64,000 nt of DNA. Origin: Meghimatium bilineatum (Eukaryota; Mollusca; Gastropoda; Stylommatophora; Philomycidae). Shown here piece after piece: positions 1-64,000 of this stretch; within the stretch, counting starts at the first letter, position 1, and each line of letters starts with the position of its first letter. Below the pieces are notes generated by a model. It was not told where the DNA came from. It was given only the letters and a program-made list of their open reading frames with translations, and did not search any database. The position numbers and the translations under genes were made by a program. The stretch covers positions 29,591,860-29,655,859 of the forward strand of contig CM067309.1 in the NCBI GenBank assembly GCA_034231615.1, in the 5' to 3' direction.

Positions 1-218
1 TTTGGAAGATTGTTTTTCATGGGCACAGCCATATTGGAATGATGTATTATCCCAACTGAATGGGTTGGTTAATTGCTGATCCAGCCTTCCATGGGCTCAT
101 TGCCATTGGCCCAATATTACTGCCATCCTTCGACCTTCCCAGAGCATGAACACTAGTATTCTACTTCCTTGTGGCTCGGTGATCAACTGGAATAATTTTT
201 TTTAAATTTCAAACCATC

Positions 219-430
219 TGCTGAAGTCTGATGTGTCATGCACTTTGAGTAAATAAAATAGTGATATGATGCATGTCCATTCTCTGGACCACATCCTGCT
301 GCAACTATTGTACCATTATGACCACTGGTCCACATCCTGCTGGAACCATTCTACCATTAAGACCACTGGACCACATCCTGCTGCAACCATTGTACCATTA
401 GGACCACTGGACCATTGTACTGTTATAAAA
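219..430 (+). mobile_element. SINE-A copy with internal triplication
   Basis: The stretch from about 219 aligns with the SINE family repeated through this window (best copy 47880-48035): a head around the GATGTGTC motif, then a segment resembling CAAATAAAA, then TCTGGACCACATCCTGCTG. In this copy the middle part, about 42 bp, is repeated three times (270-415). The normal GAA-rich 3' tail is not recognisable. Several open frames cross it on both strands but none looks like a gene. Confidence 0.6.
270..415. repeat. 42-bp tandem triplication inside SINE-A
   Basis: Three imperfect copies of a unit running CCACATCCTGCTG...ACCATTGTACCATTA. The unit matches the middle of SINE-A, so the array arose inside the SINE rather than from unrelated sequence. 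Confidence 0.6.
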
Positions 431-694
431 AATCCAATGGGAGTATGCATTCTTAAAATTGTTGTTCTTTCTAACAAAAGACAAAGAAATTTCATACTAC
501 AAATAACACTCAACAATCTTTCACAAATATTTTGTACTAGACTTTCAATACATCATTTCTTATTGATTTTAGCATGCTGATTACAAATATCATGAAATTC
601 TACATTTGGCTCTGGTTTTTTTTTTAATAGAGAAGATTGTGGTAAGTGAGGAGGGGAAAGTGTGCAGACGGAAGTGAAAATAGATAAGATGTAA

Positions 695-943
695 GTAAAG
701 TAAAAGTAAAGTAACCCATAGTATTTATTAATGCCGTAGGGGTGTGAGATGTTAGCGATCTCACATTTCACAGGCTCTGCAAATGAGGGCGGTAGCCATC
801 TCCTCTCCCTCGCAGTCTTTACTTCCCGGATTAATCCGGTACCCATTTAAGGCTGGGTCGACCTGGGAGCCGTTGCGATCTGAAAACATTTCCTCCTCAG
901 CTGGGGAATGAACCCAGGACCACTCATATGCGAAGCCAGTGCG
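695..943 (-). mobile_element. tRNA-derived SINE (SINE-T) with 13-bp target duplication
   Basis: Flanked by the identical 13-mer AGATAAGATGTAA at 682-694 and 944-956. Read on the minus strand it starts with a tRNA-like head whose B box is GGTTCATTCC and ends in a TTTAC-repeat tail (seen as GTAAA repeats near 695-712). A diverged second copy lies at 31868-32165. The target duplication and tail show insertion by LINE-type retrotransposition. The open frames crossing it are shadows. Confidence 0.75.
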
Positions 944-1244
944 AGATAAGATGTAATAGCAAGTAAAATAAAGATATAGAGACCAGGGAGAGGGATATAG
1001 AAAGAGAATGGTAATGTAGAATAGCGAGGACAAAGTAACAGTAAGAGGGAAAGGTAATGGAGAGAAAGTATGTGAAAATATACTAACAGGTTCACACAAA
1101 AATGGACACTACAACCTAAAACCAGAAAAAAAGGGAACGAAGGGATACTTTATAATTGCCAAGACGCTGAGTTCGTACGTGCTAGGATATAATCCATTGA
1201 GTGATCGCGTCATCAGAATATAATCACACACGAGAAACATGACA

Positions 1245-1790
1245 ATTATACAGGTTTATGCACCAACTTCAACAGCAGAATAAAGCAAAAATAATGGCAA
1301 CTAACAAAACTAAATCAAGACCCAAAATTAATATTGAGAACTGCAATCTAGGAGAAGTGACACATTTTAATTATTTAGGAACTAATATAAACAATGCGGG
1401 GGACTGCGCAGTTGAGATCAAGAGAAGAACAGCAGTGGCGCTGGCAAAATCAACTAAAGGTCTTCAACAAGGTGTCATGTATTTTAATATGATTTTATTG
1501 TATTAGTGAACTAAATATGCTGGAGTAAAACAAGAAATTATAGCGAAAATTGGAAATAAGCAGGATTTTTAGGGCATGTGATGAGAAAAGTAAAACTTTA
1601 ACATTTAATAACCACCAGAAAAGTCAAGAGGAGAAGCGACAGTGGAAGACAATGCGAAATTTCTGGATTGGTTGTCAATGTGGCACAACATAAAGAAGTC
1701 ACCAACTGAACTTATTAACACCACAAGAGACAGAGAGTTGTGGAGAATTATGATCATTTACACCACTCGCCAAGGCACTTGATTGATTGA
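1245..1790 (+). pseudogene. LINE reverse transcriptase C-terminal fragment
   Basis: The frame at 1258-1490 encodes the connection/thumb part of a non-LTR reverse transcriptase, with the FNYLGTNINNAG motif followed by EIKRR. Downstream, broken frames continue with a G-HVMRK motif (about 1570), a Gly/Arg-rich GRQWKT segment (about 1640) and an acidic TRDRELWR block (about 1720). The copy ends near RQGT followed by a TTGA repeat (1780-1790), the usual 3' microsatellite of such LINEs. It is 5'-truncated and carries frameshifts and stops, so it is not functional. Confidence 0.75.
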
Positions 1791-2259
1791 ACTAGGGATA
1801 CTGAAAACTGGAAGTGGAAACTCGATAGTAGTCAGGGACAAGACTATGTCAGTGACGTGTGCAACATGGCGGCTGGATGGCTGCGAATTTCTCTTCTCTC
1901 GCCAAATTGTGTTTAAATTTCACTGAAGTATGCATTCCAACATGTGTTATACCGTGTAATGTATTTCCAAGTCATGGATGTTACTTCTATTCGCTAAGGA
2001 TTACAATATTAACTTGTGTTTTTATGTATTCTTAAGTGTGCGAGGTAAAAATTCTGCATTCTTGGATAGTGAAACTGTTCACACACCAGTCAACAGGTAT
2101 GTACACACCGCTCTGTTCACTCACGTACACGATGTTACCCGGTCAAGCTAGGCTCGTTAGCTATAATTATGTTTAGCACTGGCAAAATGGAGAGCAAACG
2201 TCGTCAAAAAAGGCCCCTTATGTTTACGGGTATTATATGTGCCTTATCACAGTGCTACA
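1791..2259. other. unassigned stretch with one YY1-like motif
   Basis: No coding frame or repeat recognised. A perfect YY1-type core, CAACATGGCGGC, lies at 1862-1873, just after a TGACGTG element. It may be a promoter relic of the LINE that follows, but nothing else supports this. Confidence 0.3.
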
Positions 2260-3162
2260 GGTCTTCAGTCGAAAAACCTTTAACAGGGGCGGAGAAACAT
2301 CAAGTCATGTTTAACGACCATAGTGATCACTTGAGTAGAACATAGGCGTCTTCAAGTGATATAGCCCCAAACTCTACCTCCTTCAACTATTCTTCTGTCT
2401 AGCCTTCAAGAGTGGAACATAATCGCTGTCAGCATACAACAGCAACCACACCTCTGAAACCGCTTCGGCGTGTTAAATCAGTGAAGGCGGCAAATGGGAT
2501 CTGTGCACATAGCATCTGATGTATGGCCCCATGTCTGCCTAGCATGTAAAGTCTGGATGCGGCGTACTGCGCAATGGAGCTCAACTAACACGGGCCACTG
2601 GGCTGAAAAGGCGTCATTCAGCTAGCGTCAAAGAGCACGGTGAGACAGTAAGGCACCCTGGTCATCTACTGCACCCCGACACACACTCAGTTGTCTTGAC
2701 TCGTTTTGCCACTGAGACCATATGTGTAGGGGCGAGAGAGTCAGGTTGACGACAGTGCGCAACTCTCCCTCACTATAATCCAATTTTCATAGCTGAAGTC
2801 ATGGCTTTCATCATCATCTCATTAATAATCCACAAAAAAAATCCTGCGTCGATGGGCGAGTTGTAAAGTAGCAGGTGTGGATACACTGGAAGCTATAGTC
2901 ACAAACCTGCACGTTGGCCGCTCAGGCCATGTGGTCGTTCTCCAGAGACATTGAGGCACCTCTGGAGTACGGCAGCATTCTGGGCGACTGAGCAACCATT
3001 TTCAGGAAAGCACTGCTCAACTCCTTAGCCAGAGGAAGGGGCTATAAAAGGTGCACTAAACATTGCCTGCCTCACCATGACCCAGGCCAGCATACCGCGT
3101 CTGGCTGGGATCCCTATTCAGCGATAGAAATTTTTTTTTTTTTAAACACAAGAAAAACGAAG
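2260..3162 (+). mobile_element. probable 5' untranslated region of LINE-Z
   Basis: A GC-richer block without long open frames directly precedes the endonuclease frame. It has no other identity and its base composition matches the LINE-Z coding part rather than the AT-rich surroundings. The left boundary is a guess because no target duplication was found. Confidence 0.4.
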
Positions 3163-4081
3163 GTGAGTCCACTCACAATTGGCGCATGGAATGTGCGCAC
3201 CCTACTGGACCGTGTGGAGGTCGCAAGGCCAGAAAGACGTACCGCACTTGTAGCAAAAGAGCTAGCAAGGTATACACTTGACTTCGCTGCCTTCAGCGAG
3301 ACACGACTGTCTGAGGAGGGTGAATTTGTGGAACAAGGCGCTGGTTATTCCTTCTTCTGGATTGGCAGAAATAAAGAAGTGAAACGCGAAGCTGGAGTTG
3401 GCTTTGCAATTAAATCCAGTCTAGCCAGAAAGTTGGCTGGGCCTCCAAAGGGCATTAGTGACCGGCTGATGACTGTTCGCCTTTCACTTTCTAAAAAGCG
3501 GCATGCAACATTTGTTAGTGTATATGCCCCGACTATGACGAACCCCGATGAACAGAAAGAAAAGTTCTATGATGACCTGAAAAGAATCATACAGGAGACC
3601 CCCAAATCCGACACACTCATCATCCTTGGTGACTTCAATGCACGAGTGGGTTCGGACTGGGCGACCTGGGATGGCGTTCTGGGGAGGCATGGCATTGGCA
3701 AATGCAATAGCAATGGACAGCTACTGCTCGAACCATGCGCATCATTCAACCTACTTATCTCCAACACTGTCTTTCAATTACCTCACTGTAATAAGACTAC
3801 ATGGAAGCACCCACGATTAAAAAAGTGGCATCAAATCGATTATATCATCGTGAGATTACTCGATAAGCAGGATGTGAGAGTCACCAAATCCATGTGTGGC
3901 GCCGACTGCTGGACGGACCACAGATTGCTAGTCTCCAAAATGAACCTCCATACATTGCACCTCCGGTGATCTCAAAATAGCAAACAATCAAGACTTCTCA
4001 AAACTGAAAGATCCACTTTATAAACAGCTTCTGCGCAGCTCAACGAAAACCACAATTGCACCCTTGACAGTCGATCCCATA
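3163..4081 (+). pseudogene. LINE-Z apurinic-type endonuclease domain
   Basis: This frame encodes the exonuclease-endonuclease-phosphatase domain of a non-LTR retrotransposon, which nicks target DNA to prime reverse transcription. Family active-site residues are all visible in order: Asn in GAWNVRTL, Glu in SETRL, the YAPT block, Asp/Asn in LGDFNARVG, Asp in HQIDYI and Asp-His in TDHRLL. The frame opens at a GTG-like position, so the true start may lie upstream. It shifts near 3950, after which homologous sequence continues to 4081, where a DNA transposon interrupts it. The polyprotein resumes at 5906. Annotation pipelines often label such frames craniofacial development protein 2-like, but the endonuclease identity is clear. 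Confidence 0.85.
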
Positions 4082-4083
4082 TA

Positions 4084-5903
4084 GGGTAGCCGGGGGTAAA
4101 GATGCGCTGGGAGCAAAGATTCGCAGTCGTTTTTTCCCGGAACTATGGGTTTTTCCCCGCAAATCACGTGGCATGCCGGACGTTAACATCCGTTTCTGTC
4201 GCACAACGAATTTTCATCGGTCAAGGGCAGGTCATTTTTGAGCCATGAGGTAGGTACATTCATTTTTTAACGTTCTCGATCTAACTTTTTTTCCACTTCT
4301 CACTCTTTGTCCTCTGTTATCATTACTGTCATGTTATTTTACATATCTAAACTGAAAACTATATCGTATTGGTAAGTTTATGTTACCTTGTTTTATGTTA
4401 CCTTGTCAAGATAATTTTTGTTTTCATGATATTTTATAAAAATTGTGAACAGTGTGATTTTGGGGTAACGCCGCGCACACTGACGTGGCAAACATGCGCT
4501 GCTGACTCACTGCGCATGTTTGCCCCAGTCACTTCCCCCTTATGTTGCCAAATATTTGAATCAATATTTTATTGTCACGTTATGTTTCTTTTAGGAATTA
4601 CACACGGAAAATTGAGAAAATGATGACACTGACTGAAAATGAAGCAGTCGCTGCTATAGATGCACAATCTTCACGGGTCATAGTTGTACGATATCCGCCG
4701 ATAATAGATGCACAGTATCCGCTATTCACAGATGCACGATCTCCGTTATTCTTCCGCTATACATGGATGCACGTTCTCCGCTATTCATATTTGCACGATC
4801 CATGTTGGTTATAGCTTCACGGGTTATAGTTGTATGACCTCCGCAGATAATAGATGCACGACCTCCGTCGATGCACGACCTCCGCCGATGCACGATCCCC
4901 GCTATACATAGATGCACGATCTCAGCTATTCATAGATGCACGATCTCCGCTATTCATAGATGCACAATCTCCGCCGGTCATAGATGCACGATCTCCGCCG
5001 GTCATAACTGCACTATCTCTTCCAGTCATAGATGCACGATCTACGCTATTCATAGTTGCACGTTCTTTACTATTCATAGTTGCACGTTCTCCACTATTCA
5101 TAGATGCACGTTCTCCGCTTTTCATAGTTTCACGTTCTCCACTATTCATAGATGCACGTTCTCCGCTTTTCATAGATTCACGATCTCCACTATTCATAGA
5201 TGCACGTTCTCCGCTATTCATAGATGCACGATCTCCGCTATTCATAGATGCACGTTCGCCAGTCATAGATGCACAATCTCCGCCAGTCATAGATGCACAA
5301 TCTCCGCCGGTCATAGATGCATGATTTCCGCCGGTCATAATTACACGATCTCTGCCTGTCATAGTTGTACGATCTCCGCTGATCATAGATGAACTACCTT
5401 CGCTATTCATAGATAGTTGAAATTATATTCAAATGCTTTATAGAGCACCCCAACAAGTTGTTATATTTTCAAACAGATCTAAGCACCCATTCTCTGTATA
5501 ATTTTTTTTCATATTTACGTTTTTTCTTTTTTTTCGTATTAAAGTTACATAAAGATGCATATGCCTAGTCTTTGTGCTCTATAATCTTCCCACAATGTGA
5601 CTGACTATGTTTAGATAGGAAGTGACGTTGTTATTTTGCTGGTTTTGTCAATTTTCCCATGATTTCGTAATTGTTTGTGCCTGCGCGTGTTTGCCCCAAA
5701 AATTGGGGCAAAGGTGGGATTTTACTCATGTTCATAAAATAAAATTATACGGACTAAACGTGATTGTATGTTGTAAATACCCTGACGATTGTTAGATGGA
5801 TGGATAAGCTACACACTGCTACTAGTTTGGTCTCTCATAGTTAAGTCTATTTGTCAGAATACGCAAAAAAGTGAAAAATGCGCATCATTGCCCCCGGCTA
5901 CCC
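4084..5903. mobile_element. non-autonomous TIR DNA transposon, TA target (Tc1/mariner-like)
   Basis: The ends are inverted copies of GGGTAGCCGGGGG followed by a near-identical second half (about 24-26 bp in all). A TA dinucleotide at 4082-4083 and at 5904-5905 is the duplicated target. Removing the element rejoins the LINE-Z frame, which shows it jumped into the LINE. It encodes no transposase. The subterminal regions repeat the motif GCAAACATGCGC in both orientations (near 4485-4525 and 5680-5710). Assignment to Tc1/mariner rests only on the TA duplication. Confidence 0.75.
4640..5412. repeat. 24-bp minisatellite inside the TIR element
   Basis: About 30 units of a 24-bp motif near GATGCACGATCTCCGCTATT plus four bases. 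Because 24 is a multiple of three, open frames run through it on both strands (for example an IDARSPLF repeat). These are artefacts of periodicity, with no start context or non-repeat domain. Confidence 0.85.
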
Positions 5904-5905
5904 TA

Positions 5906-6618
5906 CATTAAAAAAAGCTGGGAAAATCTCCGTGACACAATCTACATAACTACAGAAGAAGTAGTGGGCGTTTCCGTTCGCAAACATCAAGACTGGTTTG
6001 ACCAAAACGATGTACAGATCAAAGCTCTCCTGGACAACAAGCACAAACAGTACAAAGCTTATTTAAACGACCTCACATCAACCAGCAAAAAAGACGCTGT
6101 ACGAGAACTCAAAGAAAAACGCGCAAAAAGAACTAAGGAGGATGCAAGACTCATGGTTTAGCACCAAAGCCAAAGAGTTACAACATTATACTGACAGCAA
6201 TAATATGCAGAAATTGTATTCAGCGTTAAAAGCAAATTATGGCCCTCAGTCTTCAGGAACGTCTCCTCTTCTAAGCGCAGATAGAAAGCATACCATCACT
6301 GACAGAGAGAAAAGTCTCAAACGCTGGGCTGAACATTTTGAAAATGTACTAAACTGCCCCTCTATCATCAACGAGGAAGCGATTACGCAAATACCAAACA
6401 ATAACTCATTATCGGATCCCCCTTGCATTGAGGAAGTGGAGAAAGCAATCTCAAATTTGTCCGTAGGAAAAGCGCCAGGCTCAGACTCCATTCCAGCCGA
6501 AGTTTACGCTTTTAGTGGCCCTGTCATGTCTGCCAAACTTACAGAGCTCTTCCAGGCAATGTGGAACCTGGAATCGATACCACAAGACTTTAAGGATGCT
6601 TCTATCATACATCTGTAC
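5906..6618 (+). pseudogene. LINE-Z linker and reverse transcriptase N-terminal part
   Basis: This continues the polyprotein after the DNA transposon. A charged linker (WENLRDTIY, then KEKRAKRTKED) shifts frame near 6140-6160, then the RT fingers follow with KRWAEHFENVL, the PCIEEVEKAI helix and the conserved GKAPGSDSIPAEVY block. The frame breaks at 6619, where LINE-G was inserted, and the missing continuation (HLYKRKGNR) is found at 9081 onward. One frameshift and two insertions make the copy inactive. Confidence 0.85.
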
Positions 6619-6859
6619 GTCACATTCCGACAATCACTTGTGTTCAATTCTAGACACAGACGAACTTATGCATAATCTGTTTCTTTTCAAATGTACATAA
6701 TTTTTCAAATGTTCCACTGATTTGTACTGAGCGCTCAGTATTTCTACACACGGAGGTGCACGCACACATTAGAAATATTATTTCTAATCCTAACCGTACT
6801 CTAAGTTCCTGTGAAATTTAACCTTGAAGTTTGCCATAGCAGCAATGCCACCAAAAGGA

Positions 6860-7350
6860 ACAACGAAGCACTAGTAGCATCATCAGAAGAGCAACTACAA
6901 AGACAAATAGATTACATCAAACATGCCAAACCTTTAATATAAAGACAAACATAGAAAAGACAGAAATAATGAAGATAGGAAGAACATAAACACCAATATT
7001 TATATTGGAAACAACAGGTTTAAACAAGTGACATAATTCACATACTTAAGGAGCAATATAACAACAGACGGCAAGAGCTTTAAAGAAATACACAATAGAT
7101 GTAGTAAGGCATACCACGCCCTAGGGCAAATGACAACAATCTTCAGAAACAAAAATGTATATTTAAACACCAAAATAACGCTATTCAAAACAATTGTTAT
7201 GCCAACGCTGCTCTATCAATGCCAAACATGGACAATGATAGCACAAGACAAACGTAAACTATGACCACTGAAATGCCATGCTTATGCAGAATCCTAGGAA
7301 TATCGCTAAGAGACTGAGTGAGATTGAAGACATTAGACAAAGAACATTAT
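6860..7350 (+). pseudogene. LINE reverse transcriptase C-terminal fragment within LINE-G insert
   Basis: Broken frames spell a thumb/connection region: NINIEKTEIMKIG, then TTDGKSFKEIHNRCSKAYHALG, then TLLYQCQTWTM near 7210. This is the same part of the protein that appears again at 8400-8720, so the insert contains the C-terminal half twice, once upstream of the catalytic core. It has several stops. Confidence 0.65.
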
Positions 7351-7382
7351 TACAGTAGTAATAATGGTACCTGAGTTGAGTT

Positions 7383-7394
7383 CAAGATGGCCGC
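7383..7394 (+). promoter_or_regulatory. YY1-type motif upstream of LINE-G RT
   Basis: CAAGATGGCCGC matches the YY1 consensus exactly. YY1 sites are known to position transcription at some LINE 5' ends. Function here is only inferred. Confidence 0.3.
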
Positions 7395-7399
7395 TGTCT

Positions 7400-9056
7400 A
7401 TTCTAATAGGATAAAGTGCCGTGTTTATATTAAAAATAAATGACAGAGAAGGTAATCCCATTTCAAATAAGCAAAGAGCATTAACAAGATGGAAAGAATA
7501 CTTTTCTGAGTTACTAAATACAACACCAAGCAATAATACAGCAAAAGAAACCATAAAGAGTTGTAATGAACAAGAGTCATATATTCTCATAGAGGAAATT
7601 GCCGAGGTCATAAAAATGCAAAAAAATAACAAAGCTCCAGGGATAGATAACATACCACTAGAAATTATAAGAGCAGCAGGAGAAACAGGATTATATTGGC
7701 TACACAGAATTTTTAACACAGTGTGGAGGCAACAGAAGACACCAACAGACTGGAGAAAAGCTATCATAGTGGCAATATGGAAAAGGAAAGGCAGCAAAAG
7801 AGACGGTAACCAGTAAAGGGGAATTTCCTTGTTAAGCCATGCAGGAAAACTATATGCAAAAATAGTAGAGAAAAGACTGAGACCTGTAATAGAACAACAA
7901 CTTAGCAATATACAAATGGGTTTTAGAAGAAACAGAGGATGTACTGATGCAATATTTATTCTGAAACAGCTGGCAGAGAAGTCAATAGAATACAACCAAA
8001 ATTTATACATATCCTTCATAGATCAAGAGAAAGCATTTGACCGAGTAAACAGAGAAAAACTATGGGAAACATTACAATTTATGGAGTATGCCAACATTTA
8101 ATTAACGTTTGTAGAAGTCTCTATAACAACAGCAGTTGCACTATAACAACAGCAGTTGCACTATAAGAACAGCTACAGGCTACACAGAGGACTTTGTGAT
8201 TAGCACAGGAGTAAAGCAGGGATGTGTATTATCCCCACTACTTTTTATTACATACATGGACCATATAAACAAAATAACAAATTCTAATGAAGTAAATGAA
8301 TTGCTTTTTGCAGATGACCAGGTTTTATTCCACAACAGCATTAAAAACCTGCAAGACCACCTAAGCATAATAAACACATCAGGCAAGCAATTTGGAATGA
8401 AAATCAACATAGACAAAACAGAAGTAATGAATATTGCAAGAGAAAAGGAGAACATCAACATACAGATAAATAATAAACAACTAAAACAAGTAGATGAATT
8501 CAAATATCTGGGCAGCACATTGAGATATGACAACAAACAAGAAGCATAAATAAACGCAAGATGTAATAAGGCCTGTCAGATCATTGGTCAATTAACACCT
8601 TTACTAAGAAACAAAGATATTACACTAGAAACAAAGAGAGCGCTTTTCAACACCATTTTCTTACCAACATTGTGTTATCAGTGTCAAACTTGGACATTAG
8701 ATTCTAGAACAATACATAAGATTAACACCACTGAAATGAAATGTGTGAGACGTATGATTGGAGTTAGCTTGAAAGACAAAATCAGGAATGAAGCACTAAG
8801 GAAACAATTAGGGATCAAGCCAACAATAGAATACATACAGAAACAAGTTAAATGGTACGGCCACATAACCAGACAGAAAGAGCAAAGTATTATTAAAAAA
8901 CACTTAACAAACGATACGAAAACAGGAGACCTATTGGACGCCCTCGTAAAAGGTGGATAGATAGTGTATTAGAGACACTCGGAAATATAACAGCAGAGGA
9001 GGCAAATAGAAGGGCAAAAGACCGTACACTCACTCTCCCCTCAACACCGAAAGGTA
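7400..9056 (+). pseudogene. LINE-G reverse transcriptase
   Basis: Four consecutive frames form one non-LTR RT. Visible in order are NNKAPGIDNIPLE (fingers), GISLLSHAGKLY, GFRRNRGCTDAIF, the first catalytic Asp in FIDQEKAFDRVN, GVKQGCVLSPLLF, the catalytic LLFADDQVLF, KINIDKTEVMNI, FKYLGSTL and the C-terminal CYQCQTWTL and VKWYGHITRQ blocks. Breaks are a TAA near 7815, a frameshift near 8100-8165 caused by a 20-bp duplication, a stop at 8547 and a frameshift near 8935. Both catalytic Asp motifs survive, so the copy is fairly young. No endonuclease domain is present, so the element is 5'-truncated. Confidence 0.85.
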
Positions 9057-9080
9057 CATGAGGACAGAAAGAAGAAGAAG

Positions 9081-10738
9081 ATACATCTGTACAAGAGAAA
9101 AGGAAATCGCCTAGATTGTGACAATCATCGCATATCCTTGCTCTCTATAGCAGGCAAGATTCTGGCTAGGGTTCTGTTAAACAGACTGCAAGCCCATCTT
9201 GAGTCAGGTCTTCTTCCAGAGCCAATGTGGTTTCCGACAAGGCAGAGGTACTGTTGATATGATTTTCACTGCCAGACAACTACAGGAAAAGTGTCGTGAA
9301 CAGAACATTGGTCTCTACACCACATTTGTCGACATAACTAAGGCAATCGACACTGTAAATCGCGAAGGACTATGGAAGATCATGGCCAAATTTAGATGTC
9401 CCGAAAAATTTATCAACATGATTCGCCAGTTCCATGATGGTATGACAGCATGTGTGCAAGATGACGGCGCACACTCAAACCTCTTTCCAGTGACCAACGG
9501 CGTCAAACAGGGTTGCGTCCTGGCTCCGACGCTCTTCAGCATGGTGTTCTCTGCCATGTTGAATGATGACTTCCGGAATAACAGTACAGGAATTTGTTTT
9601 CGCTATCGAGCTGACGGAGGACTATTCAATCTTAGTAGATTGAAGGCCAAGATCAAAACTAAGACGGACATTTTTCGCGACCTCTTGTTCACCGACGATT
9701 GTGCATTAAATGCTACCAGTCTGAAAGACATGCAAGACAGCATGGACCTCTTTTCTTTTGGCCTGTGGTGCGTTCTGTCTCACCATCAGCACCGCGAAGA
9801 CCTTAGTAATGTATCAACCAGCGCCAGGTGTCCCCTACTCAGAGCCAGTGATCACAGTAAAGGGACAAAAACTTAATACGGCCAAATAGTTTGTATATCT
9901 CGGCAGCACACTATTACAAACTGCGACAATTGACGAGGGTGTTGCCCTGCGTATTGCTCGTGCCAGTGCAGCATTCGGGAGCCTTCGTGCCAACGTCTGG
10001 ATCAGGCGTGGTCTCAGTCTGACAACTAAGTTGGACGTGTACCGCGCAGTGATTCTACCAACACTGCTTTATGCTGCGTCATCCTGAACTGTCTATGCGA
10101 GACACGCTCGACAGCTTAACTCTTTTCATCTTCGGTGCCTACGAAACCTCATGGGAGTACGTTTGGCAGGATCGTGTACCAGATACTGAAATTCGTCAGA
10201 AGTCCCGTATGCAAAGCATCCATGCAATGCTGACTATGTCCCAACTCCACTGGACTGGCCACATCGTCCGTATGCCAGACAAGCGCCTTCCAAAGAGATT
10301 ATTCTATGGGGAGTTGTGCGAAGGTAAACGTTCAAGTGGAGGGCAGAAAAAGCGCTTCAAGGATCACATAAAAAGCTCTCTCAAGAACTGCAGCATCGAT
10401 CCTAGCTCCTGGGAGACTACAGCACTTGATCGCTCAGCATGGCACACCCAGATCACTGCTGGCATCACGAAATTTGAAAAAGAAATAACACTGCGGGCAA
10501 TCCACAAGCGCAAGGACAAATCTGTAAATTCTCCTACCCCGAAACTTCAGCACTCCTGCATGCACTGCAATAGAACTTTCCGTGCACGAATCGAACTCAT
10601 CGGGCATCTACGAACTCACAAACCAAATTAGTTAATTACCAATTTTAATTATTATTATAATATATATATATATTTATTAATGGCATTTAATGTTTTTCAT
10701 GCCATGCTCATCTTCGCTTGCGAAGGAGGAACATCATC
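9081..10738 (+). pseudogene. LINE-Z reverse transcriptase core, C-terminus and zinc finger
   Basis: Resumes the LINE-Z polyprotein after LINE-G. Motifs in order are KRKGNRLDCDNHR, ISLLSIAGKILARVL, ESQCGFRQGRGTVDMIF, the first catalytic Asp in TFVDITKAIDTVN, GVKQGCVLAPTLFS, a catalytic-loop LLFTDDCAL (Thr where Ala is usual), then FVYLGSTLLQ and TLLYAAS in another frame. The last frame (10071-10631) carries TGHIVRMPDKRLPKRLFYGE, GGQKKRFKD and a C2H2 finger of form C-x2-C-x12-H-x3-H at 10551-10620. The 3' UTR has two hairpins and ends in a CAT repeat at about 10738. It has multiple frameshifts and is inactive. Confidence 0.85.
10680..10738 (+). other. LINE-Z 3' hairpins and CAT tail
   Basis: ATGGCAT at 10680 pairs with ATGCCAT at 10699, and CTTCGC-TT-GCGAAG forms a tight hairpin at 10712-10725. 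They are followed by a short CATCATCAT tail. LINE RTs commonly recognise 3' stem-loops, so this may be the recognition signal. Confidence 0.5.
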
Positions 10739-10769
10739 ATGTCAAGAAAACCACAATAAATATCAACAA

Positions 10770-11619
10770 ACTAAGTTTCAGAGAGCCAAGCTACAATCGA
10801 GGTGAAGCAGCTGGAACGAGAAAACGAATCGCTGAATCTTGAGAAAGATACAAAGAAACTGTGGAAGTTGGAAAAACTTACTGATGAGGGAACTGGGAGA
10901 AATCAAAAGGTTAAACTACAAAAAATTTGGAAACTTCCTCATGGGAAAACAGGCAGCTGAGTACTTTGCAGAATCATTTGCTGAAGACATCAACATTACC
11001 TTAGAGAAAATACAGGAGATTAGAGAGAAGCAAGAAAATATTAAACAAGATGAACCCATAGTTATGGAAGTACCAACTGGAGCATGCTGTATCTAAACTA
11101 AAAACAAAGAAGTCACCAGGAGATGATGGAGTGTCTAATGTAATGATTAAAAATCCGAGATTTACTGCAGGTCATCAATATATTGAACTATAGGCAAAGT
11201 TTTATAGACCTGGAGGGAAACAATCATGATACCCCGCACAACCACATGAAAAGACAACACCACAGTCTCAAACTACAGTATGGAGCTTATTATTAACCTT
11301 AGGTTGCAGTGGTACCTTGAAAGCAAAAACGTTCTTGTATAACAGAGTGCAGTCTTTAGGAAATGATACTCTACTGAAAATCATAAAACCTACCTATCTC
11401 AAGAGATAGAGGGTGCATTTCAAGATAAGAAACTGGTCCTAGCAGCATGGATAGGCCCAATGAAAGCTTTTGACAAGGTTTGGAAAGAAGGAATTCTAAA
11501 TAAATTGAGAGCATGCAGAGCAATTGCTATCTTTTCCTTTATGCCTTGTAGCATCAGGGATAGAAGAGTGGAGATGTAATTTTTGTATGCTTCCTATATA
11601 TTTGTTTTCGTGGGCTCTT
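10770..11619 (+). pseudogene. LINE-R (RNase H LINE) RT N-terminal part
   Basis: Short broken frames align in order with a non-LTR RT: LWKL...LTDEG near 10860, MGKQAAEYFAESFAEDIN at 10930-11000, KSPGDDGVSNVMIKN near 11110, a QSAGFR-like segment near 11345, and AWI-PMKAFDKVWKEGIL near 11450-11500, which carries the first catalytic Asp. It contains many stops and a missing central piece. It continues after the SINE at 11633-11794. Confidence 0.65.
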
Positions 11620-11632
11620 TAATGAGTGATAT

Positions 11633-11794
11633 ATCCGCCGAAGATGGATGTGTCGGACCACTGGCGCAAATAAAACGGCGACACAACGCATTTCCATTTT
11701 TTGGATTAAATCCTGCTGGAAATCTAGTTGGACCATTGTCCTGCTATAAGAGAGATACAGTGGCAGTTTGAGAATGAACACAGAAGAAGAAGAA
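11633..11794 (+). mobile_element. SINE-A with 13-bp target duplication
   Basis: Flanked by TAATGAGTGATAT at 11620-11632 and 11795-11807. It carries the full family layout: head with GAAGATGGATGTGTCGGACC, the CAAATAAAACGGCGACACAA segment, the TCCTGCTGGAAATCTAG middle, GTTTGAGAATGAACAC, and a GAA repeat tail. It sits inside the LINE-R pseudogene. Confidence 0.85.
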
Positions 11795-11807
11795 TAATGA
11801 GTGATAT

Positions 11808-12600
11808 GATGTATAAATTTTAAAAGCATAGCTACACAAGAGAAGAGTTAAAGTACAACTAGATGGTTGGAAAAGCAAGAACGTTCTACTATGGGGCACC
11901 ACAGGGTCGGGTATTATTCCCCCTGTTTCTGATCTACATCAATGATCTGGCATGGAATAAAAGTAGTAATGTATGCTGATGACTTGGTGATATGGTGCAT
12001 TGAAGATCATGGTAAACAGATGGTGTGTCAACACCAACATACCGGTAGATAACTGCAGTACAATTCTCTTTACTCTTTACTCAAAACAAAAAGTTGGTGA
12101 CATCAATATAAATGGAAGCTTCTGAAAGAAGCCAAATAACCCACATATCTTGGAGTCACATTTAACAACAAGTTGACATGGAAGGAACACATCAACAAGG
12201 CAACAACAAAGGCCAGGAGAAAGCTAGCCATCATGAGAAAACTAAGTGGAACCACATGGTGAGAAAATGGGACTTAATAAAGTTTACCAGCATGCAGAAA
12301 ATATAACCACACTTGGAATATGTGTCAACAGTATGGCTGGTCTCCAGCATCAAACACAGTATTACATGAGTTAGATAAGGTGCACAACCAAACACTTATG
12401 ATCATCATGGGTGCAATAAATCAACACCCATAGTAGAGATGGAGAAAATAGGGAGGATACAAACACTGAACGAATGCCTAGTCTTCCAATGAAAGATATT
12501 TTTTTTTAAATTGAGCAATGGGGTGACTGAAAAGAAGTAATCAAATGAAACGACTCCATAGAAAATTCTTAAACTTGTCTGAAGTTAGACTTACGTAAAA
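11808..12600 (+). pseudogene. LINE-R RT catalytic core and thumb, decayed
   Basis: Closely matches 39623-40390 at the DNA level. Broken frames give GAPQGRVLFPLFLIYINDL, VMYADDLVIWC (catalytic Asp-Asp kept), LGVTFNNKLTWKEHINKAT and ARRKLAIMRKLSGTTW, then a LEYVSTVWLVSSIKH-like thumb. A deletion near 12005 and many stops make it a pseudogene. Homology fades after about 12600, before the RNase H domain. Confidence 0.75.
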
Positions 12601-12659
12601 CACAGGTTTATATATCGTTTCAACGGGACACGACATACTATAGCTAAAACTAGTAAGTA

Positions 12660-13135
12660 ATGATGGGTAATGATGAGCACACAAGAAATCATAAAAATTA
12701 CAATACACAAATCACATTCAACGTTTCAACCAAAAGGTCTTTATCAAGACACAAACAAAACATCAAAAGACGACGAATACAAAAATTATCACAACGTCCA
12801 ACGGAAATGATATGCCGGAAGGTCAGAAAGTACATAAAAACGTAAATATATGTGGAAACGAAACAAACAAAAAGATGAGTAAATGACAGAACAAAAAGAA
12901 TAAAGACAAAGACCACACCAACCCAGTACTAGACATAAGAGTGGTCGAAATTGAGTCCAAAAGGCTTGAGTGTACCCAATTCAAAAATGAGACGATTTTC
13001 TAGAGCATACCTAGATCTATCATCGGTGGTGCAAGATCTGATGGCGGTGACCTGAATATCCAACGCACCATGATGACCATCGCCGTTGAAGTGTGTGGCC
13101 ACAGGAGTGTGTGTTCTGTGCTTGATGGCATGAAA
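12660..13135 (-). mobile_element. Penelope-like element 3' fragment (PLE-C) with GIY-YIG C-terminus
   Basis: On the minus strand, 13130 to 12930 encodes the C-terminal half of a GIY-YIG endonuclease: HTPVATHFNGDGHHGALDIQ, then YALENRLIFELGTLKPFG and a stop. This matches the C-termini of Penelope reverse transcriptases. Downstream (12722-12748) lies the hammerhead-like motif typical of Penelope terminal repeats. The N-terminal GIY-YIG half and the RT are absent. Confidence 0.7.
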
Positions 13136-13559
13136 CTTGTCTGAAGTTGAGAGTCCCCTAAATTCTGAACCTCTGGAAAGATGATAGTGGATGATCTATT
13201 CATATCTAGGATGAAGTGAAAGGAAATTTCAGTATGAATGAACAGAATAGTGTACAACATAAGACTTTTACTCCTCTATATCCAGCAGGAAGTTGAATAT
13301 CCACAAAACATATGGCTCATAAGGTCAATAGATAGGTCAATATTGACCTATACAGATAGGTCAATAGTGAAAAATAGATCATTCTTCGTGCTTCCCCTGC
13401 ATAAAAGTGTTTGTCAAGAATCATTACTCATCTCCTTGACAAACGTGTTTGCCAGGGATCATTGTTCATACTTTCATTTTCCTTTTGTGCTGAAGTTAGG
13501 GCAGAGGTCAGATCTCTCCAATTCTGTCTGTTCAAAGCTATTCTGTGCAGTTCTTGAAT

Positions 13560-13890
13560 AGTATGAATATTGGTTGTTTTACTTTCTCTAAGTATTGTTC
13601 TTCTGAGTGTTTATTTTGGTCTACCCCTTGCTCTTTCGCCTGTAGGTATCCATTCAAGAGATTGGTGGTGTATTCTGTTGGTGTCTGCGCATAGGACATG
13701 CCCGATGTAGGACCAACGGCGTTTTCTGATAACATCTGTGATGAAATTTTGATGTGTCTCTTCTCTGATTTTATCATTTGATTTGAATTCACTCCAATGG
13801 GTGTTAGTTATCCTACGAAGACATTTGTTCTCGAAACTCAGTAATTTCTTTTCTGAAGATAAAGAGCTTTTCCAGCTCTCACATCCATAT
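13560..13890 (-). pseudogene. antisense LINE C-terminal fragment
   Basis: Minus-strand frames give a GCESWKSS block, NKCLRRITNTHWSEFKSND, RRWSYIGHVLCADTNRIHHQ, then WIPTGERARGRPK. This is the RT C-terminal IGHV...RGRPK signature of non-LTR elements. It is truncated at both ends and has frameshifts. Confidence 0.75.
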
Positions 13891-14139
13891 GATACTTTAC
13901 ATCTTCACATCATACTTCTCCTGTATACAAATGTTTGCCAGGGATCATTGTTTCTACTTCTCCTGAATACAAATGTTTGCCAGAGATCATTGTTTCTACT
14001 TCTCCTGAACACAAATGTTTGCCAGGGATCATTGTTTCTACTTCTCCTGTATACAAATGTTTGCCAGGGATCATTGTTCATACTTCTCCTGATTTGCTGT
14101 CTGGCGACAGATAGGAAGGCTGTCACAGGCTAGGGTAGC

Positions 14140-14276
14140 CCACCCGAATTGTCAAGGCATGCCGAAATCGGATGTGCTAGGCCTACACGGCGCATAACGG
14201 TGGCACAACGTAATCACGCTCCCGGCGGAAATAGCACGGTGATGGTTACAATGGAGCGAACGCAAAACAAACAAAC
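14140..14276 (+). mobile_element. SINE-like insert related to SINE-A head
   Basis: GCCGAAATCGGATGTGCTAGGCC and GGTGGCACAACG resemble the SINE-A head and its diverged copy at 18731. It interrupts the 42-bp minisatellite. The middle and the GAA tail of SINE-A are missing, and it ends in a CAAACAAAC run. It may be a separate subfamily. Confidence 0.4.
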
Positions 14277-14359
14277 ATACTTCTCCTGTATACAAATGTT
14301 TGACAAGAATCATTGTTCATACTTCTGTATACAAATGTTTGACAAGGATAATTGTTCAT

Positions 14360-14810
14360 TCATTAGGTGCCATGACAGCTGGCGTAGGCGAATATGGCTC
14401 TCCATAGCTATCTCCAGTATTATGTATCATGATAGTTTTTGTTTCCCTGGCGTGCCAGGTTCTTAAACTGTCTAATATTTTCTCACATTGTTGCCCTTCA
14501 ATCTTGCCTCTCGTGACTATGTTCTCTAAACCTCGTCTCAAAACGTGGCCAAAAAATGCAAATTTTCTTTTTCTTATATTACTGATTAAACTCCTTTTCA
14601 TCTTTCAACATTTCCACATTAGTTTTTCTCGCACACCATGGTATTATCAGCATTCTTCTGTAGATCCACATCTATAATTTCCCACTTCCCTGTTTGTTTA
14701 TTGTCCAAGACTCGCACCCATATGTTAGTATAGGGGTTATACAGCACTGCAGAACTCTCTTCCTCACCTCTAATGACAAGGTCTTATTACACAATATATT
14801 TTTCATTTTT
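14360..14810 (-). pseudogene. antisense LINE C-terminal fragment
   Basis: Minus-strand frames give LTYGCESWTINKQ, RRMLIIPWCARKTN, RKRKFAFFGHVLRRGLENI, GKIEGQQ and HNTGDSYGEPYSPTP, the familiar tail of an RTE/L2-type LINE protein. It is broken by frameshifts and 5'-truncated. Confidence 0.75.
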
Positions 14811-15049
14811 CTGAATGTTGTTTTTGCCTGCCCTATTCTGCTTTTTATTTTTTATTGTTCATACTTTCCCCTTTATACAAATGTTTGCCAGGGATCATTG
14901 TTCATACTTCTTTGTTATAGCAGTATTTACCAGGGGAAATCATTCATAGTTAAAGTTACCTGCCTTTTTTGATCAGTTCCTGGTACAAAATTAGTGGTAA
15001 AGGTGATGTTCTGATTTCCTAAGGGGGTGTTTGGTGGGAATGTTATTCA

Positions 15050-15290
15050 TCCAATACAAATAACAATAGCTATTTGTTACATGAACTTTTGAAAATCAGT
15101 TAGTTAGTTCTTGATTATGTGTTTAAGGATGACTAACAATGACTATATGTTACATCAAATTTTGAAAATCAGTTAGTTATGTTTTTGATTATGTGTTCAA
15201 GGGTGACTAACAATGACTATTTGTTACATCAACTTTTGAAAATCAGTTAGTTCTTGATTATGTGTTTAAGGATGACTAATCTTTCTGTCA
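15050..15290. repeat. ~72-bp triplication
   Basis: Three copies of a segment containing GAAAATCAGTTAGTT, TTGATTATGTGTT and AAGGATGACTAA. It is AT-rich with no coding content. Confidence 0.75.
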
Positions 15291-15399
15291 TCTGAAGACT
15301 ATTTGGCTGCGGATGTCTTTGGACAGTTTGGGCATGGGATGACCACTGAAGATAATTTTTTGATCTGTCCATGCAAAAGCTACTCTAGCTATTTACTAG

Positions 15400-15660
15400 C
15401 TACTCTTCACTGGTGAGCTGCTGCATTTTTCCTACTTTCACAAGATGCTGAGATTTTTTGATTATAGAGCACAATGTAGTTCTGTTATATGCAGTATCTT
15501 CCCATGTATCTTGGTTTATTTCACAGGCATTCAATGAGGTCTTGTAACCAGTCCTTGTAGCGCTTCTTTTGGCCACCTTGAGAATAATTTCCCTTCTGCA
15601 ACTCAACCATTGGGAAGTTTGCAGGAGGTTTTTTGCAGGAGAAGTTTGCAGAAAAGATCT
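15400..15660 (-). pseudogene. antisense LINE-Z C-terminal fragment
   Basis: On the minus strand, QGGQKKRYKDWLQDLIE and INQDTWEDTAYNRTTLCSII match the block just before the LINE-Z zinc finger (compare 10330-10460 and 49790-49900). The zinc finger itself is missing. Confidence 0.7.
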
Positions 15661-15929
15661 CCCGACAACAATAACTGTCAAATATCTCGGGTCCCAAATG
15701 TGATAATGGCAACTCGGGAAATGAGATTAAGCTAAGACTTGATATGGTGATAACTGCCAGATCAAGGTAGAATATCATTTGAAAGAGTAATATCAGTATT
15801 ACAGGATCTTAAGGATCACATCTTAAGGATGGCAAACACTTTTATACAAAAGTAGAAACAAAGGTCTTTGTCAAACACTTCATCATCAACGGTGGAATAA
15901 TGTACTACCTAGGTATGTGGATCTATTCA

Positions 15930-16035
15930 CAATTGTCAGTGCTACGCCACTTACCTTTATGTGAATCTACTGTCAGTGCTACGCCACTTATCTTTATGTG
16001 AATCTACTGTCAGTGCTATGCCACTTACAGGGTTC
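15930..16035. repeat. ~37-bp triplication
   Basis: Three copies around GTCAGTGCTACGCCACTTAC with CTTTATGTGAATCTACT. Confidence 0.75.
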
Positions 16036-16328
16036 ATGATAGATGTTGCCAGGTGCTGATTGTAATATTGCTTCATTTCCATTTTAAATAGGTTAGACCC
16101 CCCCCCCCAACTACCTATCTAAGGCAAGCTTGTGAAATCAATATTTTTCTGCATCTGGTTTTAAAGACTTCAACCGTGCCTTCTAGTTGCTTCTATATTG
16201 TCCATTATTTTTACTGTAGGCCTATTTTATATAAAATATTCATAGATATCTATATATAGAAAAATTTGATTTTAAGAGTAGTCTCCTACTACTTATTTGT
16301 TTGGATGTAGTTGTAGTCACTCCTAATC

Positions 16329-16500
16329 ACTTTTGTATACCTGTTCCCAGATAACACTACACAATATGTGAAAGATGAACAATGGCTTTTGTATACCTGT
16401 TCCCAGATAACACTACACAATATGTCAAAGATGAACAATGGCTTGTGTATGCCTGTTCCCAGATAACACTACACAATATGTCAAAGATGAACAATGGCTG
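16329..16500. repeat. 56-bp triplication
   Basis: Three near-identical 56-bp units beginning CTTTTGTATACCTGTTCCCA and ending GATGAACAATGG. Confidence 0.85.
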
Positions 16501-16807
16501 TATGATATTGAAAACACATACAATGTTTAAAACACGTAAAACTCACAATCTTGTAAAATAGGGCCTATTTATTAAGTCTAACAATTAAATTTTGCAAGGA
16601 TGCTGTTTCATGCAAACTTAATCACTGACCACTGTGATATTACTATAGGTATGTCTTCATAACAGCTCTGGCTTGTCTCATCAAGATAAAATATATAGCT
16701 ATCATTTGGAGGAAAAATCCATCATATGTGTATTTTCTGCGATAAATGCCATATGCAGTTTTTTACATTAAACATTGTACTCAAGAACATAATGATCATA
16801 AAATGAC

Positions 16808-18148
16808 ATGGTTTGAGCATTGTGCTATTTGCTTGCATGGTTTGATGTTATGGTTTGAGCATTGTGCTATTTGCTTGCATGGTTTGATGTTATGGTTTGA
16901 GCATTCATTGTGCTATTTGATTGCATGGTTTGATGTTATGGTTTGAGCATTCATTGTGCTATTTGCTTGCATGGTTTGATGTTATGTTTGAGCATTGTGC
17001 TATTTGCTTGCATGGTTTGATGTTATGGTTTGAGCATTGTGCTATTTGCTTGCATGGTTTGATGTTATGGTTTGAGCATTGTGCTATTTGCTTGCATGGT
17101 TTGATGATATGGTTTGAGCATTGTGCTATTTGCTTGCATGGTTTGATGTTATGGTTTGAGCATTGTGCTATTTGCTTGCATGGTTTGATGTTATGTTTAA
17201 GCATTCATTGTGCTATTTGCTTGCATGGTTTGATGTTATGTTTGAGCATTGTGCTATTTGCTTGCATGGTTTGATGATATGGTTTGAGCATTGTGCTATT
17301 TGCTTGCATGGTTTGATGTTATGGTTTGAGCATTGTGCTATTTGCTTGCATGGTTTGATGTTATGTTTAAGCATTCATTGTGCTATTTGCTTGCATGGTT
17401 TGATGTTATGGTTTGAGCATTGTGCTATTTGCTTGCATGGTTTGATGTTATGTTTGAGCATTGTGCTATTTGCTTGCATGGTTTGATGTTATGGTTTGAG
17501 CATTGTGCTATTTGCTTGCATGGTTTGATGTTATGGTTTGAGCATTGTGCTATTTGCTTGCATGGTTTGATGATATGGTTTGAGCATTGTGCTATTTGCT
17601 TGCATGGTTTGATGTTATGGTTTGAGCATTGTGCTATTTGCTTGCATGGTTTGATGTTATGTTTAAGCATTCATTGTGCTATTTGCTTGCATGGTTTGAT
17701 GTTATGTTTGAGCATTCATTGTGTTATTTGCTTGCATGGTTTGATGTTATGTTTGAGCATTCATTGTGCTATTTGATTGCATGGTTTGATGTTATGGTTT
17801 GAGCATTGTGCTATTTGCTTGCATGGTTTGATGTTATGGTTTGAGCATTGTGCTATTTGCTTGCATGGTTTGATGTTATGGTTTGAGCATTGTGCTATTT
17901 GCTTGCATGGTTTGATGTTATGGTTTGAGCATTGTGCTATTTGCTTGCATGGTTTGATGTTATGTTTAAGCATTCATTGTGCTATTTGCTTGCATGGTTT
18001 GATGTTATGTTTGAGCATTCATTGTGTTATTTGCTTGCATGGTTTGATGTTATGTTTGAGCATTCATTGTGTTATTTGCTTGCATGGTTTGATGTTATGG
18101 TTTGAGCATTCATTGTGCTATTTGCTTGCATGGTTTGATGTTATCTAG
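16808..18148. repeat. 42-bp minisatellite, about 31 copies
   Basis: The unit is GGTTTGAGCATTGTGCTATT followed by TGCTTGCATGGTTTGATGTTAT. A longer variant has an inserted CATT, and a one-base-shorter variant lacks one G. Variant order recurs, suggesting block duplications. Because 42 is a multiple of three, spurious open frames appear on both strands (for example CAICLHGLMLWFEH). Confidence 0.9.
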
Positions 18149-18729
18149 TTTGTTGAATCAACACATAACATAGAAAACTATGATAGCAATTTTCCACACA
18201 ATTATCAAATTGCACACAAATTGATTCTTATACTTGCAATATCTGATATCTTGTTCAAGATGACAAGTTACAATTGTACAAAAAGCACAAGCAATGTATA
18301 ATCTGGACACACACAAATGTGTCTTACAAGGAGGTAGTCAAGTCTGGTCTTAAAGTGATTTTTGCCAACAAAATTCAAAAATAAGAAAAATCAATGACTA
18401 CAGTAAATCTGTACAACAATAAATGAAAACACAAAGTAAGTATTTTTACAGTTTACAAAAACCACTTAACCTTTCAACCAATGAAATTTTGATGACAAGA
18501 CAAATGATAGATTAAATAATTGCATTATTAATGCACAAATGCAATACGATGATTGTCATTATTCTATCTATCTATTATCATTTCCATGTGTCCCGTGTGA
18601 TGTCAGCGTCCGAAAGGGGAGCAAAGAATAGCAACACTATTTACCTTCCATTCATGTCGTATGAGGTGACTAAGGAGGTTATGGGATGGAGTTGGCTGTC
18701 CCATCCCATATAGGGTCAGTGACCCAAAG
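18149..18729. other. no gene recognised
   Basis: AT-rich unique-looking sequence with short open frames only. Nothing recognisable. Confidence 0.5.
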
Positions 18730-18868
18730 CCATGCTGAAGTCGGATGTGTCAGGCCGAAATGCGCAGATATCGCAGCAATGCTGTAAACCATGACACAAC
18801 GCATTCCATTCTTCGGACTACATCCTGCTGATATGCAAGAGTTTGAGAACGAACGCAGAAGAAGATTT
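18730..18868 (+). mobile_element. diverged SINE-A
   Basis: It has a head with TGAAGTCGGATGTGTCAGGCC, then ACACAACGCATTCCATTCTT, CTACATCCTGCTG, GAGTTTGAGAACGAACGC and an AGAAGAAG tail. Part of the middle is deleted. Confidence 0.7.
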
Positions 18869-19217
18869 CCATGTGGAGTTGTTGGAGAAGTTGTCTATCT
18901 ATGGCCATCTGGGTCACATTGGCCCATGTCTCTTTAAGGTTTCTTTGATTGTCTCCACCCATCTAGTATTTCATCTTCCTTGTACTTTATAGCCTGATAT
19001 TTTGCAGTTGTATGCACAAAGTGCTAGTTGCGTTGATTGTCATGATTATCTGCAGAGATAATTATGATAATGGAACAATGGAATCCATGAGTATTAAATT
19101 AATTTTTTTTAAAGTGACAAGGGCAAAGACATAAACTGTGCAGTGAATATTGGATGGTAGTAAGCTTCACAGTTCTTTCTTAAAAAGAAAACTAACCCCT
19201 AATGTAATTGTCTTGCT

Positions 19218-19379
19218 TCTGCCGAAGACAGATGTGTCGGACCATTGACTCAAATAAAATGGTGACAACGCATTTCCATTATCTGGACTACATCCTGCTA
19301 GAAATCTAATAGTCTCATGGTCCTGCTACAAGAGAGATCCAGCGGGAGTGTGAGAATGAACGCTGAAGATGAAGAAGAT
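19218..19379 (+). mobile_element. SINE-A with 10-bp target duplication
   Basis: Flanked by TTGTCTTGCT at 19208-19217 and 19380-19389. It carries the complete family layout, ending GTGAGAATGAACGCTGAAG plus a GAA-rich tail. Confidence 0.8.
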
Positions 19380-19382
19380 TTG

Positions 19383-19556
19383 TCTTGCTGAACGTGTTTT
19401 AACTTTCTACTATTTTTGAATTCAATGACCACTTTTGTGACAAATAAGTGATGTTGTCATGGTCACAAATTGCTGAACTTGTTTTAACTTTCTACTATTT
19501 TTGAATTCAATGACCACTTTTGTGACAAATCAGTGATGTTGTCATGGTCACAAACT
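19383..19556. repeat. 85-bp direct duplication
   Basis: Two adjacent near-identical copies beginning GCTGAACGTGTTTTAACTTT. The first overlaps the right target duplication of the SINE. Confidence 0.75.
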
Positions 19557-19689
19557 ATGCTTGCCTGCTTAATGGGTTATCATGACCACAGGTGGTGGAG
19601 ATGTTAGGCGTCAATCAACTAGCGGCATTTTAATGGTTTAAAAATGTGGATCAACTGAGACAGATCAGCTTTAGATATGTCATTGGTTT

Positions 19690-19768
19690 TAATACCATCA
19701 TCAATTTAATACCATCATCAATTTAACACCATCATCAATTTAACACCATCATCAATTTAATACTATCA
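19690..19768. repeat. 18-bp repeat, about five copies
   Basis: Tandem copies of ACCATCATCAATTTAAT. Confidence 0.8.
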
Positions 19769-20094
19769 TAAATTTAACTATAGAATAAAAACATGACCGG
19801 ACAACAATTCCTTGCCATTATCATCTACTTCATCCCTTATGTAGTTTCTAGATAGAGTCCAGGAATGAAGAGCTTATTTGACAGGCACTCATACATATAC
19901 TGTGAACTTTCTTCACCATTTGCAGCCCAACATGATCTCTTTTATTCATGCTACCTTTACCTAAGTTTATAGTCAATATCCCACCTAAGATGTGCAGCTG
20001 TGTACTTCATGTATACAATATAGACTGCTATCTGATCTACAGATGCAAGACAAATTTCTATAGGGGACATTGATGATAGCACTCCTTCTCAATT

Positions 20095-21050
20095 ACTGTT
20101 AAACTGAATTGACAGCACTTACAATTATTGTTAAACTGAGTTGATAGCACTTACAATTATTGTTAAACTGAGTTGATAGCACTTACAATTACTGTTAAAC
20201 TGAGTTGATAGCACTTACAATTACTGTTAAACTGAGTTGATAGCACTTACAATTATTGTTAAACTGAGTTGATAGCACTTACAATTACTGTTAAACTGAG
20301 TTGATAGCACTTACAATTACTGTTAAACTGAGTTGATAGCACTTACAATTACTGTTAAACTGAGTTGATAGCACTTACAATTATTGTTAAACTGAGTTGA
20401 TAGCACTTACAATTACTGTTAAACTGAGTTGATAGCACTTACAATTACTGTTAAACTGAGTTGATAGCACTTACAATTATTGTTAAACTGAGTTGATAGC
20501 ACTTACAATTACTGTTAAACTGAGTTGATAGCACTTACAATTATTGTTAAACTGAGTTGATAGCACTTACAATTACTGTTAAACTGAGTTGATAGCACTT
20601 ACAATTACTGTTAAACTGAGTTGATAGCACTTACAATTACTGTTAAACTGAGTTGATAGCACTTACAATTACTGTTAAACTGAGTTGATAGCACTTACAA
20701 TTATTGTTAAACTGAGTTGATAGCACTTACAATTACTGTTAAACTGAGTTGATAGCACTTACAATTACTGTTAAACTGAGTTGATAGCACTTACAATTAC
20801 TGTTAAACTGAGTTGATAGCACTTACAATTACTGTTAAACTGAATTGACATCACTTAATCACAATTACTGTTAAACTGAGTTGATAGCACTTACAATTAT
20901 TGTTAAACTGAGTTGATAGCACTTACAATTACTGTTAAACTGAATTGACATCACTTAATCACAATTACTGTTAAACTGAGTTGATAGCACTTACAATTAC
21001 TGTTAAACTGAATTGACATCACTTAATCACAATTACTGTTAAACTGAGTT
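20095..21050. repeat. 32-bp minisatellite, about 29 copies
   Basis: The unit is TTGATAGCACTTACAATTAC followed by TGTTAAACTGAG, with an A/T switch (ATTACTG versus ATTATTG). A 36-bp variant with TGACATCACTTAATC occurs three times near the right end. It is non-coding. Confidence 0.9.
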
Positions 21051-21870
21051 GGGGGAATAGCTCCCTCTCAATTACTATGAGATTTTCTGTTAAATCACAT
21101 ATCATGTGTCTATCACACTCAGAATTTTTAAGCAATCTGTGCCAAATGTAATTTTTTAGTAGTGTGCAATGTCATATTTTTTAAGCAATTTTTTCCCCGA
21201 TTGCAGTTTTTTAGTAGTTTGTGACATCACTCTGCCAGTTCATTTATATTAGCAAAATGGCTACCGTATTGATGCTGAACATGCCTTCTACTGATAAGGA
21301 TACAATACGCTTGCTGCAGTTGTGAAAATACTGGCCTAGCCCTACCCCCATAGCTCCAGCTGGTTTCTGCCCATACAACCCTCCTAAATAAACACCGCCC
21401 CCATTTCTTGGCGTTAGATGAATTGATCTTTTGCAGGATGCAGCTATCAGCACGCTATGCACAGAGAGCTCCCCCTACCTATTATGTATGACTTTGGGGG
21501 GGCAGCGTGGCGAACTCTCAGTGCGTAAGAGTGCAGATTGATGCATCCATCGGAGTTCCCCAACATCCATGATCATCCCTTCTCCTTCAATGCGCATTTG
21601 TGGCATTAAATCGTTGCATAATTTAATCTCCAATAAAATTAGCCATTTTGTTGTACTGTGCACACAACCATGTCTGTGAACTGTGCCACAACCATGTGTG
21701 TGTACTGTGCCATTACTGTGCACACAATTAAAAAACTTGGAATGAAGCTGTGCATAATATCAAACTTCGTCAACATTCTGGAAAAAGTAGGTAGGCACAT
21801 GATATGTGATTGAACTGTTGCTTTTCATTACCAAAACTTTACTGTACATAATAGTTTCAGCCAAATAGGA
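21051..21870. other. no gene recognised; short internal duplications
   Basis: A segment with TTTTAAGCAA and TTTTTTAGTAGT occurs twice (21125-21220). A short repeat around ACTGTGCCACAACCATG occurs near 21655-21725. The rest is unassigned. Confidence 0.4.
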
Positions 21871-21879
21871 TAGTCAACC

Positions 21880-22690
21880 TCAGTTTTCTGGACGATGAAT
21901 ATCTACATGACATATGGGTCAGAGTATACACAGATGGGAAATGCAGTGAGAAAAAGAGGTGCTGGTGTATATATAGAATATCGACACAAGCCTAGAGATA
22001 CAATCAGAACACCAACAGGGAAATTCTGCAATAATTATGATGCAAAAATTCAGGCAATTAGGGTGGCAATTGAAAAACTGCTGAACTCCAACCCTGGCCC
22101 ACAGCCTGTGGTATTCCTGACAGATGCAAGGTCAGTGCTTCAGGATCTCTAGTCTGGAAAACTAATAGACGTACACAAACTACTTTATGAACTGTTACCA
22201 GTATAGGGTAGCTATGCAGTGGATACCCTCTCACTGTGGAATACCAGGAAATGAAAAAGCAGACCAACTGGCTAAGGAAGGTGCTGCCGAAGACCAACCA
22301 GATATACCAATCACCTACCATCAGAAAAAAACAGATGATCAAGTCAATAAGAAAGCCACAAACACCAACACAAGATGACTATCACATTACGAACAGATCA
22401 GAACAAGTTGTAATTCTATGCCTCAGAACGGGACACAATCGACTCCGCAGTCGCGTACACAAAATTCAAGATTGGCAACACAGCCATGTGTACATGTGGA
22501 CAGGCAGCACAGAGTGTCAACATATACTTCAAGACTGTTCTGAGTATGAAATGCTGAAGTAGACATATTGGCCAGAGGAAACAGCACTGAAATGATAGCT
22601 CTATGGGCCATTGTATGAACTACAAAAGACAGTGAGTTTTATTTAGGTGACAGAATTACAGATATAGACATGTTTCAAGTGAATAAAAGA
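21880..22690 (+). pseudogene. LINE-R RNase H and zinc-knuckle fragment
   Basis: It is homologous at the DNA level to 40530-41325. The RNase H domain is recognisable (GAGVYIEYRHKPRDTIRTPT, VVFLTDARSVLQ, then MQWIPSHCGIPGNEKADQLA) but damaged. The region of the first catalytic Asp is deleted, the second catalytic Glu is Lys (DAKIQA), and stops and frameshifts occur at 22150, 22203 and 22325. A degenerate CxC knuckle follows. The 3' end has a GAA-like tail near 22690. Confidence 0.8.
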
Positions 22691-22734
22691 AAAAGAAGAA
22701 ATTTCTATCTGGTTGCCAATAATAATAACATACG

Positions 22735-22965
22735 TTGTAGGGAAAATACATTTGAGACTTCAAAACAAAAAGCCTTGCAAACATCTCTGCAGCCATTTCA
22801 GACTAGTGTAGGAAAATAATTCTTGTGCCATTTCTTGACTTTGTCAATCCAGGATTTTCTCCAACTACCTTTTCTCCTTCTACCCTCAACAGTTCCATGA
22901 AAAATAGTTTTAGAAAGTGAATCGTGTCTCCAAACCAAGAATTTTATACCATTTTACCAAAAGTT
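22735..22965 (-). pseudogene. antisense LINE C-terminal fragment
   Basis: The minus strand gives TIFHGTVEGRRRKGSWRKSW and IDKVKKW, the Gly/Arg-rich block near the end of CR1/L2-like LINE proteins, followed by a decayed R-x-C-x-A region. Confidence 0.65.
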
Positions 22966-23514
22966 TCTCTCCATAGCCTGCAAGTTTATCTACTGCTGAA
23001 CAAATATATTTACAACTGGAAAGAGGCTCAGTGACCATTTCTTTTAACATATTAATTATATTAACATTTGATAAATGCTACTATTAACTTCAATCATATG
23101 GAGCATCTTAATGTCTATAACATTCAAGTCATTGCCATTGAATTGTGCTATACCGATGATAGCCTTTTGTTATATATCACAGGAAGCTGCTTTAAAGTAT
23201 TTTAGTCTCAAAACACTTCTTTCCCATATCTAAATACCCCTGTATGTTATTTTATATGTTTCTTTTTATTTTACATTATGTTTATTTTGTTTTTTCCCTC
23301 CAGTTTTTGAATGCTCATCAAATTGTACTGCCATAAATTGACTAGTTTATATGGAATGTGCAGTGTTTCTATCTCATTTTTTCCCCCCATTAATAGTTCA
23401 ATTTTTTTTCTTCACTGTTTGTGTTAATTTCCTTGACATATTCCATTTCAATATGTTTCAACCATGACATATAATTATATGGTTTATTCTGTACTATTCC
23501 CCAACTTTTCTATG
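22966..23514. other. no gene recognised
   Basis: AT-rich with homopolymer T runs. No feature supported. Confidence 0.5.
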
Positions 23515-23850
23515 ATTTATTCAGTACAACTCTATCACTGTCCTTATTTATTCAGTACAACTCTTTCACTGTTCAGATTTATTCAGTACAACTCTCTCAC
23601 TGTTCAGATTTATTCAGTACAATTCTCTCACTGTTCAGATTTATTCAGTACAACTCTCTCACTGTTCAGATTTATTCAGTACAACTCTCTCACTGTTCAG
23701 AAGTATTCAGTACAACTCTCTCACTGTTCAGATTTATTCAGTACAACTCTCTCACTGTTCAGATTTATTCAGTACAACTCTCTCACTGTTCAGATTTATT
23801 CAGTACAACTCTCTCACTGTTCAGATTTATTCAGTACAACTCTACTTTGT
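23515..23850. repeat. 32-bp minisatellite, about 10 copies
   Basis: The unit is TATTCAGTACAACTCTCTCA followed by CTGTTCAGATTT. One unit reads AAGT in place of TTTA. Confidence 0.9.
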
Positions 23851-24275
23851 ATAGTCCATGCTGTGTGGCGTTGATTATCATGTCTTTCTACAGCCTTTTA
23901 TTTCGTATGCTGTTAATCACTTCTGATACCAATATTCTCCCATGCCTCAATGTCAGGTTGTCAAGCATCTTCTCACGTGGTCTTGCCCTACTCCTCTTCA
24001 ACTTGACTGTTATAATAGTGCTCCATCATTTCTCTTCTCACGTGTCCACAAAATTTGGACTGTCTCTTTATGATGCCAGTAAGTAGCTCTTGTTTTTAAA
24101 TTAACTTCTTTCCAGATAGTTAATTACGCTTTTTATCTGTCCATGATGTTCCTAACATTCTTCCATAAAACCACATCTCTGCTGCTTGGATATAATTTTT
24201 CACTATTATTGCTGAGTCTCCAAGATTCACTCCCATACCTCAGAATGTCACTACAACATATTAATCATTATATGA
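23850..24275 (-). pseudogene. antisense LINE C-terminal fragment
   Basis: Minus-strand frames spell SWRLSNNS, WKEVN with TRATYWHHKETVQIL, GHVRREMMEH, KRSRARPREKMLDNL and NKRLWKDMIINATQHG. Together these are the last 130 or so residues of a non-LTR RT protein, with several frameshifts. Confidence 0.75.
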
Positions 24276-24334
24276 TGCTTCAGTGCAAGACGTTTATTAT
24301 TCTATGATGTCTTAAATCTAACTAAAATGATATT

Positions 24335-24480
24335 TTTCAGCGTTCATTCTCAAACTGTCACTGGATCTCTTGTAGCACAACAATGGTCCTACTAGATTTC
24401 CAGCAGGATGTAGTCCAAAGAAAGGAAATGTGTTGTGTCACCAATGATCTAACACATCCATTTTCAGCAATTCTCAAAAT
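24335..24480 (-). mobile_element. SINE-A, 3'-tail lost
   Basis: The minus strand matches SINE-A from the head (GATGTGTTAGATC) to GAACGCTG. The GAA tail is missing and no target duplication is visible. Confidence 0.75.
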
Positions 24481-25077
24481 GTTCAAACTTAATGATACAC
24501 AAATGGCATTTATTGACCAGTATACATACATGATTTATATGGAGTCACACAACAAATTATGTTAATGTAAAAGCTATAGCATAGTTTTCAGTGCTGCATA
24601 TAATGGGTACTTCAGATATGTATTACAGAAACATACGAACCATATATATTGTGAGAAGTTAATCAAGTAAATTGGTAAGGAGATGACACTTGATGATGAT
24701 GAATACATTTCTACATGGCGTGTACAATTCCTTCTTAGTACGCACTTCTTTGTACCTGAATATATTGAACTAGTTTTATGTGATATGTCATTATCCATCT
24801 GTCCTTTACTTGGCTGTTTCAATTTTACATATTTAATATTTACAAACAAAAAAAGTTCTTTATTTAATTACCAATAGTATTACTTGTTTGTTCAAATGAA
24901 GATTGATTATTAATCAATATTTTAATCAATTATTATTAATCAAAACTATTAATCAATAGTTTTCTGCATTATTCTTTTCATTATAATTGTTTTTATTATC
25001 TTTTATTAGTAGTAATAGATTTTTGTAACTCCCAGTTACTCTCATACTTGTGGTACCTATAGCCAACATCTGACTGA
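24481..25077. other. no gene recognised
   Basis: Very AT-rich, with a short ATTAATCAA-type inverted stretch near 24905-24962. Nothing else seen. Confidence 0.5.
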
Positions 25078-25081
25078 TTAA

Positions 25082-25403
25082 CCCTCTGGCTGAGTATCTC
25101 GCGATTTCCGCGTGCTCCACCTACTAGCTTAATTTTACGCATCCCGCGATTTCCGCGTGCTCGCAATTATTTATGTTTCTTTGCATTCTTATCCTGCGAT
25201 TTAAAATACTGATAATATTCAGAATTTTGCTTTGAGGTAAGAACAGAGTTGCTATATATGTATTTGAAGGACTAATGAAATTGAAGGGGAATCTGATGAT
25301 GATAGCGATTACGTGCCTGACATTACATGCCTGCCAATGCTTTACATGCCTGCCAATACATTTTTTTAACAGTACTTCCGGAAACAAATACGCGGTCAGA
25401 GGG
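25082..25403. mobile_element. piggyBac-type MITE
   Basis: TTAA lies at both ends (25078-25081 and 25404-25407). The termini are inverted copies of CCCTCTG(G/A)C(T/C)G(A/C)GTAT. Both the TTAA target and the CCC start are piggyBac hallmarks. Subterminal direct repeats are TCTCGCGATTTCCGCGTGCT-like (two copies) and ACATGCCTGCCAAT (two or three copies). There is no transposase frame, so it is non-autonomous. Confidence 0.85.
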
Positions 25404-25407
25404 TTAA

Positions 25408-26017
25408 TCTTCTAGAGGCATTTTTCATCTTTTAGACAGTTATTTATGAGGTCCCGGGTTCAATCCATGGTCAGGAAAATGCTTTTCTTTCAGCGGTACA
25501 ATCACTATCTTTCTTGTACATATCACAGTACCTGCTATGGCAAAGCAGCCTTATTTCCACAGCCCATAGAAAGCCTTCCTTCACAGGAAAACATGTAGTA
25601 GCAAAAGTTTTTATGTGGCAGATTTGTGTTAATTGTAAAATTAATCAGTTACTGCTGTTCTCCATTGACATTTGCTTTACAGCATGTGTTGCTTGTGTTC
25701 TAGTCTGTCCCTCAAAAGTTTCTGCAATTTTTTACAGTGCCGACCTCCATGCATCACGGTCCTCTACCACAATTTTCCAGTAATTAGTTTGGTCATTTAA
25801 TTATTATAATAATTAATATCAATATTGGTAATTATATAATGAGGATGTACTGCTAGATGTTGACATGGGAATTAATGAGGCTGTACAGTGTAGTTGATAC
25901 ATCTTTCATTGCGGTGTGTTACCTTAAAGAAAAGTCGACCATTTTCATATCATTTTTAATGCCTTTTTTGCAAAACATCATTGGCAGGGATGGGGGAGGG
26001 GGGAAGGACAGCAACCT
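25408..26017. other. mostly unassigned; possible tRNA-like SINE scrap
   Basis: GGTCCCGGGTTCAATCC at about 25451-25467 contains a B-box-like GGTTCAATCC, as in tRNA-derived SINEs, but no A box or borders are visible. The remainder shows nothing. Confidence 0.3.
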
Positions 26018-26029
26018 ATTTACAGGTTT

Positions 26030-26188
26030 TCTTCTTCTTCAGCATTCATTCTCAAACTCCTGCTGAATTCTCTTATAGCAGGACCATGGTCCTACTAGAT
26101 TTCCAGCAGGATGTAGTCCAGAGAATGGAAATGCGTTGTGTCGCCGTGTTATTTGCGCCAATGGCCCGACACATCCGTCTTCGGCGGA
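26030..26188 (-). mobile_element. SINE-A with 12-bp target duplication
   Basis: Flanked by ATTTACAGGTTT at 26018-26029 and 26189-26200. The minus strand reads the full family, from the CCGCCGAAGACGGATGTGTC head to a GAAGAAGAAG tail. Confidence 0.85.
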
Positions 26189-26276
26189 ATTTACAGGTTT
26201 GAAGCTGTGTTGTTGGATGCTCGCACAGCAGAAATGAGGTTTTATCATTAGTTGCTAACATAACAAATAATTAGAT

Positions 26277-26430
26277 TGTATTGTTGTATTTTCACATAGT
26301 AGGTAATGAATCTGTATTGTTGTATCTTCATAGAGTATATAATGAGGTTGTATTGTTGTATCTTCATAGAGTATATAATGAGGTTGTTTTGTTGTATCTT
26401 CATAGAGTATATAATGAGGTTGTTTTGTGT
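26277..26430. repeat. 36-bp minisatellite, about four copies
   Basis: The unit contains TTGTATCTTCATAGAGTATA and TAATGAGGTTG. Confidence 0.85.
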
Positions 26431-27074
26431 GGTGATGTTCACATAGCAAGTAATCTGAGATGACAATTGACAAGAATATAAAGTTACGACGGACACTATG
26501 ACGGACACAGTGAATGAAAATGTGTATATTTAGTACGCCACTGAAACTTTCAGCATGCATAACCTATATTAACTTATAATAGAGAATGGTCACTCATAGT
26601 CTGGTTGGTGTGTAATGAAACTGATTCTGTTTACCAACCGACAGGGCAAATAGAGATAAGTAATTTAATTACGTATATCAAATGATCATGTAAATTACAA
26701 GATGTAGATGCATCAATAAAATCACAGAATGATATCCATATCATTTGACAAATGTTGCCAGATTTCATACATTAAACATGTCAAACACTTATTGCTATAC
26801 ACTATAATATGACAAACAGTGACTAAAATACACTACTTTCAAATCTTAACTACACAAAGATAGGAAGATGGGAGATGATATTCAGTCTTTGCAGAACGAT
26901 CTTTAAGCATGTAGATAAAATATATTTATGTTTAGCTTGAGCAGTTATAAGGGACTGTGTTTATTAAATTTCTGCAGTCCTGCTGTCAATCTTAACATAA
27001 CATTCAAAAAGTGGGAACTTGACCCCCAACATCTGGAAGTGTGACCAGAAAAACATATAATTTATGCTTTTCTT
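26431..27074. other. no gene recognised
   Basis: AT-rich unique-looking sequence. No supported feature. Confidence 0.5.
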
Positions 27075-27198
27075 ACAATAATATGACCTTCAGTAATAAG
27101 TCAGACTGTAGTAAACAAATTTGATGAAATGAGATACAATTATTTGTCATAAGTAACTGTTTACTAGTCTCATTTATTACTGAAGGTCATATTATTGT
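27075..27198. mobile_element. foldback MITE, 124 bp
   Basis: ACAATAATATGACCTTCAGT plus AATAA at 27075-27099 is perfectly complementary to 27174-27198. The interior is also partly self-complementary (ACTGTAGTAAACA versus TGTTTACTAGTC). It is non-coding and no clear target duplication is visible. Confidence 0.75.
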
Positions 27199-27199
27199 C

Positions 27200-27545
27200 A
27201 GAAAATATTATTGACCTTCAGTAATAAGTCAGACTGTAGTAAACAAATTTGATGAAATAAGATGTAATTTATGTAATAATTTATGTAATAAATTATGTAA
27301 TAAAATGTAAAAATTTGATGTAATAAGATAAAAATTTGATGTAATAAATTTGATGTAATGTAAACAAATTTGATGTAAACAAATTTGACGTAGTAAACAA
27401 ATTTGATGTAATAATAAATTTGATGTAACAAATTTCAGTAATAAGTCAGACTGTAGTAAACAAATTTGATGAAATGAGATAAAATTATTTGTCGTAAGTA
27501 ACTGTTTACTAGTCTCATTTATTACTGAAGGTCATATTATTGTCA
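27200..27545. mobile_element. second foldback MITE copy, expanded interior
   Basis: It starts TGACCTTCAGTAATAAGTC and ends TTATTACTGAAGGTCATATT, like the first copy. The AAATTTGATG part of its interior has multiplied into an AT-rich array of ATGTAATAAATT-like and AAACAAATTTG-like units (27255-27440). Confidence 0.65.
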
Positions 27546-27788
27546 AATAAGCATCAATTATTACTGAAGGTCATATTATTGTCAGATAAGCATGAATTAT
27601 TACTGAAGGTCATATTATTGTCATATAAGCATGAATTATTACTGAAGGTCATATTATTGTCAGATAAGCATGAATTATTACTGAAGGTCATATTATTGTC
27701 AGATAAGCATGAATTATTACTGAAGGTCATATTATTGTCAGATAAGCATGAATTATTACTGAAGGTCATATTATTGTCAGATAAGCAC
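27515..27788. repeat. 39-bp minisatellite built on a MITE end, about seven copies
   Basis: The unit is TTATTACTGAAGGTCATATT followed by ATTGTCAGATAAGCATGAA. Its first 25 bases are the right terminal repeat of the foldback MITE. The long open frames over it (LLLKVILLSDKHE) reflect the 13-codon period only. Confidence 0.85.
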
Positions 27789-27895
27789 ATTTCACTAATT
27801 TTTGCACTATTTTTATCCTTGCTATTCAATTCACATCCATAGATGTCAACGAATATGGATTTTTTGTATTGAGACGGATTTCGGTTCCCATGTTT
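27756..27895. repeat. dispersed segment also present at 29362-29505
   Basis: From ATTATTACTGAAGGTCATAT through ATTTTTGCACT, CAATTCACATCCATAGATG and ATTGAGACGGATTTCGGTTC, this matches 29362-29505 almost base for base, in the same orientation. Confidence 0.8.
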
Positions 27896-28830
27896 TTTCT
27901 TTGTGTGTGTGTGTTGTTTTTTTTTTTTTTAAATCATTTGGTGTAACATCTTCAGTAATTACTACTAATGCGGACGTTTAGCACATATTGATGGGCACAA
28001 TTTTTTTAATACAATTTGTGGGGTTTTTTTGGGGTGCTAAATACTAACATTTTTATTGAAATACAGAAATAAATTGTTAAAAATACAGATTTATTGAAAA
28101 ATAAGTTGACATCTATGCTTCACAACTAACATCTCTACAAATTCTGTCAACTTTCTTCAAATAACTCACAATTCATCGTTCTTACCGTAGCACATTTGTA
28201 TACTACACACTGATGTACACAGTTTTCTACTATATAATTCCTCTCATCCGTCTACCTGCCAAAGTTCTTTGCTATTCTTCCAACCTCTTTGCCATCATCG
28301 ATTATGTAGTGATGACGGCAAATTTCTTGATAAAGCTTATGAGATGACTTATCTCTTTCACAGTATGTCATTGTTACTTTGGTTTTTTTCCGTTGTTAAA
28401 TGTCTGCAGTTTAGTCCATTTGTGATATTACTACTATTTTTAGTCTTTGTTCTCTGTTTATTCTATATTTTTACTTCATAAAGATTTTCTGTTTGAAATG
28501 TTGATTTTAGTTTTGTCTTTTATACTGTTATCTATATTTTTTATACCCATTAGTTAGTCTCTGCTCTGTAAAACTGAACTACCTTGTGTTTTATATAAGT
28601 AATTGTTGCTCTTCAGAAATATCAAATGTATCAAGCAAAAATATTCACATCAGGAAAACTGAAATCTGTCAGAAATGAACACTAGCATGTGTGAACATTA
28701 AGCATATATTAGTAGGCCTCGTTCCGTCTTTTTGGACAATAGTATTGTTGTCTATAAGAAATATAATTTATGATCTGTGGCAATGATATATGTGACTCAC
28801 AAGACCAATCTGAGCTATAAAGAGTCTTCT
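27896..28830. other. no gene recognised
   Basis: T-rich and low-complexity in parts (27905-27935 GT/T run). There are short open frames only. Confidence 0.5.
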
Positions 28831-28843
28831 ACAGTATGTACAA

Positions 28844-28999
28844 TCCGCCGAAGATGGATGTGTTGGGCCATTGGCGCAAATAAAACGGTGACACATTGCA
28901 TTTCCATTATCTGGACTACACCTGCTGGAAATCTAGTGGGACTATGGTCCTGCTTGATATTTTCAGCGGGAGTTTGAGAATGAACGCTGAAGAAGAAGA
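28844..28999 (+). mobile_element. SINE-A with 11-bp target duplication
   Basis: Flanked by AGTATGTACAA at 28833-28843 and 29000-29010. It is full length with a GAA tail. Confidence 0.85.
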
Positions 29000-29284
29000 A
29001 GTATGTACAAGGAACTACATACTCACTTATATTTTTATCATCGTGTTCTGTTGTGTGTCTTCTTAAACGTGAAGCCCTTGAACTAACTGCTATTACTGTC
29101 TTCTTTGTCTTTAAACAATTCCAGATCTTTCTCTTCCATGCAACATGATCCTTGGTTCAATAGCAATGCCTGTATCATGCATATCACATTTATATACATC
29201 TTTGTACGGAAGTAGAGGTCGACCGTAATATATTTGACCAGACTAATTCTTCATGAAATATATCCTTCAAACTAAGCACTCATA

Positions 29285-29311
29285 CACACACATATATATA
29301 TATATATAAAA
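29285..29311. repeat. AC/TA microsatellite
   Basis: An ACACACAC run leads into a TATATATA run. Confidence 0.9.
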
Positions 29312-29361
29312 ACCATCATCAGGTGCCATCACCACATGAAGGTTGGCAGCAACAGACATCC

Positions 29362-29505
29362 AACAATTATTACTGAAGATCATATTATTGTCAGATAAGC
29401 ATATTTCATTAATTTTTGCACTTCTTTTATCCTTGCTATTCAATTCACATCCATAGATGTCAACTAGTATGGATTTTTGTATTGAGACGGATTTCGGTTC
29501 CCATG
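29362..29505. repeat. second copy of the 27756-27895 segment
   Basis: This near-identical duplicate starts in the MITE-end motif, which suggests it belongs to a larger dispersed element. Confidence 0.75.
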
Positions 29506-29669
29506 TCTCTTGTTTTGGTGGTGCATTCTGCTAGACTAAATTGTCCATCTCATGATGTTACTCTTCCCCTTGTATCGCTGTGTACCTCTTGCTCACTTCC
29601 CTTTGACTTTACCCTCAAGTAACGTCTTCAATAAGGTGTCATGTCTTTTAACCTTCACCGAGCCTATAT

Positions 29670-29840
29670 CAATCGCAGCCGCCGAGAAACAAAATGGCCG
29701 CGCGCGCTTTTGGCGGTCCGGCCCACCCAAAGATAATATCGTGAGATTTACACGTACCACAGTCCGTGCACATAGCTGGGGACATGCGCAATCGAAGCCG
29801 GTACATCCCCCACTTCCGACATGATCGTTTTTGAGAATGG
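29670..29840 (+). promoter_or_regulatory. CpG-rich promoter-like region
   Basis: This is the most CpG-dense stretch outside the LINEs. It contains ACAAAATGGCCGCG (YY1-like, 29689-29702), a CGCGCGC run, GGCGGTCCGG and a CATGCGCA core (29783-29790) resembling an NRF1 half-site. Such motifs are typical of animal housekeeping promoters. A good splice donor follows at 30243/30244. Strand and transcription are inferred only. Confidence 0.35.
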
Positions 29841-30149
29841 CTAGCTATTCGTAAAAGTTTAAGAGCAATTAATCTGACCACATCTGTACACCGGTACGAT
29901 GCCATGATGATGGATCGGTTTTACAGACTTTTATTTCATCGTATTTCGAATAAAATAACATTGAATCGTGGCTTTAATCATGGATTATTAGGTTATTTAG
30001 TTTCACAGCAGTGAATATACAGAATGCCGTGTTGGTTTGGGGACTTGTACGTTTGATATCGAATATTTTGAAGTGGCAGAAAAAATAACTCTAGGCCTAG
30101 CTCAAAGAACGATTTTACTGCAAATCTACATGTTTTATACAGTTCCCCC

Positions 30150-30243
30150 GGCTATATTTTGATAATTTCGCAGTGAAAGAACATAAATACAACAGATTTG
30201 CGTGATTTAGTTTACAGTGTTGCCAAGGAATTCGATATGTAAG
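30150..30243 (+). other. possible non-coding first exon ending at a strong splice donor
   Basis: AAG|GTAAGT at 30241-30249 is a consensus 5' splice site followed by a T-rich stretch. The region between the CpG-rich block and this site has no long frame, so it would be 5' UTR. I could not find a second exon. Confidence 0.25.
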
Positions 30244-31867
30244 GTAAGTTATTTTTTTTCCCTCTTTATTTGTTATAAAATATATGTTTTTTGTGAAAAA
30301 CGTCTTTACCACTTTCTCATACGTCTGGTATCACACACACACGTACATAAATTACACCAATATATGCATAATTCAATTCTTTATTTATATGTGCAAATAT
30401 TATTTAAATATCTCTAACAACCAAAAAATTATCACATTTTCAAAACAGTCACCATCAATAATGCAAATTTTCAAAAAAGAATCCAGTGGCAGGGAGACGT
30501 TTCGTATTTTTTAATCTGGCTTGCTAAAGGTTAATGTGTCCAAAATAATTTATTTGCCTGATCTTTATTTCTCTTAATAATTCTTTCTTCGCGTGCATGT
30601 GTGTGCGCGCGCGTGTGTATGTGTAAATATATATATATTTCAAACATACTCTACAGATAAGTTCTAGTGAACTATCAATATATCTTATAATACATGAAAC
30701 AACTTTTCAAATGAAACAATACAACATATTTCTCATAGAAATTTGTTGTATGAATGCTATACCGCTATGTTATAAAACAAGTAACAGTATGCATTCAGTT
30801 CCTGAAAATAAATGACTGAAGAAATTGATATTACCTTGCTTAAAATCAATCTCAATGGAAGCTTTTCTATGAGGTAGAAAGAGGTTTTGTTAAGATTAGT
30901 TAGTTCTTGTGTCATATAACAGTCCATATTGTCATTTCTGTCCATGTGCCTCATCAAAGATTGGAACTATCATTATTCTCAACATTATTGTTATTACTGG
31001 CCTTATTATAGGCAACACTGTGCCTTATATGGATATTTTGCCTGGTATTTTGTCCAGGTCAACTCTTTTTGGACCAATCACTGAAATATCTGCTATTTAA
31101 ATAAGCTATACAGGACCAATAATCCATATATCAGTTTTGGCTTCTATCAACCATAATTTTATCAGTTCATTAATACAGATTTAAAAAATAAAAATGTTCA
31201 CCGATTTTTACTTTCACTTCTATTTCACTAAAAAAAACCATCTTTTGTCTTCAAAAACTGATGTTTTTTTAATTCTAACATTTGTTATTATTATTTCTGA
31301 GCAACAATGATGAGACGAACTACTTCTGGACACAGCGTGAAACAAGTTGTTGTTCTTATTCATAGCCCATTTTGAGACAGAAGATTGCAGTAGTAATTTA
31401 CAACTAAAGTTGCAATCGGCTCAGTAACAAAAAATATCAAAGAGGCTTAGATTAGGTTTAGGTACATTTGATGCTGCTTGCTTGCACCACCTGACAACAC
31501 AATACAGAAGCTGCCAACACCGGACACATCAAAGAGTTTGATGACTTAACTATTTCAGAAAATAGAATATCTAGCTCATTTCAAACTAGTAGTAAGTCAT
31601 GTCTGTAAGGAGAGGTACTTTATATAAGAAAACAAAGTTTGTAAATAATGAAATTGCCATGCTGTATATTGTAAAAATTTATTTGCTCCTGACATCATTG
31701 AGAAAAATATTCATAATGTTTTAACATTTTTGGACATAAATGCATTAAATAAATTATGTATTGACTAAATGCTGTATCACAAAATGTATACATAATACGT
31801 CAAATTATTGAACAATTAGGTCAGTTGCAATATGTTTATTAATACTTCGCTGACTAGCAATCCAGAG
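30244..31867. other. no gene recognised
   Basis: AT-rich, with a GT/GC microsatellite at about 30595-30625. There is no coding signal. Confidence 0.5.
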
Positions 31868-32165
31868 CAAACTTATCTCCGATTAAAGTAAAAGTAGGAC
31901 CCATGGCAGCAACCTGCCGTCGGGGATGAAGATAACTCTTCATGCACTAAGCTGCAGTAACTATTAGGCGGGGTGGCCAGTTCCCTTCCTTGCTGTCTTT
32001 ATCTCCCCTAACTCATGCGCCAGATACTCATTTACAGCTGAGTCAACCGGAGGAGTGGTCGTGTCAAGCGAGAAATCACAATCCGAACTATTTTTGTTTT
32101 GGTCTGGACGTAGTTTAAAACCTGGCACGCTGTACCTGGTAATAGCAAGCAAGCTCACTATCAAC
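31868..32165 (-). mobile_element. tRNA-derived SINE (SINE-T), second copy
   Basis: The minus strand starts TAGCCTAGTTGATAGTG, which resembles a pol III A box. It shares the central blocks AAATGAGTATCTGGCGCATG, GATAAAGACAGCAAGG and CCGACGG with 695-943, and ends with a TTTACTTTAA tail. It is more diverged than the first copy. Confidence 0.6.
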
Positions 32166-32283
32166 TAGGCTACATCATTCCTCTACCAAGGGTCATCTCC
32201 CATTATCAAGGGTGTCTCAAATTTTTTAAACATCCACATCACCGTCATTAAAAATCTGTATAAAACTGAACTCATGGGAGAGA

Positions 32284-32380
32284 GCTTTGAAACGTTCAAT
32301 GTGTTGTGATGAAACGTTCAATGTGTTGTGATGAAACGTTCAATGTGTTGTGATGAAACGTTCAATGTGTTGTGATGAAT
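32284..32380. repeat. 22-bp repeat, four copies
   Basis: Tandem copies of GAAACGTTCAATGTGTTGTG with AT between them. Confidence 0.9.
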
Positions 32381-32644
32381 GTTTGCAGTTTCTGAATGAA
32401 TTCTAACATCCCTGAGTTATTTCAAGTGTGAAATCCTACTTATTATAGTGCTAGGCCTAGATTTGCATTACTTTCTAAAATATCACACAATCTCATCTTC
32501 AAATATTCAGACTTTTTCATGGTTAACCTTTAGACGCCTACCTATCTGTCAATTTAGTCCTGGTGGTGACTCCAATTACCCATTTTATGCAATCATTTAT
32601 CGGTGCAGAACCACTAGATGTTAGGCTTATATGACCAATCTTTC

Positions 32645-32925
32645 GCTCCCTTGTGATGAAACAGCTTGAACTTGTTTGGTTTGGACATATAACGAGACAT
32701 GACTCTCTAAAATTATTTTGCAAGGAACAGCCAAGGGTAGAAGGGGAAGAGGAGAACAGAAAAAGTCCTGGATTGATAACATCAAGGAATGGTCTGGATG
32801 TGATTTTTCTACACTTCTCCGAATGTCTGAGGACAGAGCTGTTTGGAGGGCACTTTGTGCTGATGTATCCAGTGTGGCATGCCTATGACCCTGATGGGTT
32901 ATGGGTCTTATTATTATTATTAAAC
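32645..32925 (+). pseudogene. LINE C-terminal fragment with ATT tail
   Basis: LVWFGHITRHDSLKLFC is followed, in shifting frames, by a Gly/Arg-rich block equivalent to GRGEQKKSWIDNIKEWSG and by MSEDRAVWRALCADVSSVA. It ends at DPDGLWV and an ATTATTATT tail. This is the end of a CR1/L2-type LINE, disrupted by frameshifts. Confidence 0.75.
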
Positions 32926-33264
32926 TAGGACTATGCCACCTCCTTCATGCACATTCCCTTCCCGCTTACAGTGAAGACAGAGCAGTCCCGAGTTATTTCT
33001 GCTCCGATTTTCGCTCGAGCAAATTCAGTTGAAATTGATGCCATTTTGCATGGTTTTGATAGATTCTGATGATTTCTTGGGAATTACATTTGTTCTCAAA
33101 GAATATAATATTAATAAGTTAGTTTCTGAGAATAGACCCAGACATTTTGCCACATTATATACGGCATTGGATATAGTTTTGTCCTGTTTCAGACTTCATT
33201 ATTACTAGGCATAATGTTGAAAAGGCAGGTGACATCTACATGTTTAATTTGTTTCCACAGACTA

Positions 33265-33640
33265 TGTTAATTCCTGCCAAATGTACACATATTTTTGTAG
33301 ATTTTTATGAGATATCTCTGTTCATTCCTGCCAAATGTACACCTATTTTTGTAGATCTGTACAAGACGTCTTTGTTTATTCCTGCCAAATGTACACATAT
33401 TTTTGTAGATCTGTACGAGATATCTCTGTTTATTCCTGCCAAATGTACACCTATTTTTGTAGATCTGTACAAGACGTCTTTGTTTATTCCTGCCAAATGT
33501 ACACATATTTTTGTAGATCTGTACGAGATATCTCTGTTTATTCCTGCCAAATGTTCACATATTTATGTAGATCTGTACGAGATATCTCTGTTTATTCCTG
33601 CCAAATGTACACATATTTATGTAGATCTGTACGAGATGTT
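33265..33640. repeat. 54-bp minisatellite, about seven copies
   Basis: The unit is TTCCTGCCAAATGTACACAT, then ATTTTTGTAGATCTGTACGA, then GATATCTCTGTTTA. The 18-codon period opens long frames on both strands (IPAKCTHIFVDLYE). In the minus direction most units contain AATAAA. Confidence 0.9.
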
Positions 33641-33746
33641 CACTCCTCAAACTTATCGCCCAATCTATTCTTGTTGTTACCCCTTTCTTACTTTTCCTAG
33701 GTGAAAAGTTCTGGAACTAATATTTCCAACATATTTTCTTCCTAGT

Positions 33747-34015
33747 CTTTCATGGAACAGATTTCTGATGGAGTTATACCATAGTTTGCTCTCTATGGAT
33801 CTTTCATGGAACAAATTTCAGATGGAGTTATAACCATAGTTTGCTCTCTATGGATCTTTCATGGAACAGATTTCTGATGGAGTTATACCATAGTTTGCTC
33901 TCTATGGATCTTTCATGGAACAGATTTCAGATGGAGTTATAACCATAGTTTGCTCTCTATGGATCTTTCATGGAACAAATTTAAGATGGAGTTATAACCA
34001 TAGTTTGCTCTCTCC
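33747..34015. repeat. 54-bp minisatellite, five copies
   Basis: The unit contains TTTCATGGAACAGATTTCTG and GTTTGCTCTCTATGGATC. It has the same period as the preceding array but an unrelated sequence. Confidence 0.9.
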
Positions 34016-34290
34016 TGACATGCTAGCATTTGATAAGTGTATAAAATGCTGAAACATTTAGGCCTATATAATGAAATTATTTCATTTCGAATATATGGTG
34101 GGGAACACATCCTATGAATATGGGGGGTGGGGGCTTACTAAGGTACTAACCTTAACACAAGAGTCAGCCGACAACTTCAAGAAGATTGTATTGTAATCTC
34201 TTGTCAGTAGATTGTATAGTAGGTTATTATTTGATTAAATACAATAACATATATTCAACACTGAAGCTTTGCATAAACATGCATGCAATG

Positions 34291-34522
34291 TCATATAAAA
34301 TCTTTCATGGGTAACTTTTTTTTCATGATATTCCCGTAACTGTCTTCTGCTACGACAGTTACTGTAGTGATGTTGGATGGCATATTGCTGACCTCTGACC
34401 TGCGAAGTGTGAATTCTGCTGGTGGAGCATTGCTAAGAAATTCCCAGTGGTGAAACACAGCGCCCTCTGGATCAGTGCGGAGTTCAATAATACGAAGACC
34501 TGATGGTGACCGGACACACAAT
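34291..34522 (-). CDS. host gene exon E, possible last coding exon
   Basis: On the minus strand a classical acceptor (pyrimidine-rich CTCTCTTCTCCTTCAACAG) precedes the exon. It completes a codon split by the previous exon (phase 2), then reads LCVRSPSGLRIIELRTDP, a WEFLSNAPP block, TTVTVVAEDSYGNIMKKK and LPMKDFI before a TGA at 34291-34293. Alternating hydrophobic segments suggest a beta-sandwich. No good donor is visible, so this may be the terminal coding exon. A cryptic donor (AAAA|GTTACC) would remove the last few codons. The ORF shows codon-like composition unlike the AT-rich surroundings. Confidence 0.6.
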
Positions 34523-34885
34523 CTGTTGAAGGAGAAGAGAGAAATGGATTCAAGTATATAACTTTCATAATCTAAACCTCAATTGGGTTGAGGTATAGAA
34601 ATTACAGTTTTGGCAGGAATATACTGTAAATCATTTGTCTTTTAACTTGCATCTCGATCTTGCAGTGTATGTATGTGGCATAAATTCAGATTTAGACATT
34701 ATCAAAGAGTTGATTGATTTGATGCCTATGAAAGACAACAGGAACCTATATTTTTGAAGCACTACTGAAGTGTACTACAGATATGAAGCTGAATCTATCA
34801 AAATGATTGTGCGTAACTACCAATGGAGCGTCCAACATGGTTGGAGATAAGAAAGGTGTCATAGCCCTGAGTCAGCATCATATGG
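34523..34885. other. intron sequence, nothing recognised
   Basis: AT-rich sequence between exon E and the Penelope insertion. Confidence 0.4.
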
Positions 34886-36321
34886 TAAAGCAAAATGAAT
34901 TAAACAGGTTACTAAAAACACTTACCTTGCCTATGAATAAAAATATATAAAAAAGTATATATAAAAAACATACAATAAAACTAAACAGGACAATTCTCCA
35001 CGTATCGGCTCAAATAGAACCTTTTTCAAGAGACAAACAACAGTAAACAGCACAATAATAAACAAAATAGATGACTTAGCCTGTCTAAAGCCACGTCTCC
35101 AAAACATAAAGCCACGTCTCCATGACACAGGAATGGAAACACATCTAGTAAAAGAGAAAATGCGTTCATTCATTATAAACAAACTGGAAAGTGGGAAATT
35201 AGAGGCAATATAGATGTGGTTGGGGTGTTTATAATGAATGCAAGAATAATATAAGAAAAAGACCCCTTTTGTCACTTTATCAGACAGGCAGGTTTTAAGA
35301 ACATAGTCACAACAGGCAAGACTGAAGGGAACAGAGACAGATGGGTACAACGTGAGAAAATATTAGTTTGACAACCTAGCAAGGCATGGAAACAACAATG
35401 ATCCTGATAACAATACTGTGGACAGAGAGCCATGGTCGCCTATGCCAACCAGAATGGCATATGATAATGATTGATGAGTAATGATGAGGTTGTGTGGTGG
35501 TGGGGTGAGTGGGTTTGGGGAAGGAAGGATACAAGAAGAATCATCATTTGAACACGCATGGAATGAATGTCAAACCAAATATAGACATAAACATATATAT
35601 ACAATCACACCTAAACATACATTGAAATGTATACACGCACCAAGAGTTAAGAAATAACTATATAACAAAATGGACACAGATTTGTGAAGGATACCCACAC
35701 AAAATGCACAGGCATGTAAATGTATCCACACATAGGAAAGGGCTCACACCAGAATAGGCATACATATTGACACAGAATGGAGATACATGCATTAACATAA
35801 ACAAGATCTCACATAAATACATATATACATAAATATGAACATGCATCCACATAAACAATAACATAAACATTCGCACACATAGAAACATATACATATATTG
35901 ATATAAATATAAACGTTCGTTCACATAAAGATAATGCTATAACAACTGCAAATGTATACATGCAAATGTGTGGCCCAAAGTAATTGTGTGAATACATAGA
36001 ACCATGTAAAACAAATTGCATATACAAATAACTATACATGTGTGGGCACCCATCGAAGAGACAACTGCAACAACACAGAGGAAATCAAAGTCTAAATATG
36101 TAAATGATTGAACAATAACAATATGGCATTCTAATGTACAATTGATGGACTAGAGTACAAAATAATCACATGTTGACATAAACAAACGAAAGAAGACATA
36201 AAGGAAATATATAGAAGTACGGCAAACACAAAAATAATTACTCACGAAAGTGTACATAGACAAATAATTACAAGAATCAGTGCAATACGGGAGTAGAGGG
36301 TATAAAGAAAAGGTGGGTAAC

Positions 36322-36600
36322 TCAAACAAAACGGTGATTAATGTTCATTCCGTGTGGTTGTAAGACTCCCATATGGCAAATGAGACGATATTCCAAGGAC
36401 TGACGTTGCCGGTCACCAGTATAACAACGTAACAAACCGGTTACAGAGACATCAGAGCTACCATGATGTGACGGGCTGTTAAAATGATTAGCCACTGGGG
36501 AGTCACGATGATTCGTGATATCTCTGAAATGTTTGGCGAATCTATCAGCTAAACGTCTACCAGTCTCACCAATATACTTCATATCACAACGCTTACATAT
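36322..36600 (-). pseudogene. PLE-A GIY-YIG endonuclease domain
   Basis: The frame reads CDMKYIGETGRRLADRFAKH, then VANHFNSPSHHGSSDVSV and LEYRLICHMGVLQPHGMN before a stop. Penelope elements use this C-terminal nuclease to cut the target. The YIGETGRRL core (Y, G, R) and the SLEYRLI helix, with its catalytic Glu, are intact. The frame is separated from the RT remnant by a break near 36600-36770. Confidence 0.8.
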
Positions 36601-36771
36601 GATAAGAGTATATTAAATTACGGGACAAACATGAAAAAGAATCCTGAATATCAAAGTGTGATTTAGGAAACTGTAACATGGGAGTGAGAATAACAAAAGG
36701 GCAAGTCAAACAATTTCGGTGACACGGGACAGTTCCTAGTTGACCTGCAGAAGTGCACAGACGAGAATGAA

Positions 36772-37421
36772 CTAAGAGATCACGAAGGTTTCTGTTCCTC
36801 CGAAAAGCACTAGTGGAAGAGAGGGAAATTCAGGATTGGAGATGGGATCTAACTGGAGGATAGAGAAATGTCGTAATAGGATACGTAGTGCCGGCATATT
36901 ATGAGGATGAAAAGTGATAGCCAGTATTGGGCGATCAGAGGTATGTTTAATAGATGGTACGAGGGCCACTGAGCGGGAAATAGTAAGAACACGTTGTAAA
37001 GCTGATGACAGGATATCCTCAGGGTATGAGCGAAAGCGAAAAAAATCCAGCATCTTAAGAGCTTGAACTTGGAAATCAACATCGTCTTGGCAGAGACGAC
37101 GAAGACGAAGCAGCTGAGAGAAAGGGAGGGCATGACGACAAGACCTTAGGTGAGATGATGTATAAAGAAGAAAACTATGAGAGGCCGTAGGCTTATAATG
37201 TACAGAAGTGGTAAGGGATGTGGATCCTATGGAAACACAAATTTCAAGGAAGTCCACAGAGGTGGAGGAAATAAGAGAGGTAAATTTAATAGCTGGATGG
37301 AAACCACCCACAACGTCAATGAAAAGGTTGAGGTTCTCAAGAGAAATATCAGTAACCCCAATTCCATCATCTATGTAGCGATGGAATATGGAAGGGACAG
37401 GGCCCTGTTCCCTTCAGTCTT
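36772..37421 (-). pseudogene. PLE-A reverse transcriptase C-terminal half
   Basis: On the minus strand the remnant starts at about 37421 with FHRYIDDGIG, the Asp-Asp catalytic loop of Penelope RTs, and continues with VDFLEICVSIGSTSLTTS, VHYKPTASHSFLLYTSSHLR and RHALPFSQLLRLRRLCQDD down to a thumb region. Everything N-terminal to the catalytic loop is missing because the inverted arm begins there. A stop and a frameshift separate it from the nuclease. Confidence 0.8.
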
Positions 37422-37582
37422 GCCTGTTGTGACTATGTTCTTAAAACCTGCCTGTCTGATAAAGTGACAAAAGGGGTCTTTTTCTTATATTATTCTTGCA
37501 TTCATTATAAACACCCCAACCACATCTATATTGCCTCTAATTTCCCACTTTCCAGTTTGTTTATAATGAATGCACGCATACT

Positions 37583-37708
37583 TGTGTGAAATCGTAACAC
37601 AACTGCTGATGATCTATGGAACAAAATGTTAATAATGTTACATACTTGTGAAATCGTAATGCAATTGTTGATGAGCTATAGAACAAAATGCTAACAATGT
37701 TACATTTC
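37583..37708. repeat. 62-bp unit, two copies inside PLE-A right arm
   Basis: The units contain ACTTGTGAAATCGTAA, CTGATGATCTATGGAAC and AAAATGTTAA. They match 48475-48650 and are oriented the same way. The left arm of the same element lacks them: its sequence runs directly from GCAT to TTTCTCTTTTAC. Confidence 0.85.
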
Positions 37709-38218
37709 TCTTTTACTAGATGTGTTTCCATTCTTGTGCCATGGAGACGTGGCTTTAGACAGGCTATGTCATCTATTTTGTTTATTATTGTGGTGTTTAC
37801 TGTTGTTTGTCTCTTGAAAAAGGTTCCATTTGAGCCGATACGTGGAGAATTGTCCTGTTTAGTTTTATTGTATGTTTTTTAAGTATACCTTTTTATATTT
37901 TGTTAATCCTAGGCAAGGTAAGTGTTTTTAGTAACCTGTTTAATTCATTTTGCTTTACTATTTGTTCATTTGGTTACTGCGGCACCCTCCGACCATTTAT
38001 ATAACATCATATGGAAAGTCTCAGAATTGGTACTGTCATAGAGATTAAACATATTAAATGGAACAAACTTTAGTGAAACGAAGTTTACCTGCAACTAGGG
38101 TATAAAGGGACACAATCAGAAATAATGCAACACGTTTTATTGGAACAAGTAATCTTGCATAAGAATGAGAGGAGCGTGAAATGTGGTGTCTGTGATGTCC
38201 ACATCTTCTTCTCGTTCA

Positions 38219-38500
38219 CAGTTTGACATGTCTACACAGCAAGTCCTGTTTTCTTAATAAATGCTGTATTTGAAAGCTCCTCAGTGCTCCCATACAACTT
38301 TCTGTGGATATCCATCTCTGTGGGCCAGTGTTCTTCCCTTAACTGGTTTAGTGTATTGCAGGATATGTTCAGTGGTCTGTTCTGCCTGCCCACAAGGGCA
38401 CAGTGGTGATAGGACCAATTTTAGCCTATTTAAGTGATGTCCACATAAATTCTGCATAACTTTTAAGATGCTATTGAGATGTGTCACAGTGTGTATTATT
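38219..38500 (-). pseudogene. antisense LINE-R-type C-terminal zinc knuckle fragment
   Basis: The minus strand reads LNRLKLVLSPLCPCGQAEQT, then TEHILQYTKPV. This is the CxC...H...C knuckle that ends RNase H-bearing LINE proteins (compare MCTCGQAAQSAKHILQEC at 41128-41180). The last Cys is lost, and YGSTEELSNTA-like sequence follows downstream in another frame. Confidence 0.7.
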
Positions 38501-38767
38501 TATCCATTCTACACAACCCCACACTCGTGTAATGTGTAGAGTGCCATTATTTTAATTGTGCGTCTCTAACGTGCAGATAGTAAAATAGCAATAATTTGTA
38601 CTGAGTGCTCATTATTTCTGTGCTCCACACACTGAAAGAACTACACCCTACACCCTAGTCTGTAGCATGCAGAAGAAATGTAGAGTACAGATATTATCAA
38701 CAGATAGTACTTTTTCTGCTTTGTAAAAACACAACTGATTCCTGCATATTTCAGGGGAGACAGTTAT
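38501..38767. other. unassigned; shares a motif with 6713-6760
   Basis: TTTGTACTGAGTGCTCATTA at about 38595 resembles 6715-6735 inside the LINE-G insert. The identity is unknown. Confidence 0.3.
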
Positions 38768-38960
38768 GTTAGAGATAGCAGCCATGTTTGTTATTGTATG
38801 TTAGAGATAGCAGCCATGTTTGTTATTGTATGTTAGAGATAGCAGCCATGTTTCTTATTGTATGTTAGAGATAGCAGCCATGTTTCTTATTGTATGTTAG
38901 AGATAGCAGCCATGTTTGTTATTGTATGTTAGAGATAGCAGCCATGTTTGTTATTGTATG
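38768..38960. repeat. 32-bp minisatellite, six copies
   Basis: The unit is TGTTAGAGATAGCAGCCATG followed by TTTGTTATTGTA, with a G/C variant in the second half. Confidence 0.9.
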
Positions 38961-39194
38961 TAGCAAAAAATACCAGCAAATTATCATGAGCAGCAACTAT
39001 CTAAAAATTGAGATTAAAAACAATAACAGTGTATTGGTGTCTACTAGGAAAGAACCCAAAGTAAGAAAATTGTACTGCACAATACACTAGGAAGCATTGT
39101 GGATTTACTATTTAAACTTCAATGTCAGCTCTTCAACAGGCTTTGTTAGATGGAACCAGTAAAATATTGTAATTAAATTCTATACTTGGAGCTA

Positions 39195-39622
39195 AGTATA
39201 CATGTGAAAGTTAAAAAAGGGCCAAGCAAAGAAATGTAAGTATCTAGGCAGAGTGTTCTCAGAAGACGGGAGACTGGGTAGATAAAGAGAGACAAAATGT
39301 CAGAAAGCCAACATAGTTTTATATCAATTAGCAGCACTGCTGAAACACCAGAACATTGATATGATCACAAGAGCGTTAATAAACACAGCGCTAATGCCGA
39401 CACTGTACTACCAATGCCAGACCTGGACTCTGACATAGAAACTAGAACAAAAACTCGATGTATGCGTAATATTGTGCATGAGAACAGCACTGGGGGGTAA
39501 CTTAAACAGATAGAATAAACAATGCCACTGTAAGAAATCTGGTGAAAACAATACTGTGCAAAGAATACATAGATACACAAAAGATCAAATCTGATGGCCA
39601 CCTAATCAGAATGGAACCAGAT
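39195..39622 (+). pseudogene. LINE-G-type C-terminal fragment, left of LINE-R insertion
   Basis: Frames give YLGRVFSEDGRLG, then CQKANIVLYQLAALLKHQNI, then LMPTLYYQCQTWTLT, the connection region of a LINE RT. Bases 39331-39622 are repeated at 41345-41636 on the other side of the inserted LINE-R with only about three differences. Stops interrupt it, so the LINE was dead before or after insertion. Confidence 0.8.
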
Positions 39623-41344
39623 AGTTGCTGAACTACCACACGGGATCAAAGTGGCAATGTATGCTGACGACCTGGTGATCTGGTGCACGGAAGAACATGC
39701 AACAGTGGCCACTAAACAAATACAAAGAGCTATCGATGCCCTAACATTATGGGCAAATAGATGGTGCGTCAGCATTAACACAGATAAGTGCAGCACTACA
39801 CTCTTTACCCTCTCACCAAAACAAAAAGCTGGTCATATCAAGATAGATGGAGAGCTCTTGAAAGAAGACAAACAACCCACATACCTCGGAGTTACTTTTG
39901 ATGATAAGCTGACATGGAAGCAGCACATAAACAAAGCAACAACAAAAGCCAGAAGGAAGTTAGCTATCCTGAGAAAACTAAGTGGAACCACATGGGGAGC
40001 CAGTGGAAATATACTCAGTAAAGTTTACCAGCAAGGCATAAGACCACACTTGGAATATGGTTCAGCTGCGTGGTGTCCTGCATCAAACACCACATTACAA
40101 GATCTAGATAAAGTACAAAACCAGGCACTTAGAATAATGTTGGGAGCAATGAAATCAACACCCATAGTAGAGATGCAGAAAATGGGAAGAATGCAAACAC
40201 TTGGCGAACGAAGAGACACAAAAGTACTAATTCAAGCAGAAAAGTTTCAGTGTATGCCAAGTCATCCAATGAAGGAAAGATTCCAAAATCTAGCAATGGG
40301 GCGACTGAAAAGGAGCAGCTTTATCCATCAAGCTAAACGACTCCGTAGACAACTTACAGACCTACCTGAAGTTGACAGCCCCTTAAGGTCTGTACCAGAA
40401 CAAACCCAGTGGAGTGAAAGCCATGGAATGCCAATATACATTCAGACCCATGTGAAAGGAATACTAAGCGAGGACGAACAGAACAGTGTGCAGCGAATGA
40501 CAGTCACCCTCAGTTTCCTGGATGAGGAATATCCACAAGATATATGGGTCAGAGTGTACACAGATGGGTCAGCACAGAATGCTGTGAGGAATGGAGGTGC
40601 AGGTGTATATATAGAATATCCACACAAGCCTAGAGATACAATCAGAACACCGACAGGAAAATTCTGCAATAATTATGATGCAGAAATCCAGGCAATTAGT
40701 GTGGCAGCTAAAAAACTGCTGAACTCCAACTCTGGCCTACAGCCTGTGGTATTCCTGACAGATGCAAGGTCAGTGCTTCAAGCTCTCCAGTCTGGAAAAC
40801 TAACAGACTTAAAAAAACTACTTAGCGAATTGTCTTACCAGTATAGGATAACCATGCAGTGGATACCCTCTCACTGTGGAATACCAGGAAATGAAAAAGC
40901 AGACCAACTGGCAAAAGAAGGTGCTGCCGAAGACCAACCAGATATACCAATCACCTACCATCAGAAAAAACAGATGATAAAGTCAATAAGAAAGCCACAA
41001 ACACCAACACAAGATGACTATCACATTATGAACAGACCAGAACAAGTTATAATTCTACGTCTCAGAACAGGACACAACCGACTCCGCAGTCACATGTATA
41101 CAAAGTTCAAGATTGGCAACACGGCCATGTGTACATGTGGACAGGCAGCACAGAGTGCCAAACATATACTTCAAGAGTGTTCTGAGCATGAAACGCTGAG
41201 GCAGACATATTGGCCAGAGGAAACAACACTGGAATCAAAGCTCTATGGGACACTGTATGAACTACAAAAGACAGTGAGTTTTATTAAGGAGACAGAATTA
41301 CAGATATAGACATGTTTCAAGTGAACGAAAGAAGAAGAAGAAAA
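39623..41344 (+). mobile_element. young 5'-truncated LINE-R insertion flanked by 292-bp direct repeats
   Basis: It inserts into the LINE-G fragment. The 5' end is truncated inside the RT (ELPHGIKVAMYADD) and the 3' end is a GAA repeat plus A run. The flanks 39331-39622 and 41345-41636 are equal-length near-identical copies, behaving as an unusually long target duplication. The reading frame is open throughout, unlike the decayed copies at 10.8-12.6 kb and 21.9-22.7 kb. Confidence 0.85.
39651..41309 (+). CDS. LINE-R polyprotein, RT C-terminus plus RNase H plus zinc knuckle
   Basis: An uninterrupted 552-residue frame that is also open upstream to about 39630. Near the start is the catalytic loop YADDLVIWC, followed by the thumb (LGVTFDDKLTWKQHIN, LSGTTWGASGNIL, LEYGSAAWCPASN). 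The RNase H domain lies at roughly residues 300-430 with all four carboxylate/His signatures: YTDGSA, DAEIQAI, FLTDARSVLQAL and WIPSHCGIPGNEKADQLAK. A CCHC-like knuckle, CTCGQAAQSAKHILQEC, follows near residues 493-510. RNase H degrades the RNA strand during retrotransposition in the I-like groups. The protein lacks the endonuclease and the RT fingers and palm N-terminus, so it cannot be autonomous. The annotated Met is internal to the RT. Confidence 0.9.
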   Translation: MAMYADDLVIWCTEEHATVATKQIQRAIDALTLWANRWCVSINTDKCSTTLFTLSPKQKAGHIKIDGELLKEDKQPTYLGVTFDDKLTWKQHINKATTKARRKLAILRKLSGTTWGASGNILSKVYQQGIRPHLEYGSAAWCPASNTTLQDLDKVQNQALRIMLGAMKSTPIVEMQKMGRMQTLGERRDTKVLIQAEKFQCMPSHPMKERFQNLAMGRLKRSSFIHQAKRLRRQLTDLPEVDSPLRSVPEQTQWSESHGMPIYIQTHVKGILSEDEQNSVQRMTVTLSFLDEEYPQDIWVRVYTDGSAQNAVRNGGAGVYIEYPHKPRDTIRTPTGKFCNNYDAEIQAISVAAKKLLNSNSGLQPVVFLTDARSVLQALQSGKLTDLKKLLSELSYQYRITMQWIPSHCGIPGNEKADQLAKEGAAEDQPDIPITYHQKKQMIKSIRKPQTPTQDDYHIMNRPEQVIILRLRTGHNRLRSHMYTKFKIGNTAMCTCGQAAQSAKHILQECSEHETLRQTYWPEETTLESKLYGTLYELQKTVSFIKETELQI

Positions 41345-41840
41345 GCAGCACTGCTGAAACACCAGAACATTGATATGATCACAAGAGCGTTAATAAACAC
41401 AGCGTTAATGCCGACACTGTACTACCAATGCCAGACCTGGACTCTGACATAGAAACTAGAACAAAAACTCGATGTATGCGTAATATTGTGCATGAGAACA
41501 GCACTGGGGGGTAACTTAAACAGATAGAATAAACAATGCCACTGTAAGAAATCTGGTGAAAACAATACTGTGCAAAGAATACATAGATACACAAAAGATC
41601 AAATGGGATGGCCACCTAATCAGAATGGAACCAGATTGCATTCCATCGATAACCTTCAATAAAAGATCATCTGCAAGAGAAAGTGGAAGATTCAGACGAA
41701 GATGTACAGATGACATCAGAGAAATACTAGAACACTAAAGCTGCACTGCAGCAGTGTCACTGATAGCAAAAGAAAAGACTTCAGCTTCCCATGATGCCTA
41801 GCAGGACACATGGATAGGACAAGACAAGACATGTGATGGA
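41345..41840 (+). pseudogene. LINE-G-type C-terminal fragment, right of LINE-R insertion
   Basis: After the 292-bp repeat, the frame continues beyond the insertion point: IKWDGHLIRMEPDCIPSITF, KRSSARESGRFRRRCTDDIR, EILEH, then decayed sequence to about 41840. Together with 39195-39622 it is one LINE copy split by LINE-R. Confidence 0.8.
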
Positions 41841-42600
41841 AGTTGTGGTGAAGGTAGTTAATCAGATTTTATCTCGGGGGCTGAAGCATTGTCAGTTTCA
41901 ACAACTATTGTTGGTAACAGCTCAGTACGGGGATCAGTTATACTTCTGCAAAGTTTGCTGGCTCAGTTGAGGAGCTATATTAGAAAAAGTGTAACATTTT
42001 TGGAAAGTTGAAATACATGTATTAATTATTTGAAATTTCATGACAACACATGGCTTTCTAAGTCTGGAATTTCTTGTAGATTTATTACATTTAAACATCT
42101 TAAACTTGCAGCTTCAAGTAAGAAATAATCTTATACATGAGGATATATCCCCGATTTTGAAACAAGATTATAACTTTAGAGATGCCAGCTTCTGAAATGA
42201 AACTACATAGGCATACTTTTCCCTAATCTACAGGAGACTAAACCAAAAGACTGTAAAATGTTTCTGTTATAAATGAACTAAGATCTCAATTTTTATTCAA
42301 TTCTGCTAGCATTTGTTCTATTGACAAGTGATTTTAAGCTTTCTAGGACTGATGTGAAAGTAGATTTTATGTGTAACCACAAATTTGCATGCAAGCTTGC
42401 CTACTTGTGATCACACATTTCATGACTGCAATATGGCTGAAGGATAGAACTATAGCTCAGTAGCAAATAAGACAAATAAATGTTAAAGGTTAGTTTTGAG
42501 AAATGTTAGGGCTCTGAAACTTCACACTACTATACCATTATATACATGAGTTAAAATAATATTGAAAATCCTAGGATTAACTTCAATCACTTTGTTTTAC
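41841..42600. other. no gene recognised
   Basis: AT-rich. No feature supported. Confidence 0.5.
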
Positions 42601-42604
42601 GCAG

Positions 42605-43245
42605 GTCTGCATTTTGAATGACTCTATGAGTATGATTAAGAAGGTACAAGTGGGTCTCGTTCGAAACGATGCCTGTTTCGGCAGCATTGGACTCGAAAGA
42701 CCATCGAGTCGAATGGCTGCTGGAACAGAGGGTGGATACTTATGGGAATGCCCCACGTGCTGTGAGGCCAGTTTTCTAATAAAGAATCAAGAAGTGGGTC
42801 TTGTTCGCGAACAGTGGATTGAGGCCTTGAGAAAGGCGAGCTTGAAAGTGGGTACATTTATTTTCGTGCCGGAACATGTGGGCGTTCGAGGCAATGAAAG
42901 AGCAGATCAACTGGCATCATGCGCGATTGTGGCACAGGGCGATGGGGCAATGGATCGTGCTGATGTTTTGAACTTCTTAAGAGATATAAAATGCGAGAGT
43001 GAGACTAATGTGGATGATGATTCCTTTTCAATGGCTAGGATTAAAGATCAGGGATTGAAATGCGGTGTTGCTAGAAGTGAACATTTTGGAGGGCGCAGAA
43101 GAATGATGTCAATCAGCATAGGACCGGTACTGTCAGCAGATGTGCAATGGCGGATACACTCAAGGAGAGATTGGAGCAACTATGGACGTGTCCAATTTGC
43201 ATTGATGATGATCCGATAACTAACTAACTAAACTAACTAACTATG
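42605..43245 (+). pseudogene. RNase H-type LINE 3' fragment with CTAA tail
   Basis: The frame 42614-43219 starts NDSMSMIKKVQVGLVR and, after an inserted SINE, continues EQWIEALRKASLKVGTFIFV, PEHVGVRGNERADQLAS. The NDS and H...GNERAD motifs are the third and fourth RNase H catalytic elements. A Cys/Arg-rich tail follows and the copy ends in a CTAACTAACTAA microsatellite (43219-43243). The upstream RNase H half is absent. It is a different family from LINE-R. Confidence 0.7.
42663..42790 (+). mobile_element. SINE-B, about 128 bp, with ~16-bp target duplication
   Basis: AAGTGGGTCTCGTTCG (42647-42662) recurs as AAGTGGGTCTTGTTCG (42791-42806). Removing the insert joins QVGLVR to REQWIE in frame. 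The body contains GGACTCGAAAGACCATCGAG, CGAATGGCTGCTGGAACAGA, GGGAATGCCCCACGTGCTG and ends AGTTTTCTAATAAAGAATC. Relatives lie at 50525-50600 and 58260-58490. Confidence 0.75.
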
Positions 43246-43450
43246 TTTTATATATATGTACTCTGTGCCTCTCAACAGAGTAACTAAGACTAGAAGAATA
43301 GAGACTGACTGGCAATATTAAACTTCCACATGTTACCTTTGCACATGGCAGCGGATGTAAAGATTGATATAATGCGCAAGTAGAACTAAAAAATAATCAG
43401 AAATGGTGATCTTATTGTGTTGGATCAAATGGATAGTGATAAATCTGACT

Positions 43451-43972
43451 GGATCTTTATAGCTAGTGATAGGTCATTGTGCAATGAGGATCTTTATAGC
43501 TAGTGATAGGTCATTGTGCAATGAGGATCTTTATAGCTAGTGATAGGTCATTGTGCAATGAGGATCTTTATAGCTAGTGATAGGTCATTGTGCAATGAGG
43601 ATCTTTATAGCTAGTGATAGGTCATTGTGCAATGAGGATCTTTATAGCTAGTGATAGGTCATTGTGCAATGAGGATCTTTATAGCTAGTGATAGGTCATT
43701 GTGCAATGAGGATCTTTATAGCTAGTGATAGGTCATTGTGCAATGAGGATCTTTATAGCTAGTGATAGGTCATTGTGCAATGAGGATCTTTATAGCTAGT
43801 GATAGGTCATTGTGCAATGAGGATCTTTATAGCTAGTGATAGGTCATTGTGCAATGAGGATCTTTATAGCTAGTGATAGGTCATTGTGCAATGAGGATCT
43901 TTATAGCTAGTGATAGGTCATTGTGCAATGAGGATCTTTATAGCTAGTGATAGATCATTGTGCAATGAGGCA
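43451..43972. repeat. 37-bp minisatellite, 14 nearly identical copies
   Basis: The unit is GGATCTTTATAGCTAGTGAT followed by AGGTCATTGTGCAATGA. Copies are virtually identical, implying recent expansion or strong homogenisation. It is not related to the 37-bp array at 59.5 kb. Confidence 0.95.
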
Positions 43973-43998
43973 TACAAGACACACATTTTTAGTATGAG

Positions 43999-44071
43999 AA
44001 TAGAGGTTGAAGCAGTTATTATCACTTGATGATGATGAGAGGTTGAAGCAGTTATTATCACTTGATGATGA
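43999..44071. repeat. ~36-bp duplication
   Basis: Two copies of GAGGTTGAAGCAGTTATTAT plus CACTTGATGATGAT. Confidence 0.85.
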
Positions 44072-44260
44072 TTTGCGATGCTATTTATTAGGGAACTTAT
44101 GGTATTTTCAATCCATGCTTGCCTCAAAATATCCAAAATGGACAGTGCCAATACGAACAGGTGGCATCTTCAGCTTCTGTCATTGTAGACATGCTGCTGT
44201 TTGGGATAATGAAAGAACATGCAGGATCATATAGGCAGATTCTTGACACTGAATGAGGGC

Positions 44261-44417
44261 CCACACAAGAAGGATGTATCGGGCTATTGGTGCAAATAAA
44301 ATGGCGACACAACAAATTTCCATTTTCTGGACTACATCCTGCTGGAAATCTTATTGGACAAGTGTCCTGCTACAAGAGAGATCCCGTGGGAGTTTGAGAA
44401 TTAATGCTGAAGAAGAA
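44261..44417 (+). mobile_element. SINE-A with 10-bp target duplication
   Basis: Flanked by GAATGAGGGC at 44251-44260 and 44418-44427. It is full length with a GAA tail. Confidence 0.85.
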
Positions 44418-44427
44418 GAATGAGGGC

Positions 44428-44870
44428 AATGTGCTGCAGTTACATCACAACAATCTATTAGATGTAGATGGTGTTGTAGATGATGCATTTAGACATTGAG
44501 GAAATGTAAATATAACACGACAAGGACACCAACATGGCAGTGTGCAGGTTTGCTTCTAACTAGCAAATCACAGGAAACATTGACTTGTATGCACATCTGC
44601 TGGGGAAGACTGACTACCTAATGGGTCTGCCAAGTGTACTATGATGTTAGTTTATAAACCACACTGCACAATCATCTTGGGTACAATCATACAAGGATGG
44701 CCTACGTTACTTACCCTTGAAGAGTTGGATTTTTCCTAGTATCATTTTGATTTGGCTTGTTAAACCACCTGGCAATTGAGAAGGAAATTAAATCATAAAC
44801 AGTCCATACCCAAATTATGCTAATTTAAGATGAACTTGTTATATAAAATTCAAATGTTTAAATGCAACCA
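44428..44870. other. no gene recognised
   Basis: Unassigned sequence between the SINE and the LINE-Z copy. Confidence 0.45.
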
Positions 44871-45772
44871 CTGCGTCAGGCCTAGAAGATGTCACTAGGG
44901 TAAGACCAACAACAAAAAACTAAACATCTACAGACTGAAAAAAAAAAGTCATAGAAAGCATAATCATCCACCTAGAGGACAAGTTAAAAGCTCTGCATCT
45001 CGGCCAAGCAAATGTGGATTGATGACAGGGCTACCCCCAGAGACAATGCATACACCCCCACTCCTGAAAACCTTGGATACAACAGTTGTAAGAACCATGA
45101 CTAATTTGATTGAAACGATACTGAACTAACAATATGAGATGCATATAGCCTATCAAAATGACCCATCATCAACATAAAAATGGCAGCCTTTTCAACAATA
45201 TGAAGAACAGAACAAGAAAAGCTCTGGAATATGCAAGACAAATGGCTCAGCAAGAAAGCAGATGAGATCTAAACCTATGCTGACAGGAATGATTCCAAAT
45301 GCTTTAACAACTCAACAACAATCTTAGATGCCAATGGAACCTAGCTGCTGAGAAGAAGCCTCAGATAGTAGAGTATTGGACAGCATAATTCCAGGTTGTC
45401 TTCAACCAACTGTCCAGTGTACAAGATGAAGTTATAACATGCAGGTCACAAGTTGAAATAAACAAACAGCTCAACATCCCACCCAGCATGGATGAAGTCA
45501 TGAAAGCAGAAAATCAACTGTCTAATGGGGAAAAACCTGGTGCTGACTCATTTCCAGCAAAAATCTTACACGGCAGGAGGTCCAATGCTGATGTAAAACT
45601 GACAAATCTATTCCATTCAATCTGGAGCAAAGAACTTGTTTCACACAAAAATGAAAGATGCTACCATCATGCTACCTTTACAAGAGCAATCGCCAGTCCT
45701 GTCAGAACCACGGGAATCTCTCTCCTGTCAATTGCCAATCACAGGTAAGATACAGGTAATCACAAGTCTTCC
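44870..45772 (+). pseudogene. second LINE-Z copy, linker to RT fingers
   Basis: Decayed frames give NNMKNRTRKALEYARQMAQQ, a SSVQDEV region, QVEINKQLNIPPSMDEVMKA, GEKPGADSFPAKIL (fingers), TNLFHSIWSKELV and TGISLLSIANHR. It is collinear with LINE-Z at 5906-6618 and 9093-9160. It has many stops, and the frame is interrupted at 45773 by a piggyBac element. Confidence 0.8.
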
Positions 45773-45776
45773 GTAA

Positions 45777-46718
45777 CCCCCTAGCTGTGCTGAGTAAAAA
45801 GCATAAGTCATACAGTGCGGGGAAATTTCAAGGGCTGTTAAATATTTTTCCTTGAACCAATTTGCCCACTACATACTCACGTTAAAGAATTGGAATGTAG
45901 GCCTATTATTATTGTAGGCATATACATTAGGTCTATAGTCTAATTTATGAATTTTTAAATGTTTCTTTATATTACTGGAGATGTGAAAGCTTAATATACA
46001 TTCGTCTCGCAAAATAAACATTATATAAAACAAATAGACCTAATCATAATAACTCGTTTTATTTCGGACGCAAAGTTTTTCCTACCAGTGATAAGCTTCT
46101 CAGCATATTAATTTGTCCCATCACAAATATGTTGTATAATAGTATCATGTATACACATTCAAAGATTCTGAAAACGTTTGCATGATCAATGTTCTGAATC
46201 TTAAACTATTATTGACAGAAGACAAAACTGTTTGCCTTACCCTGTATCACGAATTTGAAACACGTGGTCTACAGATAACTGAATCTAATTCTATATCCTC
46301 TGAATCACTAATACTATCACAAATCAAATTAACACTTTCTAAATCACTTTCTACATCAGATAAACTAATGCTAGAACTATGAGAAAAACTTTCTTCCAAA
46401 AGCGCATAAATCTCTGATTCATTGAGTTTTCGCTTCAACATATTTGTAGGCCTAGATATTGTGGTTAGAGAAAAAAAATTACTGCTCTGTCCACTGACAA
46501 AATTTGAAATGAAACTTACACGTATGCCAAATTTGAATGCCTCGATTTGAAATTGACCTATAGATAGCTTGGACTAGCCAATCAGAGTATTTTATAACAT
46601 TGAGGTGCTTTCAGGGAAAAAATATACACATACTTAAACAAGCCCACCTTAAGGAGATATCCGCATCACGGTAGACACTTTTCTTCGTATCCTTAAGGCG
46701 GCTTCCGCAGGGAACGGG
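45777..46718 (-). mobile_element. piggyBac-like element in LINE-Z
   Basis: TTAA at 46719-46722 and its mutated partner GTAA at 45773-45776 flank it. Both ends start CCC inward (CCCCCTAGCTGTGCTG; CCCGTTCCCTGCGG). Removing it rejoins the LINE-Z frame (LNCLKDHLGQDLLPES follows at 46723). Inside, a minus-strand frame encodes a transposase N-terminus. Most of the transposase is deleted. Confidence 0.7.
46180..46443 (-). pseudogene. piggyBac transposase N-terminal remnant
   Basis: A minus-strand frame beginning MLKRKLNESEIYALLEESF continues with an acidic Ser/Asp/Glu-rich region (DVESDLES, SISDSEDIEL). piggyBac transposases commonly begin with such a short basic-then-acidic N-terminus. No DDD catalytic core is present, so identification rests on this N-terminus and the TTAA-flanked context. 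Confidence 0.5.
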
Positions 46719-46722
46719 TTAA

Positions 46723-47140
46723 CTGCCTAAAGGACCATCTAGGACAAGATCTACTCCCAGAGAGCTAGTGTGGCTTAAAACAGGAAGTAAAACTGTTGAT
46801 ATGACATTTGCTGCTTGAGAACTCATGGAGAAATTTCAGGAGCAACATTGCAATATTTATATGACTTTCACAGATGTAACAAAAGCATTTGACACAGTCA
46901 ACATAAATGGATTATGAAAGTTCATGGGAAAATTTGGCATCCTGTATAAATTTATGAAAATCCTCAAGCTACTTCACATGGCTATGACGGTCTTACACTA
47001 AGCAGATGTGAGCTGTCAAATGCATTTCAAGCTACAAATGACATCAAACAGCTGTCTTCTGGTCCCAACACTTTTCAGCATGATGTTCCCTGCCCTGCTC
47101 ATGGAAAGTCTTCAGGATTGTGAAAATGATGGAATAATAA
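46723..47140 (+). pseudogene. second LINE-Z copy, RT palm
   Basis: It continues after the piggyBac with LKDHLGQDLLPES, a VDMTFAA-like segment near 46797, and FTDVTKAFDTVNINGL (first catalytic Asp), then LVPTLFSMMFPALL and ENDGIII at 47125-47140, where the next piggyBac element interrupts it. The continuation lies at 48412. Confidence 0.75.
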
Positions 47141-47144
47141 TTAA

Positions 47145-48407
47145 CCAATTCCCCCTCAGAGCGCCGTCGCTTCTACTTGCTGACACCTAGAGCGCCGTCG
47201 CGTTGCTTTTTTTACTTGTGTTGTTGCGATCGATATGACTTTTTTGTGTGTGCTGGGTCTATTAAAACCATGACCATTGCGTAGATCCGTGGTTTAGCTT
47301 CCTGTTTTATGTTTAATCTAAGAGATTGGAAAAAATATGGATTTATTACAATTTTTTTTTAATTAGCAAATTATTAGACCTAGTTTTGGAAATGGAAGAT
47401 ATTATTCATATGTACACTGATGATGACAGCTGTAGTTACGATGGAAATATGCACGATGTAGGTAATTTGCGTATCAAATATAACGTGGAAAGTGACAGTG
47501 ATGTTCCTTGTTAGATAGGCCTAATGTTTCCGACAAAGAGATGGACATGCGTGGCACTCATTGTGACATCGCAAATTTCGCTGTAGTGATGTAGTTTTTC
47601 GAGTAGAAGTTGAGAGTTTTGTACAAAACATTGGGTCTGTACATAATCTTGATGAGATTGCCACACGTTATGAATACTTTAGCATCATTGTCAATGATGA
47701 GTTTATCAATTTGCAGCCGATCGGACAAATTTGTATGTAATATAACACACAGAACAAACAAGGAAAGAAGACATCAGCAACCGCCATTGAAATAAAACTT
47801 CATTTTTTAAATTTATATTATGATGGACCTGTGTATTCTGTTTGAGTATGGCATGTACTGGAGTACAGATGACAGGTTCCTGCCGAAGACGGCTGTGTCG
47901 GGCCATTGGCGCAACTAAAATGGCGACACAACGCATTTCCATTCTCTGGACTACATCTTGCTGGAAATCTACTAGGACAATTGTCCTGCTACAAGAGACA
48001 TCCAGCGGGAGTTTGAGAATGAACGCTGAAGAAGAAGATGACAGGTTCAACGTTTTGGGTATCTCACCCTGTTTGGAAATAAGGGTATTTGAGAATATAT
48101 CTCAATATTTTCGTCTCAATATGACTCCTCTACTCAACACCCCAAAGGTAAAAAAATAATTTCCCCCACATTATGTCGAGTTTGACAGTTTATTATTTAA
48201 AACATATATGTATTAAATTATCTTTGATATAGGTTTATGCAAGACTATTCATTTTTCTATTGATCTGCCAAGTCTGAGTATGATATGATGAATAGTTTGA
48301 AAGAACATGCAATTTTGTCATAATCGTATCCATATTTTGGAGGAGTTGTGCCCCTTGCCTTAGGGATCAGGGATTGACAATTGGGAAATCTCATACGGGT
48401 GAAAGGG
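47145..48407 (+). mobile_element. second piggyBac-like element in the same LINE-Z
   Basis: Intact TTAA at 47141-47144 and 48408-48411. Removing 47145-48411 rejoins the LINE-Z sequence (ENDGIII to KEREPFNLR). Inside, plus-strand frames give an acidic N-terminus (EMEDIIHMYTDDD, VESDSDV) and, near 47670-47740, EYFSIIVNDEFI then FAADRTNLYVI, resembling the conserved segment at the start of the piggyBac core. It is frameshifted and interrupted by SINE-A at 47880-48035. Confidence 0.7.
47880..48035 (+). mobile_element. SINE-A with 13-bp target duplication
   Basis: Flanked by AGATGACAGGTTC at 47867-47879 and 48036-48048. This is the clearest family member: head TGCCGAAGACGGCTGTGTCG, CAACTAAAATGGCGACACAA, TGGACTACATCTTGCTGGAA, TGTCCTGCTACAAGAGA, GTTTGAGAATGAACGCTG and a GAA tail. 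Confidence 0.9.
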
Positions 48408-48411
48408 TTAA

Positions 48412-48456
48412 TATGGGACTGAAGGAGAGAGAGCCATTTAATCTTAGATGATTACA
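48412..48456 (+). pseudogene. second LINE-Z copy, last remnant
   Basis: KEREPFNLR corresponds to the GGLFNLSR segment of LINE-Z at 9615-9640. Homology then stops against the 62-bp array. Confidence 0.5.
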
Positions 48457-48474
48457 ATTGTGAGATCATACTAT

Positions 48475-48650
48475 GTTACATACTTGTGAAATCGTAACGC
48501 AACTGCTAATGATCTATGGAACAAAATGTTAACAATGTTACATACTTGTGAAATCGTAACGCAACTGCTGATGATCTATGGAACAAAATGTTAACAATGT
48601 TACATACTTGTGAAATCGTAACACAACTGCTGATGATCTATGCCAGTGTG
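48475..48650. repeat. 62-bp repeat spanning the exon D splice donor, three copies
   Basis: On the minus strand the unit runs CATAGATCATCAGCAGTTG, CGTTACGATTTCACAA then GTATGTAACATTGTTAACAT and TTTGTTC. The first (rightmost) unit begins inside exon D. Each unit contains CAA|GTATGT, a plausible 5' splice site. Two further units lie at 37583-37708. Confidence 0.85.
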
Positions 48651-48800
48651 CTCCAGCATCTTGGAAACTGATCTCTGGTTTAACTGCAACTTCAGAAGCT
48701 GAAGCTGACTCCTCAGGAGAGTTGGGGAGTGTTGAAGGAATTGTATTCAGTGATGTGAAAGATGCAGCTGAAGTAAGGGACTCAGGAGATGATCTATGTT
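48608..48800 (-). CDS. host gene exon D, Ser/Pro-rich
   Basis: The acceptor (T-run, then TGCCTACTCACAG) is on the minus strand. The split codon from exon C is completed to Glu (phase 1), followed by HRSSPESLTSAASFTSLN, STLPNSPEESASASEV, KPEISFQDAGAHW and HRSSAVVLRFH. The proposed donor CAA|GTATGT at 48608/48607 leaves phase 2, which exon E requires. The last part of the exon (48608-48643) belongs to the 62-bp repeat, and two more copies of the same donor follow in the intron. The region is low-complexity and Ser-rich, likely disordered. The acceptor is well supported; the donor choice is less certain. Confidence 0.55.
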
Positions 48801-49719
48801 CTGTGAGTAGGCAAAAGACATATTTTTTTTTTTTAGAAAAACACAAAAATGTAAGAAAAATTAATTTTCTAATCATTACCGAGATAAATAATACTGGAGA
48901 TAGAGAGCTGCGGAGAGCAATGATCTCCTACGCCAGCCGGTATGACACTGATGATGATGACGACCGAGATAAATTTGTAAGGTTTCTAAAATATACTTAA
49001 TCACAAAGTTGTATTTTTAGATACACTTTCAGATTATTATCCACAATTCTGACTTACTACAACTCTAACTCCTCTCAACCCTGTAAAAGATGGAACACAG
49101 ACATCAAAGAAGCCACAGGAACAAGCTTACAAACCGCACACAAGAAGTCCAAAGAACTCTTCCACTCCTGATGCTGCAAGGCAAACAAGTGCCACAGCGT
49201 ACAGATAGATAGTCCACTGAGCCGCTAAAATCGACATTTTGGAGGCCCCATATGCCAAAAGCCGTTTAAATCTACATTATGATATGAATTTACTATATTG
49301 AATTATAAACATCACGATGTCCGTAAAATCAAATGAACTGTTCCTATCTGTGGTACTTCCGATCCAGAGATAATCTATCTATAAAGGCATGCTTCGTTAG
49401 AAATAATAAAGGTTGTGTTTGAGCACTAATTTCACATAAACGTGTAACATATTGCTACTTGTATTTCTATCTATCTATTCGCTTAAACCCTTTGTTGCCT
49501 TTCAGCATCAGGGGTAGAAGAGTTTTCTTAATCGGCCCTCTTGTGTACTGAGTATATTGTGGAATTTGTGGCCTCTTTTATTTCAGTGGTCCATCGTTTT
49601 TGAGGTCGCTTTGTATTTCATGCTACTTGTATTTGAAGTAATGAAATCTAGATACCCTCAATGTTTTACAACTAGTTAGGCTTTTGAAATGTACCAAAAT
49701 ACCTTAGGTAATACGTTAG
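48801..49719. other. intron sequence, nothing recognised
   Basis: AT-rich. GACTTACTACAACTCT at about 49050 matches the left flank of the 21-bp array at 50637, and AGCATCAGGGGTAGAAGAG at 49504 nearly matches 11551-11569. No gene is seen. Confidence 0.4.
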
Positions 49720-50140
49720 ATCCTGATGACGACACAGTTTCGTTGGACAGGTCATTTAGTGTGTATGCCAGACCATCGTCTGCCAAAGATACTTCTCTAT
49801 GGTGAGCTGGAGAAGGGCACACGAACTCAAGGTGGCCAAAAGAAGCGCTACAAGGACTCGTTAAAGAACTCACTGAAAGCCTTTGAAAAAGACCACGAAC
49901 ATGGGAAGAACTTGCACAAAATAGATCTACATGGCATTCTAAAATAAAAAAGAGCGCATCATCTTGTGAAAAGAAGAGAAATGCAGCAGCTCAACAGCGG
50001 AGAGCAGCTAGAAAGTCACGGATAGACCAAGATCCGTCTACAGTCGTCATTCCATGTCCGAACTATCCAAGGACATTTACAGCTCGAACAGGGCTTATTA
50101 GCCATCTACAAACTTATAATCCAGGACATAACTAAAATTG
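49720..50140 (+). pseudogene. LINE-Z C-terminal fragment with degenerate zinc finger
   Basis: FRWTGHLVCMPDHRLPKILL, then GGQKKRYKDSLKNSLKAFEK, then in another frame AARKSRIDQ, and a finger-like CPNYPRTFTARTGLISHLQT matching the LINE-Z C2H2 finger (the first C-x2-C and last His are lost). It ends near an ATCATCACC tail. Confidence 0.8.
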
Positions 50141-50524
50141 AATTTTCAAAAGTGGATGTAACAAATGGTCATCATCACCTGTGATGGACGAACAATAGGC
50201 CTAATAATTATTATGATCTTACTTTGATGAAAATTCTGATTCAGAGTTGAGTGTTGATGAAGCTGAGGGGGAATGTCCAATGCAATATATATATATATAT
50301 ATGACTATCACCATTATCTACATTCAAAAACATGATTTTTGGAGTATTACATTTGGATGTGAATACTCAGTCCTTTATATAAGGCATAGTCATTTGTATT
50401 ATATATTTCTAAGGTTATGTAAATAAGCCATGGGCACTAAAATGTAGGACTAAAGAATAGAATATGTCATGGAAAATGCATATTTTGTATGTATTTGCTC
50501 ATATCAAAACAATGTGACATCACT

Positions 50525-50600
50525 CGAATGGCTGCTGAAATGGAGAGCTGAGCACTTTTGGGAATGTCCTATGTGCTGTGATGCTAGTTTCTAATTTTTA
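50525..50600 (+). mobile_element. SINE-B fragment
   Basis: CTCGAATGGCTGCTGAAAT, GAGCACTTTTGGGAATGTCC, TGTGCTGTGATGCTAGTTTC align with SINE-B at 42700-42780. Confidence 0.6.
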
Positions 50601-50636
50601 GCTACACTTTCAGACAATTAGTGTTATCCACCATTC

Positions 50637-50829
50637 TGACTTACTACAACTCTCTAAGGACAAGCTACAACTCTCTAAAGACCAACTACAACTCTCTAAG
50701 GACCAGTTACAACTCTCTAAGGACCAACTACAACTCTCTAAGGACCAACTACAAATCTCTAAAGATCAACTACAAATCTCTAAAGACCAACTACAACTCT
50801 TTAAGGACCAGCTACAACTCTCTAAAGAG
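50637..50829. repeat. 21-bp minisatellite, left part
   Basis: The unit is CTACAACTCTCTAAGGACCA plus A, about nine copies. It is interrupted by PLE-B and continues at 52691. The seven-codon period opens an NSLRTNY frame. Confidence 0.9.
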
Positions 50830-52690
50830 TAATGCAAAATGATGTAAAAAGGTTACTAAAACACTTACCTAGCCTATTAATAAAAATATATTTTTAAGAA
50901 AAAAAACAAAAAACATACAATAAAACTAAACAGGACAATTCTCAACGTATCGGCTCAAATTGAACCTTTTTCAAGAGACAAACAACAGAAAACGACAAAA
51001 TAAAAAAATAAATAGATGTCTATATTTCATCAAGCCCTCGTCTCCATAATAGCGCAGGGATGGCAACGCATCTAGTCAAAGTGAAAATGCGTGCATTCAT
51101 TATAAACAAACCGAAAGTGGGAAATTAGAGACACTATAGATGAGTGCAAGAATAATAAAAGAAAAAGATAAGAAAAATACCCCTTTTGTCACTCTATCAG
51201 ACAGGCAGGTTTTAAGAACATAGTCACAACAGGCACGACTGAAGGGAACAGAGACAGATGGGGAAGTGAGAAAATATTCATGTGACAACCTAGCAAGGCT
51301 TGGAAACAATGATCCTGATAACAATACTGTGAACAGAGAACCATGGTCACCTACGCCAACAAGAATGGCATATGACAATGATAGATGAGTAATGATGAGG
51401 TTGTGTGGTGGTGGGGTGAGTGGGTTTGGGGAAGGAAGGATAGAAGAAGAATCAACATTTGAAAACGCATGGAATGAATGTGAAACCAAATATAGACATA
51501 AACATATATATAAAACCAAACCTAAACATACATAGAAATGTAAACACACACCAAGAGTCAAGAAATAAACACATAACAAGATGGACACAGATGTGTGAAG
51601 GATACCCACACAAAATGCACAGGCATGTAAATGTATCCACACACAGGAAAGGGCTCACACCAGAATAGGTATACACATTGACACAGAATGGAGATACGTG
51701 CATTAACATAAAAAAGCGCTCACATAAATATACATATATATATGTATACACAAATATGAACATTCATGCACATAAACACTTTCTCATATAAATAATAACA
51801 TGAACATTCATACACATAGAAACATATACATATATTAATGTAAATATAAACGTTCGTTCACATAAAGATAATGCTATAACAACTGCATATGTATACATAC
51901 AAATGTGTGGCCCAAAGTAATTGTGTGGATACATAGAACCATGTAAAACGAAATGCACATACAAATAACTATATATGTGTGGGCACCCATCGAAGAGACA
52001 ACTGCAATAAAAACGAGGAAATCAAAATCTAAATATGTAAATGATTTAACAATAACAAAATGGCAGAGTACAAAATAATCACATATTGACATACACAAAC
52101 GAAAGAAGACATAAAGGAATTATATAGAAGAACGGCAAACACAAAAATAATAATTATTCACGAAAGTGTACAAAGACAAATAATTACAAGAATCAGTGCA
52201 ATACGGGAGTAGAGGGTATAAAGAAAAGGTGGGTAACTCAAACAAAACGGTGATTAATGTTCATTCCGTTTGGTTGCAAGACTCCCATATGACAACTTGC
52301 ACTCATCTATAGTGTCTCTAATTTCCCACTTTCGGTTTGTTTATAATGAATGCACGCATTTTCACTTTGACTAGATGCGTTGCCATCCCTGCGCTATTAT
52401 GGAGACGAGGGCTTGATGAAATATAGACATCTATTTATTTTTTTATTTTGTCGTTTTCTGTTGTTTGTCTCTTGAAAAAGGTTCAATTTGAGCCGATACG
52501 TTGAGAATTGTCCTGTTTAGTTTTATTGTATGTTTTTTGTTTTTTTTCTTAAAAATATATTTTTATTAATAGGCTAGGTAAGTGTTTTAGTAACCTTTTT
52601 ACATCATTTTGCATTACTATTTGTTCATTAGGTTACTGCGGCACCATCCACTTTGTCGGACACCCTCTGGCCATTTGGTTATTTATATAA
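50830..52690 (-). mobile_element. Penelope-like element PLE-B, nested in the 21-bp array
   Basis: The left arm (50830-51290) and the inverted right arm (52300-52640) are homologous to those of PLE-A. The interior (51290-52300) matches only the PLE-A 3' UTR up to the GIY-YIG C-terminus, so no RT or nuclease remains. It interrupts the 21-bp minisatellite. CTCTCTAA lies on both sides, but the repetitive target makes the duplication length unclear. Confidence 0.85.
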
Positions 52691-52905
52691 CTCTCTAAGG
52701 ACCAACTACAACTCTCTAAGGACCAGCTACAACTCTCTAAGGACCAACTACAACTCTCTAAGGACCAGTTACAACTCTCTAAAGACCAACTACAACTCTT
52801 TAAGGACCAACTACAACTCTCTAAGGACCAACTACAACTCTCTAAGGACCAGTTACAACTCTCTAAAGACCAACTACAACTCTTTAAGGACCAACTACAA
52901 CTCTA
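52691..52905. repeat. 21-bp minisatellite, right part
   Basis: About ten copies, the same unit as 50637-50829. Confidence 0.9.
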
Positions 52906-53029
52906 CAGATAAGTTACCACTCTGTTTTTGTGTGGATCGGTGAATAAAATTGCTTTTTTCAGTCTCTCACTGGCTAGGTGAAATATTACATGTAATAATA
53001 TGTATTTCATAGATAGATAGACTGGCTAG

Positions 53030-53400
53030 GTCACCGAATCTTCATTTGATGTGCTGGCATGCTCTTCTGAATCATGGTCTTAGTGTCCCCATCTTTATGG
53101 TAAGGGGGCCCATGATATGATGAATTGCTTGATGTTGCACATTGCTCAGAGTTTGTAGATAGAAATTGGCTGCTGGAGTCCAAGCTGATGATCCGTAGCC
53201 TAGTACTCGTGTAATTAGACTTGTATAAAGTTGCCTCATTCCATTCCCCCTCCCCCAACTTGTTCCTGTCAATTTCCTTGGGATGGCAAGTTAATTTCTT
53301 GCCTTTTTCTCTATTTTCTCAATATGAGCCCTCCAAATCAATTTACTATCCAGTGTGGTGTCCACATACCCCGGCTCCTCTTCTGTTTAGAAATGTATTT
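53030..53400 (-). pseudogene. antisense LINE-R-type RT thumb fragment
   Basis: Minus-strand frames read VDTTLDSKLIWRAHIEKIEK, LAIPRKLTGTSWGRGNGM, RQLYTSLITRVLGYGSSAW and LSNVQHQAIHHIMGPLTIKM. These are collinear with 39880-40170 of LINE-R but clearly diverged, so a related family. Confidence 0.75.
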
Positions 53401-53429
53401 TCCAAGTTTTATTTCTACTGCTGTGTCCT

Positions 53430-53595
53430 TACTTCTTCTTCAGCGTTCATTCTCAAACTCTCGTTAGATCTCTCATGTAACAGGGTAATGATATCCTACT
53501 AGATTTCTAGCAGGATAGATGATGTAATTGCGCAGTGTCTGCATTTTATTTGAGCTAATAACCCCCAACACATTCATCTTCGGTGGTGTGATTAT
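53430..53595 (-). mobile_element. SINE-A whose head runs into a minisatellite
   Basis: The minus strand has the GAA tail (CTTCTTCTTCAGCG on plus at 53430), GAGTTTGAGAATGAACG and CTGCTAGAAATC, with damage in the middle, then the head. The head continues directly into the 46-bp array. Confidence 0.7.
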
Positions 53596-54825
53596 TTGAG
53601 CTAATAACCCCCAACACATTCATCTTCGGTGGTGTGATTATTTGAGCTAATAACCCCCAACACATTCATCTTCGGTGGTGTGATTATTTGAGCTAATAAC
53701 CCCCAACACATTCATCTTCGGTGGTGTGATTATTTGAGCTAATAACCCCCAACACATTCATCTTCGGTGGTGTGATTGTTTGAGCTAATAACCCAACACA
53801 TTCATCTTCGGTGGTGTGATTATTTGAGCTAATAACCCCCAACACATTCATCTTCGGTGGTGTGATTATTTGAGCTAATAACCCCCAACACATTCATCTT
53901 CGGTGGTGTGATTATTTGAGCTAATAACCCCCAACACATTCATCTTCGGTGGTGTGATTATTTGAGCTAATAACCCCCAACACATTCATCTTCGGTGGTG
54001 TGATTATATGAGCTAATAACCCCCAACACATTCATCTTCGGTGGTGTGATTATTTGAGCTAATAACCCCCAACACATTCATCTTCGGTGGTGTGATTATT
54101 TGAGCTAATAACCCAACACATTCATCTTCGGTGGTGTGATTATTTGAGCTAATAACCCCCAACACATTCATCTTCGGTGGTGTGATTATTTGAGCTAATA
54201 ACCCCCAACACATTCATCTTCGGTGGTGTGATTATTTGAGCTAATAACCCCCAACACATTCATCTTCGGTGGTGTGATTATTTGAGCTAATAACCCCCAA
54301 CACATTCATCTTCGGTGGTGTGATTGTTTGAGCTAATAATCCCCAACACATTCATCTTCGGTGGTGTGATTATTTGAGCTAATAACCCCCAACACATTCA
54401 TCTTCGGTGGTGTGATTATATGAGCTAATAACCCCCAACACATTCATCTTCGGTGGTGTGATTATTTGAGCTAATAACCCCCAACACATTCATCTTCGGT
54501 GGTGTGATTATTTGAGCTAATAACCCAACACATTCATCTTCGGTGGTGTGATTGTTTGAGCTAATAACCCAACACATTCATCTTCGGTGGTGTGATTATT
54601 TGAGCTAATAACCCCCAACACATTCATCTTCGGTGGTGTGATTATTTGAGCTAATAACCCAACACATTCATCTTCGGTGGTGTGATTGTTTGAGCTAATA
54701 ACCCAAAACATTCATCTTCGGTGGTGTGATTATTTGAGCTAATAACCCAACACATTCATCTTCGGTGGTGTGAATATTTGAGCTAATAAACCAACACATT
54801 CATCTTCGGTGGTGTGATTATTTGA
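53546..54825. repeat. 46-bp minisatellite derived from the SINE-A head, about 28 copies
   Basis: The unit is TGATTATTTGAGCTAATAAC, CCCCAACACATTCATCTTCG, GTGGTG, with a 43-bp variant lacking CCC and others with GTTT or ATAT. It aligns with the reverse complement of the SINE-A head (TTATTTGCGCCAATGGCCCG, ACACATCCGTCTTCGGCGG). Confidence 0.9.
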
Positions 54826-55029
54826 GAGGAGAATGAAGAATGTTACCTTTTTCTTTTGATGATCTTTTGTTGAAGGCATGCATAATAAAAGTCACAGGGG
54901 TCCCATATTTATATTTACTCCCAGCCAATGACAGGTATTACAGATAGGTATTACAGATAGCTATGTATATTTGTTATTAACAATAATAATAAAATATTTA
55001 AACTACAATAATGTATTTAAAATGAGTAC

Positions 55030-55243
55030 CCTTGGAGACTGTGCCAATGTCATTTCCATCTTTATTTATGTTCATCTGACTCAAGTTCTCCCCTTCTTGG
55101 ATTGTGTGCCATGTTTCGCTACCATCATAGTTTTTCACAGAAAAAGTCACAGTTGTGGGAACTGATGACTGCTTGAAGCCAGACTCAATACGCACAACCA
55201 AAGGAGGTGGGGCAATGTATGCTCTTTCACAAGAAATGGGTGT
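55030..55243 (-). CDS. host gene exon C, beta-rich
   Basis: The acceptor (AATTTTTTTCTCCAG) is on the minus strand. It starts in phase 0 with TPISCERAYIAPPPLVVRIE, then SGFKQSSVPTTVTFSVKNYD, GSETWHTIQEGENLSQM and DIGTVSK. The donor is CCAAGG|GTACTC, leaving phase 1. Alternating hydrophobic residues around VVRIESG and TVTFSV suggest a beta-sandwich fold, but I do not recognise the family. Both splice sites and the phase fit exons B and D. This is the best-supported exon. Confidence 0.7.
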
Positions 55244-55539
55244 CTGGAGAAAAAAATTTATCACATGGTAATTGTTGCACAGGCCCAAAAACAGAATTCA
55301 ACAAATGTTACTTTAAGAAAGAAAATTATTATTTTATTTATGGCAACAGTGTATGTTCTAGCACAGTATTTCTCAAAATTTTCCAGCTGACAATCTACTT
55401 GGACATTTTGCCAACACACCCAATGTTAAACTCCAACTTAAACCCACTCCTACTTTTTCAATAATATGTACTTACTGCGCAAAACTGAAATCCAACAGGT
55501 AGATCCAGGAATAGGGTAATAAAGTTTAGCTAATACTTA
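55244..55539. other. intron, nothing recognised
   Basis: AT-rich sequence with no repeat or coding signal seen. Confidence 0.4.
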
Positions 55540-55925
55540 ATAACACTGATAATGACACACACAAATCAACGTTTCTACTAAAAGGCCTTCATCAAGATAA
55601 ACAATTGAAACAAAATTAAAACATATAACAGAAAGCGAACAGTAATGACATTGAAGTTCACATTGGTATGAGTAGTATGGATTGACAGGAAGAGGCGAAA
55701 TGACACCGGACAAGAAAAATACAAAAATGACAACAAACATGTGACATGAAACAAACAGAAACTATGGATCGGCTAAAGTCATACATGAGATAGGCGCTCA
55801 TTAATGTCATCAGGTTTAAGAGTGCCATATAGGTAAATGTAGCGGTTCTCAAACGTCAGACGGGCCATCGGGGTGCCCAGGGCATTCAGGTTATGGGCAT
55901 TAAGTTGTGCTTCTCTGACGACTGA
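55540..55925 (-). mobile_element. Penelope-like element 3' fragment (PLE-D)
   Basis: The minus strand at about 55855-55780 reads LTFENRYIYLYGTLKPDD, INERLSHV, the GIY-YIG C-terminus of a Penelope protein. Downstream, 55570-55596 holds the hammerhead-like motif (TTGATGA...GAAAC). It is closer to PLE-C than to PLE-A or PLE-B. No RT is left. Confidence 0.65.
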
Positions 55926-57730
55926 GCCCATCTGGTGCTCTTATAACCATCACAAAATTATGTCTAATCTCCACAGTGAGTGTGAAGTATGTTGTGCTGC
56001 TAGTTTATAGAGGAGCTGCGTTATTTGTGCCTTCTAGTCCAACTCATCTGATTTCAGCATGATTTTATTTCAGGTTAGCTTCCTTAGCATGTGATATCCT
56101 TCCTACCTGTCGCCAGGCAAAACGAGTGAGTATCTGCTTTATGCCATGAATGTTTATCATCCACTGTGCCATTGGACTTTGTAGTCCAAAAGAAATGTGT
56201 CCCTGGGTGGCAGTTTCCGAGGAGATGGTGAGCAGGGATTTGAACGATTTAATAATGTCTCTTGGATGAAGTGTTCTGCTGCCTTGTGTGATTAGACTTC
56301 ATTTCCCCGTCTTCGCATACTGAACCTTAATCTCAACTGTGATCCTGGTTCCAATATAAAGAATTGCTCAAACAGTAATGATGGACTAGGGTTGTTTGCT
56401 GAGGTTTCATTCACAGACCAAGTATGAGCTTCTACCCAAAAATTTTTCTAACCAGGACAGTATGGTATCCTGGCCTCTACCTTTCCACACAACTTGCTGC
56501 TAGAATACAGTGAAAGTTTGTCAGCATGAACATTGCTTTCATTTTGGTTTAAATTTTCGCACTTAATCGTGCGCATAATTCTGCCCACGAGCACTATGCT
56601 ACCTTTGCATGTACTCAACAGACCTACCTTCTCTTCTAAACAGACTTTCTCAGTGTTTTCACCTTTTGAGCTTTAGGACTTGACAACTCGGCAATCCAGA
56701 CTACACATTATCTTGCACTGTGCTGCAATAGTGTATTGGCTGTGGGTGCTGAGAGACACTATTCAGAGATATTGTGTCTTTTGTGTAAACAGTTCTCATT
56801 CCATCTCAGTGTGCACTGCCCAGACTTGATCCATAAAGTGTTAGCCAAATCGCTTCGCACAAGCTTAAAAGTTGTTTCCAGAGGGCACAATGAGGATCTG
56901 TTTTTAGGATCTAGGTTATCTGCTAACCCTGAGATTGCATAAGAGCAATGCATATCCCTTTGCACCCATAACAGATCTATGTTGTATCTTTCCATTTCCT
57001 AGGACACTTGCACTCACTTTTCCACTTTCATAGAATGTTCAAATGTCCAGTTTATTATCCTGGTTTTTTTCTTTCATCTGTAAATGATTTACCTTCATTT
57101 GCATGGCTTTCATCGGACCATGCCATGGTCCGATGCTTCTCACAGAGCCCAGCTGGTGGATCCAATTGTCATCAAGTTTTCAATTGCAGCTTCTGTGCCA
57201 ATGGTGATTGTTTCATAGGTGACAGGTTGTTAGCTTATCTCCCAACTTTCCTAAGTTGTCTCCTACGATTTGCCTGGAAAGAGGACAGTGACCTATACTT
57301 TGCACTTATTCTTCAACTAGAAGTCCAGATCCCAGATGCTGCACAGTGACAAAGATATATATAAGTTTTATATAAATATATATAAAACATCATGCCTGTG
57401 CCACCACTTCTGACAACCGAGAAAAACAAACATAAGACCACCACACTACATTGAGAATAAGTCTACATAGTAGTCAACAATATTGTGCAAAGCAGAAGAA
57501 CATAGGCTTAGACACAAGAAGCAACAGTTCAGCAATATAATATTCCCACACTTCTGCAGCAGATCAAAATTGATAATGGATTCTTTTGATGATCAGCAGA
57601 TTTAGCCATGAAAAGACGTGCTACTCCTGCTCACCCAACTCAAACTGATACAAGTTTGCTGGCGACCATTTGTTAAGATTAAGGTCATATAGATAAAGTA
57701 CGTTCACACTATGAACAAACAGAATCAAAC
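55926..57730. other. unassigned, possibly a decayed element
   Basis: Overlapping frames on both strands at 56736-56995 and 57008-57349 look coding-like (minus ERYNIDLLWVQRDMHC, GLADNLDPKNR; plus WLSSDHAMVRCFSQSP). I cannot assign them to a family. A TATA/ATATA run lies at 57354-57385. Confidence 0.3.
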
Positions 57731-57834
57731 CTGCTTATAAGGGCTGCCATAACACACATCTATCTGACGCCTGAGAGCTGCATTCAGAACAATGTCAGTA
57801 TTTGTATTGCCACTTGATCCTTCTGAGCTGCTGC
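57731..57834 (-). CDS. host gene exon B
   Basis: The acceptor ACATTTTTATCAG is on the minus strand. The first two bases complete Gly with exon A (phase 1). It then reads SSSEGSSGNTNTDIVLNAAL, RRQIDVCYGSPYKQ and ends at a codon boundary with donor AAGCAG|GTTTGA. At 104 bp it is too short for standard ORF detection. It is Ser/Gly-rich, then a short helix-like segment. Support comes from the splice sites and matching phases on both sides. Confidence 0.6.
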
Positions 57835-57889
57835 CTGATAAAAATGTGTGAAATGATTTCATCTCATAGTAACAGTAATTGTAAATATA

Positions 57890-58070
57890 AACGATTTATG
57901 TCAGGACTCACTAGAAATTACTTCATCTTATGTTATCATTCCAGGATTTTCTCCGTCCTCTTCTCCTTTCAATCTATTACAAGGCACTGCCTGTATTTTG
58001 ACTCTTTGCCATTGCATTTATCACCAAAAGAAGTAGGTAGACTGCGTCTATCTCAGACATGGAGCTTCAC
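57890..58070 (-). pseudogene. antisense LINE C-terminal scrap
   Basis: The minus strand reads IERRRGRRKSWNDNIR in one frame, the Gly/Arg-rich C-terminal block of CR1/L2-like LINEs. It is short and decayed. Confidence 0.45.
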
Positions 58071-58199
58071 AGTCTGCAAATAAGTTTGCGCATGCGGTTG
58101 GGTTTCACCAATGGCTCACTAGACAAACCAACCATGCAACAGAAAACCTTAGTAGATGACATGCCTTTATATTGAGGTTATATTCTTATAGAAGCTTCA

Positions 58200-58490
58200 T
58201 GACACGTTATTTATACAATCCTGTAGTCGTAACCTTCGATAGCAGTTACCATGTTGTTCCAACAGGCCGACGTTGTGCTTGAACTAGTTAATTGCACGGC
58301 TTGGGTGGGCGGAACAACAAAGAAACCTGTCGCAAGGGCCAGAGTTGTGCCCTGATGTCGACGTCTGTTTTGGCAACATTAGACTCAAAACACCATCGAG
58401 TCGAATGGTTGCTGGAACAGAGGGCAGAGCACTTATGGGAATGCCCCACGTGCCGTGAGGCCAGTTTCTAATCAAGAATCAAGACTGCAA
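58200..58490 (+). mobile_element. SINE-B copy, longest version
   Basis: GACTCAAAACACCATCGAGT, CGAATGGTTGCTGGAACAGA, GGGAATGCCCCACGTGCCGT, AGTTTCTAATCAAGAATCAA match 42690-42790. The sequence 5' of this (GGCTTGGGTGGGCGGAACAA and onward) may be the family's full head. Confidence 0.6.
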
Positions 58491-58715
58491 ATAAATCTTA
58501 TGGAAGAAAGACATCCCTTCTGTCTACAGGGGTAAGCCTACAGAGTGCCTACTCTCTGTGCCCTTGAGTAGTGAACCCATTTCTCTCTGCATGAGTCGTG
58601 TTGGGCAATGATGACAGACTAATTAGACTAGGTAAATGTTAAAAACAACTAAACATATATAGCTGATTTAGCACAACTATCATAATTTTCAACAACTGAA
58701 AATAAACTGACTTGC

Positions 58716-58866
58716 CTAGAGAAGAAGAGGTATCATCAATGCTGCTAGTGGAAGGTGTCCTGGACATCTCAGAGTTGCTGCTGCCCCCACTGCTGTAACG
58801 CTGCCTATGTGGACGTTCTGATCGGTGGTGATGTCTGCCCTTACGTCTGTGCTGAACAGTGAAAAC
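58716..58866 (-). CDS. host gene exon A, basic then Ser-rich
   Basis: On the minus strand CCAATCACAG precedes GTTTTC. The exon reads VFTVQHRRKGRHHHRSERPH, RQRYSSGGSSNSEMSRTP, STSSIDDTSSSL and ends with one base of a split Gly codon. The donor AG|GCAAGT is the standard non-canonical GC donor. The frame is also open further upstream through three 33-bp repeats (GYFEHSPYQS), so the exon could be longer and the acceptor false. The protein is basic and Ser-rich, probably disordered. Confidence 0.55.
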
Positions 58867-58871
58867 CTGTG

Positions 58872-58965
58872 ATTGGTAGGGTGAATGTTCAAAATAGCCA
58901 GATTGATAGGGTGAATGTTCAAAAAAGCCAGATTGATAGGGTGAATTTTCAAAATAGCCAATGTT
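58872..58965. repeat. 33-bp triplication upstream of exon A
   Basis: Three copies of GATAGGGTGAATGTTCAAAA with TAGCCAGATT, open in the exon A frame on the minus strand. Confidence 0.8.
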
Positions 58966-59288
58966 CAATGTATAATATTGTGCATTGTTTTTGACAACTG
59001 ATTAATAGCAGTTTATTAAAAAAAAAATTTGTGTGGAATGAAAGCTACAAGCTACAATTAAAATTGCCTGACAATATTCTGAAACATCTCATTATCATTA
59101 CCTATGGCTTAAAAAAAAATTCAATCTTAGTACCTTGCAAATAATGAAAAATATTTTTACTTTGTCTGTCATACTTATAAAGTTGTATTTTAGCACTTTC
59201 AATATTTGAAAAATTTCATGTACTTTCATCATAAACATTCCATCATAGAAAAATTGAATTGAATACAACCAGGTAATTTCAGTCAGCC
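58966..59288. other. no gene recognised
   Basis: AT-rich sequence with nothing supported. Confidence 0.45.
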
Positions 59289-59289
59289 T

Positions 59290-59353
<64 letters not shown>

Positions 59354-59354
59354 C
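59289..59354. repeat. GA microsatellite
   Basis: An AGAGAG run with a few C/T substitutions. The minus-strand SLSLSL frame is an artefact. Confidence 0.95.
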
Positions 59355-59470
59355 TATATTTTATTAACTTATTCACTATGGATTGTCTTTAATTCAATCC
59401 AGGGTATCATTTCCTTTTAGATTTTAAATATTTGATATCACTTTTTGTATTTTATCATTTTTTTGTATGT

Positions 59471-62400
59471 ATATCAACACATGGGTGGTTCACATTGATA
59501 GTGTAATATGTCAACACAAGGGTGGTTCACATTGATAGTGTAATATGTCAACACAAGGGTGGTTCACATTGATAGTGTAATATGTCAACACAAGGGTGGT
59601 TCACATTGATAGTGTAATATGTCAACACAAGGGTGGTTCATATTGATAGTGTAATATGTCAACACAAGGGTGGTTCATATTGATAGTGTAATATGTAAAC
59701 ACAAGGGTGGTTCACATCGATAGTGTAAGATGTCAACACAAGGGTGGTTCATATCGATAGTGTAATATGTCAACACAAGGGTGGTTCACATCGATAGTGT
59801 AAGATGTCAACACAAGGGTGGTTTACATCGATAGTGTAAGATGTCAACACAAGGGTGGTTCATATTGATAGTGTAATATGTCAACACAAGGGTGGTTCAC
59901 ATCGATAGTGTAAGATGTCAACACAAGGGTGGTTCATATTGATAGTGTAATATGTCAACACAAGGGTGGTTCATATTGATAGTGTAATATGTCAACACAA
60001 GGGTGGTTCACATTGATAGTGTAATATGTCAACACAAGGGTGGTTCATATTGATAGTGTAATATGTCAACACAAGGGTGGTTCACATTGATAGTGTAATA
60101 TGTCAACACAAGGGTGGTTCACATTGATAGTGTAATATGTCAACACAAGGGTGGTTCATATTGATAGTGTAATATGTAAACACAAGGGTGGTTCACATCG
60201 ATAGTGTAAGATGTCAACACAAGGGTGGTTCATATCGATAGTGTAATATGTCAACACAAGGGTGGTTCACATCGATAGTGTAAGATGTCAACACAAGGGT
60301 GGTTTACATCGATAGTGTAAGATGTCAACACAAGGGTGGTTCATATTGATAGTGTAATATGTCAACACAAGGGTGGTTCACATCGATAGTGTAAGATGTC
60401 AACACAAGGGTGGTTCATATTGATAGTGTAATATGTCAACACAAGGGTGGTTCATATTGATAGTGTAATATGTCAACACAAGGGTGGTTCACATTGATAG
60501 TGTAATATGTCAACACAAGGGTGGTTCATATTGATAGTGTAATATGTCAACACAAGGGTGGTTCACATTGATAGTGTAAGATGTCAACACAAGGGTGGTT
60601 CACATTGATATTGTAAGATGTCAACACAAGGGTGGTTCATATTGATAGTGTAATATGTCAACACAAGGGTGGTTCACATTGATAGTGTAAGATGTCAACA
60701 CAGGGGTGGTTCATATTGATAGTGTAATATGTCAACACAAGGGTGGTTCACATTGATAAGTGTAAGATGTCAACACAAGGTTGGTTCACATCGATAGTGT
60801 AAGATGTCAACACAAGGGTGGTTCACATTGATAGTGTAAGATGTCAACACAAGGGTGGTTCACATTGATAGTGTAATATGTCAACACAAGGGTGGTTCAC
60901 ATTGATAGTGTAAGATGTCAACACAAGGGTGGTTCACATTGATAGTGTAAGATGTCAACACAAGGGTGGTTCATATTGATAGTGTAATATGTCAACACAA
61001 GGGTGGTTCACATCGATAGTGTAAGATGTCAACACAAGGAAGGTTCACATTGATAGTGTAATATGTCAACACAAGGGTGGTTCACAGTGATATTGTAAGA
61101 TGTCAACACAAGGGTGGTTCATATTGATAGTGTAATATGTCAACACAAGGGTGGTTCACATTGATAGTGTAAGATGTCAACACAGGGGTGGTTCATATTG
61201 ATAGTGTAATATGTCAACACAAGGGTGGTTCACATTGATAAGTGTAAGATGTCAACACAAGGTTGGTTCACATCGATAGTGTAAGATGTCAACACAAGGG
61301 TGGTTCACATTGATAGTGTAAGATGTCAACACAAGGGTGGTTCACATTGATAGTGTAATATGTCAACACAAGGGTGGTTCACATTGATAGTGTAAGATGT
61401 CAACACAAGGGTGGTTCACATTGATAGTGTAAGATGTCAACACAGGGGTGGTTCATATTGATAGTGTAATATGTCAACACAAGGGTGGTTCACATTGATA
61501 AGTGTAAGATGTCAACACAAGGTTGGTTCACATCGATAGTGTAAGATGTCAACACAAGGGTGGTTCACATTGATAGTGTAAGATGTCAACACAAGGGTGG
61601 TTCACATTGATAGTGTAATATGTCAACACAAGGGTGGTTTACATTGATAGTGTAAGATGTCAACACAAGGGTGGTTCACATTGATAGTGTAATATGTCAA
61701 CACAAGGGTGGTTCATATTGATAGTGTAATATGTCAACACAAGGGTGGTTCACATTGATAGTGTAAGATGTCAACACAAGGGTGGTTCATATTGATAGTG
61801 TAATATGTCAACACAAGGGTGGTTCACATTGATAAGTGTAAGATGTCAACACAAGGTTGGTTCACATCGATAGTGTAAGATGTCAACACAAGGTTGGTTC
61901 ACATTGATAGTGTAAGATGTCAACACAAGGGTGGTTCACATTGATAGTGTAAGATGTCAACACAAGGGTGGTTCACATTGATAGTGTAAGATGTCAACAC
62001 AAGGGTGGTTCACATTGATAGTGTAATATGTCAACACAAGGGTGGTTCACATCGATAGTGTAATGTCAACACAAGGGTGGTTCACATTGATAGTGTAATA
62101 TGTCAACACAAGGGTGGTTCACATTGATAGTGTAAGATGTCAACACAGGGGTGGTTCATATTGATAGTGTAATATGTCAACACAAGGTTGGTTCACATTG
62201 ATAGTGTAAGATGTCAACACAAGGGTGGTTCACATTGATAGTGTAAGATGTCAACACAAGGGTGGTTCACATTGATAGTGTAAGATGTCAACACAAGGGT
62301 GGTTCACATTGATAGTGTAAGATGTCAACACAAGGGTGGTTCATATTGATAGTGTAATATGTCAACACAAGGGTGGTTCACATCGATAGTGTAAGATGTC

Positions 62401-63660
62401 AACACAAGGGTGGTTCACATTGATAGTGTAATATGTCAACACAAGGGTGGTTCACAGTGATATTGTAAGATGTCAACACAAGGGTGGTTCATATTGATAG
62501 TGTAATATGTCAACACAAGGGTGGTTCACATTGATAGTGTAAGATGTCAACACAGGGGTGGTTCATATTGATAGTGTAATATGTCAACACAAGGGTGGTT
62601 CACATTGATAAGTGTAAGATGTCAACACAAGGTTGGTTCACATTGATAGTGTAAGATGTCAACACAGGGGTGGTTCATATTGATAGTGTAATATGTCAAC
62701 ACAAGGGTGGTTCACATTGATAAGTGTAAGATGTCAACACAAGGTTGGTTCACATCGATAGTGTAAGATGTCAACACAAGGGTGGTTCACATTGATAGTG
62801 TAAGATGTCAACACAAGGGTGGTTCACATTGATAGTGTAATATGTCAACACAAGGGTGGTTCACATTGATAGTGTAAGATGTCAACACAAGGGTGGTTCA
62901 CATTGATAGTGTAAGATGTCAACACAAGGGTGGTTCATATTGATAGTGTAATATGTCAACACAAGGGTGGTTCACATTGATAGTGTAAGATGTCAACACA
63001 AGGGTGGTTCATATTGATAGTGTAATATGTCAACACAAGGGTGGTTCACATTGATAAGTGTAAGATGTCAACACAAGGTTGGTTCACATCGATAGTGTAA
63101 GATGTCAACACAAGGTTGGTTCACATTGATAGTGTAAGATGTCAACACAAGGGTGGTTCACATTGATAGTGTAAGATGTCAACACAAGGGTGGTTCACAT
63201 TGATAGTGTAAGATGTCAACACAAGGGTGGTTCACATTGATAGTGTAATATGTCAACACAAGGGTGGTTCACATCGATAGTGTAATGTCAACACAAGGGT
63301 GGTTCACATTGATAGTGTAAGACGTCAACACAAGGGTGGTTCATATTGATAAGTGTAAGATGTCAACACAAGGTTGGTTCACATCGATAGTGTAAGATGT
63401 CAACACAAGGTTGGTTCACATTGATAGTGTAAGATGTCAACACAAGGGTGGTTCACATTGATAGTGTAAGATGTCAACACAAGGGTGGTTCACATTGATA
63501 GTGTAAGATGTCAACACAAGGGTGGTTCACATCGATAGTGTAATATGTCAACACAAGGGTGGTTCACATTGATAGTGTAATATGTCAACTCAAGGGTGGT
63601 TCACATTGATAGTGTAATATGTCAACACAAGGGTGGTTCACATCGATAGTGTAATATGTC
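59471..63660. repeat. 37-bp satellite, about 113 copies, with higher-order repeats
   Basis: The unit is TCAACACAAGGGTGGTTCAC followed by ATTGATAGTGTAATATG. Variants: CAC/TAT-TG/CG, AATATG/AAGATG, GGTTGG for GGGTGG, CAGGGG for CAAGGG, and a 38-bp ATAAGTG form. Rare variants recur at fixed spacing: GTAAACAC at about 59694 and 60175 (13 units), CAGGGG at 60701 and 61183 (13 units plus one base). It is non-coding. Confidence 0.95.
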
Positions 63661-64000
63661 CACATTACTTCCAGCATAATATTTTTTATTGTGTTGCAAT
63701 GTAAATTGTGCAAGTTATTGATAATATTTCGACATGTAGTGACATCATTTGTTCAGTTATTTTTCTATCTTTTAATCTATTAATATATCTATTATATTAA
63801 TCTCATCTATTTATCTTATCTATATATCCAATCTATGAAATCTATTCCATTATCTCCCCATTTGAACTCATCTCATTATGACCTGGTCTGATCTAATCTA
63901 TATCTCTACCTGCGTGCATGTGCATATGTATGTATATATCCATCTATGTGTGTGTGCATGCATGCTTCCGTACGTACGCATATGTATGCATCTATCGATC
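63661..64000. other. low-complexity CTAT-rich sequence
   Basis: TCTAT/ATCTA-rich simple sequence with GT and TATG patches. There is no gene. Confidence 0.7.

Follow-up and report, generated by a model that had tools for sequence, protein, structure and literature searches.

We detected a tandem array of identical 5' splice sites at the end of exon D of a minus-strand gene in the window (i.e., the whole analysed stretch of 64,000 nucleotides of Meghimatium bilineatum contig CM067309.1). Based on its unit structure and on the conservation of the exon end in a paralogous gene, we conclude that this array is very probably a mirage minisatellite built from the end of exon D and its 5' splice site. 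The gene of the window is referred to as C12 and its paralog as C7, and a slash in a motif marks the exon/intron boundary. The features on which the argument rests are the following.

58716 to 58866, minus strand: exon B, with a GC donor (AG/GCAAGT); a C7 counterpart was found.
55030 to 55243, minus strand: exon C, phase-1 end, donor AAGG/GTACTC; 35 of 69 aligned residues identical in C7.
48608 to 48800, minus strand: exon D, 193 nt, last 35 nt within the array; open, with a phase that fits exons C and E; 33 of 63 aligned residues identical in C7.
48473 to 48642, minus strand: 62-bp minisatellite of 2.74 units, composed of the exon D end, the donor and the first intron bases (TRF; genome search).
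48602 to 48607, minus strand: donor D1, CAA/GTATGT, at the conserved boundary (intron phase and position identical in the C7 paralog).
48540 to 48545, minus strand: donor copy D2, predicted from the sequence to give a frame shift and an end in exon E if used.
48478 to 48483, minus strand: donor copy D3, predicted from the sequence to give a stop before the D/E junction if used.
37580 to 37704, minus strand: two more units inside a dispersed repeat of the D–E intron, with donors at 37645 (GTATGT) and 37581 (GTATGC); three repeat copies are without them.
34291 to 34522, minus strand: exon E including the TGA stop; 42 of 76 aligned residues identical in C7.

The host is a real minus-strand gene of the PF12044 (Metallopep) family, with exons that run collinearly into the window. 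With 100 kb to the right of the window added to the analysis (164 kb in all), pieces of the PF12044 profile were found in order on the minus strand, covering profile positions 2-59 (E 0.03), 59-114, 125-185, 259-302 and 307-346, the last of which contains SLHELGHTFDLAHT (HExxH motif). Three of these five pieces are singly above the family cut-off, and the genome search marked four C12 pieces above it. A third PF12044 locus, at C12:36.86M, was rejected, being under the cut-off and with a translation that looks like a matrixin. Exons B to E gave no profile match, Pfam and PDB searches with exons D and E gave nothing meaningful, and no D/E relatives in viral contigs were found among 12 pattern matches. 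The phases of consecutive exons fit: the phase-1 end of exon C is continued by AA at the start of exon D, whose own end at CACAA is in phase 2, and from there exon E is open as far as the TGA. The initial annotation had proposed that the first donor gives exactly the phase needed by exon E, and the junction from 48607 to 34522 indeed stays in frame to the TGA that ends this exon. In both paralogs the phase-1 end of exon B is not matched by the start of exon C, which is in phase 0 (58716 and 55243 in C12), and therefore an exon between B and C is probably missing from the gene model, with exons D and E unaffected. The exon B donor, of the GC type in C12, reads AG/GTCAGT in C7.

The array at the end of exon D has a period of 62 and 98% matches (2.7 copies in TRF). 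It had been described as a 62-bp unit occurring three times; the repeat and its period are real, but the array consists of two full units and one 46-bp unit, the latter being part of the exon boundary itself, rather than of three full ones. The array unit takes in the last 35 nt of exon D (48608-48642) and spans the exon/intron boundary, so that donor 48607 is itself overlapped. The units are 97–98% alike, with one or two differences each among the three, and a 34-base piece of the unit has four matches in the window (with at most three mismatches), compared with none in 100 shuffles. The first intron bases of the minus-strand donors lie at 48607, 48545 and 48483, exactly the positions that had been estimated, and each donor reads TTTCACAA/GTATGTAA (CAA/GTATGT). 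This is a moderate donor (ad hoc score of 3.5, the best possible being ~9), and since the score is equal in all three copies, the 9-mer itself favours none of them. An 11-mer of the unit, GATGATCTATG, occurs at 48570-48580 and 48632-48642 and also near the start of exon D, at 48788-48798; it was not seen at the start of C7 exon D.

The paralog points to the donor that is conserved. A search of the animal's own genome with the D+E protein returned, besides itself, C7:26902228-26902422 and C7:26890802-26891038, while a fifth match, on C1 (E 0.88), contains a stop and was set aside. In 30 kb of C7, eight exons pair between C12 and C7, and seven of these (exon B left out) give 283 identical residues out of 420 aligned, a Ka of 0.21, a Ks of 2.07 and a pS of 0.70, i.e., near saturation. 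The joined exons C, D and E of C7 are open to the stop with phases as in C12, and the end of exon D, HW(H/Y)RSSAVVLRFH, is common to both paralogs. As C7 shares the D/E boundary and its phase, sequence comparison identifies 48607 as the conserved donor of exon D. The exon boundary at which the array lies is thus authentic, and the view that exon D is real and ends at the first of the three donors is borne out by a matching C7 exon that ends at equal intron phase.

Considering these findings, we propose that a tandem duplication took in the final 35 nt of exon D together with its 5' splice site and the adjoining first bases of the intron, the copies being separated by 16 nt of other sequence, which would have resulted in identical donors 62 nt apart in the intron. 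The spliceosome probably uses the exon-proximal donor 48607, because no other donor keeps the conserved C-terminus, and the donor copies would be tolerated products of repeat turnover, at most weak decoys.

A donor array was also detected at the end of C7 exon D. The exon ends with ATTTCATAA/GTAAGT, followed by three diverged copies, TTTAATAA/GTAAAT, TTTCACAA/GTAAAT and TTTTATAA/GTAAAT, spaced by 67, 57 and 67 nt (3.9 copies with 71% matches in TRF), and the genome search gave a single candidate, which was scored and is the array itself. Besides, a second C7 array is opened by the donor GCATACAG/GTAAGG of the exon at profile positions 259-302. This array of 44 bp x 18.2 (C7:26911977-26912766, 790 nt) contains 28 GTAAG, of which 22 belong to an AGGTAAG; the usual spacing is 22 nt. 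In C12, the counterpart of this exon is without a donor array and is followed, 33 bp downstream, only by a 31-bp array that looks unrelated. Over the two paralogs, arrays overlap three of the 14 donors of seven exons, and one more donor lies 4–5 bp from an array; none of 16 acceptors is overlapped and one lies 5 bp from an array.

The most unusual point is that the donor arrays of two old paralogs have a boundary in common. The array may predate the gene duplication and have been inherited by both paralogs, a reading that we regard as a serious candidate, albeit with somewhat less than an even chance. Both arrays overlap the equivalent donor, starting ~35 nt (C12) and ~29 nt (C7) upstream of it, the unit lengths of 62 nt and 67/57/67 nt can be related (67 + 57 = 124 = 2 x 62), and among the seven exons with donors, exon D alone has an array over the donor in both paralogs. 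On the other hand, the intronic unit parts of C7 and C12 are without significant similarity (nine comparisons, p 0.19–0.95), and another C7 exon gained its donor array independently; because of this further donor array in the gene pair, separate origins at exon D are quite possible. Common ancestry is thus suggested by unit length and start point and not by sequence. Minisatellites normally turn over fast, and an ancestral array would have survived a duplication near silent-site saturation (Ks ~2), which an ordinary minisatellite should not. If the boundary arrays are ancestral, this raises the question of why an array persists so long at a splice site.

The intronic units also hold other splice-like signals. 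In each of the four (at 48.5 and 37.6 kb), a T-rich stretch leads up to an AG, and a donor follows 30 nt later (32 nt in the unit of donor 37581); the gap from D1 to the first of these AGs is only 32 nt. By an ad hoc score, these AGs fall in the 90th to 92nd percentile of the AGs of the strand, compared with at least the 98th for the acceptors of exons C, D and E and the 91st for that of exon B. The 30-nt stretch is in frame in three of the four units and would add ten residues. That the units could act as 30-nt proto-exons or as signals of new introns is speculation. It is likewise doubtful, at perhaps one chance in a few, that the array is ancestral and has been kept at the exon D boundary of both paralogs as a maintained reserve, made up of spare or decoy 5' splice sites or of 30-nt proto-exons that stay in frame, and not as transient repeat noise.

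The use of the donor copies in C12 would have different predicted outcomes. Splicing from D2 would add 62 nt to the exon and shift the frame, with a stop in exon E at nt 630 of the joined exons C, D and E (junction at 469), the predicted product reading on over 210 residues in C+D+E to this stop. The usual decay rule would not catch a D2 stop in exon E. The predicted stop after D3 lies 57 nt before the D/E junction and would be borderline for this rule. In C7, a stop follows at once past the first donor, both at exon D and at the 259-302 exon. It might be argued that the copies are functional and that competing donors regulate exon D, through a frameshifted C-terminus (D2) or a truncated, perhaps decayed mRNA (D3). 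All three copies share one donor word, both C12 outcomes would be compatible with such a role, and extra donors are present at this boundary in the C7 paralog as well. Nevertheless, we consider this function improbable: the C7 copies read GTAAAT and are weaker than the GTAAGT of the exon, the C7 reading frame closes immediately past the first donor, and RT-PCR in amphioxus suggests that comparable mirage arrays leave regular splicing undisturbed (PMC3087553). Use of the exon-proximal donor, with the copies tolerated, would be the sensible expectation.

The origin of the unit was approached by a search of 1.6 Gb of genome with 48415-48830 as query. The unit was found at two places only, the exon-D array and 37.6 kb (two candidates, each of them scored), with five unit copies, all in the D–E intron; it does not have the many genome copies of a widespread satellite or transposable element, whereas a widespread unit is what the initial annotation had named as contrary to its proposal. 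The units at 37580-37704, overlooked in that annotation, have the same sense as the exon-D array and bring the donor copies of this intron to five (48607, 48545, 48483, 37645 and, as GTATGC, 37581). Three other copies of the dispersed repeat in the window are without units at the corresponding points (35160/35159, 51087/51086 and 52359/52360), and the two units were inserted into the dispersed repeat 11 kb further along the D–E intron. They are mutually 85% alike over 67 columns and more diverged than the exon-D units, and therefore the two arrays are not simply recent copies of each other; the 37.6-kb units may have been copied from the exon-D array or from an earlier form of it. The dispersed repeat at 37405-37964 matches its copy at 35334-34879 by 99.4% over 175 bp left of the units and by 87.5% over 281 columns right of them, and a conversion tract ending at the 37.6-kb insertion is possible. 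One CpG of the unit (AACGCAAC) varies across 48473-48642 and 37580-37704: two units have CG, two have CA and one has TG, a pattern that resembles repeated decay of a methylated CpG. The left flank of the exon-D array (48300-48413) is a high-copy repeat (40 scored of 3762 first-look candidates) that ends ~60 bp before the array.

Because the exon end predates the paralogs while the C12 units are 97–98% alike, the exon end is older than the homogeneous array seen today, which gives a direction from exon to array. This agrees with the earlier proposal that the array was derived from the host exon/intron boundary, given an exon end conserved in C7 and a unit that is not widespread. A codon difference (GTG in the exon, GCG in the C12 intronic units, GTT in C7) was rejected as proof of direction, as it involves a CpG on the minus strand that may simply have decayed. 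The converse origin, in which the repeat is a dispersed element from which the exon end was captured, could draw on the two units that sit within the dispersed repeat at 37.6 kb, yet it is contradicted by the three repeat copies without units, by the restriction to two places in the genome and by an exon end common to a paralog at Ks ~2, and we regard it as very unlikely. A true gene on the plus strand, with exon D an accident, is the least probable explanation and is likewise already contradicted: a 128-aa plus-strand open frame spans the region, but its part at 48883-48963 resembles dispersed repeats elsewhere in the 164 kb, and it is the minus-strand exon D that is conserved in C7.

Arrays of this kind are known, if sparsely described. 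In amphioxus, "mirage" minisatellites in Adh3 and in the globin genes BflGb6 and BflGb9 have a unit that spans an exon/intron boundary, with many units carrying splice signals, and the boundary duplicated in BflGb9 is the 3' one of its exon (PMC3087553). The exon-D array is alike in its tandem unit across such a boundary, in the BflGb9 case likewise the 3' boundary of the exon. Unlike the amphioxus arrays, it belongs to another genome and gene, lies at the equivalent boundary in two old paralogs, and has two units inserted elsewhere in its own intron. In humans, the CBS gene has a 31-bp VNTR (c.1444_1467+7) of 16–21 copies that is polymorphic in people, and whose unit runs, by its notation, from the exon end to intron base +7, as in the exon-D array (PMC2630376). 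This VNTR has far more units than the three of the exon-D array and is comparable with the second C7 array. An association of the CBS VNTR with reduced CBS activity was reportedly found by Lievers et al. in 2001. According to the literature on intron gain, a tandem duplication crossing an exon/intron border can pass splice signals to a new intron; the border-crossing duplication is alike in the exon-D array, in which it amounts to a sequence potential only (an AG, 30 nt and a donor). The exon-D and C7 arrays are thus further members of the mirage kind already described. A literature search of partial coverage, which did not target this point alone, found nothing on such arrays common to paralogs. 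Identical serial 5' splice sites represent a natural experiment in how the spliceosome chooses among equals, for which the C12/C7 gene pair offers donor series of three, four and about two dozen, and the arrays also bear on whether repeats feed intron and exon gain.

Repeat arrays are abundant around the gene: they make up 19.3% of the 164 kb, and for 24% of positions the nearest array is no more than 40 bp away, so that an array beside an exon is in itself unremarkable in this genome. In a local test, a strong donor occurred in 4 of 230 strand-units (115 arrays, both strands) against 1.35 expected, which is not convincing; for one of the strong-donor arrays, 15934-16028, no adjoining exon was recognisable by eye. 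Genome-wide, three CAGGTAAG in series gave 2425 matches versus 1240 for the reversed pattern, although single words numbered 38,611 versus 51,140, i.e., a ~2.6-fold enrichment of the series; these counts are of matches and not of arrays, with one control word each. For CAGGTGAG in series the numbers were 3646 and 1289, a few long arrays making up much of the matches listed. On the other hand, AAGTATGT, the motif of the exon-D array, was not enriched in series genome-wide (7680 versus 12,254 reversed), which speaks against a general rule of donors in repeats.

The first 20 CAGGTAAG arrays among the matches listed were examined with their 5' side, 10 stretches from 10 arrays by Pfam and the other 10 by eye. 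Pfam gave one match over the cut-off, one weak and unrelated match and none for eight stretches. The match over the cut-off concerns a donor array that starts at C1:83288889, directly after a cytosolic 5'-nucleotidase exon (Pfam 1e-22, PDB 1.4e-27), and this array is an independent mirage in the same genome. At C1:133517960-133518330, a 33-bp donor array follows a 45-nt stretch with a PDB match at E 1.4 only, which we take to be a probable acetylcholine-receptor exon. For the other 18 of these arrays an adjoining exon was not identified.

Further arrays accompany other parts of the host gene. A 36-bp x 8.2 array at 83950-84238 (in window numbering extended beyond 64000) starts 4–5 bp after the donor of the 84.4-kb exon, its units ending in a T-rich stretch and an acceptor-like TAATAG; C7 is without an array there. 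Only 5 bp separate the acceptor of exon B from a 30-bp x 3 array outside it (58871-58960), and a 37-bp minisatellite of 113 copies occupies more than 4 kb (59474-63664) between the 64.3-kb exon and exon B.
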